Shown here: one piece after another, positions 1 through 64,000 of the stretch
How the letters are laid out: the number at the start of each line of letters is the position of its first letter
Position numbering within the stretch: the first letter of the stretch is position 1
Assembly (NCBI RefSeq): GCF_004217135.1
Contig: NZ_SHKK01000001.1
Location: 3,224,001 to 3,288,000, forward strand
Length of the DNA stretch: 64,000 nucleotides
Direction: 5' to 3'
From: Micromonospora violae
Lineage (GTDB): Bacteria; Actinomycetota; Actinomycetes; Mycobacteriales; Micromonosporaceae
Program-made: the position numbers and the translations under genes
The notes under the pieces: model-generated
Told to the model about the DNA's origin: nothing
What the model saw: the letters and a program-made list of their open reading frames with translations, nothing else
Database searches by the model: none

Positions 1-70
1 TCTTCGGTAGCAAGCGCGCCTGAGCCATCGGAAGTGATCACATTGACCGCCGCGCTGCCAGGGGTCCGAA

Positions 71-597
71 TCATCCGAAAAGTTCGCGGATAACTCCCAA
101 TGCTCGTGGCGAGATCGCTTCGTCGGGGTAGAAGTCGGCGCACAGACGTATAGCGTCGTCCACCGTCGTTACCTTGGCCAGCGCCGCCAGGGCGCGAAGG
201 TCGTCCACGTCGCGGGTTCGCGCCGCGAGCGCTTTCATCGCGAAGATGTGCTCCGGAGAGGCAGCCATCACGCGCAGGCCGGGTGGTCGAAGACTCGCCG
301 CTTGCCCGGGTCGTCCTTGCCGGATACATACACGCTGGCCTGCTCGTTGAGCCACCACGGCGGCAGGCCCAGTTCGTCGGCGACTGCACGCGCCTCATCG
401 AGGACGACTCCGTGCGGGACGAACATTGCGTCGACGTCCCTGGTGACCCGTTTCGCGTCGTAGGCGAGCGCCATCGCGGCACCACCGACAATGAAGATGT
501 CAGCGACGACTCCGCGGCGGACAAGCCGGTCGCCCAGGTGAGTGAACGCGCGTTCGAGTTCCGCGCGCCCCATGAGGACGCTGTCTGATCCGCTCAC
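71..597 (-). pseudogene. DUF6036-type nucleotidyltransferase (type IV toxin-antitoxin family), frameshifted
   Basis: Reads from a GTG at 597 (or ATG at 573) as a nucleotidyltransferase-fold protein with the motifs FIVGGAAMALAY and TRDVDAMF, typical of DUF6036/AbiEii-like proteins. The reading frame breaks at about 279-280: one frame ends RRVFDHPACA-stop, the other continues GLRVMAASPEH and runs to the stop at 71. One missing G in the run after CACCCG would restore RRVFDHPGLRVMAASPEH. The GTG start overlaps the stop of the upstream remnant (GTGA), as in an operon. The family is known from toxin-antitoxin pairs. The break could be real decay or a base-calling error. Confidence 0.7.
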
Positions 598-875
598 GCC
601 GCGGCCAGGTCGTGAACGGACAGGTACACACCGTGCTTCCGGAATGCAGCCGGGGCCCAGGCCAGGGCGCCGGCCCGGTGGATGGCCAGTTCGGCCGGGA
701 ACCATGCCCGGCGCAGAACACGTGCATCGACCCATGCGGGCGGTGCAAGATCTGCCTGCGCTAGCAGGTGCTCCGCGAGCGCGGCAAGCAGCGCGTCCCA
801 CCGTGGGTCTGCGGTCAGCCCGGGCTCATCCCTGAGCAGGTCGACCCTGGTTTCGGCGGGTTCCCAGCGGTACTC
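594..875 (-). pseudogene. 5'-truncated partner of the DUF6036 gene (C-terminal part only)
   Basis: An open frame of about 93 codons ends in WAPAAFRKHGVYLSVHDL and overlaps the start of the downstream nucleotidyltransferase gene by four bases. This C-terminal block resembles that of the small, often HTH-bearing proteins normally encoded just before DUF6036 genes. There is no start codon: an in-frame TAG (876-878) directly precedes the readable part, so the N-terminal half is missing. Transposase debris begins about 25 bases further on, so an insertion or deletion event probably removed the 5' end. The family assignment comes from the pairing and the C-terminal motif. Confidence 0.5.
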
Positions 876-902
876 CTAAGTCCCTGCCGTCACCACGAAC
901 GT

Positions 903-1165
903 TCACTGTGTTGAGTCAGTGGCGGGTTGGCCCCGGCGTCGTTGTCGTTCGCTGCGGATGCGGGCTCGTTCTCGGCCTTGGGCGGCCAGGACGTCGGAGT
1001 GACGAAGGTTGGCGTTGCGCCAGGGTAGGTATGCCTGCAATCGCCGGGTCAGAACGGGGTGGTTGGGGTGGTTCGAGCCGGCGATGACGAGGGTCCCTTT
1101 CGGCCCGAACTGGGCTCGATTGGGTTGGCCCAGGAGGCGTAGGACGGGGTGAAGCAGTTCGCGGG
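903..1165 (-). pseudogene. IS630-family transposase, C-terminal fragment
   Basis: On the minus strand the pieces SYASWANPIE, then FGPKGTLVIAGSNHPNHP and YLPWRNANLRHSDVLAAQ, match the C-terminal part of IS630-type transposases (the WxNPIE block carries a catalytic acidic residue). The match switches frame near 1110, so the fragment is frameshifted as well as lacking its N-terminal two thirds. It is an inactive relic. Confidence 0.6.
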
Positions 1166-1272
1166 CAGCCGGCGAAAACGCCCTGCCGGTGCCCAACCGG
1201 CACCGGCGCCGGCTGGCCGGAGGGCATCCGGTTCCTGGTCCGCTGAGAACGCCCGCACCCCGGCGCCCAACT

Positions 1273-1698
1273 GTCCTCGACACCATCGAAGGCTGGCGGC
1301 ATCAGGTCGTCGCCACCGACACCCCACCCGGCGGCGGCAGCATCCAGCACCTGGAGGCCCGACACCGCGCGCACGCCCGCGTCGAAGACCGCATCCGCAC
1401 CGGCAAGAACACCGGCTTCGGCCGGTTCCCGTCCCGGGTGTTCGCTATCAACCAGGCCTGGCTGCAACTCGCCCTGACCGGTATCGACCTGCTCGCCTGG
1501 ACCCAGAACCTGCTCCTGGACGGCGAGTTGGCCACAGCCGAGCCCAAGAAGCTGCGTTACCGGCTCCTGCACGTCGCAGCCCGAATCACCCGCACCGCCC
1601 GCCGGACACGACTCGCCATCGCCGCCAACTGGCCCTGGACCGACGCCCTGACCAGCGCATTCAACAAGCTCGCCGCACTACCCCGACCCACCGGCTGA
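1273..1698 (+). pseudogene. IS1380-family transposase, C-terminal fragment
   Basis: An open frame of about 140 residues contains VLDTIEGWRHQVVATDTP, RHRAHARVEDRIRTGK, FPSRVFAINQAW and GIDLLAWTQNLLLDG, the conserved C-terminal blocks of IS1380-family DDE transposases. The catalytic N-terminal half is absent; the DNA upstream belongs to an oppositely oriented IS630 relic. No terminal repeats were found. It is a dead remnant. Confidence 0.7.
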
Positions 1699-2038
1699 CT
1701 TCGAGACCCACGCCCCAACCAGCAACACGGAGGAACCCGGCCCCGCGCCGGGCCCTCAGCATGCCAACAAAGCGGCAACAGAAACGCAACCAACTTCATC
1801 GAACAGCAGCTATGGATTCCCACTCGAGTGAAAGACCGAGGCTAATCCTCGAAGGAGACCTGCGCGCCGCCGCTGGGCTATATCCTCCGGGGCCTGGCAC
1901 TGGATTTCCTGCCCGACGAAAGTCGCGAGGAGTTGGGGCACCTTGCCTGCGGCCGAGCGGGGGCGCAGGTGGTGAGCGCCACGGATGCGGCCGGCGGGGA
2001 CCGGGGCGCACCAGCGATTCAAAGCCCGCCGTCGGCTG
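1699..2038. other. Intergenic DNA with no supported gene
   Basis: About 340 bases between the IS1380 relic and the stop of the aldehyde dehydrogenase gene. Short open frames exist on both strands but none has recognisable protein features or a convincing ribosome site. The DNA is probably IS flank. Confidence 0.4.
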
Positions 2039-3487
2039 TCACCGCAGGCGGGTGACCGTCTTGTGCTCGACGTAGCCGGTCAGGCCGACCTTGCCGTACT
2101 CGCGACCGAGGCCGCTGGCCTTGTAACCGCCGAACGGGCCGTCGAAGCTGATCGGCGAGCCGTTCACTGTGACGGTGCCAGTACGCAGCCGGCGGGCTAT
2201 GTCCAGGGCCCGCTCGGGGCTCGTAGTCCAGATTCCACCGGAGAGACCGTAGTCGGAGTCGTTGGCGATCCGCACTGCCTCGTCCTCGTCGTCATAGGCG
2301 ATCACAGCCAGGACCGGGCCGAAAATCTCCTCCTGCGCGATGCGCATGCTGTTCTTGACATCGGCGAAGACGGTCGGGGTGACGTAGTTGCCCTGCTCCA
2401 GGCCCTGGGGCACCTCGGGGCCACCGGTCACCAGGCGGGCGCCTTCCGCGATACCCAGCTTGATGTAGTCGATCACGCGTTGCTGCTGGTCCGGCCGGAT
2501 CATCGGGCCGACGAAGGTGTCCGGCTCGGACGGATCTCCGACCTTCAGCGACTCCACCATCTCCTTGAGCGCCGCGACGACCTCGTCATAGCGGCTACGC
2601 GGAGCCAGGATCCGGGTCTGCAGGATGCAGGCCTCGCCGTTGTTGCCCAGGGAACCGAAGCGCAGCCCCTGCATCACCGCGGGCAGGTCGGCGTCGGCCA
2701 GGATGATGGCGGCAGACTTGCCGCCCAACTCCAGGCCAACCCGCTTGAGGTGCTCCCCGGCGATCGAGGCGATACGACGGCCGGCCCGGGTCGACCCAGT
2801 GAACGAGATCTTGTCAACGTCCGGGTGCGAGACGAGGTATTCGCTGGTCTCCCGGTCCGCCGGCAGAATGCTGAGCACGCCATCGGGCAGGCCGGCCTCG
2901 TGCCAGAGGTCGGCAAGCAACATCATGCTCAGCGAGTTCTCCGGGGAGACCTTCAGTACCACGGTGTTACCGGCCAGCAGCGCGGGCACCAGCTTGGCGG
3001 TGGCGGCGGAGAACGGCGAGTTCCACGGGATGACCGCGGCGACCACGCCGATCGCCTCGCGCCGAACGATGGTGTCGAAAGCCACCGTGGGATCGGAGGG
3101 CTCGACGACCTCTTCCCAGCCGAACTCCTCGGCCGCCTTCAGGTAGGCGTTGACCTGCCGGGTCAGGAAAGGCTGACCGGCCTTCGTGAACCAGCCGGCC
3201 GATCCGTTCTCGGCCGAGATCGCTGCCGCAATATCGTCGGCCCGCGCGGCGCGCAACGCGTCGTAGCGGCGGATGACCTCTTGGCGCTCCTCCGGCATCG
3301 TATGCGGCCACGGCCCGTTGTCGAACGCCGCACGGGCGGCGGCGACAGCCGCGTCCACATCGGCGTTGGCGGCCTGGGCCACCTGGCCGAGCACGGACTG
3401 GTCGTGCGGGGAGCGGATCTCCAGCAGCTTCGAACTGCTGGGCGTCATCCAGGTACCGCCGATGTAGAGCTTGTCGCGGACAATCAT
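2039..3487 (-). CDS. Aldehyde dehydrogenase family protein
   Basis: A 482-residue NAD(P)-dependent aldehyde dehydrogenase, oxidising an aldehyde to the acid in the cytoplasm. Visible family features: the cofactor-site block IPWN (about 153-156), the general base Glu in LELGGK (about E253), and the catalytic Cys in GNNGEAC (about C287); length is normal for the superfamily. It is the last gene of a minus-strand group with two short-chain dehydrogenases (59 bases after the nearer one), so it may oxidise the aldehyde made by an SDR from an alcohol. The substrate cannot be read from sequence. The divergent TetR gene is the likely regulator. Confidence 0.88.
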   Translation of the reverse strand: MIVRDKLYIGGTWMTPSSSKLLEIRSPHDQSVLGQVAQAANADVDAAVAAARAAFDNGPWPHTMPEERQEVIRRYDALRAARADDIAAAISAENGSAGWFTKAGQPFLTRQVNAYLKAAEEFGWEEVVEPSDPTVAFDTIVRREAIGVVAAVIPWNSPFSAATAKLVPALLAGNTVVLKVSPENSLSMMLLADLWHEAGLPDGVLSILPADRETSEYLVSHPDVDKISFTGSTRAGRRIASIAGEHLKRVGLELGGKSAAIILADADLPAVMQGLRFGSLGNNGEACILQTRILAPRSRYDEVVAALKEMVESLKVGDPSEPDTFVGPMIRPDQQQRVIDYIKLGIAEGARLVTGGPEVPQGLEQGNYVTPTVFADVKNSMRIAQEEIFGPVLAVIAYDDEDEAVRIANDSDYGLSGGIWTTSPERALDIARRLRTGTVTVNGSPISFDGPFGGYKASGLGREYGKVGLTGYVEHKTVTRLR

Positions 3488-3546
3488 CAGTCACGTCTTT
3501 CTAGTGAGGGGAGGGAAATCGGGCATCAGGCGGTGGGGCGTGCGCC

Positions 3547-4437
3547 CTAGCTGATTGGGAAAGTTGGGGGGCGGACCATCTTGGCGACCGAGGTCTCGGC
3601 GAAGTCGCCGAGACCGTCGAGATCCGTGGATTGGCTCACCTCACGCCACGCGGCGTCCTCCGTGGCCCTGGCCTCGGCGATCAGCGGCGCGAGCCAGGCC
3701 GCGTCCGAGCCCAGGAGTAGCCGAACCGGCGGCTGCGGCTCCTCCGTGATCCGCAGGATCACACGCGCCATCTTTGCTGGATCGCCGCGCTGTACGTCCT
3801 GATTGTCACGGTACGTCCGTACGAAGGCGCCAACTGTCTCGTCGTACTCGTCCTGCATGGGCGGCACGGACATCGGGGCAGCCGCCCACGGCGTCCGAAT
3901 GCCGCCCGGCTCGACCAGGGTGGCGTGGATGCCGATCGTCTCCACCTCGCGTGCGAGGATCTCCGTGAAACCGCCCAGCGCCCACTTGGCCGCCTGATAT
4001 GCCGCCAGGCCGGCCTGGGCGCGTCGGCCGCCAATCGTCGAGACGTTCACGATGCTGCCGGAGCGCTGTGGGCGTAACACCGGCAGGGCGGCCCGCACCA
4101 TGTTGACCGCACCGAAGAAATTGATCTCGACGGTCCGGCGGAACTCGTCCTCCGGCATGTCTTCAATCGAGCCGACGCTGCGGTATCCGGCGCTGTTCAC
4201 CAGCACGTCGAGGCGGCCGAACTCGCTGACCGCGTACTGGACCGCCGTCCGTGCGTCAGCGCTGGAGGTCACGTCGACGGCGAGTACGCGCAACCGGTCC
4301 TGCTGTTGGTCCGGCACCGGCAGGACGTCGGTGGTCAAATCCGTCGCAAGCACGTTGTGCCCGGCCTGCAGCCCGACATCGACCAGGTGCCGACCCAGGC
4401 CTCCGCCCGCTCCGGTCACCAAGAGTGTCTTTGTCAT
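3547..4437 (-). CDS. SDR family oxidoreductase
   Basis: A 296-residue classical short-chain dehydrogenase/reductase. Seen: cofactor motif TGAGGGLG (8-15), NSAG (81-84), and a catalytic Ser133-Tyr147-Lys151 set in NVSTIGG and YQAAK. It is about 45 residues longer than the minimal SDR, with a C-terminal extension shared with its neighbour. It lies between a second SDR (123 bases upstream) and an aldehyde dehydrogenase. Many stretches match the neighbouring SDR, for example the FPEDEFR/MPEDEFR and EPGGIRT(P/G)WAA blocks, so the two look like a tandem duplication. The substrate is unknown. Confidence 0.88.
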   Translation of the reverse strand: MTKTLLVTGAGGGLGRHLVDVGLQAGHNVLATDLTTDVLPVPDQQQDRLRVLAVDVTSSADARTAVQYAVSEFGRLDVLVNSAGYRSVGSIEDMPEDEFRRTVEINFFGAVNMVRAALPVLRPQRSGSIVNVSTIGGRRAQAGLAAYQAAKWALGGFTEILAREVETIGIHATLVEPGGIRTPWAAAPMSVPPMQDEYDETVGAFVRTYRDNQDVQRGDPAKMARVILRITEEPQPPVRLLLGSDAAWLAPLIAEARATEDAAWREVSQSTDLDGLGDFAETSVAKMVRPPTFPIS

Positions 4438-4560
4438 TGCGTCTCACCCACACTTTCACGGAATTTCGGGGCACGGCTGCGCCCTCCACACCGAGCCGCG
4501 ACAAGCGACCTGAGCGCATGCTCGGCCACGAACAGTCCGCAGGTCGCCGGGCTCTGGCGG

Positions 4561-5403
4561 TCAGGACTTAACCGGGTGGTCCGTGGAACGGCTGACCTCG
4601 GCCCACGTCCGGGCCTCCGTGTTGCGCTCCTCGCCCGAGTTCAACGCGATCTCCAGGGCGTCGCTACCGAGCAGCAGTCGGCGCGGGGGCTCCGGCACGT
4701 CGAGGATGTCGACGATCGCCTTGGCCATCCGGGCCGGGTCACCAGGCTCGTTGCCGGCGTAGGCCGCGAACCGTTCCAACCACGCGCCGACGGTCTGCTC
4801 GTAGCCCTCGCTGAGCTGGCCGGAGGCGGTCGCGGCCCCGGCGGCCCAACCGGTACGGATGCCGCCCGGCTCGACGATCGTCACCTTGATGCCCAGCGGG
4901 GCGACCTCGTTCGCCAGCACCTCGGAGAAGCCCTCGACGCCGAATTTCGCCGTCTGGTAGGCGCTGAGGCCTGGGGTGCCGCCGACCCGCCCGCCGATGG
5001 ACGAGATCTGCACGATGTGTCCGGCGCGCTGGCGGCGCAGGACGGGCAGCGCCGCCCTGGTCACGTTGATGGTTCCGTACAGGTTTGCGTCGACCTGTGC
5101 CCGGAACTCATCCTCCGGGAAGTCCTCCACCGAACTGCTGGCGGCGTAACCGGCATTGTTGATCACCACGTCGAGGGAACCGAACTTGTCGACGGTCGCC
5201 GCGACCACGTCGCGGCACGCCTCAGGCGAGGTGACGTCCAGCAGCAGGGGCAGGAGTCGCTCCGGGTATTCCCGAGTCAGGTCCGTCAGCGAATGTGGGT
5301 TGCGCGAGGTCACCGCGACTCGATCGCCTGCCCCGAGTGCTGCCAGGGTGAGGGCCTTTCCGAGACCCTGGGAACCGCCGGTGATCAGCCATGTGCGTGC
5401 CAT
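4561..5403 (-). CDS. SDR family oxidoreductase
   Basis: A 280-residue short-chain dehydrogenase/reductase with TGGSQGLG (8-15), NNAG (82-85), Ser134/135, Tyr149 and Lys153 (YQTAK). It starts at an ATG at 5403 preceded by AGGAGG-like sequence. It is the first gene of the minus-strand SDR-SDR-ALDH group and is divergent from a TetR regulator across 177 bases, so it is probably under that regulator. It is paralogous to the next SDR. The substrate cannot be assigned from sequence. Confidence 0.88.
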   Translation of the reverse strand: MARTWLITGGSQGLGKALTLAALGAGDRVAVTSRNPHSLTDLTREYPERLLPLLLDVTSPEACRDVVAATVDKFGSLDVVINNAGYAASSSVEDFPEDEFRAQVDANLYGTINVTRAALPVLRRQRAGHIVQISSIGGRVGGTPGLSAYQTAKFGVEGFSEVLANEVAPLGIKVTIVEPGGIRTGWAAGAATASGQLSEGYEQTVGAWLERFAAYAGNEPGDPARMAKAIVDILDVPEPPRRLLLGSDALEIALNSGEERNTEARTWAEVSRSTDHPVKS

Positions 5404-5580
5404 GGCACCTCCTTCTGTCTAGAACTGAACCCACTCGGATTCAGCCCGCCTGTGCCGCGAGATATGCGTGGTAGATCTTCACCTAACCACGACTTGACTG
5501 TAGCACTAACGGACTCGAACAGCTCCTCGGTGAGGAGGATCGTGAGGTTATCTACTACCACTGTTACGCTTGGAGCTATC
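5404..5580. promoter_or_regulatory. Divergent promoter region between SDR and tetR genes
   Basis: A 177-base intergenic gap between divergent genes. It holds a perfect palindrome CTCCTC-GGT-GAGGAG at 5523-5537, 44 bases before the TetR start, and a TTGACT hexamer at 5495-5500 that could serve as a -35. TetR-family regulators usually bind palindromes in such gaps. The operator assignment is inference. Confidence 0.35.
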
Positions 5581-6126
5581 ATGAGAGCTGACGCCGCCCG
5601 CAACCTCGCTGCCGTCCTGCGCACCGGGGCCCGCCTGCTGGCGGAGGACCCGAGCACCTCGATCTCCGCCATAGCCAGCGCGGCGGGAGTGGACCGCACC
5701 ACCGTTCACCGCCGCTTCGCCAATCGCGAAGCCCTGCTCAGCGCCGTCTTCCAGGCCAAGCTCGACTCGGCGGAGCGAGTCCTCGACGACTCGCGGCTTA
5801 CGGAGGCTCCGGTAGCGGTCGCATTGCACCGCTACGTGGAAGGGATCATTCCGGTCAGCCGTGACTGGCCCGTCGACACGCGCCGCATGATGCGCGCGGA
5901 TCCCGCCGCCGACAGACGACGTCAGCAGCAGAGTCAGCGACTGAATGACTTCCTCAAACGCGCTTCCGATGAGGGCTACCTTCGCCCCGACACCTCCCCG
6001 GCCTGGGCGCGGGCGGTCCTCAACCAACTGGTGGAGACCGCCGCCCATCACTTCCCCGAAACGGCTCCCCCACGGGCGGCCGACCTGGTCGTGGAGACCT
6101 TCCTCAACGGCCTCGGCCCGTCGTGA
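5581..6126 (+). CDS. TetR/AcrR family transcriptional regulator
   Basis: A 181-residue protein. The N-terminal DNA-binding domain is clear: SISAIASAAGVDRTTVHRRF followed by REALL (residues about 25-55) is the TetR helix-turn-helix. The C-terminal ligand domain is not recognisable by eye. The ATG at 5581 is chosen because GGAG lies at 5572-5575 and the homology starts there; the frame stays open far upstream but only as antisense to the SDR genes. It probably represses the divergent SDR/ALDH group and itself. Confidence 0.85.
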   Translation: MRADAARNLAAVLRTGARLLAEDPSTSISAIASAAGVDRTTVHRRFANREALLSAVFQAKLDSAERVLDDSRLTEAPVAVALHRYVEGIIPVSRDWPVDTRRMMRADPAADRRRQQQSQRLNDFLKRASDEGYLRPDTSPAWARAVLNQLVETAAHHFPETAPPRAADLVVETFLNGLGPS

Positions 6127-6410
6127 CAACCGGGAGCCGCCACCGAAGTTCGGCCTCGGTCCGGGATCCCGCTTCTCCGGCACCAGGGGTCGGCGGTGTC
6201 ACATTGACGGCTGATCTTGGTTGTTGCGGTGGGCCGCTTCCTCAATCGCCAGCGCCGCACCTGCGGCGGCGACACGACCTGGGATCGCGCCCAAGGCGAC
6301 GGCGCAGCCGCAGCTCGATGCCCTCACTGTGACCCGCGAGAGCTCCACCGGCCCGGTGCACCGGCTTCGTCGGGAGCGTTTGCGTGTAGTTCGACCCGCG
6401 CTTCGGCGAG

Positions 6411-6818
6411 GTGGGCGGTCCGACCTGGCAGCCTGACAACGACACCAGCAGGTGGATCCGATTCTGCCTAAGCGCTCATCACCAACAAGCCCAACTGGTC
6501 CGACAACGCCTCGATCAGGCCGCGCAGCTCTGGGAACTGCTCGACACCTGGGTCCGACGCGCGGCGCTACCCGAGCGGGCGGTCAGCGCCCTCTACCTGG
6601 CCGCCACCGGCGGTCGAGTGCGCCGCACTGTCTATCAGCGCGATGAGAGCCTCACCGACGACCAAGCAACCCGCGACCTTCGCGCCCTCGCCCGGGCAGG
6701 CATGCTCGAACAACACGGCGAAACCCGAGGCAGGTTCTACCTCACCTCGCCGATACTGCGCGACCTCGCAGCCCCCGCGCTGCGCCCAAAGGAAATCATC
6801 GACCCGTACCGACGGTGA
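6411..6818 (+). pseudogene. Fic/DOC family protein, C-terminal remnant
   Basis: The translated frame carries WQPDNDTSRWIRFCL, RLDQAAQLWELLD, LYLAATGGRVRRTVYQ and ARAGMLEQHGETRGRFY, the C-terminal winged-helix part that follows the Fic domain in actinobacterial Fic proteins. The Fic core motif HPFxxGNGR is absent. Directly upstream the frame runs into a stop (VCV-stop-FDPRFGEVGGP), so the N-terminal portion has decayed. It is probably non-functional. Confidence 0.5.
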
Positions 6819-6967
6819 GCCGCAACTCCGGCACGCTCACCACCATGAATCTGCGACGTCTGCGCGCCGAAGAGACGCCATTTCCTGTCACCGAATTGGA
6901 CAGATGCGGCCAATCCTAGCCGGACAGCCGCTTCCAAGATTTACCACATTTGGTTCTAAGTAATCCC

Positions 6968-6994
6968 AAATAGGACAGCCACCCTGTCCTATTT
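6968..6994. terminator. Perfect 11-bp inverted repeat, terminator-like
   Basis: AAATAGGACAG at 6968-6978 is exactly complementary to CTGTCCTATTT at 6984-6994 across a 5-base loop. It lies about 150 bases after the Fic remnant and just outside the defence island. It has no long U-tract, so it could be an intrinsic hairpin, an operator or an element-end structure. Confidence 0.4.
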
Positions 6995-7015
6995 ATCGTG
7001 ATTTTCCACGAAGTT

Positions 7016-7041
7016 TGGTGTCCGAGGGGGGATCTGAACAC
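7016..7041 (-). other. tRNA 3'-end-like sequence, possible attachment-site remnant
   Basis: Read on the minus strand this stretch contains CCCCCCTCGGACACCA, preceded by TTCAGATC, which looks like the T-arm, acceptor strand and CCA end of a tRNA. The rest of a tRNA cannot be folded around it. Integrated elements often leave such fragments at their ends, and the defence island begins just to the right. No second copy was found near the recombinase gene, so the assignment is tentative. Confidence 0.25.
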
Positions 7042-7163
7042 ATATTTAGAGCATCCACGCTTAGCGTGGGTGTTCATGCGCTTAACGTACCAGCTCGCGC
7101 GCCTGGTTCAAAGACGCGTCCCCATTGAGTGGCGCGTTGAGAAGCATATAGAGGCCGTGGCGA

Positions 7164-7982
7164 TTAGCTTGCCGTCGCCGCCAAGTCGTTAAGGGCAGCG
7201 TTAATCACGGGCCAGCACATGCTGACTGTGTCTTGGTCAGGAGCATGGCCAATATTTACTTGCGCGTTGGGGTGAACAAGGTTGCGGTACTCGCGCAGGG
7301 TGGTGGCGAAACCGTGGACGTCGGCTTGAATCCACTCGTTGTCGTGGGCGGTCTGAAGGAGGTTGTGCAGATTCCACTTCTTGAGTGGTTCGCTCGAGCC
7401 GGGCAGGCGGGCCTTGACGGCGTCGAGCAGAACGCCTTCGAGGAGGCTGCCGAGCATGATGACGGCGCTAGAGTAGGCGCCGTTGCGGTCGCAGACCCGC
7501 GCCTCGTTGAGTCGGCTGTCGAGGATGGTGGCGAGGTCGGCGTCGCGGACGAGGTCGGCCATGGTCACGTGGAGCATGACGTCTGGTGACTGTTGCTCTT
7601 GGTCGGCTGGCTGTTTACACGGGCGGATGGCGGGTCGCCCCTGGCTATGGGCAACCTCGAACCCTTCTACGACCAGGATGCCGTTGAGCAGGTTGGTAAC
7701 TTCGGCGGCCGCGAGGGGCTCGTTGCGGTGGATGTACTCGCGTCGGTCGGCGAGGCGGCACACGAGTGCGTCGATGGCACCGGGGGTGTTGCGCCGTTGG
7801 AGGAGTTGGCTAGTGAGCCAGTTGCGGCGTTGTTCTCCGTTGTATGGGGCGGCGTTGTCCCAGCCAGCCTGTTGAAGAAGTTTGGGTAGCTCGGCCCCGC
7901 GGCGGTAGACGGGGTAGTCGTCGCCGCCGCAGGCGATGCGGGCGATCTCGTCAAGGGTGTTGTCGTCGATGCCTTCGAGCAC
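7164..7982 (-). CDS. HEPN-like domain protein, helicase partner
   Basis: A 272-residue protein starting at GTG 7982, with an AGGAG site overlapping the stop of the upstream helicase gene (9-base gap), so the two are co-transcribed. The C-terminal third is all-helical with LREYRNLVHP (about 229-238), the R-x(4-6)-H signature of HEPN ribonuclease-like domains also seen in abortive-infection proteins. The N-terminal 90 residues are a separate helical region resembling small adaptor domains of defence proteins. Its likely role is a toxic or nucleic-acid-cleaving effector controlled by the helicase. The exact family is not certain. Confidence 0.55.
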   Translation of the reverse strand: MLEGIDDNTLDEIARIACGGDDYPVYRRGAELPKLLQQAGWDNAAPYNGEQRRNWLTSQLLQRRNTPGAIDALVCRLADRREYIHRNEPLAAAEVTNLLNGILVVEGFEVAHSQGRPAIRPCKQPADQEQQSPDVMLHVTMADLVRDADLATILDSRLNEARVCDRNGAYSSAVIMLGSLLEGVLLDAVKARLPGSSEPLKKWNLHNLLQTAHDNEWIQADVHGFATTLREYRNLVHPNAQVNIGHAPDQDTVSMCWPVINAALNDLAATAS

Positions 7983-7991
7983 GCGGGTCTC

Positions 7992-10900
7992 CTAGAGTTC
8001 GTCTTCGTCGTCGGAGAGCGTGGTGGGTCTCCATTGCGGTTGCTGACGGGGTGCTGCGGGCAATGAGCGAGGCTCGATGCCTCGTTGCTTGAGTTGCTGC
8101 CACATCGGTTCGAGGGCTGCGTCACGGTCGTAGAGGTACTCGCTGTCGCGGATGCGGATGAACTGCCAGCCGGCGCGCCGTAGTTCTCGTTCGCGGTGTA
8201 GTTCCTGCTGGACTTGCTCTGGTTGTCGGGGCCGGGTGGGTGTGTCGCACTCGACGGCGAGTCGTCCGTTGTCGCCGACGATGACGAGGTCGATGGCGCG
8301 TTGGTCGACGGGGTGGTGCGGGACGACGGCGTAGCCGCGGCGGCGCAGTTCCAGGAAGACACGTTGCTGCAGGAGGCAGGTGAAGGGTTCGGTGCGGGTG
8401 TCGGGGGTGATGTCGTCGAGGTCGGGATCGATGGTGAGGGTCGCTGGGGGGTGGAGCATGTAGCTCAGTAGGGAGTGACGAAGGTCTGTGGGGTTGAGGC
8501 TGGTAGCGGGCACGGAGGTGAAGAGCCACAGTTGGTCGCGGGCGCGGCTGGCTGCGACGTTGTAGCGGCGCTGTTCAGTGCGGCTGGTGAGTGCTCTCCT
8601 GGCTTTGGTGACGACCATGGACAGCAGGATGATGTCGCGTTCGTCGCCTTGGAAGTCGGGTGGTTGGCCAACTCGGATCCGCCGGCGGCGGATGTCAGCT
8701 CGGTCGATGCGGTCGTTGAGTAGTTTCTCGAGGGTGTGTGTTTGTCTGCCGCTCTGCAGGGCGATGATGCCGATGCTCTTGTTGCGGCACATGGGGTCGT
8801 CGATGATTTTCTGGACATGGTCGATGATCGTGTTCGCCTCGACCTGATTGCGCAGAGTGGCTTTCTGGCCTTCCTCTGCGGCGCCATCGACGTATACAAC
8901 CCGGAGCGGATCGAGGCGGTCGGCACCGAACTGGCGGAGCGGTATGAGTCTCTTGTCGTAGAACTGCTCGGAGGACCATCCGATGATTTCAGGCATGCAG
9001 CGGAAGTGTTCGGAGAGTCTGACCACGTCGGAGAAGCGGGAGGCTAGGAGTTCGTAGAGGTTGGAGCTCGGGAGGAAGCCGTTGCGGAGGTTCATGGGCA
9101 TGTCAGCTAGGTGGCGGTCCAGACTCTCTTGAACGGCGTCTGAGTCGTTGTTTCGATAGTTGGCCCCGGGGGCGCATTGTTTTTCGTCACCGACGACGAT
9201 GACGCGTGGTGCCAGCCATAGCAGGAAGAGGTTGTCGATACTGGCTTGGCTGGCTTCGTCAACGATGACGACGTCGAAGGTGTTGTGCTGCGGTGGGATG
9301 GTGTCGGTCACGGCTGACAGCGGCATGACCCAGGCGGGGACGGCCTGCTGGGCGTCCCTCATTGCATCGAACGCTGCCTTGAGGTAGCGGTCCTTGCTTT
9401 TGCCCTGTCCTCGGCCGTAGCTGCCCATGTTGGTCTTGTAGGACTGGAGGGCCTGTCGTTGCCGTTCGGTCATGCGTTCCAGGCAATGCCGCAGAGCCTG
9501 TTTCCCGGCGAGCTCGGCGGTGATGCGGTTGAGTGCCAGTTCAAGGTCGTCGATCTGTAGTTCGTGGATTTGCTCGGCGTTCGGCTGCCGGACGAGTTGG
9601 TAGTAGGTGGCTGCGACGCCCCAGGCCCACGCGGCTTCGATGTCGCCGAGGCGTTGAGCCCAGGTCGGGTCGTCGAGGTTGTCGGTTATCTGTTGAGCAA
9701 GCGTCGGGTGAGCGTCGGTCAGGATGCTGAGCAACGCGTCGCAGCGCTGTTGGAGGTCTTTGTCGTTCCTGGCGTGATCGAGGTTTGTGCGGGTGGCGGC
9801 GTAGCGGTCGATATCGCTGCTGGCTAGGGCAGCCGCGATGTCGGCGACTTCGGGTGCGACGTCAGGATTGCGGGACCATGCCTGCATGGTGCTGGTGAGT
9901 TCAGTCATGACGTCGGTTGCGTGCCGAGCCGCGGCGATGGTCTGTCGGTTGTGGCTGACGCGGACTAAAAGGTCCCAGTGGTCGGGGCTGCGTATCGCGA
10001 AGCGGATCTGGTGACGGCGCAACAGTTGCTCGATGGCGTCGCGGGCTGTGGTGAGGGCACGGAGCGCTGATGCGTTGTGCGAGATGTCATTGAGGTGCGC
10101 TACTCGTCGGCGTAGCGGCCCGTACACGGTCGGCACGCCGGCCGGTGCCCATGCCTCCAGAACGGCGCTGACAGCTGCCTCTGCCTGAAGGTGGGTGGTT
10201 AGCGCGGTCAGCTCTGCCACGGTGGCAGGTGGGGCACCGTCGACCGTGCAGGCTTGTAGCAGGTCGGTGGCTTCGAGTTGAGCTTTGGTCTGCCAGTAGC
10301 GTCGTAGGCGACCGCCTCTGGAAAGGTGCTTTCGCAGGCGCTTTGCTTGGCCGGTCAGGCGGGTGAGATTCACTGCGGTCAGGGGCATGGTGCCGAGGTC
10401 GATGTCGACACCGTTGAGGGTTCCCAGGGCGCGGACGTGAGGTTCAACGTCGCGTAGCTCGTTGAACAGTGCCTCCCAGTAGGCCGGGCTGCGCCTTGCC
10501 AGGAGCGCTTCGGCAGCAGTGCGGCGCCAGTCCGTGCCGTCCCAGTCGTTGATGGTGTCGGATAGGCCGCAGGTGGCGAGCGCATCGGCGGCGCCCTCGA
10601 TGTGCCGCTGGATCCCCGCCAGCGTGGCGTCGTCGAGGGCTGCCAGTGACCAGGCTGTGGTGGTGCGATCGGGGCCCAGGGTCCGTTCGGCTTCAGTAAT
10701 GGTCGCGACCATGGTCGCGATGTCGGCGGGGGGCGGAACCATGTCAGGGCCGGGAATCAGCTGTCGGACACGCGTGGAACGGTGTGGCGTGGCCAAGGTG
10801 AGTAGCTGCCACAGTTGTCGAGCTTGATCGTTGGACAACGGAGGGTCACCAGGGGCGCCGGCTGGTAGCGGTTCGATCCAGGTGTGCTGTTCGCGGCCTG

Positions 10901-12443
10901 CGTTGAGTTGCTCAACAATCTGCGCCAGCGTGCCACCGTAGCCGTGGGCAAAGGGGGGGTGCTGCGAGTACTCCTGCTCGCGGACGATCCGCAGGTCACG
11001 GATTGCCTGCTGGAGTGCGGTGGTGAGGTCCGAGCGCTGGTCACGAAGCTTGGTGATTTCTCGGCCGAGTTCGTCTGCGGTGACGGTCGAGGATAGTTCC
11101 GAGAGCGCGGTGATGCTCCGGTCGAGCTCGTCGGTCTCGGTCCGTTGCATGCCGGTCATGAGCACGCACAGTCGTCTCACCTCCTCGGGTAGCTTCTCGC
11201 GGAGCACTCGTAGCGCCTGATCCTTTTGGCTCGTGATCAGCAATCGCTGACCGTCTGCGAGTAGTGCGCAGATGAGGTTGGCAATCGTGTGGGTCTTGCC
11301 TGTGCCAGGAGGACCCTGCACGACGACGGTGGTGTCGTCGCTGAGTTTGGCCAGCACCCTGCGTTGCTCTCGGTTGCTGGCAAGCGGGAACAGTGGGTCC
11401 GCGCTGTTCACGGGTCGATCATGTTGGGTGTTGGTGAGCCAGGCGCGGCGTTGTGTGGGCTCGATGGGGGCCACGAGCTGCGCGAGCCCGAGGGGCGTGG
11501 GAACGCTCGGTTCCTGAAGGCTACCGGCGATGGCGTCGTAGACGCGTTCGAGTCCCTTGCGATTGCGGCGGCGCAGAAAGAGAGCAGGCGCCAGTGTCAG
11601 TTGTGCAGCGCCTGGCTCTTCATGAGACGGCGGACCCCACGGATCCTCGGTGAACGGCAGCGCACGATCCCACCGGCGGCGCTTCCACCGCTGCAACCAG
11701 TTCACCACCTCCGGCGAGAAGGGGCGTATCTGCACGTCGCCGTCGTACCACGGCGACCCAGATCCATTGGTGCGGTAGCCGTCTCGAGAGGTAAGGAAGT
11801 CCTGATCCTCGACCTTCATGCGTTCGTCGAGAGAGACGTGGACTTGCAGAGTGTCGGTGGCAGGATCGCCAACGATCGTCGCGCCCCAGATCAGGACGTG
11901 ACGGCGGATATCCCAGCGACCGTCAATGCCGGAGCTGACAAGGCCGACGCCGAGGACCAACTCCTCGGTGTCGCCACGCTGCTGTACCTGCCGCTGAAGC
12001 CGTTCCAGGTGGGTGTAGGTCGCACGCTGCTCCCCCATGCGGCGTTCGTGCTCGGCCCATTTTGTCCACGCGGCAAGCCACCTCTCGTAGTCGCGTGTCA
12101 ACTCATCCTGAGTCGCGGAGTCAGCTGGGTCTTCGTCGGCAGGAGCGGGGAGTCGCGGCGGAGGTGCGCTGGCGTTGCTGTAGTCCGTCGTGTCCAGTAA
12201 TTCTCGGAGCGCCGCCGGGGGCATGGGCGGTTCTGGCGGTGGGGGGTAGGCGACCTGCATGACTACGGGCCCGTTGGACCTCGCCGCTTTCTGAGGTGGC
12301 GCGTGAAACCAGAAGGCATTCGAGTCATCGATAGCATCGCGGTCCTGGCGTTCACTGCTCTTGACCTGCGCAAGCAGGTGCGCCACAAGGCCTTGGGTCA
12401 GCCGTTTGACGGTCGGACTTGTCGGGGAAACGGGGTCCGGCAC
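7992..12443 (-). CDS. Large SF1 (DNA2/NAM7-like) helicase with C-terminal Vsr/DUF559-like nuclease domain
   Basis: About 1483 residues. Walker A GPPGTGKT lies near residue 380, the DEAx-type Walker B IVDEASQAS about 700 residues later, then GDEKQ, a QGDERD motif and the SF1 motif VI-like NVAASRARDQLWLF. Between the motifs is a long helical insert. The C-terminus has a PD-(D/E)xK-like block, IDLVIVG then AVECD, and GWQFIRIRDSEY, typical of Vsr/DUF559 domains fused to COG1112 helicases. The start is set at GTG 12443 because AGAGGAGG lies directly upstream; a longer in-frame ATG has no such site. It is followed by the HEPN-like gene. The pair is a probable anti-phage unit. Confidence 0.8.
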   Translation of the reverse strand: MPDPVSPTSPTVKRLTQGLVAHLLAQVKSSERQDRDAIDDSNAFWFHAPPQKAARSNGPVVMQVAYPPPPEPPMPPAALRELLDTTDYSNASAPPPRLPAPADEDPADSATQDELTRDYERWLAAWTKWAEHERRMGEQRATYTHLERLQRQVQQRGDTEELVLGVGLVSSGIDGRWDIRRHVLIWGATIVGDPATDTLQVHVSLDERMKVEDQDFLTSRDGYRTNGSGSPWYDGDVQIRPFSPEVVNWLQRWKRRRWDRALPFTEDPWGPPSHEEPGAAQLTLAPALFLRRRNRKGLERVYDAIAGSLQEPSVPTPLGLAQLVAPIEPTQRRAWLTNTQHDRPVNSADPLFPLASNREQRRVLAKLSDDTTVVVQGPPGTGKTHTIANLICALLADGQRLLITSQKDQALRVLREKLPEEVRRLCVLMTGMQRTETDELDRSITALSELSSTVTADELGREITKLRDQRSDLTTALQQAIRDLRIVREQEYSQHPPFAHGYGGTLAQIVEQLNAGREQHTWIEPLPAGAPGDPPLSNDQARQLWQLLTLATPHRSTRVRQLIPGPDMVPPPADIATMVATITEAERTLGPDRTTTAWSLAALDDATLAGIQRHIEGAADALATCGLSDTINDWDGTDWRRTAAEALLARRSPAYWEALFNELRDVEPHVRALGTLNGVDIDLGTMPLTAVNLTRLTGQAKRLRKHLSRGGRLRRYWQTKAQLEATDLLQACTVDGAPPATVAELTALTTHLQAEAAVSAVLEAWAPAGVPTVYGPLRRRVAHLNDISHNASALRALTTARDAIEQLLRRHQIRFAIRSPDHWDLLVRVSHNRQTIAAARHATDVMTELTSTMQAWSRNPDVAPEVADIAAALASSDIDRYAATRTNLDHARNDKDLQQRCDALLSILTDAHPTLAQQITDNLDDPTWAQRLGDIEAAWAWGVAATYYQLVRQPNAEQIHELQIDDLELALNRITAELAGKQALRHCLERMTERQRQALQSYKTNMGSYGRGQGKSKDRYLKAAFDAMRDAQQAVPAWVMPLSAVTDTIPPQHNTFDVVIVDEASQASIDNLFLLWLAPRVIVVGDEKQCAPGANYRNNDSDAVQESLDRHLADMPMNLRNGFLPSSNLYELLASRFSDVVRLSEHFRCMPEIIGWSSEQFYDKRLIPLRQFGADRLDPLRVVYVDGAAEEGQKATLRNQVEANTIIDHVQKIIDDPMCRNKSIGIIALQSGRQTHTLEKLLNDRIDRADIRRRRIRVGQPPDFQGDERDIILLSMVVTKARRALTSRTEQRRYNVAASRARDQLWLFTSVPATSLNPTDLRHSLLSYMLHPPATLTIDPDLDDITPDTRTEPFTCLLQQRVFLELRRRGYAVVPHHPVDQRAIDLVIVGDNGRLAVECDTPTRPRQPEQVQQELHRERELRRAGWQFIRIRDSEYLYDRDAALEPMWQQLKQRGIEPRSLPAAPRQQPQWRPTTLSDDEDEL

Positions 12444-12724
12444 TGCGCCTCCTCTGGCTCGCCCAGCCCAACAGGATGCATGCAAACAGTCACAGCACGC
12501 AGCCTCGTGACAGATGAACGACACCAGTTAAGCCACCCGGTCCATGCCGCTGGCCTGGCTCACCGGGCGGTGTTCGGATGCTTACCCTTGATCTTGGGTG
12601 ATGGGATACGGCGGCAATGGCAGGCGTCGTTGGGCGATCATCTTTGTCCCAGGGCTGACGACGCGCTATTGCGCGGGTCGCGCGTCGCTCATCTCGACCG
12701 TGATCAACCAGGTACGCTGCGGGC
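12444..12724. promoter_or_regulatory. Divergent promoter region between two defence operons
   Basis: A 281-base gap between the minus-strand helicase gene and the plus-strand ATPase gene. It must hold promoters for both units, but no clear consensus hexamers or palindromes were identified by eye. Confidence 0.3.
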
Positions 12725-13945
12725 GTGGCTGTCCGGCGTCCCCCATACCTACTCCGGTTGAAGGTAGTCAACTTCCGGAGCCTTCGCGATGTCGAGGTTC
12801 ACCTGAGGGCGCTGAACGTTCTCGTTGGCCCGAACGGCGCGGGGAAGTCAAACTTCCTCGACGTCATCGCGTTCCTTGGCGATGCCACCCGTGACGACCT
12901 GGCACCGGCGCTCGACCGCCGGGCAGGGTTCGATCGGGTGGTGTTTCGGGCTGCGAAGGGGTCTCGGCAGACGATCAGCATCGAAGTTGAGGCTGCGGTC
13001 ACGAAGAACAGCTCCTTGAAGGCGACCGACACCTACACGCTCGAGTTCTCCTCCGACAAGCTCAAGTCAGGTCGCAGCGAGAGGGAACGGTACTACCTGC
13101 GGCGCGCGGAGAGCTTCGCGTTCAAACGGACCGCTGGCCCTGGCCGACGCATCACGGTCAAGGGTGGCCTAATCACGTTCCACAAGCCGGAAGGTGGGGA
13201 AGACACCGCGAGTCTGCGGGAAGGATCCCTCGGCTTGTCCACACTGCCGAAGCTCAGCCCCGAGGACGGCGGCGAGCAGGTGGAGGCGCTGGCGAACCTG
13301 TTCGCCGGCTTCCGCGTGTTCGACGTTGACGTCGCTGCCGCGCGCCGCCCGTCGCAGGAACGCGCAAGTGAGCGTCTGCACAACGACGCGAGTAACCTCG
13401 CCGCGTTCCTCGCGTTCCTTGCCGAGCGACATGCCGACCGGTTCGACGCTCTGCAACGCGACGCCCGTGCGTTCATTCCCGGTCTCGACCGTCTGGAATT
13501 CACCGCGATCGGTGGAGCCGGTGAAGGAACGGTCCTCACCCTGGTCGAGCGAGGCCTGTCCGGGGCCACCACGCTGCAAGAGGCCTCCTATGGATCCATC
13601 CGCGCCTTGGCGCTGCTCGCGCTGCTCTACGATCCGTCTCCCCCACGACTGACATGCATCGAAGAGATCGACCACGGGTTGCACCCGCACATCCTTGACC
13701 GGCTCGTCGAACTGTTGCGCGAAGCGTCCAGCCGCACGCAGTTTCTAATCGCCACTCACTCCCCCGCGCTGGTGAATCGGCTGACGCCGGACGAGCTCAT
13801 CGTGTGCGAGCGGGGAGATGATGCCGCGTCGAGGATCCCTGCGATCGACCCGGAGGCCGTGAAGGCCATGGAGCAGGAGCTCAACGGCGAGCTTGGACTG
13901 GGCGAGCTGTGGTTCTCCGGCGCTCTCGGGGGCTGCCCGGAATGA
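12725..13945 (+). CDS. RecF/OLD-like AAA ATPase
   Basis: A 406-residue ABC-type ATPase of the RecF/SMC/OLD group. Seen: VVNFRSLRDVEV at the N-terminus, Walker A GPNGAGKS (35-42), Walker B CIEEIDHGLHPH and the switch IATHSPALVNRL near the C-terminus. There is no TOPRIM domain. The next gene overlaps by four bases (ATGA) and encodes a small possible TOPRIM-like protein, so the pair resembles an OLD nuclease split in two, as in AbiL-type systems. Start is the GTG at 12725. Predicted role: ATP-dependent sensor or clamp in phage defence. Confidence 0.75.
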   Translation: MAVRRPPYLLRLKVVNFRSLRDVEVHLRALNVLVGPNGAGKSNFLDVIAFLGDATRDDLAPALDRRAGFDRVVFRAAKGSRQTISIEVEAAVTKNSSLKATDTYTLEFSSDKLKSGRSERERYYLRRAESFAFKRTAGPGRRITVKGGLITFHKPEGGEDTASLREGSLGLSTLPKLSPEDGGEQVEALANLFAGFRVFDVDVAAARRPSQERASERLHNDASNLAAFLAFLAERHADRFDALQRDARAFIPGLDRLEFTAIGGAGEGTVLTLVERGLSGATTLQEASYGSIRALALLALLYDPSPPRLTCIEEIDHGLHPHILDRLVELLREASSRTQFLIATHSPALVNRLTPDELIVCERGDDAASRIPAIDPEAVKAMEQELNGELGLGELWFSGALGGCPE

Positions 13946-14592
13946 CGGCGAAGCGGGGTGAGCATCGCTCGGTAGTGGTGATCCTCGGCGAAGACGACAA
14001 CGACCGCAAGACGATTCAGATCTTGGTGGCCGCGCTGCGCACCGACATCCCTCGCGGGTCCCTGAAGCCGCTGCGCAAGCCAATGTCGCTGGTGCGTAAC
14101 GTCCCCTTGCAGCGGCTGCCGAGCCAATCGAGCAAAGCTGCGGCCCTGCTGCGGGCCGTAGATGTCAACACACCGATCCGCGCGGTCCTCATGCACGAGG
14201 ACGCCGACGAGGTGGAGCCAGCGCACGAGAAGCTGATCACGAAGATCGAGGACAGCCACCGGTCCTTGCGGTGGCCCGTCCTTGCGGTCGTGCCGGCATG
14301 GGAGATGGAGACGTGGTGGTTCCTGTTCCCCGACGCGGTACACGCGATCCGCCCTACCTGGCGCCGCCCGGACCAGTTCGCCGGACGGGACGTCGGCAAG
14401 ATCCGTAACGCCAAGGAAGAACTCAAGAAGGCAGTCACACCACCGGGCGCGCGGCCATCGTTCCAGACCTACACGGAGGCCGACAGCATCGCGATCGCCG
14501 AGAAGATCGTGACCCTCGGTCAGCTGACGGCCCCCTGGTTCGCCCGTAGCGCCAGCTGGGAGACGTTCCTCGACAAGGTCAAGCAGTTGTAG
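13942..14592 (+). CDS. DUF4276/RloB-like protein, partner of the ATPase
   Basis: A 216-residue protein whose ATG overlaps the stop of the ATPase gene. The N-terminal VVVILGEDDNDRKT places clustered acids (E17, D18, D19) after a beta strand, and PAWEMETWWFLFPDAV in the middle resembles the ElExW motif of DUF4276/RloB proteins, which have a TOPRIM-like fold. It is the probable metal-dependent nuclease of the pair. Family identity is judged from these motifs only. Confidence 0.5.
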   Translation: MTAKRGEHRSVVVILGEDDNDRKTIQILVAALRTDIPRGSLKPLRKPMSLVRNVPLQRLPSQSSKAAALLRAVDVNTPIRAVLMHEDADEVEPAHEKLITKIEDSHRSLRWPVLAVVPAWEMETWWFLFPDAVHAIRPTWRRPDQFAGRDVGKIRNAKEELKKAVTPPGARPSFQTYTEADSIAIAEKIVTLGQLTAPWFARSASWETFLDKVKQL

Positions 14593-15087
14593 GCAGCGTC
14601 GTTCGTCGCCGGTTCGCTTGGCGCGCCGATTACCCGCATCAGACAGCACAGCAACGAGGCGTCGGCTGGCCTCTCTGCCTTCGTCCTGGCGCGTCGACAC
14701 CTCCTCCGCTTGCCTGGTCGATGAGGGCGGCGTGGGCCTCCGCCGCCTGTCGCGACGACAAGAAGTGGGGCTTCGAGATGGCCCAATGGCTCCAGGGCCC
14801 CCTAGGCTCAGTCGCCTACTTGACACTATCGGTGTTGGCGTTTCCACATCTGGTGGTAGATCCTCATTGGATCTCACCAGCATCGCACTCGTTTAGGACA
14901 CATTCGGGCCATTTGGTTTCAACGCGACGACGTCTTGCCTGGCTGGATTGGGCCGGGCAGCGGAGGTGAAGCCGGCCGCCATAAGGGGCCCTAGCAGGAT
15001 TTTGAATGTGACGCTCGGCAGAAGGCTGAACGTTGACGGTTGAACGCGCGCTCTTTCGCGGCGCGCCCTTGCAGCGAATGGAGCGGC
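14593..15087. other. Intergenic DNA between two defence units
   Basis: About 495 bases separating the ATPase pair from the Gabija-like pair. No open frame has a convincing ribosome site or protein signature. It probably carries the promoter of the downstream operon; no consensus was recognised. Confidence 0.4.
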
Positions 15088-17280
15088 GTGTACGTCAAGA
15101 CGTTCCGCGTGAAGAACTTCCGGCGGCTGCGCGACGTCAGGATCGATCTGGACCCCGAGACGACGGTTTTCGTTGGCGCGAACAATAGTGGGAAGACCTC
15201 GGCCGCCCAAGTATTCCGACTGTTCCTTGGTGCCGAGAAAGAGCGGTTCCGGCTCTACGACTTCACTGCCGACTGCTGGGCGGAGTTCGACGCGTTCGAC
15301 GCGGCTTCGGATGATCCCCACGAGCGACTTCCGCGCATCGTTTTGGACATTTGGCTCGACCTGAACGGTGATGATGACAACCTGCACCGCGTGGTCGACT
15401 TCCTACCCAATCTGAGTTGGGATTCCGGCCTGGTGGGGATCCGCCTCTCGTACATGCCCAGGAACGCCAAGGCCCTCATCGAGAACTTCGAGGAGTACCG
15501 CAACAGGGCGCTGGCCGTCGAACGCCCAGAGGGTTCCAACTACGAACCATGGCCGCGGTCGCTGACTGACTATCTAAGCCGGGAACTGCGGCACGAGTAC
15601 GAGATCACATACGCGATCTTGGACGCCAGCCACTGCGACGAGCGGCTTGAGCCGATTGCGGGATACGACCCGTACACTGCGCCCGGCAACGCGAGCCGCC
15701 TCGGCGTCAAGCTCGACTCGTTGATCAAAGTTGACTTCCTTGACGCTCAGCGTCACCTGGTCGACGGCGACAGCCGGGGTCGAGCCGAAGACCTGTCTCG
15801 CAAGTTGAGCGGCTTCTACGCCCGCAATCTCGAACAGCGGGAGAATGATCTCGCGGCCGTCGCGGCAATCGCGGACTCGGAACGCCACCTTAACGAACAC
15901 TTCGCGAAAGTCTTTGAGTCGACCTTGGACAAGCTTGCCGACCTCGGCTATCCAGGCTTCGCCCATCCGCGGTTGGTCGTGAAGGCTGCCTTCAACGCCC
16001 AGAGCGTCCTCAACAGCGGTGCCCGGGTTCACTACGCTCTACCTGCGGCCGACGGCTCGATGGATGCAGCTGAGCGAACGCTGCCCGACCAGTACAACGG
16101 ACTCGGCTTCAAGAACCTGATCTATATGGTCGTCGAGGTTTTGGACTTTCACCATCGATGGATCGACGCCGAAGGTGAACGGCCCCCAATCCACCTAGTG
16201 TTCATCGAGGAACCTGAGGCGCATCTGCACACTCAACTGCAACAAGTGTTCATCCGTAAAATCCGTGAAATCCTTCCCCATGTTGAGCCTGCTTTCGTCA
16301 CTCAAATGATCGTCACAACACACTCCGCTCACGTCATTTACGAAAAGTCGTTTGAGCCAATTCGATACTTCAAGCGGACCGGCGTCGACGGCAATGTCCA
16401 TCACACCGACGTGAAGGATCTGATGACATTCCGGGAGACGGCGGAGGTCGATACGAGGCAGTTCCTTCGGCAGTACCTGAAGCTGACTCACTGCGACCTG
16501 TTCTTCGCTGACGCTGCGATTCTGGTCGAGGGCAATGTCGAAAGGCTCCTGCTGCCACTGATCATTCAGAAGGCGGCGCCTGAGCTTCAGTCAAGCCACC
16601 TCACGATCCTTGAGGTCGGCGGGGCCTATGCCCACAAGTTCCAGGAACTGATCAACTTCCTGGAACTTCCCGCACTGGTCATCACCGACGTCGACAGCGT
16701 GCGAGGGCCGAACCCCGCCGCTGCTACGACCGACTCAGCCGACGTGCCTGCAGCTAGGTCGTCGTGTATGACGACGCAGGCGGGCGCGGTTACGAGCAAC
16801 GAAACCCTGGCCTCATGGATTCCCCGTATGCGGCTGATCGATCAGCTTCTCGATGCGGACGAGGCTACGAAGTCCCCGTTGACCGCTGCCGGCACTCCGG
16901 GATGCATCCGGGTCGCATACCAAACCCGCCGGCCGATCACGTGGGGTGAGCACCAGGCAGCCTTAGCTGGTCGCACCTTCGAGGAAGCATTCGCCATGGA
17001 GAACCTCGCGTGGTGCCAGGATGAGGCACAGGCCGATCTCCGGCTCCGCGTTGCGGGAGCAGCGGCGATGACGTTGGACTGCATACACGAGGAAATCCAC
17101 AAGCGCGTCAAGTCGTTCGACAAGACCGACTTCGCCCTCGCACTCATCACCAAGGACCACAAACAATGGACTGCGCCGCAGTACATTGCAGACGGTCTCT
17201 ACTGGCTACGAGACCGGATAACTGTCGTCGCGCCCGAAACCGCACCCTTGACTTCGATCGAAGCCGAGGTCGGTGAATGA
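15088..17280 (+). CDS. OLD-family ATP-dependent endonuclease, GajA-like
   Basis: About 730 residues. N-terminal ATPase: FRVKNFRRLRDV, Walker A GANNSGKT (30-37), Walker B HLVFIEEPEAHLH and the H-loop IVTTHSAHVIYE. C-terminal TOPRIM: ILVEGNVERLLLP (Glu at about 481) and VITDVDS (Asp534 and Asp536). GTG 15088 is preferred over an upstream TTG because homology starts with it. Its stop overlaps the ATG of a UvrD-like helicase gene, the arrangement of Gabija systems, in which GajA is the DNA endonuclease and GajB the partner helicase. It is longer than the best-studied GajA (about 578 residues); the extra length lies mainly after the TOPRIM acids. Confidence 0.78.
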   Translation: MYVKTFRVKNFRRLRDVRIDLDPETTVFVGANNSGKTSAAQVFRLFLGAEKERFRLYDFTADCWAEFDAFDAASDDPHERLPRIVLDIWLDLNGDDDNLHRVVDFLPNLSWDSGLVGIRLSYMPRNAKALIENFEEYRNRALAVERPEGSNYEPWPRSLTDYLSRELRHEYEITYAILDASHCDERLEPIAGYDPYTAPGNASRLGVKLDSLIKVDFLDAQRHLVDGDSRGRAEDLSRKLSGFYARNLEQRENDLAAVAAIADSERHLNEHFAKVFESTLDKLADLGYPGFAHPRLVVKAAFNAQSVLNSGARVHYALPAADGSMDAAERTLPDQYNGLGFKNLIYMVVEVLDFHHRWIDAEGERPPIHLVFIEEPEAHLHTQLQQVFIRKIREILPHVEPAFVTQMIVTTHSAHVIYEKSFEPIRYFKRTGVDGNVHHTDVKDLMTFRETAEVDTRQFLRQYLKLTHCDLFFADAAILVEGNVERLLLPLIIQKAAPELQSSHLTILEVGGAYAHKFQELINFLELPALVITDVDSVRGPNPAAATTDSADVPAARSSCMTTQAGAVTSNETLASWIPRMRLIDQLLDADEATKSPLTAAGTPGCIRVAYQTRRPITWGEHQAALAGRTFEEAFAMENLAWCQDEAQADLRLRVAGAAAMTLDCIHEEIHKRVKSFDKTDFALALITKDHKQWTAPQYIADGLYWLRDRITVVAPETAPLTSIEAEVGE

Positions 17281-19163
17281 CCCGCCGGATCGATGCCCAA
17301 GACACGGACGCCGATCGACGGATCCGCGACGTCCTCGGCAGCAAGGGCAAAGCCGGGTTCATCGTTACCGCCGGGGCGGGTTCCGGCAAGACCACCTCAC
17401 TCGTCAAGGCGCTCGCTCATGTGACAGCAACCCGCCGTGCCCAGCTCCGAGCGCGCACCCAGCGGATAGCCTGCATCACCTACACCGAGGTCGCCGTAGC
17501 CGAGATCCACGGCGATGTCCAAGACGACCCTCTGGTCTATGTATCGACGATTCATAGCTTCCTCTGGGAAGCCATCGCACCGTTCCAGTCCGACATCGGT
17601 GCCTGGATCAAACGCCAACTCACAGCCAAGCTCGACGAGCTTAGCGGCAAGATCGAGAAGGCGAAGACACCCGCCAAGCGTGACACGATGACCCAAGACT
17701 GGACTCGCTACCAACGTCAGCTAGCCGCGCTCCGCTCGGTCCGCAAGTTCACATATAGCGTCGGGCCCGACTACGGCAGGGGGCAGATCGGCCACGCGGA
17801 TGTCCTCAAGATGGTTCCGCGGATGCTCATCGAGCAACCGCTGCTAGCAAAGGTCATCGCAACGCGCTTCCCGATCGTCTTCGTCGACGAAAGCCAAGAT
17901 ACAGAGGCGAACGTCGTCGCAAGCCTCATCCACACGTACAAAACCGTCAAGAGCGATTTCTGCCTGGGATTCTTCGGCGACCCGATGCAGCAGATCTACC
18001 CCACGGGCATCGGCCAGGTACCGGCCGAACCGGATTGGGCACTGATCAACAAGCCCGAAAATTTCCGCTCCTCGCGCCGCGTGCTCGAGGTCGTGAACCG
18101 GGTGCGAGCCGGCGCCGACGGGAACAAGCAGACACCGGGCCGACCTGATGCCCTCACCCCAGATGGAGACGCATACTTCATTGTTCTACCTACCGACGCC
18201 GACCGTGTCGCCAGCATGGACGCCGTACGCCGCTGGCTCGCGCACCGCACCTCGAACGACGCCTGGGCCGCCGACGGGCCCGACGGTGTGAAGATCCTCG
18301 TCGCCATGCATAAGCTCGCGGCCCGGCGACTCGGCTTCGCCGACCTGCACGCGGCGTTCCACCCGAAGAACCCGCCCGCACTGGCCACCGCGTTCATCGA
18401 AGGCACAGCCTGGCCCATCACGCCGTTCGCCAACGTGATCCTTCCCCTGTGCGACCCCTCGAACGACCACGCCACGCTCCGTATCCTGCGCAAGCACAGT
18501 GCTCTGATCCGCGACGACCTCACCGGAGCCGGTGTCGTGCGGGAGCGACTAACGTCCGCGCGCAAAGCCGTGACTGATCTACGCGACCTCGTCGCCGCCG
18601 GCGGCCCCGGCTCTGTCGGGAAGACGCTACGGTTCGCGCACCACACCAAGCTCATCGACCCGGTTCCGCAACTCGCCCGCTACCTGGACCCCGACGGACC
18701 CCACGGCGACCAGGTCTTGTCCGAAAAGGCCCGAGAAATCCTCGACGCGTTTATGACCTGCGACGTGCGGGAGCTCCAGGGCTATCTTCGCTATGTCAGC
18801 CGTCAGTCGCCTTACTCGACGCAACACGCGACGAAAGGTGCCGAGTTCCCGCGGGTCATCGTCCTGTTGGACGACTCCGAAGGAGTCCTGCCGGCATACT
18901 CCTACGACAAACTCCTCGGACTCACTGCACTGTCGCAAACTGACCGCGAGAACAAGGCGAACGGCAAAGACACCACCGTCGAACGAAGCCGGCGCTTGCT
19001 GTACGTCTGCGTCTCACGCGCCCGGGAGGAACTCGCCGTCATCGTCTACGCGGACAACGTCGAAGCCGCGATTCTGTCCCTCAAGGTGTCCGGCCTAGCA
19101 GACGAACCACTGACTCTGAGCGACCTCGCCAGCGTACGTGGCGCGTATCCCAGCATCCCATAG
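17277..19163 (+). CDS. UvrD/PcrA-like SF1 helicase, GajB-like
   Basis: A 628-residue superfamily 1A helicase: Walker A TAGAGSGKT (31-39), Q-motif-like region upstream, Walker B IVFVDESQDTE, motif III GFFGDPMQQIYP, and motif VI RRLLYVCVSRAREELAV near the C-terminus. It starts at ATG 17277, overlapping the end of the OLD gene by four bases, so the two are translationally coupled. In Gabija the helicase-like subunit associates with GajA and responds to DNA termini. UvrD-like helicases are common elsewhere, but this coupling supports Gabija. Confidence 0.78.
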   Translation: MTRRIDAQDTDADRRIRDVLGSKGKAGFIVTAGAGSGKTTSLVKALAHVTATRRAQLRARTQRIACITYTEVAVAEIHGDVQDDPLVYVSTIHSFLWEAIAPFQSDIGAWIKRQLTAKLDELSGKIEKAKTPAKRDTMTQDWTRYQRQLAALRSVRKFTYSVGPDYGRGQIGHADVLKMVPRMLIEQPLLAKVIATRFPIVFVDESQDTEANVVASLIHTYKTVKSDFCLGFFGDPMQQIYPTGIGQVPAEPDWALINKPENFRSSRRVLEVVNRVRAGADGNKQTPGRPDALTPDGDAYFIVLPTDADRVASMDAVRRWLAHRTSNDAWAADGPDGVKILVAMHKLAARRLGFADLHAAFHPKNPPALATAFIEGTAWPITPFANVILPLCDPSNDHATLRILRKHSALIRDDLTGAGVVRERLTSARKAVTDLRDLVAAGGPGSVGKTLRFAHHTKLIDPVPQLARYLDPDGPHGDQVLSEKAREILDAFMTCDVRELQGYLRYVSRQSPYSTQHATKGAEFPRVIVLLDDSEGVLPAYSYDKLLGLTALSQTDRENKANGKDTTVERSRRLLYVCVSRAREELAVIVYADNVEAAILSLKVSGLADEPLTLSDLASVRGAYPSIP

Positions 19164-19307
19164 AGGATGCAGCGCAGACCTGTAGCTGCTGGTCCGCGCC
19201 TGTTTCGAAGACTCGTCCCGGTGGGTGGCGCTGGCAGCAAGGCCGAGGATGAACTCGCCGCCGTGGCGGGGTGATCGACCGTTCGTGCCGGGGCTGTGGG
19301 GGCGGGG

Positions 19308-19870
19308 TCACGCGACGCAGCACGCGAACGGAGCGCATACGGCCCGGCACCTGCACCGGTATGTTCCCAACAAGTACGCCGGCCGGGACGTGTCGTAGCC
19401 GAGGTCAGCGACGATGAGGGTTTTCGGGGTCACCGACGCTCCACTGTCCCGCCATGAGGAGCCGCCGCACAAGTTGTGCACTACCCGGCGATGACGATGG
19501 CCTGAGCCGCTGAACGTCCAACGACGCGGTCCCAAAGCTGCGACCGGGTTTCGAACGCCGTGACGAGCGAGTATGGCCAGCCAGGAACCAACACGTGCTG
19601 ATCCATAGCGCAGCCGTAGGTGTGGCACAGGATCCGCTCCTCCGAGGTGTGCATGTCCGGCCGAAGCCAGCAGGTGAGGCCCACTGCCAAGACCAGGCGG
19701 CCGTCGGTAGCGCGAGGCAGCGGGAGCGGCGCGCCAAGCTCGTGCGGGGCCGCTCGACATCTACCCAGCCCCGCGCCAACTGCCTCGTACAGCGACCGCT
19801 TCCTCAGGAAATGCCGCCCGAGTCCTCCAACGCGCTGATTACGATCGCCCCTCGGATCTAAGGAGCAAGC
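19308..19870 (-). pseudogene. IS701-like (IS4-superfamily) transposase fragment
   Basis: Minus-strand pieces in different frames read KRSLYEAVGAG, RLVLAVGLTCWLRPD, RILCHTYG and VPGWPYSLVTAFET, then IVADLGYDTSRPAYLL. These are consecutive blocks of an IS701-type DDE transposase found in actinomycetes. At least two frame changes and the missing C-terminus make it a relic. It separates the Gabija-like and Shango-like units. Confidence 0.55.
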
Positions 19871-19925
19871 CCCACTCCTTCTCCAAGGCTTGGGTGATTC
19901 GATGGTCACGGGCGGTGGCACGCCC

Positions 19926-21022
19926 TCAGAGGGGACGTTCAAGTCCACCGACTGGATCTGGCCGGAATTCCTGGGTGGCTGATGCAGCGGATTTTAGGGC
20001 TTGGGTCAGTTCGCGTAGCTGCGCTTCCAGGTCAGCGAATTGCCCCGGAGTTCCGGCTGCCGCCACTTCGCGACGCAGAGCGGCGAGGTATTGCTGGTGG
20101 AGGAGGTGTACTCGGTCGCCGGAGAGTCCCCATGTCCGGGCCACTTCGATAAGGGCCGCCACCTCGGCGTGACTGAGGACATGGTCGGCAAGGGCACGGT
20201 CGAGTACGTCGAGGTATGCGTCGGCGCGGGAGTCGCCGGTGGTTGCGGTCTGAACGCGGGCGGCTACGCCGGCAAGACTGATGCGGAGGCCGGGCTTGCA
20301 CGTACCGTGGCGACGCCAGTCGACGGACGCGCCAGGGTAGCGCCGTCGCCGGTCGGCGCTGTCCAAGTGAGAGGGAGTTCGAGTGGACGGCAGCCGAGTT
20401 CGGCGAGGGCGGTGACGCCGGCTTGCCGGGCGCGGTTCAGGTACTTCTTGAGTAGCTGTGCGGTGGCCGTTGCGTCGCCGAGCGCGGAGTGCGCTGCTTG
20501 TAAGGGAATGTCTTCGGCAATGCAGAGATCTGCGAGTCGGCGGGTTGCCCCGCCGCCATACCGGTGGGACATGCTGAGGGTGCAGAGTGCGGGCCAGGCC
20601 GGGGCGGGGTAGCCGAGCTGGTGGAACTCGGCGTCGAGGAAGCTGAGGTCGTAGCGTGAGTTGTGCGCAACGACGATGGCGCCGCGCAACTGGTTGGCGA
20701 GTTCGCCGGCGATGTCACTGAAACGCGGAGCGAGGGCAAGGTCGGCGGCGGTGAGGCCGTGTACGCGGGTGGGTCCTGGGTCTCGGCCGGGGTTGATCAG
20801 GGTGGTCCATCGATGTTCGATCTGTCCAGCGGGAGACAGTCGTACGACCGCGACTTCGATGATCCGGTCGCCTCGGTGTGAGGCGAAGCCGGTGGTTTCC
20901 AGGTCGACGACCGCGAAGGGTGTCTGTCCGAGCTGAGCCAGCGGCCGTATAACAGGCTGTGCTGCTGATCGGTCAGGTGCGGGGCGGGGTGTGGGCGGTG
21001 CGTTGCTGCGATCGTGGTTCAT
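19926..21022 (-). pseudogene. DEDDh 3'-5' exonuclease with C-terminal TerB-like domain, frameshifted
   Basis: The exonuclease domain is complete: FAVVDLETTGF (Exo I, DxE), HNSRYDLSFLD (Exo II) and HSALGDATAT (Exo III, HxxxxD). After the first frame ends at 20264, another continues with AGVAARVQTATTGDSRADAY and ALADHVLSHAEVAALIEVAR to 19926, a helical region like the TerB-like tail of actinobacterial exonucleases of this type; a one-base shift near 20266-20276 would join them. The ATG at 21022 is only one option: the frame is open into the preceding helicase, so helicase and exonuclease may be one polypeptide. It belongs to the Shango-like operon. Confidence 0.6.
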
Positions 21023-23376
21023 GGTCTCGGTGGCGAGCACAGAGGCTTGCTCGGGGCGGGGCATTGCGGCCATCGACCGCAGCGCGTGCCAGGCTTCTGG
21101 TACGTCGAGGGCCCGCGCTGCGTAGGCGATGGTGAGCAGATCGTCCGTCAGGTACTGGTCGTATTTGTCTGACGCCTTGTTCGGCACCGCTGCGGCGAGT
21201 ACCGGAGGGTCGGGTGGCGTCTCGTCGGCGAGGTGCCTGATGGTTTCCCATAGCCCGGCAGGGTCGGTGCCTCGGATGGTCAGGGCGACGCCGTCGTGGC
21301 CGACCTCTAGTCCTTCTCGTGTGAGGGCTACGGCGAGGGTGTTCATGATTTTGTCCCCTCGCCAGGGGAACAGGAGGGTGTCGTTGCCCCAGCCGAGGAT
21401 CGCGTGGCTGTCCAGCGCGTACCTGTTGAAGGCTGCACGTCCTTCTTGGAGGAGTGTTTGGGCCTGGCGGTCGAGGTAGCGGGGTATCTCGGTTGTTGTG
21501 TAGATCGTGCGCATGCGTTGTCGGACGGCGTCGGCGACTTCGCCGCCGCTTCCTGAGAAGCTCGGGGGGCGGCCACCACCGGATCTGACCAGGTCGATAA
21601 TTTCTGCATTGTGTCGATCGCGACGATCTTCCAGCGTCGGCCGCTGAAGATCAGCAGCATTCCAGGGGTGATCGGGTTGTCGACAGGCAGCGATCCGATG
21701 GTGCGGCCGTCCGCGACGAGGCGGAACTCTTCTGGGCTTGTGAAGGCGGTATAGAAGCTGTAGTGGTTGACGAGGCGGTCGCCGACGCCGCCGGGCAGCA
21801 GCAGGCCTTGCGAGTCTTGGGTGAGCAGGTCCTGCTTGCCCAAGCAGCGCAGGAGAGCGATGAAGGTGCTCTTGTCGACGCGCGCGAACGGGCCGTGTCC
21901 GGACAATGCGTCGTAGAGCTGCTGAGGTTGTGCACCGCCGCGTTGGGCGATGACCGACAGGATCTGTTGGGTGAGGGTCGACAGGTGCATGCTCGCGGTG
22001 TCCGGTGGCTCGTACCACTTGGCGAGCAGCAGGTCGACCATCGCGACGCTCTGGACGAGCTGGCTGCGCAGCGTGTCGGCGGGGGGTGTCCGGTCGGTGA
22101 GTTCGGGCTTCGAGACGTACATCCGCAGCACGGCGGGCTGGTCGGCTCGGCGTCCGGAGCGGCCGAGCCGCTGCCGCATTCCCGCGACGCTGGCTGGTGC
22201 TCCGATCTGGGCCACCGAGTCGACGGAGCCGATGTCGATTCCCATTTCCAGGGTCGACGTGCAGATCGCGGTGACTGGCGTGGTGCGGTCTTTGAGTCGC
22301 GCTTCGACGTGCTCACGGAACTCTTTGGAGAGATTGCCGTGATGCGGGAGGAACTCGCTGGGGACGTTGTTGTTCTTGCACCGCCGGTCGAGCATGTCGG
22401 TATAGAGCTCGACGGCGCTGCGCGAGTTGGCGAAGACGAGGTTGTCGTTTCCCCGCAGGGTACGGAAGAGGTGGTCGGCGATCCCAGCCTTGTCCCACGA
22501 TTCATCCTCGTCGTCCGACTCAGCGGTGGCGGTGCCGGATGGAGGTGCGGCGGGCGCCCTACCGGAGGGGGACGGGGCGGCGGCGACGTAGCCCCGAAGC
22601 TGCAGTCGTATCTCTCGGGCGTCATCGTCGGATGCGATCACGGTGACGGCGTCGCCGCGGCCCGCGCGCAGGAACTCTGCCGCTGCGGTGAAGTCGCCGA
22701 GGGTGGCGGACAAGGCGATCCGCGGGATTCTGCGCCGCAGGACGAGGTCCACCCGATGCAGCAGCGATTGCAGTTGAGCGCCGCGTTCGGTGCCGATGAA
22801 CGCGTGCAGCTCGTCGATGACGACGTGGCTGATGTCGCCGAGGATGCGAGCGACCTTGTCGCCGTGGTTTACGAACAGTGACTCCAGCGATTCGGGCGTG
22901 ATCAGCAGAATGCCGTCCGGCTCGCGCAGAACGCGCGACTTGCGCGATCCCGCCACGTCGCCATGCCACCGGTGGACCGGAACGTCGAACCGTTCGCACA
23001 GGTGGGCGAGCCGCTCATACTGGTCGTTGATCAGCGCCTTGAGTGGCCCGACGTAGAGCGCGCAGACTCCGGCAACGTCGTCGCTCGCGTCCCGCCGAGC
23101 TGCGATGGCTGAGCAGATTGGCAACCAGGCTGCTTCCGTCTTCCCGCTGGCGGTCGCGGCAGCGATGATGACGTCGGTGTCGCCTGCGAGGATCGGTCGA
23201 GCGGCGCGTTCCTGCGCGTCCCGCAGCTGGTCCCAGCCTTGATCGTGAATCCACCGCTGCACTTTCGGATGCAGTAGGTGATATGCCGACGATGAGCCGG
23301 CAGCGCGTCGCGGCTCGGCTGTTGTCGTGACCTGCTGCTGAGGGTCAGAGGCGGAAGGAGGCAAGTTCGTCGTCAT
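21023..23376 (-). pseudogene. DEAD/DEAH (Lhr-like) helicase, SngC-like, frameshifted
   Basis: Superfamily 2 helicase with motif I ATASGKTE, motif II VVIDELHAF, motif III ALSATLG and motif VI RQRLGRSGRR. Homology runs to about residue 590 (GRRWKIVAIDTMQK), then the frame changes near 21598-21605 and continues IDLVRSGGGRPPSF through the C-terminal Lhr-like region into an exonuclease. A single lost base explains the break; the local sequence is not a classical slippery heptamer. The start ATG 23376 lies inside the end of the BrxD-like gene. TerB, BrxD-type ATPase and Lhr-type helicase together match the three-gene Shango defence system. The break suggests inactivity or a sequence error. Confidence 0.68.
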
Positions 23377-24787
23377 CGGGAGGCAGTTGGCTGGCGGTCA
23401 CCGTTACGGCTGGTGTGTGAGAGAAGTTGTGCCCTCCCGTGGAAGCGGACAGTTTTTGGTGTTGTTCCTCGGCGGTCTGGCTAGTTGGGTCGCCGGCGTC
23501 GTCGAGAGGTTCCAGGTCCGGGTCCGTCTCGGCGGCGATGTGAATCGCGCCGATGAGGGACCTCCAGTCTTGTCCAGGGTTCTGTTCGAGGATCGCAAGC
23601 AGATCCAGAAAGCCCTTGATGGTGTTTCGCGGCGTGCGGAAGTAGGCGTCCCCGATGCGGGAAGCGCAGTGGTTCATGTAGGCATGCAAGGCTTCGTCGG
23701 GCAGGAGGTAGGCCGCCGGATCGCCGGCGGCGTAGACGTGACGCAGCTTGGCCAGCAGGACGTAGAAGTCCTCAGGTGACAGGTTGGCCAGGCGCAGAAC
23801 GGGACCGGAGTAGTCGACGAGCCCGGCGGTGGCGTAGGTGTTCTCAGCTAGGCGGGACTGCAGCGCGGCGTAGGAATAGAGGCCGCGGCGGGTGTCGAGC
23901 AGGAAATCGGGTGTTCCGCCGAAGAGGAACCCGAGGCCCGACGCGGTTCCTTGCAGGCTGTCGTTGAGGATGCGCAGGATCTGCTCGTAGTTGGCGTTGC
24001 GGGCTTGGGAGTTGGCCAGCTTGTACAGGTTGACCATCTCGTCGAGGCAGACGAGCAGGCCGTCGTAGCCGGCCAGGCGGACGAACCGGGACATCAACTT
24101 GAGGTGGTCGTAGAAGGACGCGTCGTCGACGATCGTGCGCACGCCGAGGGCATTGCGGGCGTCGGTGCGGGTGGAGAACTCGCCGCGCAGCCACCTGACG
24201 GCGTCGATCTTGAGTTGCTCGTTGCCGGTGTCGTGGCCCTGCCAGTACTTGGCGATGACATCGGCGAAGTCGTAGCCGCCCGTCAACTCGCTGAGCGCGT
24301 CGAGGCGGACACGAATGACCACCTGTGGATTCTGGCCAGTGTCGCGTGCCTCGGTCAGCGCCTGGGTCACGAACCGTTCGACGACGCTGGCCAGCGCACC
24401 ACCGTCGGGCTTGGCGCGAGTGGCCATGTTGCGCATCAGTTCGGCGTACAGGCTGCGTGCTTGCCCGCCGGTGGCATGCAGCCGACGGTCGGGCGACAGG
24501 TCCGCGTGAACGGTGACCAGACGCTTCTCCAACGCGATGGAGCGAATCAGGTGCAGGAAGAACGTCTTGCCCGAGCCGTACTCCCCGATCACAAAACGAC
24601 TGCCGGCCCCACCGTCAGCGATGCGGGTGGTGTCGGCAACAAGAGCCTGCACCTCCGCGGCCCGACCGACCTGGACGTGCTGTTGCCCGGCGCGGGGCAC
24701 CACTCCCGCGCGCAACGACTGGATGATCGCGTCGCGCTCGCGGGGCCTGATACGGGCGCCCTGGCCGGTGGGGGTAGTAACGCTCAT
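23345..24787 (-). CDS. BrxD-type P-loop ATPase, SngB-like
   Basis: A 480-residue ATPase of the BREX BrxD (DUF2791) family. Walker A GEYGSGKT at 68-75 and Walker B DGLLVCLDE at 242-250 are intact; a later block, FLFGGTPDFLLD, is also typical of the family. The gene overlaps the TerB gene by four bases (ATGA) and the helicase gene by 32 bases, so the three are an operon. With TerB and helicase partners rather than BREX methylase and PglX/PglZ, the best match is Shango SngB. The gene itself looks intact. Confidence 0.78.
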   Translation of the reverse strand: MSVTTPTGQGARIRPRERDAIIQSLRAGVVPRAGQQHVQVGRAAEVQALVADTTRIADGGAGSRFVIGEYGSGKTFFLHLIRSIALEKRLVTVHADLSPDRRLHATGGQARSLYAELMRNMATRAKPDGGALASVVERFVTQALTEARDTGQNPQVVIRVRLDALSELTGGYDFADVIAKYWQGHDTGNEQLKIDAVRWLRGEFSTRTDARNALGVRTIVDDASFYDHLKLMSRFVRLAGYDGLLVCLDEMVNLYKLANSQARNANYEQILRILNDSLQGTASGLGFLFGGTPDFLLDTRRGLYSYAALQSRLAENTYATAGLVDYSGPVLRLANLSPEDFYVLLAKLRHVYAAGDPAAYLLPDEALHAYMNHCASRIGDAYFRTPRNTIKGFLDLLAILEQNPGQDWRSLIGAIHIAAETDPDLEPLDDAGDPTSQTAEEQHQKLSASTGGHNFSHTPAVTVTASQLPPDDDELASFRL

Positions 24788-26886
24788 CGCAGTAGCTCCT
24801 GAAGCGCATAGTTGTTGATCCCAATATCATCGTCGCCCTCGGCGACAGGTTCCCCCGCAGCATCCAGGGCGACCTCGTTGAGCAGGTCCAACGCTCCAGC
24901 CGGCATCACGCCGTGCCGCTCGGCAAGGTCCTCATACGCCGAGCGGGTCCACGTCGGCTGCGTCGCCAGGGACCGCAGGAGTTCGCTGTGCACGGCATCC
25001 AAACCGGGAATGAGGGCTTGCGTGGTGGGCTGAGCTGCCGGCCCACCATTGGGGGCAGCCGACATCGCGGCCATCTGCGGTGAAGGCGGTTCGTCGTCAG
25101 TGAAGATGGTCGACAGCAGCGCCGAGACGGCCGCCGTCTCGGCCAGCTTCACGGCGATGACGTCTTCGTCGAGAACAACGCCGGAAGCCCCTGCTGGTAC
25201 TCGTTGACCGTTGCCCCAGGCAGATGACCGGCGAGCTGCCGCTGCGGGCGGCAGCGTGTATCCCGCTGGTGCGGGCCCCGCCGCACGCACGACGACGGGC
25301 ATTGCGGCTGGGGGTTGATTCACCGCGAAAGCCGCGGGACCAGCGACCTGTTGATGGAGGCGACCGTAGATGAGGTCCGGGTCAAGGGCGAGGAGCTTGT
25401 AGATCTTCGTGAGGCTCGTGACCTCTTCCGGCGAGATGACTCCGTCGGCCGCGGCTACCGTGATCAGGAAGTCGCCGATGCTCTCACGCTGGTCTGCCCG
25501 AAGCAGATCGAGGCGTTTCTTCAGCCCGGTGAGCTTGACGCCGGTGACAGCCAGCCACCGTAGGTGCGCCTGCAGGCGGGTTCTTTCGGGGGCTGTCAGA
25601 TGCAGCGCGGCTTGGAGGTGGGCTGTCAGGTGCTGCTGTTCCTGGTCGCTGATGGTGCCGTCCGAAGCGCTGACCGCGACCGCCAGGTGCAGCAGGGTGG
25701 CAGCGGCGGTGTAGGCGGGCGTTGCGGTATGCGGGGCATCGGCGGAGACGCGGAACATAACGGCAGGTCCGGCCGACAGTGCTGATCCGCCGAGCCGGAC
25801 GTCTGGCTCCACGCCGACGCCGAAACGCCCAAGGAGTTGAGCGAGGGACACCGCCTCAGCCTTGGTCATCTTCTCGGGCTGAGCAGTCGGCCAGAAGGCA
25901 ACGAGTTCCGGCGCATCGACGACAACATGGTGCTCGTCTGCGAGACGCGCGTCGCACCAAGCGCGCAGCACGCCGACCTGCCCTGCCTGCTGGTCAAGCA
26001 GCTCGGAAGGCAGCACGGCGGCTGCGGCGAGCGACCCACGACCATCTGGGTTGCGGCCAAGCCATCGGCTGTAGGCGTCCAGGTCGTCAGTGACCGCATC
26101 GACGAGCTCGGTCAACTTGCGGGCCGGTCCAGCGAGTTCGACGACGTCAGGCAGGTCGAGCTGCACGCTAGCGCTATCGATACCCGCACTGGCCGCCCGG
26201 TAGGTCACCCCGATTCGCGCCTTACCCGGCCTGATACGGAAGCCGTCCTTGAACCGTTCCGCGTACCGCCTGGCGAACAGACGGTCGAACTCTTCAGGGC
26301 ACCGGGTCTGCGGGGTGCGTGGGTAAAGCGACGGCAAGTACCACGCCCAGGCACGGGCCCACTCGGCTGGCACGGGAGTGCCGCTGGCGGCTAACTCACC
26401 TAACGCAAGCCGTAGCTGCATCGGGATGGGCCACCGGTCAGGCACGAGCTCAGGTGGTCGTCCTTCGCTGGCGCCGGTTTCAGCCGCGCCGATCAACTCG
26501 AGAACCTCGAGAAATTCGCGAGCGTAGGAGCGGAACGAGCCGTTGGCACCATAGATGCCCAGGAGCCGACGGACCTCGGCTGCGATCGCCGGTAACTCTC
26601 GACGTAGGGCCCGGTCGTTCGGCATGTCGACCAGAACGCGCCGCTCAAGGCCATAGAAGAAAAGAAAGACGTAACCAATGGGCACGGCGCCGAAGCGACG
26701 CCCATCGGCTAGCCACGTCAGGTAGGCAGCCCTACTGTTCGCAGGGAGCGAGCCGTACGACGGCCAGTAGTCCAGCCCCTTCCCGTCCCAGTCGGGCCGA
26801 TTCCTGTCAATCCGAAGCGTCGGGTCGATGAGCGCAGGCTCGGTCCCGCCATTGGGAGCCGTCAGATGCCTGCCGACATAGATCAA
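24784..26886 (-). pseudogene. TerB-N/TerB/TerB-C domain protein, SngA-like, 5' end cut by IS630 insertion
   Basis: The remaining frame gives about 700 residues: an N-terminal TerB-N region (LIYVGRHL, TEPALIDP, YLTWLADGR), a central TerB domain (HLAVAVSASDGTISDQEQQ and FLITVAAADGVISPEE, acidic metal-site repeats) and a TerB-C tail. The first usable start is TTG 26886, but coding similarity continues upstream as QTIWVPAGQPTTVAGYPIPG right up to the IS630 element at 26951. The 5' part reappears on the other side of the element. TerB proteins partner BrxD-type ATPases and Lhr helicases in Shango. The intact original protein was probably about 70 residues longer; current function is doubtful. Confidence 0.7.
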
Positions 26887-26950
26887 ACCTCCCGGAATCG
26901 GATATCCGGCGACGGTCGTCGGCTGTCCGGCCGGAACCCAGATCGTCTGC

Positions 26951-28128
26951 TACAGAGGTTGAAAGGTCGAGGTTCGGGCTATCTCGGTGGTTCGGGTTCG
27001 AGGGTCATGCCGGTGCTGGCGAAGAAGCCGGCGAGGAGATCGGTTTGTTGCTGACAAGCGCGTAGTCGGCGTTTGACCAGTTGGGCGAGGTGGTCGACGC
27101 CTCGGGCGGCGGTGTTGGTCAGGCCGCGTTTCATCCAGCGCCAGACGCCTTCGGTGGGGTTGAGGTCCGGGGCGTAGGGGGGTAGCCGGATCACGGTCAG
27201 CCACGGCCGGGCGGCGATCAGGGTGTGCATGCGGCGGCTGACGTGGGTGTTCAGGTTGTCCCAGATCAGCACTATCGGCGCGTGCAGGCGCTGGTGGGCT
27301 TGGTCGAGGAAGGCGATGTAGTCGTCCTCGCTGAAGCTGCCGCGCTCCCCGGCGCGACCGCGGTGCAGCCGGGTTCGCCACATCAGCCGGCCTCGCTGTC
27401 CGGGCTTGAGGCAGACCAGGCCGGCGATCGAGATCCGGCCGGAGCCCTTGCCGGAGACCTCGACCACCGGCGTGTGCCCGCGCCGGGCCCACGTCTTGGC
27501 CACCGGCGGTCGCATGACCTGCCCTGCCTCGTCCTGGAAGCAGATCCAGGCGCCCTGCGCCGCCGCTAACCTCTTACCGACGGCCACCGCCCACGATGCC
27601 AGCCGGCGATCGCTTCCGGATCGCGTTCGATCGCCCGACGAGTGGGAACCTGCTGGCTGTACCCGAGGCGATGCAGCAGGTAGGACACCCCGCGCAGCGT
27701 GTAGGAGACGCCGAAACGACGCTCGATCACCTCGGCCACCCGGGTGAGAGTCCAACGGGCATCGGCCCAGCCGTGCACGATCGGACCTTCATCGAGCATC
27801 TCGGCCAACTGTTTGCGCTGCTCAACGGAGAGTTTGCAGTCCGAGCCGCCCGGCCCGGCCGACGCCAGAGCCTCCGTTCCGCCAGCAGTCCACTGTCGCC
27901 GCCACAGACGCACCGACTTCTCCGAAACCCGCAGCTCAGAAGCGATCTGCGCGGTCGGTACGGACTCCTCGAACATCGCCGCGGCCTGGATCCGGACCTT
28001 CTCACGCCGGACCCGGGCTGCCGCGTTCATGCCACCACCAGCCGGATACCTCATACCCCCGGCCTACCAAACCCATCGACATCGGTCACGCCAACACGCC
28101 GACGGACGTCAGCCTTTCAACCTCTGTA
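26951..28128 (-). mobile_element. IS630-family insertion sequence with terminal inverted repeats and TA duplication
   Basis: The element spans 26953-28126 (1174 bp). Its ends are 14-bp perfect inverted repeats, CAGAGGTTGAAAGG at 26953-26966 and CCTTTCAACCTCTG at 28113-28126, flanked by TA at 26951-26952 and 28127-28128. The TA duplication and reconstructed CTAG target fit IS630. It carries a two-frame transposase. It is inserted in the 5' coding part of the TerB (SngA-like) gene. The exact ends suggest a fairly recent insertion compared with the other IS relics in the window. Confidence 0.88.
26979..28054 (-). CDS. IS630-family transposase (two overlapping frames)
   Basis: The first frame (28054 to 27566, 162 residues) is the HTH part: AAMFEESVPTAQIASELRVS and SEKSVRLWRRQW, then a helical linker ending WPSVRG. 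The second frame (to 26979) is the DDE catalytic part: AWICFQDEAGQ, TWARRGHTPVV, IVLIWDNLNTH and LPPYAPDLNPTEGVW. The catalytic acids are D in FQDE, D in WDN and E in NPTEG. The switch needs a -1 shift near 27570-27590; some IS630 elements use programmed frameshifting, but no A-rich slippery heptamer is visible, so a disabling indel is equally possible. Confidence 0.75.
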
Positions 28129-28275
28129 GCTCGCGGTCCGGACCGGCGGAGCCACCTGTCTAGGTGTCGCCGGCTGGTGCCACGCAGGCGCAGGCTGACC
28201 CGCCACCACACGACCGGCCGGGCCGGATCCCTGATCCTGCGCCGCAATACGTCGGAGCCTGTCGAAGATGCCCAC
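28129..28275 (-). pseudogene. Separated 5' fragment of the TerB (SngA-like) gene
   Basis: On the far side of the IS630 element a GTG at 28275 opens GIFDRLRRIAAQDQG followed by a proline/alanine-rich linker ending PPVRTAS at the TA duplication. Deleting the element and one TA puts this in the same frame as QTIWVPAGQPTTVAG of the main gene, but the rejoined codon is TAG. So either a nonsense change preceded or followed insertion, or the true start lay downstream. The assignment rests on frame continuity and typical N-terminal composition. Confidence 0.4.
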
Positions 28276-28808
28276 ACAACCCCCACTCCCCCATGACCAG
28301 CGACTCTTGTCGCCGCGCAGGTCTGGTGTCGACCGCCTGACCTGGCCCGCCCGACCTCGCACCTTTCCGCCCGGTCGCGGCGCCCCCGAACAGAGCGGAC
28401 CAAAGCCTAGGTTGTGACCCTTCGTGGCGAGGACCGTACTTTCGGTCGGAAAGTGGCACTGTTGGATCAGGGATGATCGGCCGACGGCGTAAGCCGGGTA
28501 CGCCAGGGGGAGCAGCGAACGCATGGCTCACCAGCCAAGCGCGGAAACCACAGTGGCACCTGCGAGACGCAGCTAACGCCCTTCCCGGCGGCGCCCGCCG
28601 GCGGGTGCCGCGTTGCTGAACCAGCAAGCATCGTGCCGACGGCTAGCTCCGTTGTCACGCTGCACCGCTTGGCGCTGCCGGTCAGCCGGGTCAGCTAGAT
28701 CTGATAGATATCACCCAAAAGGATGATTGGTCGGCACGGGTCGTCCGATGCCTCTTACCCTGGATGTGGGAACCAGGACGGGGTAGACGCACCGACCGTG
28801 GAGGTCCT
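28276..28808. other. Intergenic DNA between the Shango-like operon and the recombinase
   Basis: About 530 bases between divergent genes. Open frames here lack protein signatures. It should contain the promoter of the Shango-like operon and of the recombinase gene, and possibly the recombinase attachment site, but no specific site can be identified from one copy. Confidence 0.35.
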
Positions 28809-30326
28809 ATGGCGACGAGGGCGGCGGCAGAACCGGGACGGAGCACTCTTTCGGCCTGGGCCGCCGGGCAGCGCAAGTTACGGCCACAACGGTTCACCCC
28901 GTCCGCGGATGGACTGCGCTTTGCGTTCTATGGACGGATGTCCACCGTTGACTTTCAGGATCGGGCGTCCTCGTGTCGGTGGCAGCGTGACTACGCTGAC
29001 GACCTGATCGCCGACCACGGTCGGATCGTGGTCGAGTTCTTCGACGAGGGCATCTCTCGCCGAGTGGCCTGGTCGGACCGGCCGCAGGCGTCACGGCTGC
29101 TCGACGCCGTGACGGACTCGGCACGCGGATTCGACGCGATCGTCGTCGGTGAATACGAACGCGCCTTCCACGGCCAACAGCTTGAACAGTTGACCCCTAC
29201 CCTCGTTCGGCACGGCGTTCAGCTGTGGCTGCCGGAAACCTATGGGCCGGTGGACTTCGACAACCCGCGGCAGCTGGCGTTGCTGGACCTGCTCGGCGTG
29301 CACTCCCAGCGGGAGGTGTCCCGAGCCCGGCATCGCACGACCGCGGCCATGCGCGCTCAGGCAGAGTTGCAGGGCCGACACCTCGGCGGCCGGCCACCCT
29401 ACGGCTACCGGCTCGCCGACGCCGGCCCCCATCCGAACCGCGCCCACGCCGCCTGGGGACGGCGCCTACACCGCTTGGACCCCGACCCTGCCACCGCACC
29501 CCACGTCCGGTGGATCTTCGAGCAGCGGCTCGCCGGCCGGAGCGTGGCCAGCATCGCCCGCGCCCTCAACGACAACGGCGTCCCGTGCCCGTCCGGCGCC
29601 GACCCAGCGCGTAACCCCCACCGCACCGGCCGCCAGTGGATGCTCACCACCGTCGCTGCGATCCTGGCCAACCCCCGTTACACCGGCCGGCAGGTCTGGA
29701 ACCGTCAACGCACCGACCGCGATGCCCTCCCTGACGAGGAGCCCTTCGATCGACACCACGAGATTCAACGGTGGAGCGCCTCCACTGACTGGGTCATCTC
29801 CCGCGAGATCGCGCATACTCCGCTGGTCAGCGAAGAACACTTCGTCGCCGTCCAGGCAATCCATACCGCGCCGACCCCAGCCGATGGCATCCCCCGCTGC
29901 TACTTGTTGGCCGGAGTGATCTGCTGCGGCGTGTGCGGCCGGATCATGGACTCCCACTGGGTCCACGGCCGACCTGGCTACCGCTGCCGCCATGGACACA
30001 CGAGCACCCGCGCCAGGACCTCCGCCCAACCGAAGATCCTCTACATCCGGGAAGAACACCTGCTCGACCGCATCCGACACGACCGCGGGCTACACCGTCG
30101 CCATCCCGCACTGCGCAGCCCCGACCCGGAAAGGCTTGCCGCCTACTTATTCACCAACAACATGATCATTGTGTGTGACCACCACGCGTGGACCATCGAA
30201 GCCGAGACCGCGACCTACCCGCTCACCCCGGCGGGGAGCTTCCTCGCCACGACAGCAAAAATCCCCGCCCAACGGGACGGGGATCACGCAAAACACGAAC
30301 AACCATCACAGTTCGTGTGGAAATAA
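28809..30326 (+). CDS. Large serine recombinase (serine integrase/transposase)
   Basis: 505 residues. The N-terminal resolvase domain begins RFAFYGRMSTVDFQDR, with catalytic Ser at about residue 45 and conserved Arg nearby; DEGISRR and VGEYERAFHG follow. Then a recombinase domain (GGRPPYGYRL, ARALNDNGVPCPSG, ILANPRYTGRQVWNRQR) and a zinc ribbon (CCGVCGRIMDSH, YRCRHGH). ATG 28809 is chosen for its GGAGG site at 28800-28804. Such enzymes integrate and excise phages and genomic islands, so this is the likely mobility gene of the adjoining defence island. Near-normal length and intact domains suggest activity. Confidence 0.85.
   Translation: MATRAAAEPGRSTLSAWAAGQRKLRPQRFTPSADGLRFAFYGRMSTVDFQDRASSCRWQRDYADDLIADHGRIVVEFFDEGISRRVAWSDRPQASRLLDAVTDSARGFDAIVVGEYERAFHGQQLEQLTPTLVRHGVQLWLPETYGPVDFDNPRQLALLDLLGVHSQREVSRARHRTTAAMRAQAELQGRHLGGRPPYGYRLADAGPHPNRAHAAWGRRLHRLDPDPATAPHVRWIFEQRLAGRSVASIARALNDNGVPCPSGADPARNPHRTGRQWMLTTVAAILANPRYTGRQVWNRQRTDRDALPDEEPFDRHHEIQRWSASTDWVISREIAHTPLVSEEHFVAVQAIHTAPTPADGIPRCYLLAGVICCGVCGRIMDSHWVHGRPGYRCRHGHTSTRARTSAQPKILYIREEHLLDRIRHDRGLHRRHPALRSPDPERLAAYLFTNNMIIVCDHHAWTIEAETATYPLTPAGSFLATTAKIPAQRDGDHAKHEQPSQFVWK
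30293..30318 (+). terminator. Hairpin at the end of the recombinase gene
   Basis: ACACGAAC (30293-30300) pairs perfectly with GTTCGTGT (30311-30318) across a 10-base loop, overlapping the last codons and followed by an AT-rich stretch. A second hairpin, ATCCCCG (30261-30267) with CGGGGAT (30278-30284), lies just before it. Both could terminate transcription. Confidence 0.45.
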
Positions 30327-30706
30327 TGTGTCCGAATCGAACTCTTGTACGCATCACATGTGCACCATTCTGGGGTGCGCATGCTCATAGATTACGGTAC
30401 GGCTTGGATTGGCTCAAGCCTGTTCCACTATCACCGCTCGTAAGCATAAACAGCAGTTCAGCCACAAGGGCTCGAAGCCTGCCAGCCGGATCGCTCCGTC
30501 GTCGACTGACCGAGATGAACATGCAGCCATCAACTTGGAGCTAGCCTTTTATGGCGGCCCTATCTCACGTCGACGAGCCAAGAATAGAGTGGCCTTGCAC
30601 GCTGGCGACTTCCAGCCGGTTGGCGTTAACGGCAGGCCGTATCGCTCGCGTTCGTCACCGCTGAGCGCACGAAACTCACCACCTTTGGTCAAAGCAGGAG
30701 CCGGCG
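30327..30706. other. Intergenic DNA downstream of the recombinase
   Basis: About 380 bases between convergent genes with lower GC than average. No supported gene. As the outer flank of the recombinase it may hold one end of the element, but no repeat matching the other side was found by eye. Confidence 0.35.
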
Positions 30707-31672
30707 TTAGCTGCCACTCGCACTTTGCGTAGGCAATTCGGATGTTTTGTACATTCGCCGCGCGAACGCAATGGCGGTGCCAGCTCCCCGCCACCCCTTC
30801 AGACGTAAATGCTCTTCCCAGTCCACTTCGTCGAGCCGGCCGATACCAATGGTGTAGTGCAGATCGTCTGCCGGAACGACGTGTTCTTCGGTGTAATACC
30901 ATCCGTCGATTCTCTCGATGATCAGGCGAAGACTGTATCGATGGCCAAGCAGCTCCTGCGATCGGAGTTGCGTGACCTCGATCAGCATCTCGGACAGGCT
31001 CTGAACTGACTCCGTCGGATCATTCAGGCCCACTCCGAGGTCGCTGCCCGCATGTCGGACCGCCAAGACAAGCTCTTGGTAGAAGTCCTCTGCTGACGTG
31101 CCGTCGTGCCAGCGGTGTGACGAGATCACCTCACCGTCGTCCGTTTCCAGGCGCACTTCTAGCACGGATGGTTTGTCAACTAGGTATCGGTAGTGAAGGC
31201 TGGTTTCCCAGACAGGAGATCTCACACCGGCCGAGGTGATCACATAGGATTCGGTCGCGTGCCGCAGGCCGTGCAGCATTGTCTCGCGGGAGGGGACCCG
31301 CGTCATGTTGCGGTAGATGTCTAGCTCTGATTCGTGCTCATTGCGCTGCCGGGCTATCAGCGTTTGGCGAACGTCTTCGAGTGATCGCGCGGCATCCTCG
31401 GCCGTCTTCTTGGCGAAGTCGGCCGTTACCTGCGCCTGATCGACAGCCTTCTTGACTCGCGCGAAGCTAGATCTTAGCCGCGCGAGGAGATACTCACCTG
31501 GGGCAAGCAAAAGAGCCACCACGGCAATGTTGGTGAGCATCGCGCTCCACCATTCGTCTTTATCGCGGAGCATCCAGGAGGCGGTCGCGATAACAAGTCC
31601 GATGGTCAGCGTAGCGCCGATGAGGAAGAAGTTCGTTTTGGAGCGGCTCTCTACGTCTCTTTTGCGGGGCAC
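30707..31672 (-). CDS. Unknown membrane protein with two N-terminal transmembrane helices
   Basis: A 321-residue protein not recognised as a known family. Residues about 14-34 (FFLIGATLTIGLVIATASWM) and 44-64 are hydrophobic helices separated by a short loop with DKDEWW. A likely coiled coil follows (about 66-115, rich in Ala, Lys, Gln and Glu), then a mixed alpha/beta cytoplasmic domain of about 200 residues containing LHYRYLVDKPSVLEVRLE and ERIDGWYYTEEHVV. The topology suggests a membrane-anchored sensor or effector. It lies next to the recombinase but points toward it, so its membership of the island is unclear. Confidence 0.6.
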   Translation of the reverse strand: MPRKRDVESRSKTNFFLIGATLTIGLVIATASWMLRDKDEWWSAMLTNIAVVALLLAPGEYLLARLRSSFARVKKAVDQAQVTADFAKKTAEDAARSLEDVRQTLIARQRNEHESELDIYRNMTRVPSRETMLHGLRHATESYVITSAGVRSPVWETSLHYRYLVDKPSVLEVRLETDDGEVISSHRWHDGTSAEDFYQELVLAVRHAGSDLGVGLNDPTESVQSLSEMLIEVTQLRSQELLGHRYSLRLIIERIDGWYYTEEHVVPADDLHYTIGIGRLDEVDWEEHLRLKGWRGAGTAIAFARRMYKTSELPTQSASGS

Positions 31673-31710
31673 GATTCAGTCTAACCAAGACGCACAACCG
31701 GGGGGGTATT

Positions 31711-31985
31711 AACCGCGACCCCGTCACGCCGATCGAAGCGACGTTGGCCGCAGCTCAGCAACTGCACCTCGAAGGCGTGTTCGGTGAACTGGGCCTCAGT
31801 AACGTGAGTGCGGCCGACGTCGCCGAATACGCATCGATCGCGCAAGAACACTCGTGGATCCGTCCAACGGTCTACCAAGGGTTGCACAACGCCCTCAGTC
31901 GCGCGGCCCAGATCGAACTGCTGCCCGAACTACGCCGACTCGGCGTCCGGTTCTACGCCTACAACCAGGCTGCCCTGCAGGGGAA
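31711..31985 (+). pseudogene. Aldo/keto reductase internal fragment
   Basis: A frame of about 90 codons reads TPIEATLAAAQQLHLEGVF, FGELGLSNVSAADVAE, PTVYQGLHNALSR and LLPELRRLGVRFYAYN, the middle of aflatoxin-aldehyde-reductase-type aldo/keto reductases. The catalytic N-terminal Asp/Tyr part and the C-terminal part are missing, and the frame then runs antisense into the TetR gene. A degraded relic. Confidence 0.55.
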
Positions 31986-32084
31986 ACCCATGCGGCCGCC
32001 GCGATCATTCGCGGTCGGTCAACTCTGGGCGGCGGGGGCATTGCTCTGTTCAACGCGGCAATCGTGTCGAGGGCAGCGAGCCCC

Positions 32085-32651
32085 TCATCGCCCAGGGCTC
32101 ACTCCCGCTAATACCAGGCCGAGGAGTCGGTTCGCGTCGGCGGCGGGATCCGGGTGGTGCTCGGTCGCCAGGGCGATGCCGGTGATCAGCGCGAGCAGAT
32201 CACTGATTGTCACGTCCGGGGCCACCGCACCGTCCTCGGCGGCGCGACGTACCAGTGGTTCACCTGCCTCGGTGAGCCGCGCCGAGGCGCAGTGCTCGTG
32301 CGCCTCGGTGGGTTCGGCCGCGCAGTCGCGGGTCAACGCGATCGCCAGCCCTCGCATGGTGGCGACGTACCCGTTGAGGGCGGTCAGCCACTCCAACAGC
32401 GCGGCCCGGGCGTCGGGTGCATCGGACAGGTCGCGGGCGCGGGCGGCCAGGGTCTCGATCAGTCCGTGAAACACCGCGTCGAGCAGCGCGTGGCGGCTGG
32501 GGAAATGCCGGCGCACGGTGGCCGAGCCGACTCCGGCGATGCGGCCGATCTGCTCCAGAGAGGCGTCGGCGCCGTGCGCGGCGATCTCCTGCTCGGCCAC
32601 GGCAAGCAGGCGCGTGTAGTTGCGCCGGGCGTCCGCTCGCTGACTGGGCAT
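32085..32651 (-). CDS. TetR/AcrR family transcriptional regulator
   Basis: A 188-residue TetR protein: ASLEQIGRIAGVGSATVRRH then FPSRHALLDAVF is the N-terminal helix-turn-helix (about 30-60). The C-terminal part (ARAALLEWLTALNGYVATMR, LALITGIALATEH) matches the ligand-binding domain of SbtR-like TetR proteins. It is divergent from an NmrA-type NAD(P)-binding protein across 105 bases that hold a palindrome, so it most likely represses that gene and itself. Confidence 0.87.
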   Translation of the reverse strand: MPSQRADARRNYTRLLAVAEQEIAAHGADASLEQIGRIAGVGSATVRRHFPSRHALLDAVFHGLIETLAARARDLSDAPDARAALLEWLTALNGYVATMRGLAIALTRDCAAEPTEAHEHCASARLTEAGEPLVRRAAEDGAVAPDVTISDLLALITGIALATEHHPDPAADANRLLGLVLAGVSPGR

Positions 32652-32669
32652 GGCGTCACCTCCAAGTTT

Positions 32670-32699
32670 GCTAAGTGGCGGGGTCCGCCGTATCTTAGC
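32670..32699. promoter_or_regulatory. Palindromic operator between tetR and the NmrA-like gene
   Basis: An outer inverted repeat GCTAAG (32670-32675) / CTTAGC (32694-32699) encloses an inner palindrome GGCGG-GGT-CCGCC (32677-32689). It lies 18 bases before the TetR start and 58 before the NmrA-like start. Position and symmetry fit a TetR operator. Confidence 0.5.
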
Positions 32700-32756
32700 G
32701 GGAGCAGAAACGGCGACCCCCGCCGTTTAATGTTGTCCTGCGACAGGAGATGCCTC

Positions 32757-33677
32757 ATGTCCACCGATTCCGCACCCGTCCTGGTCACCGGCGCCACCGG
32801 AAGGCAGGGCGGCGCCACCGCTCGCGCCCTGCTCGCAGCCGGCGTTCCCGTCCGGGCGCTGGTCCGCGACCCCGCGACCGAGCGCGCAAGGACGGTCGAG
32901 GCGCTCGGCGCCGAGCTGGTCACCGGCGACCTCGCGGATCGCGACTCGCTGATCAGGGCCGCGCAGGGAGCACGAGCTGTCTTCTCGGTGCAGATGCCCG
33001 CGATGAACGGCAACACGATCGACTTCGACGGCGAGCTGGCCCAGGCGGTCAACCTGATCGAGAGCGCGCTGGCGGCGGAGGTGCCGCAGTTCGTGCACAC
33101 GTCGGTGTCCGGCGCCGGGCAGCACACCCAGACCGCCGGGTGGGCGGAGGGCCGCTGGGCGGCAATGGAGCCCTACTACGCCACCAAGGCCGGCATCCAG
33201 GACCGCGTACGCGATGCGGGCTTCCCGCACTGGATGCTCATCAAGCCGGGCTTCTTCATGGACAATTTCCTGCTCTCGGTGGCGTACCTGCTCCCCCGTG
33301 GCGTCGCCGGCGGCCTGGCGACCGTCCTGAAGCCCCAGACCTCACTCTCCCTCGTCGCGGTCGACGACATCGGCACGGTGGCCGCCGCGGCCATCGCCGA
33401 GCCCGATCGGTTCGACCGGGTCGAGTTGGAGCTGGCGAGCGACTACCTGACGATGACGGAAATCGCGAAGATCCTCTCCGACGCTCTGGGCACCGAGCTG
33501 AGCGCGCCGGACATGACCGAGGAGGAAGCGGTCGCCGCAGGGATGCCGACATGGGCCGGCATCTCCCACGAGCAGATGAACGTGGCCGGGCAACCTGCCC
33601 GCCCAGAGTACGCGCGCGCCCTCGGTATTCCACTCACGAGCTTCGCAGAGTGGACGCGCCAAAATCTGGGCGACTGA
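32757..33677 (+). CDS. NmrA/HSCARG-like NAD(P)-binding protein
   Basis: About 306 residues with an atypical SDR Rossmann motif VLVTGATGRQGGATARALLA at the N-terminus (TGxxGxxG), FVHTSVSGAGQHT, a YYATKAGIQD region and a C-terminal half typical of NmrA-like proteins (WMLIKPGFFMDNFL). These proteins bind NAD(P)H as redox sensors or act as oxidoreductases. ATG 32757 has AGGAGA seven bases upstream; longer in-frame readings run antisense to tetR and are rejected. It is likely controlled by the divergent TetR protein. Confidence 0.85.
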   Translation: MSTDSAPVLVTGATGRQGGATARALLAAGVPVRALVRDPATERARTVEALGAELVTGDLADRDSLIRAAQGARAVFSVQMPAMNGNTIDFDGELAQAVNLIESALAAEVPQFVHTSVSGAGQHTQTAGWAEGRWAAMEPYYATKAGIQDRVRDAGFPHWMLIKPGFFMDNFLLSVAYLLPRGVAGGLATVLKPQTSLSLVAVDDIGTVAAAAIAEPDRFDRVELELASDYLTMTEIAKILSDALGTELSAPDMTEEEAVAAGMPTWAGISHEQMNVAGQPARPEYARALGIPLTSFAEWTRQNLGD

Positions 33678-33724
33678 GAGGACTGGACGCATCTGTCCCG
33701 CAGGGTCGCAGACCGCGTGAACAA

Positions 33725-33965
33725 GATGCGGGTTGGGTGAGGGTTGCCAGGGCCATTGCGTGTTGGTGTAACTGCTGGTCACCGCGTCGATGAAGTCGTG
33801 TGATCGGCGGTCGGAGCGGCGGTTGGCGCGGGCTATGTTGGTGTCGCCGTAGGTGCCTGCCAGCCGATTGCGGTGTTACGCAGGGTCGCCATGACGGCGG
33901 GTCCGGTGCCGGTCCGGGCTTGATGCAGGTCTTCACGGAACGTGACATCTCTGACGTTATGGACC
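33725..33965 (-). pseudogene. ISAs1-family transposase, C-terminal fragment
   Basis: Minus-strand translation gives NVRDVTFREDLHQARTGTG, AVMATLRNTAIGW and then, in another frame, DTNIARANRRSDRRSHDFID. This is the C-terminal DDE region of ISAs1-type transposases. Most of the gene is missing and the frame is broken near 33865. Confidence 0.5.
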
Positions 33966-34200
33966 TTGTGGCTCCAGGTCGGTGTATCGCAGTCCGGTCA
34001 GAAAGAACCGGTGCACAACGGCGTTACGGTGCTCGTACAGCTCGACGACCTCTGCCTTCAACTTCGCGTCGATGAGACCACGCCGCAGGGCTTCGTCGTA
34101 GATCGCCTTCTCGGTGAGTGCCCCCGGGCACCTGCTGCACGTACCTGTCGAGATCGTCCGGGTCACCAGCGAGCTGCTTGTCGAGGATGATCGCGGTTAG
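33957..34200 (-). pseudogene. Small HEPN-like remnant
   Basis: The frame from 34166 to 33957 reads ALTEKAIYDEALRRGLID and VVELYEHRNAVVHRFFLTGL, ending soon after. RNAVVH fits the R-x(4-6)-H motif of HEPN-like helical domains. Upstream another frame reads IILDKQLAGDPDDLDRYV, so the 5' part appears frameshifted near 34125. It is probably a relic of a small helical protein of unknown role. Confidence 0.35.
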
Positions 34201-34265
34201 TGATCAGCCCCGCCAGGGTTCGGCGGGACTGATCACTTCTACTTGATGTGGTGTAGGCGCTGGGC

Positions 34266-35234
34266 TCACACGGCCGGGGCGGTGCTCTTCTCGTTTGGCT
34301 TGTCACCAGCCTCGGCTGCTGCTTCGGCCTCGGCGATGATCCGTCGTTCTTCGTCGCGGTTTGCCCGGTACTGGCGGATGGAGTACGCCAGGGCGGCGGC
34401 CCAGACGACGTAGATGACGGCGTAGAAGGTGTAGCGGACGCTGTCGGACGCGTCGATCCAATCGCTGCGGAGCAGGGTGCGGGTGTTGGTGAGGATGATG
34501 AGGCCGCCGACGGCCGAGCCGAGGACGCGCGGCGGAATGTGCCGGACCAGCCAGGCGGCGATCGGCGCGGCGATGATGCCACCGATCAGCAGCGCGGCAA
34601 CCCAGGCGAAATTCACGCCTTCGGAGCCGATACCAATGATGAACCCGATGCTCGCCGCGACGGCGACGAGGAACTCGCTGGTGTCGATCGAGCCAATGGT
34701 CTTGCGGGGTTCGAGTCGACCGCTGGCCAGGATCGCGGGGGTGCCGACCGGGCCCCAGCCGCCGCCGCCGGTGGAGTCGACGAAGCCGGCGACCACGCCA
34801 AGCGGGGCGAGAAAACGCTTCCGCAGCGGCTTACCGAGGTTGCCCTTGGGCAGGCCCAACGCGGTGAAGCGGATCAGGATGTACAGCCCGAGCGCCAGCA
34901 GGATGATTGACATCAGCGGCGCGGCGGTCTCGGTCGACAAGCTCGACAGGAAGGTGGCACCGGCGAAGGCACCGACCGCGCCGGGGATACCGATCTTCCA
35001 GACGACGTTCCAGTTAACGTTTCCGAACCGCCAATGCGACGCGCCAGAGACCAGGGTGGTGCCGATCTCGGCGAGGTGAACGGTCGCTGAGGCCGCCGCC
35101 GGGTTGGTGCCGATGGCCAGCAGCAACGTTGTCGACGTGACGCCATATGCCATGCCGAGACTTCCATCGACAAGTTGGGCACCCAGGCCCACCAGTGCGA
35201 GGAGGAGCAGTTTTCGCATCTCTACCGCAGTCAT
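34266..35234 (-). CDS. Sulfite exporter TauE/SafE (TSUP) family permease
   Basis: A 322-residue membrane protein with about eight hydrophobic segments and the duplicated TSUP signature (GSLGMAYGVTSTTLLLAIG early, DSTGGGGWGPVGTPAIL in the middle). TSUP proteins move sulfite, sulfoacetate or related sulfur anions. The charged C-terminal tail (EERRIIAEAEAAAEAG) is cytoplasmic. Its ATG overlaps the stop of the Rrf2 regulator gene by four bases, so the pair is one operon. At the edge of an organosulfur region it may export excess sulfite or import a sulfur anion. Confidence 0.87.
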   Translation of the reverse strand: MTAVEMRKLLLLALVGLGAQLVDGSLGMAYGVTSTTLLLAIGTNPAAASATVHLAEIGTTLVSGASHWRFGNVNWNVVWKIGIPGAVGAFAGATFLSSLSTETAAPLMSIILLALGLYILIRFTALGLPKGNLGKPLRKRFLAPLGVVAGFVDSTGGGGWGPVGTPAILASGRLEPRKTIGSIDTSEFLVAVAASIGFIIGIGSEGVNFAWVAALLIGGIIAAPIAAWLVRHIPPRVLGSAVGGLIILTNTRTLLRSDWIDASDSVRYTFYAVIYVVWAAALAYSIRQYRANRDEERRIIAEAEAAAEAGDKPNEKSTAPAV

Positions 35235-35665
35235 GAAGGGGGTGGTGGCAGGTCGACCGGACTTCGTTGTCCGACGAGCACATCGGTCAGGGTGGCGCGA
35301 TCGACCACTTCCGCGATCGCCGCCTCAATGGACCGCCACAACTCGGGCAGGCCAGCGGCGACGCCTTCGTAGGCGACCTGTTGTGACGGCATTCCCCGCA
35401 CGGTGCTCAGCGAGCCCTGCAACGTGCGGAGGATGTCACCAACGCTGATCTCGCCCGCGGGACGCGCGAGGGCGTAACCGCCCCCGCCACCTCGCTGGCT
35501 GAACATCAGACCCGCACGACGCAGGTCCAACAAAATCCCGTGCAGGAAACTCAAGGGAATGTCCTGGTCCTCAGCCAACTTCGCGGCCTTGACAGGCCCG
35601 TCGGGGTAGCTGGCAGCGGTAACCATCGCCCGCACGGCGTAGTCGGCACGCGCCGAGATGTGCAT
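35231..35665 (-). CDS. Rrf2 family transcriptional regulator
   Basis: A 144-residue winged-helix regulator: MHISARADYAVRAM at the start, a recognition region IPLSFLHGILLDLRRAGLM and the wing RGGGGGYALARPAGEISVGD are all typical. The three Cys residues that hold the Fe-S cluster in IscR/NsrR are absent, so it belongs with cluster-free members such as CymR, the cysteine-synthesis regulator. ATG 35665 has GGAGGGG upstream. It is co-transcribed with the TSUP permease and is the best candidate for the protein binding the CCTAC-N7-GTAGG palindromes of this region (inference). Confidence 0.85.
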   Translation of the reverse strand: MHISARADYAVRAMVTAASYPDGPVKAAKLAEDQDIPLSFLHGILLDLRRAGLMFSQRGGGGGYALARPAGEISVGDILRTLQGSLSTVRGMPSQQVAYEGVAAGLPELWRSIEAAIAEVVDRATLTDVLVGQRSPVDLPPPPS

Positions 35666-36161
35666 CGCAAGGCTCCCCTCCGCACGGCCCGAGGTCGGAC
35701 CACCGGACCCGACGATCCACGTGATCGCACCTGTCCCATATTTCCTACTGGTTTGGTCGAGAATACGAGTTGGCGTTGTCGGCGACAACCCCCATCCGTC
35801 CCGACACTCAGCACAACCGGCCGAGGCTCAGGACGGCGCGTCGGGCGCCGGGGGCATCTAACCTCGGCGGGTTCAGCGCGATCGACCCGCGCTTCGACCA
35901 GGGCCTGGTGGACTTGCTCGGAATCCTGACCAGCAACTATCTGATCCGCCACACCGACGTCGGGGTACGCCGCGGCACCCTCGTAAAACCAGACAGAAGC
36001 ATGCCCTTCGCTGACGTGCTCGGCACGCGGGGACTGACCGGCACTCACCGCAGGCTGACCGAGAGCGACGCCGCGCAGCACTGTCTGCGCTGACTACATC
36101 AGACGGTGGGGCATCGGCTTGAACGCATCGAAGTATTTGGCTTGTCTCAGCGGGTAGAACT
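35666..36161. other. Intergenic DNA upstream of the Rrf2 gene and sulfonate operon
   Basis: About 500 bases between divergent units. A plus-strand frame at 35770-36093 is open but has no recognisable family or ribosome site. The stretch contains the probable Rrf2-gene promoter near 35740 with a degenerate copy of the shared palindrome. Confidence 0.4.
35744..35760. promoter_or_regulatory. Degenerate copy of the shared palindrome upstream of the Rrf2 gene
   Basis: CCTAC at 35744-35748 is followed after seven bases by GTCGA (3 of 5 match to GTAGG). It lies 79 bases before the Rrf2 start, where an autoregulatory site would be expected. Weak on its own. Confidence 0.3.
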
Positions 36162-36194
36162 CCTACTTGACAGGTAGGATTACTGGGATACTGT
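36162..36194 (+). promoter_or_regulatory. Promoter with overlapping palindromic operator for the sulfonate operon
   Basis: A consensus -35 TTGACA (36167-36172) and a -10-like TACTGT (36189-36194) are separated by 16 bases. The -35 lies inside the palindrome CCTAC-TTGACAG-GTAGG (36162-36178), so a bound regulator would block RNA polymerase. The start point expected seven bases after the -10 coincides with the ATG of the cysteine-rich small ORF at 36202, implying a leaderless transcript. Confidence 0.65.
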
Positions 36195-36201
36195 CGATCG
36201 C

Positions 36202-36297
36202 ATGGCCAGCCACCAGACCCCGCTCGATGGCACCGCGCTCGCGGTGTCACGCGGATGTTGCCGCGGCTGGACCGCCTCGTGCGGCTGCTGCCGCTGA
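36202..36297 (+). CDS. Cysteine-rich leader ORF, candidate cysteine-responsive attenuator
   Basis: A 31-residue ORF ending GCCRGWTASCGCCR: five Cys in the last 13 residues. It has no ribosome site, but its ATG sits where transcription should start from the promoter at 36167-36194, so it would be translated leaderless. Leaderless polycysteine ORFs upstream of sulfur genes act as cysteine-responsive attenuators in mycobacteria. It lies 153 bases before the flavin reductase gene of the sulfonate operon. When charged tRNA-Cys is scarce, ribosomes should stall on the Cys codons and change folding of the downstream leader. No coding function for the peptide is implied. Confidence 0.6.
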   Translation: MASHQTPLDGTALAVSRGCCRGWTASCGCCR

Positions 36298-36450
36298 GCG
36301 CCCAATTTCTGGCCCCTCCCCAATGTGGCTTCGCCGACTCGACGACGATCGGCAGCCTTCTCCGCGTCCCGATCCTTGGCCGCTCGACGCGCGCTGCGCC
36401 GACCCCTGCCCGGGTGCCGCTGCACGTCGTTCTCGATCAGGAGGACCGTC

Positions 36451-36963
36451 ATGACTGTCATCGACAAACCGCCCGCACCGGTCGAACCGACCATGTTCCG
36501 AGCCCTGCTGCGCCGCCAGGCCGCGTCGGTTGCGGTGATCACCACCGCTGGCGAGCCTCCGGTGGGGTTCACCGCAACCTCGTTCACGTCGGTGTCGCTA
36601 CGTCCGCCGTTGGTGTCGTTCTGCCTGGCCCGGTCATCGTCGAGTTGGCCGACCATCGAGGGCGCGGAACACGTCGCGGTGCACCTGCTCGGTGAGGACC
36701 AGCAGGACGTCGCACGGACCTTCGCGACCAGCGGCATCGACCGGTTCGCCGCGCACTCCGGCTGGCAGTACGGCCCGTATGGCGTGCCGCTGCTGCACGA
36801 GCCGGTCGCCTGGCTGCTGTGCCGGGTTACCCAGCGGGTTCTCGCCGGCGATCACGTGATCGTGCTGGCCGAGCCGCTGACCGGGAGCCACGGCGAGGGC
36901 GCACCCCTGCTGTACCACATGGGCGAGTACGCCGCCCTGAACCCAACCACGAAGGAGCCGTAG
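36451..36963 (+). CDS. Flavin reductase family protein
   Basis: A 170-residue flavin reductase (FMN-binding split-barrel fold): FRALLRRQAASVAVITTAG, FTATSFTSVSLRPPLVSFCL and ARTFATSGIDRF are family blocks. It reduces FMN with NAD(P)H and would supply FMNH2 to the two-component monooxygenases downstream. ATG 36451 follows AGGAGGACCGTC. It is the first structural gene after the cysteine leader, and the next gene starts immediately after its stop. It is closely similar to the reductase at 57467-58000. Confidence 0.87.
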   Translation: MTVIDKPPAPVEPTMFRALLRRQAASVAVITTAGEPPVGFTATSFTSVSLRPPLVSFCLARSSSSWPTIEGAEHVAVHLLGEDQQDVARTFATSGIDRFAAHSGWQYGPYGVPLLHEPVAWLLCRVTQRVLAGDHVIVLAEPLTGSHGEGAPLLYHMGEYAALNPTTKEP

Positions 36964-38028
36964 GTGAAGTCGCCAATCATCCTGGACCGACGGGCGTTCC
37001 TGACCGCCACGCTGGGCGCGGTCACGCTGGGCGCGACCGCATGCGCCGGGGACGACGCACCTCGGGCGGCGCTGGCCGCGGGCGCGCCGCTGCCGGAGTC
37101 GATACCGAAGGGCACCAAGCTCGTCGTGGGCGACAAGGAGCATCAGAAGGCGATCGAGTTCTCCGGCGAGGCCGAGAAGTTCACCTTCGATGTGGAGTGG
37201 GCCAACATCAGCGGTGGTCCGCAGACACTGGAGGCGTTCCGGGCCGACGCCCTGGATGTCGGGGCTGTCGCCGACATCCCGCCCATCCACTCGCAGTGGA
37301 CGAACATCCCCACCAAAATCGTCGCATCGAAGTACCGCCAGGATCCGCTGAACCACGCCATCTACCGGCTTGGCATCGCGCCGGGCGTCTCGGTCGCCAC
37401 CCTCGCGGACATTCGCGGCAAAAAGGTCGCGTACAGCCCGGGTCAGGCACAGGGCGCTCTGGTACTCCGCGTCCTGAAGCAGGCCGGACTGACCAAGAAC
37501 GACGTCCGGCTGGTCGAGCTGCCGAGCACCGGCGACGTGTATGCGACCGCGCTCGCCAGCCGCCAGGTCGACGTCGCCCCGATCGGCGGCGTGCAGATCA
37601 AACGCTACGAGACGAAGTACGGCCGCGACGGCGCCACCACCATCGCACACAGCTTGCGGGACGACCCCGGACACCTGTACGTGCCGGTCACCGTCCTGGC
37701 CGATCCGGCGAAGGCGGCCGCGATCCGTGAGTACGTGCAGGCGTGGGCGCGGGCCTGGCGGTGGCGGGAGGCCAACCCGGACGAGTGGATCGAGCGCTAC
37801 TACGTCAAGGATCAGGGCCTGACCGCCGACGACGGCAGGTGGCTGGTGGAGAACGGCGGGGTGGCCGACATACCGGCGAGTTGGACCGAGGCCATCGCCC
37901 GGCACCAGGAGACCATCGACCTGCTGGCGAAGGAGACCGGGAACAAGCCCCTCAAGGCCGAGGACCTGTATGACCGGCGGTACGAATCCGTCGCCGCGGA
38001 CGCTCTCGTCGCGGTGGGATCCCGATGA
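36964..38028 (+). CDS. Sulfonate-type ABC transporter substrate-binding lipoprotein, SsuA-like
   Basis: A 354-residue NrtA/SsuA/TauA-type binding protein. The N-terminus DRRAFLTATLGAVTLGATAC has twin Arg and a lipobox ending in Cys, so it is a probable Tat-exported lipoprotein. The body has FRADALDVGAVADIPP and KKVAYSPGQAQGALVLRVL, typical of the family. GTG 36964 follows directly after the flavin reductase stop. The permease start overlaps its stop (ATGA). It captures aliphatic sulfonates or related anions outside the membrane. Confidence 0.87.
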   Translation: MKSPIILDRRAFLTATLGAVTLGATACAGDDAPRAALAAGAPLPESIPKGTKLVVGDKEHQKAIEFSGEAEKFTFDVEWANISGGPQTLEAFRADALDVGAVADIPPIHSQWTNIPTKIVASKYRQDPLNHAIYRLGIAPGVSVATLADIRGKKVAYSPGQAQGALVLRVLKQAGLTKNDVRLVELPSTGDVYATALASRQVDVAPIGGVQIKRYETKYGRDGATTIAHSLRDDPGHLYVPVTVLADPAKAAAIREYVQAWARAWRWREANPDEWIERYYVKDQGLTADDGRWLVENGGVADIPASWTEAIARHQETIDLLAKETGNKPLKAEDLYDRRYESVAADALVAVGSR

Positions 38029-38861
38029 CCGCCTCGACGGTCACCCGTTACCGGCCCACGGCGGCCATCCCTGCCGGCCGGCCGAGGCGTCGCCTGAGGC
38101 CCGGCCGCCCCATCCCGTTCGGGGCGGCGATCGGTCCCTTCCTACTCTTGACGGTGTGGGCCGTGGGCTCGGCGGCCGGCTGGATTGACCCTCGTACCCT
38201 GTCGGCTCCCTGGACCGTGGTGAGCACGGCGGGCGATCTCATCGCCGACGGCCGACTACAGGACAACCTGGCCATCTCAGCTCGACGGGCCGGCCTGGGG
38301 CTCGCCATCGGCACCGTCCTCGGCACGGTATTGGCGTTGGTCGCTGGTCTGAGTCGGTGGGGCGAGGCCATCCTCGATGGCCCTATCCAGATCAAGCGGG
38401 CCATCCCCGCGCTCGCGCTGCTACCGCTGCTCGTCCTCTGGTTCGGCATCGGCGAACAGATGAAGGTCATCACCATCACGCTGGGCGTGTTCGTCCCCGT
38501 CTACATCCACACCCACAACGGCCTGCGCACCATCGACAGCCGGTACGTCGAACTGGGCGAGTCGCTGCGACTACGGAGGGCGGCGTTCATCCGCCGGATC
38601 GTGCTGCCCGGCGCGCTGCCCGGCTTTCTGCTCGGCATGCGGTTCGCGGTCGTCGGGGCGTGGCTGTCCCTGGTCGTCGTCGAGCAGATCAACTCGACCA
38701 GCGGCATCGGCTACATGATGGAGCTGGCCCGGGAGTACGGCCAGACCGACGTGATCATCGTCGGGCTCGTGCTGTACGGGCTGCTCGGGCTGCTGTCTGA
38801 CGGCGCCGTCCGGCTCGCACAGAGGAGGGCACTGTCGTGGCGACGCACGCTGGCGGACTGA
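38025..38861 (+). CDS. ABC transporter permease, SsuC-like
   Basis: A 278-residue BPD-type permease with about six membrane segments and the cytoplasmic EAA-like loop ELGESLRLRRAAFIRRIVLPGALPG that docks on the ATPase. Early residues are basic (RRRLRPGRP), as in SsuC proteins. It is translationally coupled to the binding protein (ATGA) and overlaps the ATPase gene by 25 bases. It forms the membrane channel of the sulfonate importer. Confidence 0.87.
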   Translation: MTASTVTRYRPTAAIPAGRPRRRLRPGRPIPFGAAIGPFLLLTVWAVGSAAGWIDPRTLSAPWTVVSTAGDLIADGRLQDNLAISARRAGLGLAIGTVLGTVLALVAGLSRWGEAILDGPIQIKRAIPALALLPLLVLWFGIGEQMKVITITLGVFVPVYIHTHNGLRTIDSRYVELGESLRLRRAAFIRRIVLPGALPGFLLGMRFAVVGAWLSLVVVEQINSTSGIGYMMELAREYGQTDVIIVGLVLYGLLGLLSDGAVRLAQRRALSWRRTLAD

Positions 38862-39574
38862 CCACATCCCGCGCCGTACGCGTTCACAGCTTGGCGCGCG
38901 GCTTCGGGGATCGGGTGGTTCTCGACGGATTCGACCTGGAGATCGGCACGGGCGAGTTCGTCGCGCTGCTGGGACGCAGCGGCTCGGGCAAGAGCACCCT
39001 GCTGCGTGCTCTCGCCGGCCTCGACGGCGACGTCACGGGCTCGGGCCTGGTTGACGTACCGGAGAACTCCTCGGTCGTCTTTCAGGATGCCCGGCTCCTG
39101 CCGTGGCAGCGCGTCCTGGACAACGTCGTTCTCGGCCTGCGCGGACCGGACGCCATCGAGCGCGGCCGCGCCGCCCTCGCCGAGGTCGGTTTGGCCGGAC
39201 GCGAGCGGGCCTGGCCCAATGAGTTGTCCGGTGGTGAACAGCAGCGGGTCGCGCTGGCCCGGGCGCTGGTGTCCGAGCCGGAACTGCTGCTCGCCGACGA
39301 GCCGTTCGGCGCGCTGGACGCGCTGACCCGGCTGCGCATGCACGCCCTGCTGCGCGTGCTGCATGCCCGGCACCGGCCCACGGTGCTGCTCGTCACGCAC
39401 GACGTCGACGAGGCCATCACGCTGGCCGACCGCGTGCTGCTGCTGGACAGCGGCCGGATCGCCGTCGACCTCGCAATCGACCTACCAGCGCCGCGGTCGT
39501 ACCGGCAGCCGCAGTTCCTCGCGTACCGCGAAACCCTGCTGCGGGCGCTCGGCGTCGACGAGACGGAAGGATGA
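38837..39574 (+). CDS. ABC transporter ATP-binding protein, SsuB-like
   Basis: A 245-residue ATPase: Walker A GRSGSGKST, Q-loop VFQDARLLPWQRVLDNV, signature LSGGEQQRVALARAL, Walker B LLLADEPFGALD and switch VTHDVDEA. The QDARLLPW loop is typical of nitrate/sulfonate/taurine ATPases. GTG 38837 is preceded by AGGAGGG inside the permease gene. It powers the importer formed with the two preceding genes. Confidence 0.9.
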   Translation: MATHAGGLTTSRAVRVHSLARGFGDRVVLDGFDLEIGTGEFVALLGRSGSGKSTLLRALAGLDGDVTGSGLVDVPENSSVVFQDARLLPWQRVLDNVVLGLRGPDAIERGRAALAEVGLAGRERAWPNELSGGEQQRVALARALVSEPELLLADEPFGALDALTRLRMHALLRVLHARHRPTVLLVTHDVDEAITLADRVLLLDSGRIAVDLAIDLPAPRSYRQPQFLAYRETLLRALGVDETEG

Positions 39575-40908
39575 CCATGCTGCACCTCAACGCGTTTCTC
39601 ATGGGCGTCGGCCACCACGAGGCCGCCTGGCGCCTGCCCGACAGCGACCCGTTCGCGCAGACCGACGTCGAACACTTCAAGCGTCTTGCCCGCATCGCCG
39701 AACGCGGCAAGCTCGACTCGCTGTTCCTCGCCGACAGCCCGGTGCTGTGGAACAGCATCGGCCGGCGGCCGGGGGGCACCCTGGAGCCGACCGTGCTGCT
39801 CGCCGCCCTGGCTGGCGCGACGAACCACATCGGGCTGATCGCGACGGCGTCGACGACGTACAACGAGCCGTTCAACCTGGCCCGCCGGTTCGCGTCGTTG
39901 GACCACGTCAGCGGCGGTCGGGCGGGCTGGAACATCGTCACCACGGCCGGTGAGAAGGCGGCCCGGAACTTCAACCTGGACGACCTGCCAGCCCACCGGG
40001 ACCGGTACGAGCGGGCGGCCGAGTTCATCGAGGTGTCCCTGAAGCTCTGGGACAGTTGGGACGACGCGGCACCGCTCGGAGACAAGGACGGCGGGCGGTG
40101 GGGCGACGACGACCTGCTCTACCCGCCGGAGCACTCCGGACGGCACTTCCGGGTGGCCGGCCCGCTCAACGTCCCCCGCTCCCCGCAGGGCTACCCGCTG
40201 CTGGTGCAGGCCGGGTCATCCGAAGACGGCAAGGACCTCGCCGCCCGGTACGCGGAGGCCGTCTTCACCGCCCAGCAGACCCTCGCCGAGGCGCAGGCGT
40301 TCTACCGCGACCTCAAGCGGCGTGCCACGCAGGTCGGCCGCGACCCCGCCATCATCAAGATCCTGCCCGGCATCGTGCCGGCGATTGGCGCCACCGAGGC
40401 CGAGGCCCGCGCGCTAGAGGAGGAGCTGGACCGGTTGATCAAACCCGAGTACGCCCGGCAGCAGCTCGCCACGACGCTGCGGGTCGCCCCGGAAGACCTC
40501 GACCTGGACAAGGAACTGCCCGCGGACCTGCCGAGCGAGGACGAGATCGAGGGTGCGAAGAGCCGGTACACGCTGATCGTCACCCTGGCCCGGCGGGAAC
40601 GGCTGACCGTCCGCCAACTGATCGGCCGACTCGGCGGCGGGCGCGGGCACCGCACCTTCGCCGGTACGCCGGAGCAGGTCGCCGACGCCATCGAGGAGTG
40701 GTACCGCGGCGGCGCCGCGGACGGTTTCAACATCATGCCCCCGGTGCTGCCGTCCGGGCTGGAGACGTTCGTCGACCACGTCGTACCGATCCTGCAACGC
40801 CGCGGGCTGTTCCGCACCGAGTACACCGGGACCACCCTGCGCGAGCACTACGGGCTCCCCCGCCCGGCCAACCAGTTCACCCGGCAGCTCGCCGCCGCGA
40901 ACCGCTAA
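39571..40908 (+). CDS. LLM-class flavin monooxygenase (NtaA/SnaA/DszA/SoxA family)
   Basis: A 445-residue TIM-barrel, FMNH2-dependent monooxygenase. Family blocks: HHEAAWRLPDSDPF near the N-terminus, KLDSLFLADSPVLW, TASTTYNEPFNLARRFASLD, SGGRAGWNIVTT and FRVAGPLNVPRSPQGYPLLVQAG. The group oxidises sulfones, chelators or heterocycles with reduced FMN from a partner reductase. It overlaps the ATPase stop by four bases and lies in the sulfonate operon, so it probably opens an imported organosulfur compound. The substrate is not readable. Confidence 0.88.
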   Translation: MTMLHLNAFLMGVGHHEAAWRLPDSDPFAQTDVEHFKRLARIAERGKLDSLFLADSPVLWNSIGRRPGGTLEPTVLLAALAGATNHIGLIATASTTYNEPFNLARRFASLDHVSGGRAGWNIVTTAGEKAARNFNLDDLPAHRDRYERAAEFIEVSLKLWDSWDDAAPLGDKDGGRWGDDDLLYPPEHSGRHFRVAGPLNVPRSPQGYPLLVQAGSSEDGKDLAARYAEAVFTAQQTLAEAQAFYRDLKRRATQVGRDPAIIKILPGIVPAIGATEAEARALEEELDRLIKPEYARQQLATTLRVAPEDLDLDKELPADLPSEDEIEGAKSRYTLIVTLARRERLTVRQLIGRLGGGRGHRTFAGTPEQVADAIEEWYRGGAADGFNIMPPVLPSGLETFVDHVVPILQRRGLFRTEYTGTTLREHYGLPRPANQFTRQLAAANR

Positions 40909-40927
40909 TCCGTAGGGAAGGACAACA

Positions 40928-41992
40928 GTGGTCAACTACCGGCCCTTCGGGCACACCGGCGTACGCATCAGCTCCCTGACCCTGGGCGCCATGAACTTCG
41001 GGCAACGGGGCAACCCGGACCACGAGGACGGCATCCGGATCATCCACCGGGCCCTCGACGAGGGCATCAACGCCATCGACACCGCGGACGTCTACTCCGG
41101 CGGCGAGTCGGAGGAGATCGTCGGGAAGGCCCTCGCGGGTGGGCGGCGCGACGACGTCTTCCTGGCCACCAAGTTCCACGGCCAGGTCGGCGACAACCCG
41201 CAGCACCGCGGCAATTCGCGTCGTTGGATCGTCCGGGCGGTGGAGGACAGCCTGCGCCGGCTGGGCACCGACTGGATCGACCTGTACCAGGCCCACCGGC
41301 CGGAGCCGGACACCGACTTCGACGAGACCTTGGGCGCGCTCTCCGACCTGGTGCGGCAGGGCACGATCCGCTATATCGGCACGTCCACGTTCGACCCGTC
41401 GGCGATCGTGGAGGGGCAGTGGATCGCGCAGCGGCGCGGCAGGGAGCGGGTGGTCAGCGAGCAGCCGCCGTACTCGATCCTGGCCCGCGGGATCGAGCGC
41501 GAGGTGCTACCGGTGGCCCAGCGGTACGGGCTGGCGGTGATCCCGTGGAGCCCACTGGCCGGCGGGTGGCTGTCCGGTCGCTACCACGGCGGGCTCACGG
41601 CGCCGATCTCCGGGCGCGCCGACCGGCTCCCGGCCCGGTTCGATCCGACCCTGCCAGCCAACGCGGCCAAGCTGACCGCCGTCGACGAACTGGCCGCGCT
41701 CGCCGACGAGGCCGGGCTGTCGCTCATCCACCTGGCGATCGCTTTCGTCCTGGAGCACCCGGCCGTCACGTCGGCGATCATCGGGCCGCGCACTCTGGCG
41801 CACCTGGAGTCGCAGCTCGGCGCCGCCAAGGTGACGCTGTCAGAGGACGTGCTCGCCCGCATCGACGCCATCGTCCCGCCCGGCACCACGCTGAACCCCG
41901 CCGACGCCGGCTACCAGCCGCCGTGGCTGGCCGATCCGGCGTACCGCCGTGGCGGCGGGTCATCGGCGCGGCGGATCGGGGTGGCCTCGTGA
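40928..41992 (+). CDS. Aldo/keto reductase
   Basis: A 354-residue aldo/keto reductase with LTLGAMNFGQRG, the Asp/Tyr pair in AIDTADVYSGGESEEIVG, the catalytic Lys in FLATKFHG, the DLYQAHRPEPDTDFDETL block and the cofactor part ITSAIIGPRTLAHLE. GTG 40928 has AAGGA upstream. It is embedded between two flavin monooxygenase steps of the sulfonate operon, so it may reduce an aldehyde or ketone released by C-S cleavage. That role is inference. Confidence 0.87.
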   Translation: MVNYRPFGHTGVRISSLTLGAMNFGQRGNPDHEDGIRIIHRALDEGINAIDTADVYSGGESEEIVGKALAGGRRDDVFLATKFHGQVGDNPQHRGNSRRWIVRAVEDSLRRLGTDWIDLYQAHRPEPDTDFDETLGALSDLVRQGTIRYIGTSTFDPSAIVEGQWIAQRRGRERVVSEQPPYSILARGIEREVLPVAQRYGLAVIPWSPLAGGWLSGRYHGGLTAPISGRADRLPARFDPTLPANAAKLTAVDELAALADEAGLSLIHLAIAFVLEHPAVTSAIIGPRTLAHLESQLGAAKVTLSEDVLARIDAIVPPGTTLNPADAGYQPPWLADPAYRRGGGSSARRIGVAS

Positions 41993-42561
41993 GCGGTGGG
42001 CCCTCGCCGACCCCGGACGTCGTGGTGCTGGTCGGCAACCCTCGCGCCGGGTCGCGTACCCGGGGCGTCGCCGAGGCGGTCGCCGAGGCACTACTGGATC
42101 GGTTGGGCAGACCGCCGAGCGCCATCCAGGTGCTGGAACTGGCCGAGATCGTCGGAGTGTCGTTCGGCCCGGAGCCGGCGTACGGGGCGAGGGCCGACCC
42201 TGATCCGTTCGCGGCGGTGCGGTCGGCGCGGCTGCTGATCGTCGCGACGCCTGCGTACAAGGGCAGCTACACCGGGCTGTTGAAGGTGTTCCTGGACCAG
42301 TTCGGGCACCGGGAGCTGGCCGAGGTGGTAGCGGTGCCAATAGCCGTGGCCGCCTCGCCGGCGCACGCCGACGCAGCCGCGTCGGCCCTGCGCGACGTGC
42401 TCGTCGAACTGGGCACACGTGTCCCGGCACCACCGTTGGCCGTGGTCGAGTCGCAGCTGGCGGACGCGCACAAAATCGCGGCGCAGTGGGCCGACCAGCA
42501 CAGCGCCGCGATCGACGCACCCCGGGCCGGCATGGACTACCTGGAAGGCCGCCACCGATGA
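41989..42561 (+). CDS. NADPH-dependent FMN reductase, SsuE-like
   Basis: A 190-residue flavodoxin-like reductase. VVLVGNPRAGSRTRGVAEAVAEAL is the phosphate-binding loop, and LLIVATPAYKGSYTGLLKVFLDQF is the conserved SsuE/ArsH block. It overlaps both neighbours (GTGA at its start, ATGA at its end), so translation is coupled to the AKR and the SsuD-like gene. It should provide FMNH2 to the monooxygenase that follows. Confidence 0.87.
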   Translation: MSGGPSPTPDVVVLVGNPRAGSRTRGVAEAVAEALLDRLGRPPSAIQVLELAEIVGVSFGPEPAYGARADPDPFAAVRSARLLIVATPAYKGSYTGLLKVFLDQFGHRELAEVVAVPIAVAASPAHADAAASALRDVLVELGTRVPAPPLAVVESQLADAHKIAAQWADQHSAAIDAPRAGMDYLEGRHR

Positions 42562-43619
42562 GTCCCGAGTTCCTCTGGTACATCCCGAACCAGGTCCAGC
42601 CCGGCCACCGCGGCGACGATGTGATCGATAACCACAACAGCCTGGACACCCTCACCAACCACGCCCGGGCTCTCGAGGAGCACGGGTGGGGCGGCGCGCT
42701 CCTCGGGACCGGCTGGGGACGGCCCGACACCTTCACGGTCGCCACCGCGCTCGCCGCCCGGACGACCACGTTCCAGCCGCTGATAGCAATCCGGCCCGGC
42801 TACTGGCGGCCCGCCAACTTCGCCTCCGCCGCCGCGACGCTCGACCACCTCAGCGAGGGTCGAACGCTGATCAACATCGTCTCGGGCAAGGACGACCTGG
42901 CGGCCTACGGCGACGGCGAGGCCAACCCGGCCCACCGCTACGCCCGCACCAGAGAGTTCCTCCAGATCGTCCGTAAGCTGTGGACCGAGGAGAACGTCAC
43001 CTACCAGGGCGAGCACTTCGCTGTTACCGGCTCCACCCTGGCGCTCCGACCGGTCGTCCGCGGCGAACGCAGACACCCCCGGCTCTACTTCGGCGGCGCC
43101 TCCCCCGCCGCCGAAGAGGTGGCCGCCACCGAGGCCGACGTCCAGCTGTTCTGGGGCGAGCCACTCGACGGCGTGGCCGATCGGATCGAACGACTCAAGC
43201 AGCTCAGCGAGAAACTGGGACGCGAGCACGCCCCGCTGGAGTTCGGGCTACGAGTCACCACCCTGGTGCGAGAAACCACCGAACAGGCCTGGGTCGATGC
43301 CGAAGCCAAAGTCGCCGACATGGCCAAGGGCAAAGGTGTCGCACGCGACCGGAACTGGCAGACCGCCGTCGGTCAGCGCCGGCTGCTCGACCTCGCCGCA
43401 CGCGGAGAGGTCCTCGACGACAACCTCTACACCACCCCCGGCACATTCGGTGGCGGCGGAGCGGGCACCACCTGGCTGGTCGGCTCCGCTGAGGACGTGG
43501 CGAACTCGCTACGCAAATACCAGCGGCTGGGCGTCACCCACTTCGTGCTCTCCGACACGCCCTACCTTCCCGAAATCAGGCGTCAGGGCGACCAACTGCT
43601 GCCACTGCTGCGCACCTGA
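42558..43619 (+). CDS. Alkanesulfonate monooxygenase-like LLM protein, SsuD-like
   Basis: A 353-residue luciferase-like monooxygenase. FATLD-type features: WGGALLGTGWGRPDTF, IAIRPGYWRPANFASAAATL, GRTLINIVSGKD, HRYARTREFLQIVRKLW and LYFGGASPAAEEVAA match SsuD. SsuD uses FMNH2 and O2 to cleave alkanesulfonates to aldehyde and sulfite. It is coupled to the upstream SsuE-like gene (ATGA) and is the last gene of the operon that starts at the cysteine leader. Confidence 0.87.
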   Translation: MSPEFLWYIPNQVQPGHRGDDVIDNHNSLDTLTNHARALEEHGWGGALLGTGWGRPDTFTVATALAARTTTFQPLIAIRPGYWRPANFASAAATLDHLSEGRTLINIVSGKDDLAAYGDGEANPAHRYARTREFLQIVRKLWTEENVTYQGEHFAVTGSTLALRPVVRGERRHPRLYFGGASPAAEEVAATEADVQLFWGEPLDGVADRIERLKQLSEKLGREHAPLEFGLRVTTLVRETTEQAWVDAEAKVADMAKGKGVARDRNWQTAVGQRRLLDLAARGEVLDDNLYTTPGTFGGGGAGTTWLVGSAEDVANSLRKYQRLGVTHFVLSDTPYLPEIRRQGDQLLPLLRT

Positions 43620-43780
43620 GGCGGTGGGAGGTTTCGTCTGGCAGCGCAGGCCCGGCAGCCGCGACAACCGCCTCGGCTTTGATGTTGGTGGTGGCGGCAC
43701 CGTTACTGTCGGTGTGTCCGGCGTAGCCCGGCCAGGCTTGGTCAAGGATCAGCCACCGGCTCAACTAGTCGGAGGGCCTG

Positions 43781-44563
43781 TCAGCGGATGCCCTGGCTGA
43801 GGTAGAGAACCGCGAGGGCTGCGGCGAGGCTGCCGAGCAGCAGCCGAAGCGCGCGTTCGGGCAGCCGTGGTTGCAGGCGGGCACCGAGATAGCCGCCGAC
43901 GAGGCCGCCGGCACCGCAGAGCAGGCCGAGGGCCCAATGCGGTGCGATGTCGCCGTCGGTTCCGAGCGCGAGCAGGCCGTAGGTGGCGGCACCGACGATC
44001 GAGGTGAGGAACGTGCAGGCCAACGCGGCAGGGGCAATGGTTGTCATCGGGGTGCCTCGACCGGCGAGGATGGGGCCGAGCAGGGAGCCGCCGCCGATGC
44101 CGTAGATGCCGCCGATGGTGCCGACCACTGCGCCAAGGCCGAGGGTGGTGCGGCGGGTGAGCGGTTGCCGATCTGGAATCCCTGGGCGTGCGGCGCGGGC
44201 AATCAGCCAGATGCCGAGGGGTAACAGAACCGCGGCGACGACGAGTCGAAAGGCGCGTGGGCCGGGAATGGCGAAGACGCGGACGCAGGCGCCGATGACG
44301 ACGCCGGGCAGGGTGCCGGCGAGTAAGAGCCGGGTCAGTGGGCCGGCCAGCCCGCCAGCTCGGCGGTAGCGCAGGAGCGCTCCGGGCCCGGCGACGATGT
44401 TGAACAGCAGGTTGGTGGGGGTCACAGCCGGGCTCGGGACATGCAGGAGGCTGAGCTGCACCGGAAGCAGAAACACAGCGCCGGACACTCCGACCGGGGA
44501 GGTAATCAGAGAAATGAGCAGGCCTGCGGCGAATCCGAGAGCCCCAATTTGCCAGGTCACCAA
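43781..44563 (-). CDS. TauE/SafE (TSUP) family permease
   Basis: A 260-residue protein with eight or so hydrophobic segments and the TSUP repeats SPVGVSGAVFLLPVQL and GTIGGIYGIGGGSLLGPIL. Start is a TTG at 44563 or GTG at 44560. It is convergent with the SsuD-like gene and divergent from the SfnB-like gene. It probably exports sulfite or imports a sulfur anion; it differs strongly from the TSUP protein at 34266-35234. Confidence 0.85.
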   Translation of the reverse strand: MVTWQIGALGFAAGLLISLITSPVGVSGAVFLLPVQLSLLHVPSPAVTPTNLLFNIVAGPGALLRYRRAGGLAGPLTRLLLAGTLPGVVIGACVRVFAIPGPRAFRLVVAAVLLPLGIWLIARAARPGIPDRQPLTRRTTLGLGAVVGTIGGIYGIGGGSLLGPILAGRGTPMTTIAPAALACTFLTSIVGAATYGLLALGTDGDIAPHWALGLLCGAGGLVGGYLGARLQPRLPERALRLLLGSLAAALAVLYLSQGIR

Positions 44564-44679
44564 GATCGCTCAGCTCCTGACCGCGCCTGCGGTGATCCCG
44601 GCGGCGATGCTGCCACCGGCAACGACGAGCACCGGCACCAGCCTGAGGGTCGGGGTTCGGCCCCCGCACCCTGGCCGAA

Positions 44680-45666
44680 GTGATCCGGGTCCTGGCGAGC
44701 GTCGATCCGGCAATCGCACAGATTCCGCAGGGCCACTTCCTGGTCGTCGACATCCTCGCGGTGTGGGGCGGCCCCGCGATCCGCACGCGTGTGTTCGCCG
44801 ACGCGCTCGCCGGACGGCGCATCGGTAGCGCCTTGGCCGAACGCGGCGGACGGCACGCCCAGGACCTCACCACCCGGTTGCGCATGGGCGGCAACGGCGA
44901 GCTGCGACTCAACGGTCGCAAGTACTACTGCACAGGTGCGCTGACGGCCGCCTGGGTCGCGGTCAGTGCACTCGACGACGAGGACCGCCTGCGGCTGGCA
45001 CTCGTGCCCCGAGACGCGGCTGGCTCCGCCGTCGACACGGACTGGAGCGCGATGGGGCAGCGCGCCACGATCAGCGGCACCACCACTCTGGAGGCTGTCG
45101 TGGTGGACCCCGAGCTGGTCCTGGATTACGCGACGGCATATTCGGTGCCGCAGCAACTCGGCGCGCGAGCTCAACTGGTACACACCGCGATCGAGACGGG
45201 CATCGCTCGCGGCACGGTGGACGACACTCGCGCCTACCTGCGCGAGCGGGCTCGTCCGAGCAGCGAGGCGATCCGGGCGGGCGTGGAGTCGGTGGCCGGT
45301 GACCCGCACGTCCTGCACCGGTACGGCCGACTCTCGGTCAGGGTACGGGCCGCGGAAACGTTGCTCGCCGATGCGGCCCAGCTCCTGGAACAGGTCGGGC
45401 TCGTTCCGCCTGACGCGACAGCCGCAGCGACCGGGTCGTTGGCTGTCGCCGCGGCGAAGGCCTTCGCCAGTGAGGTCGCCGTAGAGGCAGGCAGTGAGTT
45501 GTTCGCTCTCTGCGGCACCAGCGCCACCGACGAGCGCTGGAACCTGCACCGGCACTGGCGCAACGCCCGCACCCACAGCGTCCACGACCCGGTCGACTGG
45601 AAATACCACCACCTCGGCGCATACGAGATCGGTGACGTCCTTCCCCCTAACCACGGTCAGCTCTAG
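44680..45666 (+). pseudogene. SfnB-like acyl-CoA dehydrogenase-fold oxidoreductase, N-terminally truncated
   Basis: 328 residues of an SfnB/DszC-type flavoprotein: ASVDPAIAQIPQGHF, NGRKYYCTGALTAAW, TDWSAMGQRATISGTTTLEAV and HRHWRNARTHSVHDPVDWKY are family blocks; the last is the C-terminal flavin-site region. Full-length relatives are about 390-400 residues. Coding similarity begins at FGPRTLAEVIRVL, just upstream of the GTG at 44680, and an in-frame TGA lies seven codons before that Arg-Thr-Leu, so about 60-80 N-terminal residues are missing. The family takes part in sulfone and dimethyl-sulfide-type sulfur use. Function after truncation is doubtful. Confidence 0.65.
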
Positions 45667-45700
45667 GCCTCCCGACCGACGTCGAGTTCCACTCGCCGGG

Positions 45701-46825
45701 TCAGTCGTTCCACTCCTTGGCGATCAGTTCATAGGAGCTGACCCGGTCGGCGTGTCGGTGAGTGATCGTGGTGACGAGCAGTTCGTCGGCGGCGGTGACG
45801 GTGCGGAGCGTGTGCAGCCGCTCAGCGACCGTTCCGGGTGATCCGACGAACTGGGTGTCCACCCGGTCGGCGACGAACTCACGATCATCTTCGGTCCAGG
45901 GCAGCTGTGCGGCCTGTTCCGGGGTTGGGAAGGGGATCGCACCCTCGCCACTGCGGATGCTACGCACCCACGGTCCGTACGGTGTGGCGAGCCGGCGTGC
46001 CTCGTCGTCGGTGTCGGCGACGACCACGTCGGCGGAGACCACCACGTACGGCTTGGCGAGCGCCGCGGACGGTCGGAACGCCGCCCGGTAGGCGGCCACC
46101 GCGTCGAGGACAGACCAGGGGCTGACGTGGTAGTTGGCAGCGAAGGGCAGGCCCAACGCCCCGGCGAGGTGGGCGCTCTCCCCGCCGCTGCTGCCCAACA
46201 GCCACAGCTGCAGATCGGTGGCCTCCCCCGGAACGGCGTGCGCGTCCAGGCCGTCGGCGTCGGTGTAGTCACCGCGCAGCAGGGCCAGCACGTCGGCCAC
46301 CTGTTCGGCGAACGGCGGTGGCTGGGCGCCCGGTTGGTGCAGCAGGGCGCTGCTCAGGGCGAAACGCGGTGAGGCGAGCACCTGGGCGTAGGAGAACGGC
46401 GGCGGAATGAGCAGCCCGTCGACCACCCGGGCCTGGACCGGTGGCGGGGTGGGCGCGGCGATCTCCCGGGCGGCTTCGACCCGCCGCTGCCCGGAGCGAC
46501 CGAGCCCGAGGTCGATGCGGCCGGGGTGCAGCGCGGCGAGGGTGCCGAACTCCTCGACGACCGACAGGGCGGTGCGGTGACCGACCTGGACGGCCCCGGA
46601 GCCGACGCGGATGGCGCTGGTGGCCGCGGCGACCTGCCCGATGAGCACGGCCGGCGCGGAGCTGGCCACCCCGGCGGCGAGGTGATGCTCGGCCAGCCAG
46701 TAACGGTGGTAGCCGGACTGCTCGGCCCGACGGGCCAGGTCGACCGTGTTCCGGAGGGCATCAGTGACGGTGCCGCCGGCGGGCACCGGAGACAGATCGA
46801 GAATGGACAGTGGAGTTGACGGCAT
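45701..46825 (-). CDS. LLM-class flavin monooxygenase (MsnO8-like)
   Basis: A 374-residue luciferase-like protein. PLSILDLSPVPAGGTVTDAL, YHRYWLAEHHLA, VGSGAVQVGHRTALSVVEEF and LGLGRSGQRR match MsnO8-type monooxygenases; LWLLGSSGGESAHLAGALGL is the conserved late block. It is the last gene of the long minus-strand sulfur operon (16 bases after the preceding LLM gene). Its reduced flavin would come from another gene of the region. The substrate is unknown. Confidence 0.85.
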   Translation of the reverse strand: MPSTPLSILDLSPVPAGGTVTDALRNTVDLARRAEQSGYHRYWLAEHHLAAGVASSAPAVLIGQVAAATSAIRVGSGAVQVGHRTALSVVEEFGTLAALHPGRIDLGLGRSGQRRVEAAREIAAPTPPPVQARVVDGLLIPPPFSYAQVLASPRFALSSALLHQPGAQPPPFAEQVADVLALLRGDYTDADGLDAHAVPGEATDLQLWLLGSSGGESAHLAGALGLPFAANYHVSPWSVLDAVAAYRAAFRPSAALAKPYVVVSADVVVADTDDEARRLATPYGPWVRSIRSGEGAIPFPTPEQAAQLPWTEDDREFVADRVDTQFVGSPGTVAERLHTLRTVTAADELLVTTITHRHADRVSSYELIAKEWND

Positions 46826-46841
46826 GGTGTCCCGTTTCTGG

Positions 46842-47909
46842 TCAGACCGCCGCGGAGGCGGTCACCGGCGCAAGGAAGGGGCGGCTGGGGATCTCCCGGC
46901 GCAGCACCGGCGCCACCTCGGCCTGGAACAGCTCCAGGCTCTCCCGGTGCTGTTTGTCGGTCAGCCCGTCGTGGTCGGCCTGAAGATGGATGACTTCGTG
47001 GCCGAACTGCTCGTGATAGCGCAGCACCTTGTCGATGAGCTGCTGCGGGCTGCCGACCAGGATCGAGCTGCGGTCGATGGCGTCCTCCAGGGTGCCGAAG
47101 ACCGGCTGTACGCCGAGCCGCCGGAACGCGGCAACCCGGGCATCGAAGATCGGCCGATACCGTTCGATCGCCTCCTGGGAGGTGCGGGCCACGTAGAAGC
47201 CCGCGGTGCCGGCACCGACGAGGGCGTGGGCCGGGTCGTGCCCGTAGTGGACCCACCGTTCCCGGTAGTGGCGGATGAGTTCGGCGTACGGCTCGATGGG
47301 GTTGGTGACGTTGGCGGAGAAGATCGGGTCGCCGTAGCGGGCGGCGAGGTCGACGGAGTCTCGGCTGGTGGCGCTGCCGTGCCAGACCCGGATGGGCTTC
47401 TGCAGCGGCCGGGGCCAGGTCTCGGCGTCGGTCAACGACGGCCGGTACGCCCCGGACCAGGTGACCTTCTCCTCCCGCCAGAGCCGGCGGAACAGCTCGT
47501 AGCCCTCCCGGTTGCGGTCCCACTGGTCCTCGGCGGTCACATGGAACAGTTGCGCCTGCGCGGCGCCGTTGCCCTTGCCGATGATCAGTTCGAGTCGGCC
47601 GCCGGAGAGGTGGTCGAGGGTGGCGTAGTCCTCATAGGCGCGGACGGGATCGAGCAGGCTGAGCGTGGTGACCGCGGTGAACAGCCGGATGGTGGAGGTA
47701 CGGGCCGCGATGTGGCTCAGCACCACCGGCGGCGACGACGAGATGAACGGGCGCTCGTGCCGTTCACCGACGCCGTACCCGTCGAACCCGAGCTCTTCGG
47801 CCAGCACGGCCGTGTCGACCACTTCCCGGAACCGCTCGGTGGTGCTCCTGCGCTGGCCGGTGACCGGATCGGGCAGGTGGGTGATGAGCGTTATCAGCAG
47901 GAACTTCAC
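46842..47909 (-). CDS. LLM-class flavin monooxygenase
   Basis: A 355-residue luciferase-like protein with VVDTAVLAEELGFDGYGVG, the catalytic-region GERHERPFISSSPPVVLSHI, YATLDHLSGGRLELIIGKG and WHGSATSRDSVDLAARYGD. Its ATG overlaps the stop of the GNAT gene by four bases. It is part of the minus-strand operon of four monooxygenases, a GNAT protein and a peptide-type importer. The substrate is unknown. Confidence 0.85.
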   Translation of the reverse strand: MKFLLITLITHLPDPVTGQRRSTTERFREVVDTAVLAEELGFDGYGVGERHERPFISSSPPVVLSHIAARTSTIRLFTAVTTLSLLDPVRAYEDYATLDHLSGGRLELIIGKGNGAAQAQLFHVTAEDQWDRNREGYELFRRLWREEKVTWSGAYRPSLTDAETWPRPLQKPIRVWHGSATSRDSVDLAARYGDPIFSANVTNPIEPYAELIRHYRERWVHYGHDPAHALVGAGTAGFYVARTSQEAIERYRPIFDARVAAFRRLGVQPVFGTLEDAIDRSSILVGSPQQLIDKVLRYHEQFGHEVIHLQADHDGLTDKQHRESLELFQAEVAPVLRREIPSRPFLAPVTASAAV

Positions 47910-48421
47910 GCGAGGGCCGTCACTTTCGCGGGCAGGGTCAGGGTCGGCCGCACCACCAGGGCGAAGCAGCGGGAGTACGGCAACACGTGGTACGGGGCGA
48001 ACACCGGGATCGGCCGGTAGCCGGCCCGCTCGTACCGGCGGACCGCGTCGGGTTGGCGGTCACCGGTCTGCAGGACGATCCGCGCCGCGCCGAGCTGACC
48101 GGCGGTCTCCCGGATCGCGTCGAGGAGGGCCTGAGCGACACCGCGCCCCCGGTGCGCGGGCAGCACGTACATCCGCTTGAGCTCCAGGTCGGGGCCGTGC
48201 CAGCGCAGCGCGGCGTGCCCGACCGGCGTGGCGTCGGCGGTGTACGCCACACCGGTCCAGGCCACCGAGGTCGGGGCGACGGCCTGCGCGTCCGGCAGGT
48301 GGATCGGGTCGGCAAGGCGGTCCGCGTACCGCTGGCGCATCTCCCCGGTCATGGCCGCGCGCAGGGCGATGGCGTCCGGGTCGTCCCAGCGGCGGCGGCA
48401 GACGGTGACCGGCGTGCTCAC
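47906..48421 (-). CDS. GNAT family N-acetyltransferase
   Basis: A 171-residue GNAT protein: the acetyl-CoA loop LKRMYVLPAHRGRGVAQALL (motif A, RxxGxG) and ARIVLQTGDRQPDAVRRYER are typical. GTG 48421 overlaps the stop of the upstream LLM gene; its own stop overlaps the next LLM gene. Such tight coupling suggests it works with them, perhaps acetylating a thiol or amine of an organosulfur compound before or after cleavage (inference). SnaA/SnaB-like operons for S-compounds carry similar acetyltransferases. Confidence 0.85.
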   Translation of the reverse strand: MSTPVTVCRRRWDDPDAIALRAAMTGEMRQRYADRLADPIHLPDAQAVAPTSVAWTGVAYTADATPVGHAALRWHGPDLELKRMYVLPAHRGRGVAQALLDAIRETAGQLGAARIVLQTGDRQPDAVRRYERAGYRPIPVFAPYHVLPYSRCFALVVRPTLTLPAKVTALA

Positions 48422-49773
48422 ATCGCACCGGCCTCGGTGACCGGGCGGGCGGGGCCGAGGCCGAGGTGGTCGCGCAGGGTGGTGCCGGTGTAGTCGGCGC
48501 GGAAGACACCGCGTTCCTGCAGCAGCGGAACGACCTGGTCGACGAATTCGTCCAGGCCGCCTGGGGTCAGGTGCGGCACCAGGATGAACCCGTCGGCGGC
48601 GTCCGACTGCACGAAGTGGTTCATCCGTTCGGCGACCTGCTGCGCAGTGCCCACGAAGGATTGTCGGCCGGTGACCTCGATGATCAGGTCGCGGATGCCG
48701 AGGCCCTTCTCCTCGGCCAGGGCCCGCCACTGCCGAGCGGTGTCGACCGGGTCGGGGTGCATGCCGGCCCGGCCTCGGCTGATGGCGTCGCCGGAGACGT
48801 CCGGGTCCTCGGCGGGCAGTGGGCCCTCCGGGTCGTACCCGGACAGGTCCCGGTTCCAGAGCTGTTCGAGCAGCAGGATCGCGGTCTGCGGGCTGACCTG
48901 CTGGCGACGGATGTGGTGGGCGCGTTCCTGCGCCTCGGCGTCGGTCTCCCCGAGCACGAAGGTGACCCCGGGAATGATCTTCAAGTCGTCGGGTTGACGG
49001 CCGTACCGGGCCAGCCGGGCCTTCACGTCCCGGTAGAACTCCTGACCGGCTTCCAGAGTGCCGTGCCGGGAGAAGATGGCGTCGGCGCTGGACACGGCGA
49101 ACTCACGCCCGTCCGGAGAATCTCCGGCCTGAAGGATCACCGGGTGCACCTGAGGGCTGCGCGGCACCGTGAAGTGCCCGGCGATGTCGAACTGGTCGCC
49201 CCGATGGGCGAAGGCGCCGGGGCTGGCCTCCGCGATGTACCGGCCGCCGTCCCGGTCGCCCACGATCGCCTCCGCCGGCCATGACTCCCACAACTCCCGG
49301 GCAGTACGCACGAACTCGGCGGCCCGCTCGTAGCGCAGCGCGCGGTCGAGGTAGCCACCCCGGCGGAAGTTCTCGCCGGTGAACGCGTCCGAGGTGGTGA
49401 CGACGTTCCAGGCGGCCCGCCCGCCGGAGAGGTGGTCGAGGCTGGCCAACTGCCGGGCCAACTCGTACGGCTCCCGAAAGGTCGTGTTGAGTGTGCCGGC
49501 CAGACCCAGGTGAGTGGTGACCGCCGCGAGGGCGGCGAGCACTGTCAACGTGTCCGGGCGGCCGACCACGTCCAGGTCGTGGATGCGGCCCCGCTGCTCG
49601 CGCAGACGCAGCCCTTCGGCGAGGAAGAGGAAGTCGAACTTGCCGCGCTCGGCGGTGCGGGCCAGGTGGACGAAGGACGAGAAGTCGATCTGGCTGCCGG
49701 ACGCCGGGTCACTCCACACGGTGGTGTTGTTCACGCCGGGGAAGTGCGCGGCCAGGATGACCTGCTTGGGCAT
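48418..49773 (-). CDS. LLM-class flavin monooxygenase (NtaA/SnaA/DszA/SoxA family)
   Basis: A 451-residue FMNH2-dependent monooxygenase. Blocks: AAHFPGVNNTTVWSDPASGS, KFDFLFLAEGLRLRE, TLNTTFREPYELARQLASLD, SGGRAAWNVVTTSD and GHFTVPRSPQVHPVILQAGD. ATG 49773 follows GAGGAGATCATC. Family members open sulfones and N-heterocycles. It is co-transcribed with another large LLM gene upstream and the GNAT gene downstream. The substrate is unknown. Confidence 0.87.
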   Translation of the reverse strand: MPKQVILAAHFPGVNNTTVWSDPASGSQIDFSSFVHLARTAERGKFDFLFLAEGLRLREQRGRIHDLDVVGRPDTLTVLAALAAVTTHLGLAGTLNTTFREPYELARQLASLDHLSGGRAAWNVVTTSDAFTGENFRRGGYLDRALRYERAAEFVRTARELWESWPAEAIVGDRDGGRYIAEASPGAFAHRGDQFDIAGHFTVPRSPQVHPVILQAGDSPDGREFAVSSADAIFSRHGTLEAGQEFYRDVKARLARYGRQPDDLKIIPGVTFVLGETDAEAQERAHHIRRQQVSPQTAILLLEQLWNRDLSGYDPEGPLPAEDPDVSGDAISRGRAGMHPDPVDTARQWRALAEEKGLGIRDLIIEVTGRQSFVGTAQQVAERMNHFVQSDAADGFILVPHLTPGGLDEFVDQVVPLLQERGVFRADYTGTTLRDHLGLGPARPVTEAGAM

Positions 49774-49788
49774 GATGATCTCCTCAGC

Positions 49789-50997
49789 TCAGGCGGTCGC
49801 CGCGACGGCGTAGCGGCTGGCCGGTCGGGGCAGGCCGAGCAGGTCACGCAGCGTCCCGCCGGGATAGCCGGCACGGAACAGACCCCTGTCGCGCAGCGCG
49901 GGCACCACAACTCGGGTGATCGCGGTCAGGTCGTTGGGGAGCACGGCGGGTCGCAGCCGGAAACCGTCCACGCCGGCCCGGTGCCAGTCGGCGAGCAGGT
50001 CGGCCAGCTGTCCCGGAGTGCCGGCGAAGGTGGCCGCATCCGACGTGAATTCCTCGCCGTGCAGCTCGTCGAGGCGGGTTCTGCGGCGCCGGGCCAGCGT
50101 CGGTGTTTCGTCGAGCAGCACGACCAGGTCGGCGAGGACGCGCAGCGGGGCGTCGGTCCGGCCGACCGTCTCTTCGGCCGCCCGCACCTCGGCCACGATC
50201 GCGGCAACGTGTTCAGTGTCGACCGGCGTGACGAAGACGATATCGGCGTGCCGGGCGGCGAACGCGTACGGCACCGACGAGTGGGCCAGCGCGGCGACGA
50301 CCGGCTGCCCCTGCGGAGACCGGGGCACGATTGTCGGGCCCTTGACGGAGAACCACTGTCCGGTGAAGTCGATGTAGTGCAGCCGCTCCCGGTCGACGAA
50401 CCGGCCGGTCGGCACGTCCCGGATGACGGCGTCGTCCTGCCAGCTGTCCCAGAGCCGGCGCACCACCTCCACGGCGTCACCGGCCTCGGCGAACAGGTCG
50501 CCGACGAGCTGAACGGTTTCCGGCTCGTCGAGCCGGGAAAGGTCCAGCGGCGGGATGTCGCGGCGACCGAAGTGCCCGGCCTCGGCGTGTGTAGCCGAGA
50601 CCCGAGGCCGCCAACCGGCCCGCCCGCCGCTGACGTGGTCGAGCGTGGCCACCGCACTGGAGACGTGGAACGGCTCGGTGTGGGTGGTGCTGGTGGTCGG
50701 GATCAGCCCGATGTGCCGGGTCAGCGGGGCGAGCCGGGCCGCGATCTGCACGGCGTCGAGGCGTCCCCGGACCTGGTCGAGGCGGCCGTCGGGGCCGTCG
50801 GGACCCGACGTCTGGAGGCCGAGGCTGTCCTCGATGGTGAGCAGGTCCAGTGCGCCACGTTCCGCCTCACCGGCGAGGGTGTTCCAGTAGCGGGCGGTCA
50901 GGAGCGCGGTTGCGTCGGCGCGCGACAGCCGCCAGGCGGCGGGATGCCAGCCCAGACCGTCGAGAGCGACGGCCAGGTGCAGGGTCTTCTCAGTCAT
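49789..50997 (-). CDS. LLM-class flavin monooxygenase
   Basis: A 402-residue luciferase-like protein: AVALDGLGWHPAAWRL, RGALDLLTIEDSLGLQ, TTSTTHTEPFHVSSAVATLD, SGGRAGWRPRVS and FSVKGPTIVPRSPQGQPVVA. ATG 50997 follows GTAGGAGGAACAACC. It lies 11 bases after the ABC ATPase gene in the same operon, so it probably acts on what that importer brings in. It is distinct in sequence from the other six LLM proteins here. Confidence 0.85.
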   Translation of the reverse strand: MTEKTLHLAVALDGLGWHPAAWRLSRADATALLTARYWNTLAGEAERGALDLLTIEDSLGLQTSGPDGPDGRLDQVRGRLDAVQIAARLAPLTRHIGLIPTTSTTHTEPFHVSSAVATLDHVSGGRAGWRPRVSATHAEAGHFGRRDIPPLDLSRLDEPETVQLVGDLFAEAGDAVEVVRRLWDSWQDDAVIRDVPTGRFVDRERLHYIDFTGQWFSVKGPTIVPRSPQGQPVVAALAHSSVPYAFAARHADIVFVTPVDTEHVAAIVAEVRAAEETVGRTDAPLRVLADLVVLLDETPTLARRRRTRLDELHGEEFTSDAATFAGTPGQLADLLADWHRAGVDGFRLRPAVLPNDLTAITRVVVPALRDRGLFRAGYPGGTLRDLLGLPRPASRYAVAATA

Positions 50998-51008
50998 GGT
51001 TGTTCCTC

Positions 51009-52652
51009 CTACGGTCGGCCGGCGGTGACGAGCGTTGGCAACGCGTCGAGCAGGGACCGTGTGTAGTCGTGGCGGGGGTAGGTGAAGACGTCGCCGACCG
51101 GGCCCTGCTCCACCACCTCCCCGTCGTGCATGACCAGCACCCGGTCGCTGAGGTGGTGCACCACACCCAGGTCATGGGAGATGAAGAGCAGGGCGGTGCC
51201 GTCGGCGGCACGCAGCTCGGCCAGCAGGTCGAGGACCTGGGCCTGCACGGAGACATCGAGGGCGGACACCGGCTCGTCGCAAATGATCAAAGCCGGTCGG
51301 GGAGCGATCGCGCGGGCGATCGCCACTCGCTGCCGCTGCCCGCCAGAGAGCTCACGAGGATGCCGGTCACACAGGTCGGCACCGAGGCCGACGCGGCGCA
51401 GCAGGTCGACGACGTGATCGCGGCGGTCCGATCGCCCGACGTCGAGGTCGAGGTTCTCCGCGACGACCCGACCGACCGTGTAGCGGGGGTCGAAGGAGCT
51501 CAGCGGGTCCTGTGAGATCAGCTGCAACTTGCGCCGCAACGGGCGGCGGGCCCGCTCCGGCACCCCGGCCCAGAGCGTCCCCTCGAAGGTGACGATGCCC
51601 GCATCGGCGTCGAGCAGACCGGCGACGATCCGGGCCACGGTGCTCTTGCCGGAGCCGGACTCTCCCACCAGGCCGAGCGTCTCACCCCGGGCGATGGAGA
51701 ACGACACGTTCCGGACAACGGTCTGGTCGCCGTACCTCTTGGTCAGCCCGCCAGCGTCGAGCACCGTGTCGTCGGGGCGGATCTCGGGCCGGGTGGGCAG
51801 TGCGGGCCGCACCGGCGGGGCCGCGCCCGGCGACACCTCGGTCACGGCGCTGAGCCGGCGGCCCCGCGACGTCGCCGATGGCACCGCTGCCAGCAACTGC
51901 CGGGTGTACGGATGCGTCGGTGCCCGCAGCAGCCGGTCGGTGGGGCCGTGTTCGACGATCCGGCCGTCGCGCATGACCAGGACCCGGTCGGCGACCTGGG
52001 AGACGACGGCCAGGTCGTGGCTGATCAGTAGCAGACTCACCCCGGCGGCGCGTCGCTCGGCGAGCAGCCGCAGGATCTGCGCCTGCACGGTGACGTCGAG
52101 CGCGGTGGTCGGCTCGTCGGCGATGAGCAGCGCCGGCTCACCGGCGATCGCGGAGGCGATCAGTGCCCGTTGCCGCAGCCCGCCGGAGAGCTGATGCGGA
52201 TACTGCCGGGCCCGGCGCTCGGGCTCCGGTAGGTGAACCTGGTCGAGCAGGTGGGCGACCCGACCGGCCCGTTCGCGGCGGCTGACGATGCCGTGGGCGG
52301 TGAGCACCTCACCGATCTCGGCGCCCACCGTCCGTAGCGGGTCGAGAGAGACCAGCGCGTCCTGCAGGACCAGCCCGGCGAGCCGGCCACGGACCCGCCG
52401 CCAGTCCCGTGGCTGGTAGCTCCGCACGTCCTGGTCTGCCAGTTCGAGACGAGTGGCGCGGACCTGCGCAGCCGGGCCGGCGAGACCGACCAGGGTACGT
52501 GCGGTGACGCTCTTGCCGGAGCCGGACTCCCCGACGATGGCCACGCACTCGCCGCGCTCGACCGCGAAGCTGATCCCGCGCACCGCCTCCACCCGACCGG
52601 TCGGGGTGTCGAAGTCGACGTGCAGGTCCTCGACCGCTACCAGGGTGGCCAT
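51009..52652 (-). CDS. Peptide-type ABC transporter ATPase with two fused ATP-binding domains
   Basis: 547 residues with two complete ABC domains. First: Walker A GESGSGKSVT, signature LSGGLRQRALIA, Walker B LLIADEPTTALD. Second: Walker A GESGSGKSTVA, signature LSGGQRQRVAIARAI, Walker B LIICDEPVSALD. This DppD-DppF fusion (GsiA-like) energises one importer alone. The start ATG 52652 overlaps the permease stop (TGATG). In this operon it likely imports a glutathione-like, peptide-like or other organosulfur solute. Confidence 0.9.
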   Translation of the reverse strand: MATLVAVEDLHVDFDTPTGRVEAVRGISFAVERGECVAIVGESGSGKSVTARTLVGLAGPAAQVRATRLELADQDVRSYQPRDWRRVRGRLAGLVLQDALVSLDPLRTVGAEIGEVLTAHGIVSRRERAGRVAHLLDQVHLPEPERRARQYPHQLSGGLRQRALIASAIAGEPALLIADEPTTALDVTVQAQILRLLAERRAAGVSLLLISHDLAVVSQVADRVLVMRDGRIVEHGPTDRLLRAPTHPYTRQLLAAVPSATSRGRRLSAVTEVSPGAAPPVRPALPTRPEIRPDDTVLDAGGLTKRYGDQTVVRNVSFSIARGETLGLVGESGSGKSTVARIVAGLLDADAGIVTFEGTLWAGVPERARRPLRRKLQLISQDPLSSFDPRYTVGRVVAENLDLDVGRSDRRDHVVDLLRRVGLGADLCDRHPRELSGGQRQRVAIARAIAPRPALIICDEPVSALDVSVQAQVLDLLAELRAADGTALLFISHDLGVVHHLSDRVLVMHDGEVVEQGPVGDVFTYPRHDYTRSLLDALPTLVTAGRP

Positions 52653-53542
52653 CAGCGCCGCCGCCCGTCGAAACGTGCCTGCCAGTGCCGGCCGACGACG
52701 GTCAGCGACACCACCGTGGCGGTGACCGCCAGGCCGGGCAGGATGCTGATCCACCAGCCCACCTGGAGGTAGTTGCGCCCCTCGGAGAGCATCGCGCCCC
52801 ACTCCGGCGACGGTGGCTGTGGACCCATGCCGAGGAAGCTGAGCCCGGCGGCGACCAGGATCGCCTCACCGAGCCCGATCACGGCGAGCACCGGCACCGG
52901 GCCGACCACGTTGGGCAGCACGTGCCGCCGAACCAGCCGAGGCCGCGACAGGCCGAAGGTGACGGCCTGTTCGACGTAGGTGGCGCGGCGGACGAGCATC
53001 GTCTGACCGCGGACCACCCGGGCGTGGTGCGGCAGGGTGGCGATGCCGATGGCGACGATCAGGCTGACGGTGCCGGGCCCGGCGACGGCGATGAACAGCA
53101 GTGCCAACAGCAGAAGGGGAAACGCCGATACCGCGTCGAAGGTGCGGCTGAGCGCCTCGTCGGCGACCCGGTGCGCGAGGCCGGCGAGCAGGCCGAGCAG
53201 CACGCCACCGGTCACCGCGATCGCGGTGGCGGCCACGCCGATGGTGAGCGAGTGTCCGGCGCCGTGCACCACCCGCGTCCAGACGTCGCGGCCTAGATGG
53301 TCGGTGCCGAACCAGTGCGCCGCGCTCGGCGGCGAGAGCACGCCGAGCGGGTCGGCGGCGAGCGGGTCACCGGGGGCCAGTGCGGCGGGCCAGGCCGCCG
53401 CCACCACCAGCAGGATCAGGTACGCCCCGGCGGTGAGCACACCGGGCCGCGGCAGGGACCGTCGACGTGCGGACCGGAGGGCCGGGTTGGCGGGGGTGAG
53501 CGTGGGGGCGTCGGCGGAGAGCGGGCTCACTGTGACAGTCAT
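52652..53542 (-). CDS. Peptide-type ABC transporter permease, DppC-like
   Basis: A 296-residue permease. An N-terminal hydrophobic segment is followed by FGTDHLGRDVWTRVVHGAGH, the DppC/OppC signature, and the ATPase-docking loop EQAVTFGLSRPRLVRRHVLPNV. About six membrane helices. It sits between the second permease (four bases apart) and the ATPase, sharing their operon. Confidence 0.88.
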   Translation of the reverse strand: MTVTVSPLSADAPTLTPANPALRSARRRSLPRPGVLTAGAYLILLVVAAAWPAALAPGDPLAADPLGVLSPPSAAHWFGTDHLGRDVWTRVVHGAGHSLTIGVAATAIAVTGGVLLGLLAGLAHRVADEALSRTFDAVSAFPLLLLALLFIAVAGPGTVSLIVAIGIATLPHHARVVRGQTMLVRRATYVEQAVTFGLSRPRLVRRHVLPNVVGPVPVLAVIGLGEAILVAAGLSFLGMGPQPPSPEWGAMLSEGRNYLQVGWWISILPGLAVTATVVSLTVVGRHWQARFDGRRR

Positions 53543-53546
53543 CGGA

Positions 53547-54476
53547 TCAGCTCCTCCTCAGGCGTGGGTCGACCAGCAGGTACGTCAGATCGGCTGCGGT
53601 GTTGACCACGACGTAGACGGCTGCGGAGAGGGTGACGACCGCCAGCACCACCGGCATGTCCTTGCTGGTCACCGCGGTCAGGGTGACCTGACCGAGACCG
53701 GGTCGGCCGAAGACCTGCTCGACGATGACCGCGCCGCCGAGCAGGATGCCGAAGAGCCAGCCGGCGAGCGTGACGGCGGGCAGCAGCGCGTGTCGCAGGG
53801 CGTGCCGCAGCAGGACCGTACGTTCCCGTACCCCTCGGGATCGGGCGGTGAGCACGAACGGCTCGTCGAGCGCCCGGTCGATCCCGTCGCGGAGCACCTG
53901 GGCGAGCAGCCCGGCGATGGGCAGCGCGAGGGTGACGGCGGGCAGCACCAGCGCGCCGATGCCCTGGTCGCCGGAGACCGGAAACAGGCCGTACCGGAAC
54001 GACAGCACGCTGAGCAGCACGATCCCGATCAGGAACGGCGGGGTGGATACCAGCAGCAGTTCGACGCCGGAGCTGGCCCGCCGCAGCCACGGCCGGCGGT
54101 CCCCGGCCGTGGCGACCGCGATGAGCAGTGCGAGCAGCACACCTAGGCCGGCGGCGGCGACCGCGAGGGTGAGCGTAGGTGCGATTTGTTCGCCGATCAC
54201 CTCGGCGACGGGTCGTTGTAGCAGGTAGGAGCGGCCCAGGTCGCCGTTGACGAGCCGCAGTAGGTAGTCGAGGTACTGAACGATGGCGGGCCGGTCCAGG
54301 CCCCACTCGGTGATGATCTGGGCACGGATCTGCGGGGTGTCCGCACCGTCGCCGACGATGGTGTCCACGGTGTCACCGGGGGCGGCGAGCAGCGCCAGGT
54401 AGGCGGCGGTGGCCGCGACCCAGAGGACGACCAGGCCGGCACCGAGCCGGCGAGCCGCCGCCCGCGTGGCTGTCAC
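53547..54476 (-). CDS. Peptide-type ABC transporter permease, DppB-like
   Basis: A 309-residue permease with six hydrophobic segments, the DppB N-terminal pattern, GDLGRSYLLQRPV, and the docking loop VLTARSRGVRERTVLLRHALRHALLP. Its ATG overlaps the stop of the binding-protein gene (ATGA). It is the partner permease of the DppC-like protein. Confidence 0.88.
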   Translation of the reverse strand: MTATRAAARRLGAGLVVLWVAATAAYLALLAAPGDTVDTIVGDGADTPQIRAQIITEWGLDRPAIVQYLDYLLRLVNGDLGRSYLLQRPVAEVIGEQIAPTLTLAVAAAGLGVLLALLIAVATAGDRRPWLRRASSGVELLLVSTPPFLIGIVLLSVLSFRYGLFPVSGDQGIGALVLPAVTLALPIAGLLAQVLRDGIDRALDEPFVLTARSRGVRERTVLLRHALRHALLPAVTLAGWLFGILLGGAVIVEQVFGRPGLGQVTLTAVTSKDMPVVLAVVTLSAAVYVVVNTAADLTYLLVDPRLRRS

Positions 54477-56116
54477 TTGCTGATCCAGAGGTCGTACGCG
54501 CTGGCGGGGACGCCGGCGGTGGGCTCGAAGCGAACCCCGCCGACGCTGGTGCTGGCCGCGATCTGGTCGGCCGGCGCGTAGAGCGGCAGGACCAGGGCCT
54601 GCTCGGCGATGACCTGCTGCTGCAGGTCGGCATAGACGCCGGCGCGCTTCGTCGGGTCGGCGGTGGCCTGACCGGATTCCAGGAGCTGGTCGATGCGCGG
54701 GTCGTTGACCCGGGTTCGGTTGATGCCGCCCTTCGAGTGCAGCAGCAGGTTCAGGGCGGCACCAGCGTCCGTGTCGGCGCGGGAGTTGTCGAAGACCTCG
54801 TATTCGTTGCGCTCGAAGGCCTCCAGGGCGGTGCCCTGGTCGACCAGGGAGACCTTCAGGTCGATGCCGGCGCTCTGCTTCACCGCGGCTTGTACGGCCT
54901 GGGCGAGGACGTCGCGACGGTCGCGGACGAAGGGAGCGGACTGCACGAGCCGTACGGTGAGCCGCTTGCCGTCCTTGACCCGGAAGCCGTCGGCATCGCG
55001 CGTGGCCCAGCCGGCCTGGTCGAGCAGGGTGTTGGCCTTGGCGGCATCGCCGCTGTATCCGCCTTCGACGCTCTTGTCGTAGAGCGGGCTGGACGGGCTG
55101 ATCACGCTCCAGGCGCGGGTGGCGGTGTCCCGGTAGACCGACTTCAGCACGGTGTCGACGTCGACGGCCTCCCGGAACGCCTGCCGGACCCGCAGGTCGT
55201 CGAAGGGAGCGTGGGAGGTGTTGAAGTAGTAGGAGTAGGCCGAGCCGGAGTTGAGCTCACGGGTCAGTCGCAGCGCCCGATTGCCGGTGACCAGCGGCTG
55301 ATCGGTGGCGGGCACCCCCTCGACGAGCTGCACCTGGCCCGACGTGAGGGCGCCGACGCGTACCGCCGACTCCTTGAGGAACCGGTAGGTGATCCCGTCG
55401 AGGTAGGCCAGCCCGGTGTGGGTCGCGGTGGGCGGGGCCCAGTCGTAGCCGGCGTTGCGCCGATAGTGCAGTTCCTGCCCGGGGACGTAGCGGTCCAGCA
55501 CGAACGGTCCAGTGCCGACCACGTCGACACCGCCGGCCTTGAGGTTCTTCGCCTCGCGCAGCGACTTCGGTGAGACCTGGGCACCCTGCGGGGAGGCGAG
55601 GAAGTCGAGGATCAGCACGTCCGGCGCGGTGAGGGTGAGCCGTACGGTGCGCGGGTCGACCGCCTCGACGGCCTTGAGGTTACGCAACTGCACGGCGGCG
55701 ACGCCCGGCGCGTACCCCGGCTCCCGGAGCTTGTCGATGTTGGCCTTGACGGCCGCCGAGTCGAAGGGCGTGCCGTCGGTGAAGGTGACCCCGTCGCGCA
55801 ACGTCAGGGTGTAGGACAGCCCGTCCGGGGCGGCTTGCCAGCCGGTGGCCAACCAGGGCACCAGCTTGCCCTGCTTGTCGTACGTGAGCAGGGACTCGAA
55901 GGTGTTCCAGACCAGCAGGCGCGCCTTGGCCTGGGCGTACTGGTGCGGGTTGAGCGTGATCGGCTCGGTCTCCACCGCCCAGGTGAGGGTGCCGCCCGAG
56001 CGGGGCTGGCCGGCCGCCTCGACGGCAGGGGTGGTGCCGGTGGAGCAGCCGGCAATGACGGCGAGCAGTGGGGCTAGTGCGGCGGCAGCCAGAGTTCGCG
56101 ATCGGTTCGAGGGCAT
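54473..56116 (-). CDS. Peptide-type ABC transporter substrate-binding lipoprotein
   Basis: A 547-residue SBP_bac_5-type protein. The signal LAAAALAPLLAVIAGCSTG has a lipobox with Cys. Domain blocks: GGTLTWAVETEPITLNPHQ, YTLTLRDGVTFTDGTPFDSA and VRQAFREAVDVDTVLKSVYR. ATG 56116 follows CAGGAGATTTCACC; a longer in-frame start has no ribosome site. It is the first structural gene after the leader peptide at 56277-56354, and captures the solute of the minus-strand importer. Confidence 0.88.
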   Translation of the reverse strand: MPSNRSRTLAAAALAPLLAVIAGCSTGTTPAVEAAGQPRSGGTLTWAVETEPITLNPHQYAQAKARLLVWNTFESLLTYDKQGKLVPWLATGWQAAPDGLSYTLTLRDGVTFTDGTPFDSAAVKANIDKLREPGYAPGVAAVQLRNLKAVEAVDPRTVRLTLTAPDVLILDFLASPQGAQVSPKSLREAKNLKAGGVDVVGTGPFVLDRYVPGQELHYRRNAGYDWAPPTATHTGLAYLDGITYRFLKESAVRVGALTSGQVQLVEGVPATDQPLVTGNRALRLTRELNSGSAYSYYFNTSHAPFDDLRVRQAFREAVDVDTVLKSVYRDTATRAWSVISPSSPLYDKSVEGGYSGDAAKANTLLDQAGWATRDADGFRVKDGKRLTVRLVQSAPFVRDRRDVLAQAVQAAVKQSAGIDLKVSLVDQGTALEAFERNEYEVFDNSRADTDAGAALNLLLHSKGGINRTRVNDPRIDQLLESGQATADPTKRAGVYADLQQQVIAEQALVLPLYAPADQIAASTSVGGVRFEPTAGVPASAYDLWISK

Positions 56117-56276
56117 GGTGAAATCTCCTGTCCAGGCAGGCGGAAGCGGGTATGCCGACACCCGGCCCCGCGGCTGGGCGTGGGCCGGTGACGGTGACGG
56201 TGCTGTGGTGGCGCGGCGATGCGCCTCACCTCGGCGGGCCATTGCGGCGGGCCGGGTTACGGGCGAGGGTGCCGGG

Positions 56277-56354
56277 TCAGGCCAGACAGGAACTCGACCA
56301 CACTCGACCGAAGTCGATGTGGCCGCGGATCGTCAACCGCAGCTCGCTGGACAT
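56277..56354 (-). CDS. Putative leader peptide upstream of the minus-strand sulfur operon
   Basis: A 25-residue ORF with a GGAGG site, reading LTIRGHIDFGRVWSSSCLA. This matches the short actinobacterial leader peptides of pattern RRHxDxxRVxSxxC found before sulfur-metabolism genes. It lies 160 bases before the binding-protein gene. The single Cys near the end suggests sensing of cysteinyl-tRNA during translation of the leader. It is too short to be an enzyme. Confidence 0.55.
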   Translation of the reverse strand: MSSELRLTIRGHIDFGRVWSSSCLA

Positions 56355-56386
56355 GAGACGAGTCCACCTCCACGGCGGTGATGGTG

Positions 56387-56442
56387 TCAACGAATCCTTC
56401 GGCGGATGTCAGCTATCGCACGTGGGGACGTCGATTCGTTGA
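56387..56442. repeat. Perfect 10-bp inverted repeat in the 5' region of the minus-strand sulfur operon
   Basis: TCAACGAATC (56387-56396) is exactly complementary to GATTCGTTGA (56433-56442) with a 36-base loop. It lies between the palindromic operator (56450-56466) and the leader peptide, so it could be a second protein site or a hairpin in the untranslated leader. Confidence 0.45.
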
Positions 56443-56449
56443 CGCATAC

Positions 56450-56466
56450 CCTACTTGGCCGATAGG
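56450..56466. promoter_or_regulatory. Shared palindrome CCTAC-N7-ATAGG
   Basis: CCTAC (56450-56454), seven bases, ATAGG (56462-56466), followed by ATTTAC as at the other copies. It lies about 96 bases upstream of the minus-strand leader peptide. Same architecture as the sites at 36162 and 59118. Confidence 0.55.
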
Positions 56467-56518
56467 ATTTACCGGGATTCCGCCCCCTGGCCGGTGCACC
56501 AGTCAACGCCCGTCCGGC

Positions 56519-57427
56519 TCAATCGAGATCGAGCAGGACCTTTCCTGCCACCCGACGCTCCCGCAGCGCGTCAGCCGCCGCCCCCAGACGCTGCCACGAG
56601 CCGCGCCAACCGATCGGTGCCCGCAGCGCTCCACGCGCCACGAGATCCGCCAGGATCGCGAGATCCGGACCCGCGGCGGTGGCGTCGCCGAAGGACCGCA
56701 GCGCCCTTGCCGCACCCGGAGCGAAGGTGGAGTTCACCGGAAAGACGGCCGGCTCACCGGACGCCCAGCCGATGCTGTGCAGCACCCCGCCCGGGGCCAG
56801 TAAGCCCCAGGCGGCCACGAGATGAGCGCCACCAACTGTCTCCAGCACCACGTCGACCGGTTCGACGATCGCGTCCAGACCAACCGCCACCTCATCGGCA
56901 CCGAGGTCCGTCAATCCCGCACCACGAGTCACGGAGCCGACCACCGCGACCACGTACGCGCCACCGTGGCGGGCGAGCTGAACGGCGACCCGGCCCACTC
57001 CCCCGGACGCCCCCGTGATCAGCACTCGGCGGCCGAGAAGCGGCCCCGACGTCCGCAAGGTGCGCAGGGCCGTGAGGCCAACCATCGGCAGCGCGGCCAT
57101 CTCGGCCAGGTCGACGGCGGCGGGCACCACGGCCACACTGTCCACGTCGAACGCCGCCAGGCGAGCCCAGGCACCCGCCCCGAAGGCGACCACCCGGTCA
57201 CCCTCACGGGGGCCGGAACCGTCGGCGGCACCGCGCACCACGTGACCCGCAGCGTCAAATCCGAGCACCCGCCCGGCCGGCCAGACGTCGAGGTGACGGA
57301 TCTCGCCGGCATTGACGGCGGCATGCCGCACCTCGACGAGCACCTGCCGGGGGCCTGGAACGGGGTCCGGCAGTTCCGTCAGCCGGAACCCCTCGCCGCT
57401 GTCCGGAGCGGCGACGATCGCACGCAT
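56519..57427 (-). CDS. Zinc-binding-type (MDR) alcohol dehydrogenase/quinone reductase-like protein
   Basis: A 302-residue medium-chain dehydrogenase/reductase. MRAIVAAPDSGEGFRLTELP, the GroES-like AAVNAGEIRHLD, and the cofactor motif RVLITGASGGVGRVAVQLAR are clear. The structural-zinc Cys cluster is absent, so it is of the quinone-oxidoreductase type. It is the last gene of the three-gene minus-strand unit that follows the leader at 59013. It may reduce a product of sulfur-compound cleavage (inference). Confidence 0.85.
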   Translation of the reverse strand: MRAIVAAPDSGEGFRLTELPDPVPGPRQVLVEVRHAAVNAGEIRHLDVWPAGRVLGFDAAGHVVRGAADGSGPREGDRVVAFGAGAWARLAAFDVDSVAVVPAAVDLAEMAALPMVGLTALRTLRTSGPLLGRRVLITGASGGVGRVAVQLARHGGAYVVAVVGSVTRGAGLTDLGADEVAVGLDAIVEPVDVVLETVGGAHLVAAWGLLAPGGVLHSIGWASGEPAVFPVNSTFAPGAARALRSFGDATAAGPDLAILADLVARGALRAPIGWRGSWQRLGAAADALRERRVAGKVLLDLD

Positions 57428-57466
57428 GACAACCTCCTCATCGCGGATTGGGCGTGCAACCGCCGG

Positions 57467-58000
57467 TCAGGCGGCGGGGCGACGGGCTGAGGCTTCCTGG
57501 TCGCTGGCCAGCCCGGTGTAGCGCCCCCGGTGGTAGAGCAGCGGCGAGCCGACGTCGGTGTGCCGGAGCACCTCCGGCTCGGCCAGCACCACGGCGTGGT
57601 CGCCGACAGTCACCCGGTCGACGACTCGACAGAGCAGCCAAGCAAGCGTGTCGTCGAGGATCGGCACGCCTTCGGGGCCGGTCCGCCACCGGGTGGGGCC
57701 AGCGAACCGGTCGATGCCACTGGTCGCGAAGGTCCGGGCCAGCTCCTGCTGGTGGTGGGCGAGCAGATGCACCGCCACATGCCGGGCACGGGACACCGCA
57801 GGCCAACTGGACGAGCCGAGGTTCAGGCAGAACGAGACGATCGGTGGCGCCAACGACACCGAGGTGAACGACGTGGCGGTGAAACCGACCGCCGGCGAAC
57901 CGGGAGCGGTAACAACCGTGACGGTGCTGGCCTGGTGGCGCAGCAACGTCCGCAGCGCGTTCATGTCGGCGTCGATCGGCGCGTCCGTGGACTGGGTCAT
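57467..58000 (-). CDS. Flavin reductase family protein
   Basis: A 177-residue FMN-binding split-barrel reductase. LRTLLRHQASTVTVVTAPGS, FTATSFTSVSLAPPIVSFCL and ARTFATSGIDRFAG are nearly the same as in the reductase at 36451-36963, so the two are recent paralogs. ATG 58000 follows GGGAGGATCGCC. It likely serves FMNH2 to the divergent LLM gene at 59174 or to the monooxygenases of the neighbouring operon. Confidence 0.87.
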   Translation of the reverse strand: MTQSTDAPIDADMNALRTLLRHQASTVTVVTAPGSPAVGFTATSFTSVSLAPPIVSFCLNLGSSSWPAVSRARHVAVHLLAHHQQELARTFATSGIDRFAGPTRWRTGPEGVPILDDTLAWLLCRVVDRVTVGDHAVVLAEPEVLRHTDVGSPLLYHRGRYTGLASDQEASARRPAA

Positions 58001-58031
58001 GGCGATCCTCCCGAGGGGTTGGTCCGGAGGG

Positions 58032-58886
58032 TTACGAACGGTCGACGGGGTGGTCCGCGAGCCGCTCGTACGGGGTCTTCTCACCGGCCTCGACCGCGAC
58101 CGGCAGACGGTTCTCCGCCGGGGGCAACGGGCACGTCGCGAAGTCGGTGTACGCGCAGGGCAGGTTGGTGGCTCGGTTGAAGTCCAGCGTTACCCGGCCC
58201 TGCTCGTCCGGCGCGCCGACCGTCAGGGACCGGTTGGCCGGATAGGTAGTGACCCCGGACGTGCTGTCGGTGAACAACACCGACAGGCTCCCGGGCGTCG
58301 CACCGTTGAACGCGGTCAGACTCAGCGGCACCCCGTCGACGGCGAACTCGATCCGGCCGGGCGCGTCGTAGACGTGCGTGAGCCCTTCCACGGCCGCGCC
58401 GACGGTGGTCGGCCTAGGGCTGTCGAACCGCACGAATCGTCCGCTCAGGACCCACCGCGGCTGGGGTGGGTACGTGGGCGTGCCCCGGTAGTGGACGCGC
58501 AGCGGGTGTTCCGGGCGCCGGGGGCGAAGGATGTCGTGGCCACCCCGGCGAGCCACCTCCAGCACGGCACCCTCGATGCCCACGGTGACGCCGGCACGCT
58601 CGGCGATCGACCCGAACTCGTGCCGGCCCCGAACCTGCTGGCCGTCGATGATGAGCTCCTCGCCATCGCCGAGCGCCACCACCGGCCCGTCCTCGCCGGT
58701 GTGCCACTCCCCCGGCACGTCGGGGAACCGCTGGGGCCTCGGGGTGAGCCAGTGCAGACCACTGACGGCGAGGAAGCCGTGCCGGTCGGCCCGAGCCTCC
58801 TCGTGGAGTCGGTGCCACTCCTGCCACTCCTCGGTGAACGCGACAGGGGAATCCGTGGCGGTGGACGATACGGCGACGTTGCTCAT
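58032..58886 (-). CDS. DUF1684 family protein
   Basis: A 284-residue protein of the DUF1684 family, of unknown biochemical function. Typical blocks: EWQEWHRLHEEARADRHGFL, VSGLHWLT, TYPANRSLTVG and TLDFNRATNLPCAYTDFATC with CPLPPAENRLPVAVEAGEK at the C-terminus. No signal peptide. ATG 58886 is chosen from the homology start. It is the first structural gene after the leader peptide at 59013-59105. Its place in a sulfur unit is the only functional hint. Confidence 0.85.
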   Translation of the reverse strand: MSNVAVSSTATDSPVAFTEEWQEWHRLHEEARADRHGFLAVSGLHWLTPRPQRFPDVPGEWHTGEDGPVVALGDGEELIIDGQQVRGRHEFGSIAERAGVTVGIEGAVLEVARRGGHDILRPRRPEHPLRVHYRGTPTYPPQPRWVLSGRFVRFDSPRPTTVGAAVEGLTHVYDAPGRIEFAVDGVPLSLTAFNGATPGSLSVLFTDSTSGVTTYPANRSLTVGAPDEQGRVTLDFNRATNLPCAYTDFATCPLPPAENRLPVAVEAGEKTPYERLADHPVDRS

Positions 58887-59012
58887 GACGGGCCCTCTCG
58901 ATGAAGGGGCACATCCGCACGGGCGGGATGCAGGGAAAACCGGGCGTGACCGAGTGCCAGCCGCGAGGCTGGTGACGGGGGCACTGGGCGGGCGAGGACG
59001 ACGGCGGCCCAT

Positions 59013-59105
59013 TCAGGCCTGGGTGGGCCCGCCGGGACAGAGCTGCGCGGCGACCCGCATCAGGTCGACGACCCGACGGGAGGTGAACAGCCGAACGGGC
59101 AGCAT
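59013..59105 (-). CDS. Putative leader peptide upstream of the DUF1684 unit
   Basis: A 30-residue ORF reading RLFTSRRVVDLMRVAAQLC near its end, matching the SRRHVDLxRVxxxLC pattern of actinobacterial sulfur leader peptides. Its ATG (59105) is only 13 bases from the palindrome at 59118-59134 and has no clear ribosome site, so it may be leaderless. It ends 126 bases before the DUF1684 start. Probable attenuator. Confidence 0.55.
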   Translation of the reverse strand: MLPVRLFTSRRVVDLMRVAAQLCPGGPTQA

Positions 59106-59117
59106 GGGATCGATTTT

Positions 59118-59134
59118 CCTACCAACAAGGTAGG
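59118..59134. promoter_or_regulatory. Shared palindrome CCTAC-N7-GTAGG in a divergent promoter
   Basis: CCTAC (59118-59122), seven bases, GTAGG (59130-59134): both half-sites perfect. It sits between the minus-strand leader peptide and the plus-strand LLM gene at 59174, so one bound regulator could control both. TAGGAT at 59131-59136 could be the plus-strand -10. Confidence 0.62.
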
Positions 59135-59173
59135 ATTTCAAGCCCTTGAGTCGAGCATCCTCGGAGGCGGACG

Positions 59174-60208
59174 GTGACCGAAACACCCACACCACGACAA
59201 CCGGCGCCTCTGCGGAAGCTCGGCTTCCTGACCATCGGCCTGTTCGACGAGGCCGACCCTCGCACCGGCCACGAGGCGACACTCCAGCTCATCGAGCTGG
59301 GCGAGCAACTCGGCTTCGACAGCACCTGGGTACGTCACCGCCACCTCCAGTACGGCATCTCCTCGCCGGTCGCCGTCCTGGCGGCGGCCTCACAGCGGAC
59401 GCGACACATCGAGCTCGGCACGGCGGTCATTCCGCTCGGCTGGGAGAACCCGCTGCGGCTGGCCGAGGACCTGGCCACGGTCGACATCCTCTCCGGCGTG
59501 CGACTCAACCCCGGGGTGAGCGTCGGCCCGCCGATGCACTACGACCGGGTGCGGCGCTCGCTCTACCCGGACACCGCAGACGCGGAGGACTTCAGCTACA
59601 CGCGGGTACGACGACTACTTGACCTCGTTCGTGGCGAGCCGGCCGGCGAGGTCGAGGGCTTCGAGGGCTTCGAGCAGTTCTCCGGTCGGGTACAGCCACA
59701 CTCTCCCGGCCTGGCGGCCCGGATGTGGTACGGCGCCGGCAGCCTCAGCTCCGCTCGGTGGGCCGGCGAGCAGGGCATGAACCTGCTCACCAGCAGCGTG
59801 GTGAAGGCCGAGGAGTCCACCGACTTCGCCGAGATCCAGCTCTCGCACATCCGTGCGTTCCGCGCCCACCACCCGGACGGCGCACGAGCTCGCGTCTCGC
59901 AGGGCCTCGTCGTCATCCCCACCGACACGGCCAGCCCGACCCAGCGTGCCCGCTACGAGGAGTACGCCGAACAACGAACGCCTCGGACGGCCTCACCCCA
60001 GGGACCGGCTCGGATGATGTTCGCTCCCGACCTCGTCGGCCCGTCGGAGCTGCTCGCCGAACGCCTGCACGAACATGCCGCGTTCCGCGAGGTCGACGAG
60101 GTCGCGTTCGCCCTGCCCTTCACCTTCGCGCCGGCTGACTACGCCCAGATCCTCACCGACATGGCGACCCGGCTCGGCCCTGCGCTCGGGTGGCACCCCA
60201 GCCATTGA
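59174..60208 (+). CDS. LLM-class flavin monooxygenase
   Basis: A 344-residue luciferase-like protein: LGFLTIGLFDEADPRTGHEA, EQLGFDSTWVRHRHLQYGIS, LGTAVIPLGWENPLRLAEDL, ATVDILSGVRLNPGVSVGPP and MWYGAGSLSSARWAGEQGMN. GTG 59174 has GGAGG upstream. It is divergent from the DUF1684/flavin-reductase unit across the palindrome at 59118. It probably uses FMNH2 from the reductase of that unit; the substrate is unknown. Confidence 0.87.
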   Translation: MTETPTPRQPAPLRKLGFLTIGLFDEADPRTGHEATLQLIELGEQLGFDSTWVRHRHLQYGISSPVAVLAAASQRTRHIELGTAVIPLGWENPLRLAEDLATVDILSGVRLNPGVSVGPPMHYDRVRRSLYPDTADAEDFSYTRVRRLLDLVRGEPAGEVEGFEGFEQFSGRVQPHSPGLAARMWYGAGSLSSARWAGEQGMNLLTSSVVKAEESTDFAEIQLSHIRAFRAHHPDGARARVSQGLVVIPTDTASPTQRARYEEYAEQRTPRTASPQGPARMMFAPDLVGPSELLAERLHEHAAFREVDEVAFALPFTFAPADYAQILTDMATRLGPALGWHPSH

Positions 60209-60245
60209 CCTGTGCCGTCCCGGTGAGCGGGGTCGGCAATAATTC

Positions 60246-60262
60246 CCTACTATTCCGGTCTG
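60246..60262. promoter_or_regulatory. Degenerate copy of the shared palindrome before the second peptide-type importer
   Basis: CCTAC (60246-60250) is followed after seven bases by GTCTG (3 of 5 match). It lies about 210 bases before the first permease gene and just upstream of a small Cys-Cys ORF. It resembles the weak copy before the Rrf2 gene. Confidence 0.3.
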
Positions 60263-60277
60263 TGTTGTAGGTCTCTA

Positions 60278-60427
60278 GTGCTGGATTTTCTCGGCGCGGC
60301 TCACCGAACATGGTCCCTGCGGCTGCCAGGCCGCGCGGTGTGGCATCGACCGGCGAACGGTCTCCAGCCACCGGAACGAGCGCCGAGAGGGGTCAGCGTG
60401 GGCGGGAAGTGTTGCCGGGAGCGCTGA
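60278..60427 (+). CDS. Candidate small leader ORF ending in a Cys-Cys motif
   Basis: A GTG-started 49-codon ORF ends GGKCCRER 43 bases before the permease start. The tandem Cys near the end parallels the leader at 36202. There is no clear ribosome site and an internal GTG could be the start, so this is only a candidate. Confidence 0.25.
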   Translation: MLDFLGAAHRTWSLRLPGRAVWHRPANGLQPPERAPRGVSVGGKCCRER

Positions 60428-60470
60428 GCTCCCCGGTCCACCCACCCCCTGCGCCCCGTAAGGAACCAAC

Positions 60471-61427
60471 GTGTCCGCCGACACTCATCTCGCGCCGCCG
60501 GCTCCGAGCCGACCACCGAGCCAGGCCCGCAGCACAGGTGCCCGCCACCTCTGGCGCCGTCTGGCCGCCGATCGCTGGGCGCTGGCCGGAGCAGGGGGCG
60601 TGGCCTTCTTCCTCGTCGTCGCGGTCGCCGCCCCACTGCTCAGCGCGATCGCCGGTCAGGACCCCTACACGTACGACCTGGACGCCCTCTCCGACTCCGG
60701 CACCCCGAAGGGCTTCGGCGGCGGTATCAGTGCCGAGCACTGGTTCGGAGTGGAGCCGATGACCGGACGAGACCTGTTCGCGATCGTGGTCCACGGCGCT
60801 CGCACCTCCATCCTCGTCGGCGCCGGGGCGACCGCCGTCTCGGTGCTGCTCGGAGTCGTCGTCGGCCTCACTGCCGGCTTCTACGGCGGCTGGTACGACC
60901 GCGTCGTCACGCGGATCATCGACGTCCTGCTCGGCTTCCCGTACCTGATCTTCGTGATCGCGCTCGGCGCGATCGTCCCGACCAGCCTCCCGAAGTCGCT
61001 GCTCCTCGTCGGCGTCCTCGCGGTCTTCGGCTGGCCCTCGATCGCGCGGGTGATCCGGGGTCAGACGCTGGAGCTGAAGCGGCGCACCTTCGTGCTCGCC
61101 TCGACCGCGCTGGGTGCGGGTGGATGGCACGTGCTCGTGCGGCAACTGCTCCCCAACCTCACCGCCACGATCATCGTCTACTCCACGATCATGATCCCTT
61201 CGATGATCGGGGCTGAGGCCGCGCTCTCCTTCCTCGGTGTCGGGGTGCCGCCGCCGACCCCCGCGTGGGGCCGCTCGATCGGCGACGCGATCGGCTGGGT
61301 CCAGACCGACCCAATGTTCCTCGTCTTTCCCGGCGGGGCGCTCTTCCTCGCGACGCTCGCCTTCAACCTGCTCGGCGACGGCCTGCGCGACGCATTCGAC
61401 CCGAAGACGCGAGGGCTGCGGCGATGA
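60471..61427 (+). CDS. Peptide-type ABC transporter permease, DppC-like
   Basis: A 318-residue permease with an N-terminal cytoplasmic stretch, a first helix, the signature WFGVEPMTGRDLFAIVVHGA and the docking region RTFVLASTALGAGGWHVLVR. GTG 60471 follows AAGGAACCAAC. The next gene overlaps by four bases. It is the first gene of the second peptide-type importer; the permease-permease-binding protein order differs from the one at 51009-56116. Confidence 0.88.
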   Translation: MSADTHLAPPAPSRPPSQARSTGARHLWRRLAADRWALAGAGGVAFFLVVAVAAPLLSAIAGQDPYTYDLDALSDSGTPKGFGGGISAEHWFGVEPMTGRDLFAIVVHGARTSILVGAGATAVSVLLGVVVGLTAGFYGGWYDRVVTRIIDVLLGFPYLIFVIALGAIVPTSLPKSLLLVGVLAVFGWPSIARVIRGQTLELKRRTFVLASTALGAGGWHVLVRQLLPNLTATIIVYSTIMIPSMIGAEAALSFLGVGVPPPTPAWGRSIGDAIGWVQTDPMFLVFPGGALFLATLAFNLLGDGLRDAFDPKTRGLRR

Positions 61428-62416
61428 AACTTCTCCGTCTGGTTTCCGGACGCCTCCTCAGCATGATCGTCACGCTGCTCGTGATCAGCCTGATCACGTA
61501 CGTGGTGTTCGTCCTGTTGCCCAGTGACCCGGCGCAGCTCTCCTGCGGACGACCCTGCACACCCGAACGGCTCGCCGACGCCCGCGCCTTCATGGGCTAC
61601 GACCAACCCTGGGTGCAGCAGTATCTGGCCTTCCTCGGCGGGATCTTCACCGGCCGCACCTTCGGCTCCGGGGCTGCCGCCGTGCACTGCGCGGCGCCCT
61701 GCTTCGGCTACTCCTTCCAGCTCAACGAATCGGTCACCCACCTCATCCTGGAACGCATCCCGGTCACCTTCTCCATCGCCATCGGCGCCGCCATGCTCTG
61801 GCTGATCATCGGCGTCGGCACCGGAGTCATCTCGGCCGTCCGCAGGGGCACCGCTATCGACCGGGCAGCGATGACGTTCTCCACGATCGGTGTCTCCGCG
61901 CCCAGCTACCTGGTCGGCCTGCTCGGCATCCTGCTGTTCGGCTTCACCCTCGACATGGTGCCGGTCAACGGGTACGTGCCACTGACCGAGGATCCGGTGG
62001 GTTGGTTGTGGCACCTGGTGTTGCCCTGGTGTGTGCTCGCCCTGATCTCCGCGGCGGTCTACGCCCGACTGACCCGAGGCCAGATGCTCGACGTGCTGGG
62101 TGAGGACTACATCCGCACGGCCCGCGCCAAGGGGCTGCGGGAACGGCGGGTCGTCGGCCGGCACGCCCTGCGCAACGTGCTCATCCCGGTGGTCACCGTC
62201 TTCGGCATCGACCTCGGGTCGCTGCTCGGCGGCGCGGTCATCACCGAGCGGGTCTTCAGCATGCCGGGGCTGGGCGCCCTGCTGCTGGACGCGGTCGGCA
62301 ACGTCGACCTGCCGCTGATCATCGGGGTCACTCTCTTCTCCGCGTTTCTCATCATTCTCGCGAACTTCCTCGTGGACCTGGTCTACAGCGTCCTGGATCC
62401 GAGGGTGGCGCGCTGA
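61424..62416 (+). CDS. Peptide-type ABC transporter permease, DppB-like
   Basis: A 330-residue permease with LLPSDPAQLSCGRPCTPERL near the N-terminus, a periplasmic loop holding several Cys, and the docking loop DYIRTARAKGLRERRVVGRH. Its ATG overlaps the preceding stop (ATGA). It pairs with the DppC-like permease. Confidence 0.88.
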   Translation: MKLLRLVSGRLLSMIVTLLVISLITYVVFVLLPSDPAQLSCGRPCTPERLADARAFMGYDQPWVQQYLAFLGGIFTGRTFGSGAAAVHCAAPCFGYSFQLNESVTHLILERIPVTFSIAIGAAMLWLIIGVGTGVISAVRRGTAIDRAAMTFSTIGVSAPSYLVGLLGILLFGFTLDMVPVNGYVPLTEDPVGWLWHLVLPWCVLALISAAVYARLTRGQMLDVLGEDYIRTARAKGLRERRVVGRHALRNVLIPVVTVFGIDLGSLLGGAVITERVFSMPGLGALLLDAVGNVDLPLIIGVTLFSAFLIILANFLVDLVYSVLDPRVAR

Positions 62417-62445
62417 TGCGCCGATCAACGAAAGGTAAGGCACTG

Positions 62446-64000
62446 ATGAAAAGACGCAGCGCGCTCGCGCTCGCAGTCGTACTCGCCCTGGCCGGATGCA
62501 ACGCGAACCCGGACGTCACACCGGACGCCGGCGGATCGACCGGGGGCACCGAGAAGGGCGGGACGCTGACCATCCTCAACGCCGCCAGCGACATCAACTT
62601 CGACCCCGCCAAGAGCCAGAACCTGGCAATCACCACCCTGGGCCTGGTCCTACGCCGACTCACTACCTGGGAGGTCCAGCCAGGCAAGGCGGCGCAGGTG
62701 GTCCCCGATCTGGCGACGGACACCGGTAAGACCACCGACGGCGGCAAGACCTGGACCTTCACCCTGAAGGACGGTCTCAAGTACGCCGACGGCGCTGCGA
62801 TCACCGCCGCCGACGTCAAGTACGGCATCGAGCGCTCCTTCGCGCCCGAACTCTCCGGCGGCCTCGGCTACCACAAGAGCCTGCTCGTGGGCGGCGCCGA
62901 GTACAAGGGGCCGTACTCGGGAGCGGACCTGGCCTCGGTCGAGACCCCGGACGCGAAGACCATCGTCTTCCACCTCAAGACGGCGTACGGCGACTGGCCG
63001 TGGATCGCCTCCATGCCGGCCTTCACCCCCGTCCCGAAGGCGAAGGACGACCCGAAGAAGTACAGCCAGAATCCTGTCGCGTCCGGCCCCTACCAGGTGG
63101 AGTCGTACCAGCAGGGTGTCTCGGTGAAACTTTCCCGCAACCCGAACTGGGACACCACCACCGACCAGGTCCGCACGGCCGGACCCGACAACATCGTCTT
63201 CCAGCTCGGCCAGGACACCACTGTCCAGTCGCAGCGCCTGATCGCCGACTCCGGTGACGACCGCTCGGCCTTCGGCGCCGGCTTCGTAGCGCCCGCCCAG
63301 CTCGCTCAGATCGAGCAGAACGCCAGCGCGAAGCAGCGGCTGGTCACCTCCGACGCCGGCGCGCTGTCGTACCTGGCGATCAACACCCAGCGGGGGCCGC
63401 TGAAGGACGTCAAGGTCCGCCAGGCCATCGAGTACGCCGTGGACAAGCGCGCCTACCAGGTCGCCTCCGGAGGTGCCATCGGCGGTGACCTGGCCAGCAC
63501 GCTGATCACCCCGGGCATCGCCGGGCGGGTCGACTACAACCTCTACCCCGCCGACCCGTCCGGCGATGTCGCCAAGGCCAAGCAATTGCTCACCGAGGCG
63601 GGGCAGAGCAGCCTGAAGCTCACGCTGCTGTCGGAGAACGACCAGCCGAGCCTCGCCAAATCCCAGGCCATCCAGCAGGGGCTGCAGCGGGCGGGCATCA
63701 CGGTGACCATCAAGCCGGTGGACGAGGAGGCCTGGACCGCCGAGGTGAGTGGCGACAAGGGTGACTACGACCTGACCGTCGCCAGCTGGCAGCCGGACTT
63801 CCCCAGCGCCAACGGCAACATCCAGCCGCTGTTCGCATCCAGCGAGATCGGCGGCGGTGGCTACAACAGCGCCCGCTACTCGCAGCCCGAGGTCGACGCG
63901 CTCATCGAGCAGGCCACGGCGGAGACCGACCCGGCAAAGGCGCAGGCACTGTGGGCGCAGGCCGACAAGCGCATCCTGCAGGACGCCCCCGTGGTGCCGC
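62446..64000 (+). CDS. Peptide-type ABC transporter substrate-binding lipoprotein, 3' end beyond the window
   Basis: 518 codons are present with no stop before the window ends. The signal RRSALALAVVLALAGCNAN has a lipobox. Blocks: GGTLTILNAASDINFDPAKS, WTFTLKDGLKYADGAAITAA and VRQAIEYAVDKRAYQ identify an SBP_bac_5 protein. ATG 62446 follows AAAGGTAAGG; an in-frame ATG at 62416 is possible. It belongs to the operon begun at 60471; an ATPase gene is expected beyond the window. Confidence 0.87.
   Translation, partial: MKRRSALALAVVLALAGCNANPDVTPDAGGSTGGTEKGGTLTILNAASDINFDPAKSQNLAITTLGLVLRRLTTWEVQPGKAAQVVPDLATDTGKTTDGGKTWTFTLKDGLKYADGAAITAADVKYGIERSFAPELSGGLGYHKSLLVGGAEYKGPYSGADLASVETPDAKTIVFHLKTAYGDWPWIASMPAFTPVPKAKDDPKKYSQNPVASGPYQVESYQQGVSVKLSRNPNWDTTTDQVRTAGPDNIVFQLGQDTTVQSQRLIADSGDDRSAFGAGFVAPAQLAQIEQNASAKQRLVTSDAGALSYLAINTQRGPLKDVKVRQAIEYAVDKRAYQVASGGAIGGDLASTLITPGIAGRVDYNLYPADPSGDVAKAKQLLTEAGQSSLKLTLLSENDQPSLAKSQAIQQGLQRAGITVTIKPVDEEAWTAEVSGDKGDYDLTVASWQPDFPSANGNIQPLFASSEIGGGGYNSARYSQPEVDALIEQATAETDPAKAQALWAQADKRILQDAPVVP

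Follow-up and report, generated by a model that had tools for sequence, protein, structure and literature searches.

We report that a sulfonate-type operon in a Micromonospora genome is probably under dual-input control, in which Rrf2-type repression at the promoter would be combined with a cysteine-sensing leaderless leader. The window, i.e. the whole stretch of 64,000 nucleotides that was analysed, corresponds to C1:3224001-3288000 of the 7.14-Mb genome, a single contig, of a soil bacterium that is kin of antibiotic producers. The two-layer architecture put forward in the original prediction draws support from four sides: an inverted repeat over the -35 region is conserved, it recurs at other sulfur promoters, an Rrf2-family gene is situated in its proximity, and the cysteine-rich leader ORF behind it is under coding selection.

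The cysteine-rich leader ORF and the downstream operon

A 31-codon ORF with five Cys among its last 13 residues had been predicted, and it is present with its ATG at 36202 and its TGA at 36297. The peptide, MASHQTPLDGTALAVSRGCCRGWTASCGCCR, carries Cys19, Cys20, Cys27, Cys29 and Cys30. For comparison, a census of short ORFs covered both strands of the window (15-60 amino acids, longest ORF per stop codon, ATG or GTG as start codon), and among the 434 ORFs obtained it is the sole one having at least five Cys in its last 13 residues. There was no Pfam match to the leader ORF, and the NCBIfam leader models NF042933, NF042934 and NF042936 matched neither the leader ORF nor two of its homologues.

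The assignment of the downstream genes (Table 1) to a sulfonate operon, as originally predicted, is supported by Pfam and NCBIfam matches; the NtaA/DmoA-type monooxygenase is the only one to pass its NCBIfam cut-off, the other matches being below theirs. The flavin reductase is 99% identical to that of Micromonospora acroterricola (Micromonosporaceae) over residues 1-154, and among the five loci returned for the reductase two are further Micromonospora records.

Table 1. Features of the leader ORF promoter, the operon and related sites (window positions unless otherwise given)
Feature	Position	Strand	Remarks
TauE/SafE sulfite exporter	34266..35234	-	Pfam; adjoins the Rrf2 gene
Rrf2-family regulator, candidate repeat binder	35231..35665	-	PF02082, 103.5 bits; divergent
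Operator-like inverted repeat TCCTAC-TTGACAG-GTAGGA	36161..36179	.	covers the -35 region
-35 hexamer TTGACA	36167..36172	+	inside the repeat
-10 element TACTGT (TANNNT)	36189..36194	+	7 nt before the ATG
Cysteine-rich leader ORF, likely leaderless	36202..36297	+	31 codons; core SRGCCRGWT
Leader between leader ORF and first gene	36298..36438	+	contains the invariant TCGACGACG block
Shine-Dalgarno AGGAGG of first operon gene	36439..36444	+	invariant in 14 aligned leaders
Flavin reductase, first operon gene	36451..36963	+	PF01613
SsuA-like substrate-binding lipoprotein	36964..38028	+	SsuA_fam 84.1 bits, cut-off 163.5
SsuC-like permease	38025..38861	+	221 bits, cut-off 347
SsuB-like ATPase	38837..39574	+	255 bits, cut-off 395; start codon uncertain
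NtaA/DmoA-family FMN-dependent monooxygenase	39571..40908	+	TIGR03860, 548 bits, over cut-off
Aldo-keto reductase	40928..41992	+	NCBIfam match
SsuE-like NADPH-dependent FMN reductase	41992..42561	+	72.4 bits, cut-off 164
SsuD-like alkanesulfonate monooxygenase	42558..43619	+	241 bits, cut-off 510; start inferred
Weaker operator-like site CCCTACTTGGCCGATAGGA	56449..56467	.	upstream of SBP_bac_5 gene
Second likely leaderless leader ORF MLPVRLFTSRRVVDLMRVAAQLCPGGPTQA	59013..59105	-	before DUF1684 and flavin reductase genes
Second operator copy	59117..59135	.	11 nt before leader ORF
Third operator and leader, MSVGPLLTLRRVVDLMRTASELCPGAPATD behind TCCTATCGTGCCGGTAGGA	G000:C1:2255336 (L122/L174)	-	

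Conservation of the leader ORF

The flavin reductase was used as query against 151 genomes of the genus, 94 of which contain a match (E up to 1e-40). Thirty loci were retrieved (L027-L056), including 16 (L027-L042) where the reductase identity is 76-100%. The leader ORF is present at 13 of these 16 loci (the window's own counted) and is always 31 codons long; in the remaining three, L039, L041 and L042, it is absent and the printed upstream sequence suggests that the reductase is located behind another gene. None of the 14 more distant loci of the genus carries the leader ORF, giving 17 of 30 loci without it.

Using a DNA pattern for SRGCCRGW, matches were obtained in eight of 298 genomes of the order, every one Micromonospora. 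When the family was searched with a looser pattern for the core (two mismatches), 89 of 250 genomes matched, and since the reversed control also matched often we take most of these to be chance matches. Ten of the places with a good core were retrieved and nine of them have an intact leader ORF, one in Micromonospora and eight in the genera g87 (five), g100, g102 and g113. The tenth (L167; G418:C17), in genus g86, is a degenerate copy that lacks an ATG or GTG where the start codon would be expected and has no stop codon ahead of the flavin reductase region; it retains the operator. As judged by eye from printed translations, the gene after the leader ORF encodes a flavin reductase in L163, L164 and L166, an SsuD-like protein in L165, an SsuC-like permease in L171 and an SsuA-like protein in L169, L170 and L172, from which the reductase has apparently been lost, while in L168 a short ORF begins like a reductase and continues like an aldo-keto reductase. 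Because the downstream genes vary among the loci, the leader ORF seems tied to the operon and not to one particular gene.

For the 12 unique Micromonospora leader ORFs, pN/pS is 0.38 in frame, the two alternative frames giving 1.59 and 1.41, and over codons 8-24 it is 0.14 (for loci found mostly via the flavin reductase). Judged by these sequence comparisons, the leader ORF is a conserved coding sequence under protein-coding selection, with a CysCys doublet and one to three more Cys clustered near its end. TGC codons arise readily in GC-rich DNA, but that the ORF is a chance Cys-rich stretch of GC-rich intergenic DNA is contradicted by the coding constraint and by the fixed architecture over five genera, and we regard this as practically negligible.

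Strong conservation of the peptide would also agree with a functional small peptide, e.g. a RiPP precursor or a metal-binding peptide, instead of a leader. In keeping with this, three homologues matched an epilancin-type lantibiotic model (E 0.0012 to 0.17; 12.1 to 18.9 bits). These scores are, however, far below the cut-off of 75, no modification enzyme is found among the scanned neighbour genes, and the position of the leader ORF ahead of sulfonate-type genes is maintained. We therefore find a peptide with a function of its own very unlikely, and a RiPP precursor was rejected given that the lantibiotic match is sub-threshold only.

Fifteen positions are invariant in ten diverse peptides (M1, L8, T11, AVSRGCCR at 14-21, W23, T24, G28 and C30); Cys27 and Cys29 are variable among the homologues, and some leaders have three Cys. 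The invariance of SRGCCRGWT is partly imposed, as some of the loci were found by the core pattern and the set of 22 promoters described below kept core-bearing loci only. Since the peptide core is conserved, a nascent-chain effect is suggested, i.e. the SRGCCRGWT nascent peptide might arrest or slow the ribosome in response to sulfur or redox, or act in trans, with the counting of Cys-tRNA being secondary. Such an effect would fit with the invariance of R17, R21, W23 and T24 beside the Cys residues in the ten peptides (partly a result of selection), with the low pN/pS over codons 8-24, with the substitution of Cys27 and Cys29 in some homologues, and with a core conserved beyond the needs of Cys-tRNA counting. 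On the other hand, the CysCys doublet and the last Cys belong to the least variable residues, and leaders of the NF042934 type likewise share a motif outside Cys; we consider this explanation unlikely. It is likewise doubtful that the SRGCCRGWT chain is a sulfur sensor in the sense of a leaderless arrest peptide that stalls in dependence on both Cys-tRNA and the peptide sequence and is paired with an Rrf2 operator. Dual-input control with a leader that reads the Cys-tRNA supply is the reading that we favour.

The promoter and the operator-like repeat

Upstream of the leader ORF the order is TTGACA, N16, TACTGT, 7 nt and ATG. Of the near-consensus promoter that had been predicted, the -35 hexamer equals the consensus, but the -10 element agrees with TATAAT at just three of six positions, and a consensus promoter scanner run at its threshold reported no promoter-like sites in 35500-37500. 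In the same way, the palindrome over the -35 region that had been described as perfect has perfect 6-bp arms, but one pair is mismatched within the seven inner bases (TTGACAG), making it imperfect overall. CCTA-N9-TAGG is present at three sites in the window, where 0.06 would be expected, and TCCTAC-N7-GTAGGA at two, with none in 100 first-order Markov simulations.

To this were added homologous promoters from 31 core-motif loci, some being duplicate fetches, which left 22 unique sequences once the degenerate L167 had been dropped. Thirteen leader ORF loci came from the flavin reductase search, and none of the loci was selected by the repeat. CCTA-N9-TAGG is found in all 22 promoters, beginning mostly at position -40 relative to the start codon (19 promoters) and otherwise at -39 (two) or -41 (one); TTGACA is unbroken in seven. 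Hence, the repeat is conserved apart from the -35 hexamer, and it is well supported by sequence conservation as a separate operator-like element that is maintained independently of TTGACA. The -10 element has T in 22, A in 21 and T in 20 of the 22 promoters and a fixed gap of 6-7 nt to the start codon. This fixed geometry places the predicted transcription start at or beside the A of ATG 36202, and the fixed -10 distance together with the invariant repeat would be the pattern expected of a leaderless promoter under an operator. Approximately 10 nt upstream of the operator, a TCYCAR element (36145-36150) was seen by eye in 20 of the 22 homologous promoters.

Occurrence of the repeat and the candidate Rrf2 regulator

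TCCTAC-N7-GTAGGA has three sites in the genome (36161 and 59117 in the window, and 4679278) compared to none for the reversed control, and all are beside sulfonate-type genes; the one at 4679278 precedes an SsuA-family gene (SsuA_fam 179.4 bits, over the cut-off of 163.5). A looser operator pattern equals its control in this genome (3 and 3), and in the genus the operator pattern is present in 89 of 151 genomes and the reversed control in about 45. The pattern count by itself is thus weak evidence, and the case rests on position and context. By our reading of the sequences of 30 retrieved repeat loci, 22 place the repeat approximately 20 nt before an SsuA-like gene, three before an RVVDLMRVA-type leader, three before a small membrane-protein-like gene resembling the one ahead of a YeiH-like gene in this genome, and one before a flavin reductase, with one being ambiguous. 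The repeat therefore appears to mark other sulfur promoters as well. A weaker site, CCCTACTTGGCCGATAGGA, is situated approximately 200 bp upstream of a gene for a family-5 extracellular solute-binding protein.

The candidate binder of the repeat, the divergently encoded Rrf2-family protein (Table 1), has no Cys residues and scores 75.2 bits against the CymR model, below the equivalog cut-off of 195; the IscR model scores near-equal at 74 bits, also below its cut-off. Among the 64 genomes with a listed repeat, 50 have an Rrf2 relative no more than 5 kb away from it (median 2.76 kb), at a distance of 2.7-3.3 kb in 47 genomes and closer in three (this genome, G272 and G399); in the latter two, G272 and G399, the Rrf2 gene itself directly follows the repeat. 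These 50 linkages are not independent, since they largely represent one inherited locus. The 14 exceptions include seven genomes with distant Rrf2 relatives only. Moreover, G275 has kept the leader ORF and CCTA-N9-TAGG with a best Rrf2 match of 47% identity, and in genus g87 (three genomes examined) the leader ORF is present and the best Rrf2 matches are 48-49% identical. It is because of the exceptions, G275 and the g87 genomes without a close Rrf2 relative that we infer, and do not assert, binding of the Rrf2 protein to the repeat.

In line with these exceptions, the repeat could be genuine and its binder a factor other than the neighbouring Rrf2 protein, e.g. in G343, G344, G185 and G320, which carry the repeat before an SsuA-like gene and have no close Rrf2 relative. 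This is countered by the distances in the 47 and three of the 64 listed genomes and by the CC-N13-GG spacing of the repeat, which we take to resemble an IscR type-2 motif, such that another binder is in our view rather unlikely. With the Rrf2 protein as the preferred binder, the repeat and its proximity to Rrf2 genes would define, for Micromonosporaceae, a candidate sulfur regulon under Rrf2 control.

RNA structure of the leader

No terminator-like sites were detected in 35500-37500, and a classical transcription attenuator was rejected on this ground; Rfam gave no match within 36050-36550 up to E=1. RNAalifold on nine leaders predicted a hairpin over codons 10-16 plus a surrounding stem. However, two-sided changes are absent from all 24 pairs, several of which are broken in some rows, and a conserved RNA switch in the leader ORF was therefore rejected.

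The Shine-Dalgarno sequence is largely paired in 14 folded leaders, with pairing partners that differ between the leaders. Its mean accessibility is 0.28 in the free leader, 0.27 and 0.25 with a stalled ribosome, 0.29 with a terminating and 0.31 with an early ribosome, compared to 0.25-0.26 for shuffled sequences. A conserved sequestration of the Shine-Dalgarno sequence was set aside, since the partners vary and the simulated ribosome footprints give no gain in accessibility (14 leaders, thermodynamic folding).

The TCGACGACG block (36339-36347), approximately 40 nt past the stop codon of the leader ORF, is invariant in the 14 aligned leaders and has variable flanks. Pairing of this block with sequence near the Shine-Dalgarno was considered and rejected, as inspection by eye showed no covariation and, in two or more of the 14 rows, disrupted pairing.

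With no terminator, Rfam match, compensating pairs or opening of the Shine-Dalgarno found, the translational and the Rho-dependent models both stay, and the leader may act translationally, through Rho or by a nascent-chain effect, all of which are compatible with these data. Cysteine-tRNA-dependent attenuation, the second of the two predicted layers, is without these structural signs at the 36202 leader ORF but plausible by analogy with mycobacteria.

Proposed mechanism and relation to known systems

In the mechanism that we propose, a CymR-like Rrf2-family repressor, encoded by the divergent Rrf2 gene or by its paralogue in the ssu locus (G000:C1:4682037), would bind TCCTAC-N7-GTAGGA over the -35 when sulfur is plentiful and block RNA polymerase. 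With the repressor off, transcription would begin with the A of the ATG or a neighbouring base and a 70S ribosome would start on the leaderless ORF, where, by analogy with mycobacteria, it would read the Cys-tRNA supply at the codons for the constant CysCys doublet and the final Cys. When cysteine is present the leader ORF would be completed and downstream expression kept low, and when it is absent the stalled ribosome would permit expression of the flavin reductase/ssu operon.

In the mycobacterial type of polycysteine attenuator a stalled ribosome relieves a structure that sequesters the ribosome binding site. Canestrari and colleagues are said to have described, in 2020, mycobacterial polycysteine leaderless short ORFs through which cysteine supply gates an operon via translation. 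The mycobacterial leaders (NF042933 leader_Ms5788A and NF042936 leader_Ms4527A) share with the leader studied here the C-terminal Cys codons and a sulfur-metabolism operon downstream, but the peptide core is different, and the promoter here has a conserved repeat near Rrf2 genes. Leaders of the NF042934 cis_reg_atten type are similarly short and precede sulfur-type genes in this genome, but the model fails to detect the 36202 leader ORF; the ORF at 59013-59105, behind another copy of the operator, is a distant relative of this type. Like CymR, which regulates cysteine metabolism in Bacillus subtilis, the window Rrf2 protein belongs to the Rrf2 family and is linked to sulfur genes, but it is under the equivalog cut-off with IscR scoring near-equal. 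Finally, the Escherichia coli trp operon has the TrpR operator over the promoter and the trpL attenuator downstream. It thereby joins a repressor site over a promoter to leader-peptide control downstream, as here, whereas the present leader involves Cys, is likely leaderless, had no intrinsic terminator detected and would be paired with a different repressor family.

That polycysteine leaders are known in mycobacteria, as the original prediction had it, agrees with a publication according to which leaderless ORFs with contiguous Cys codons in Mycobacterium smegmatis confer cysteine-dependent attenuation of downstream translation (PMC9031893). Other publications describe Cys-rich leaderless ORFs, one ahead of cysA2 (PMC4633059), predict Cys leader peptides without terminators, with Rho suggested (in 2005; PMC1262725), mention translation attenuation for cysteine genes (PMC13236596), and propose a CymR/Rrf2 protein, the gene of which has no adjoining sulfur genes, as sulfur regulator in Rhodococcus (PMC8557817).

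Among the matches listed (titles and abstract openings, with few subscription journals) there was no report joining an Rrf2 operator and a cysteine leader. To this extent the suggestion that the combination is new stands, but the genome has two more such promoters and trp is a precedent. As far as we have seen, what is new is the class of leaders with the SRGCCRGWT core, the fixed combination of this class with an operator-like repeat across five genera, and the candidate regulon; leaderless Cys leaders, and the design of an operator plus a leader peptide (trp), are already known. By our data, the range of leaderless cysteine-type leaders would come to include sulfonate genes in Micromonosporaceae, where the peptide class is one that the NCBIfam leader models tried do not recognise, and the candidate Rrf2 regulon for sulfur would have a clear operator motif. 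The conserved peptide core also raises the question whether leaders of this sort have a role beyond the counting of charged tRNA; were the nascent chain a sensor, one promoter would read sulfur status by two independent chemistries.

Other leaders in the genome and in Plantactinospora

The second leader ORF, at 59013-59105, scores 21.9 bits against NF042933 (cut-off 45) and 18.4 bits against NF042934 (cut-off 27), and would thus be a distant relative of the NF042933 (Ms5788A family)/NF042934 leaders. By eye, its repeat (59117-59135) sits between the two hexamers of a possible promoter, TTGAAA-N17-GAAAAT. The third leader, MSVGPLLTLRRVVDLMRTASELCPGAPATD, which is likewise likely leaderless, precedes a small ORF resembling a membrane protein and a gene for a YeiH-like putative exporter of sulfate (TIGR00698 86 bits, cut-off 232.6). 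The gap between repeat and ATG is 10-11 nt at the second and third leaders compared to 22 nt at 36161, so the three leader promoters are not built alike.

A full Ms5788A-family leader, MGTHLTKRRAVDLCRVATCLCRPVI (63.6 bits, cut-off 45), was identified on the minus strand at G000:C1:5129061 (L118), preceding a gene that resembles a sulfurtransferase. No CCTA-N9-TAGG is present within the stretch examined at this and three other candidate leaders (L119, L120 and L125, the last being below the cut-off). The genome holds operator-only, leader-only and combined promoters, which makes the contribution of each layer directly testable. In Plantactinospora, the operon homologue (L012; reductase 73% identical) is preceded by a different candidate leader, MSSELRLTIRGHIDFGRVWSSSCLS, related to NF042936 with a score below the cut-off (19.9 bits of 45).
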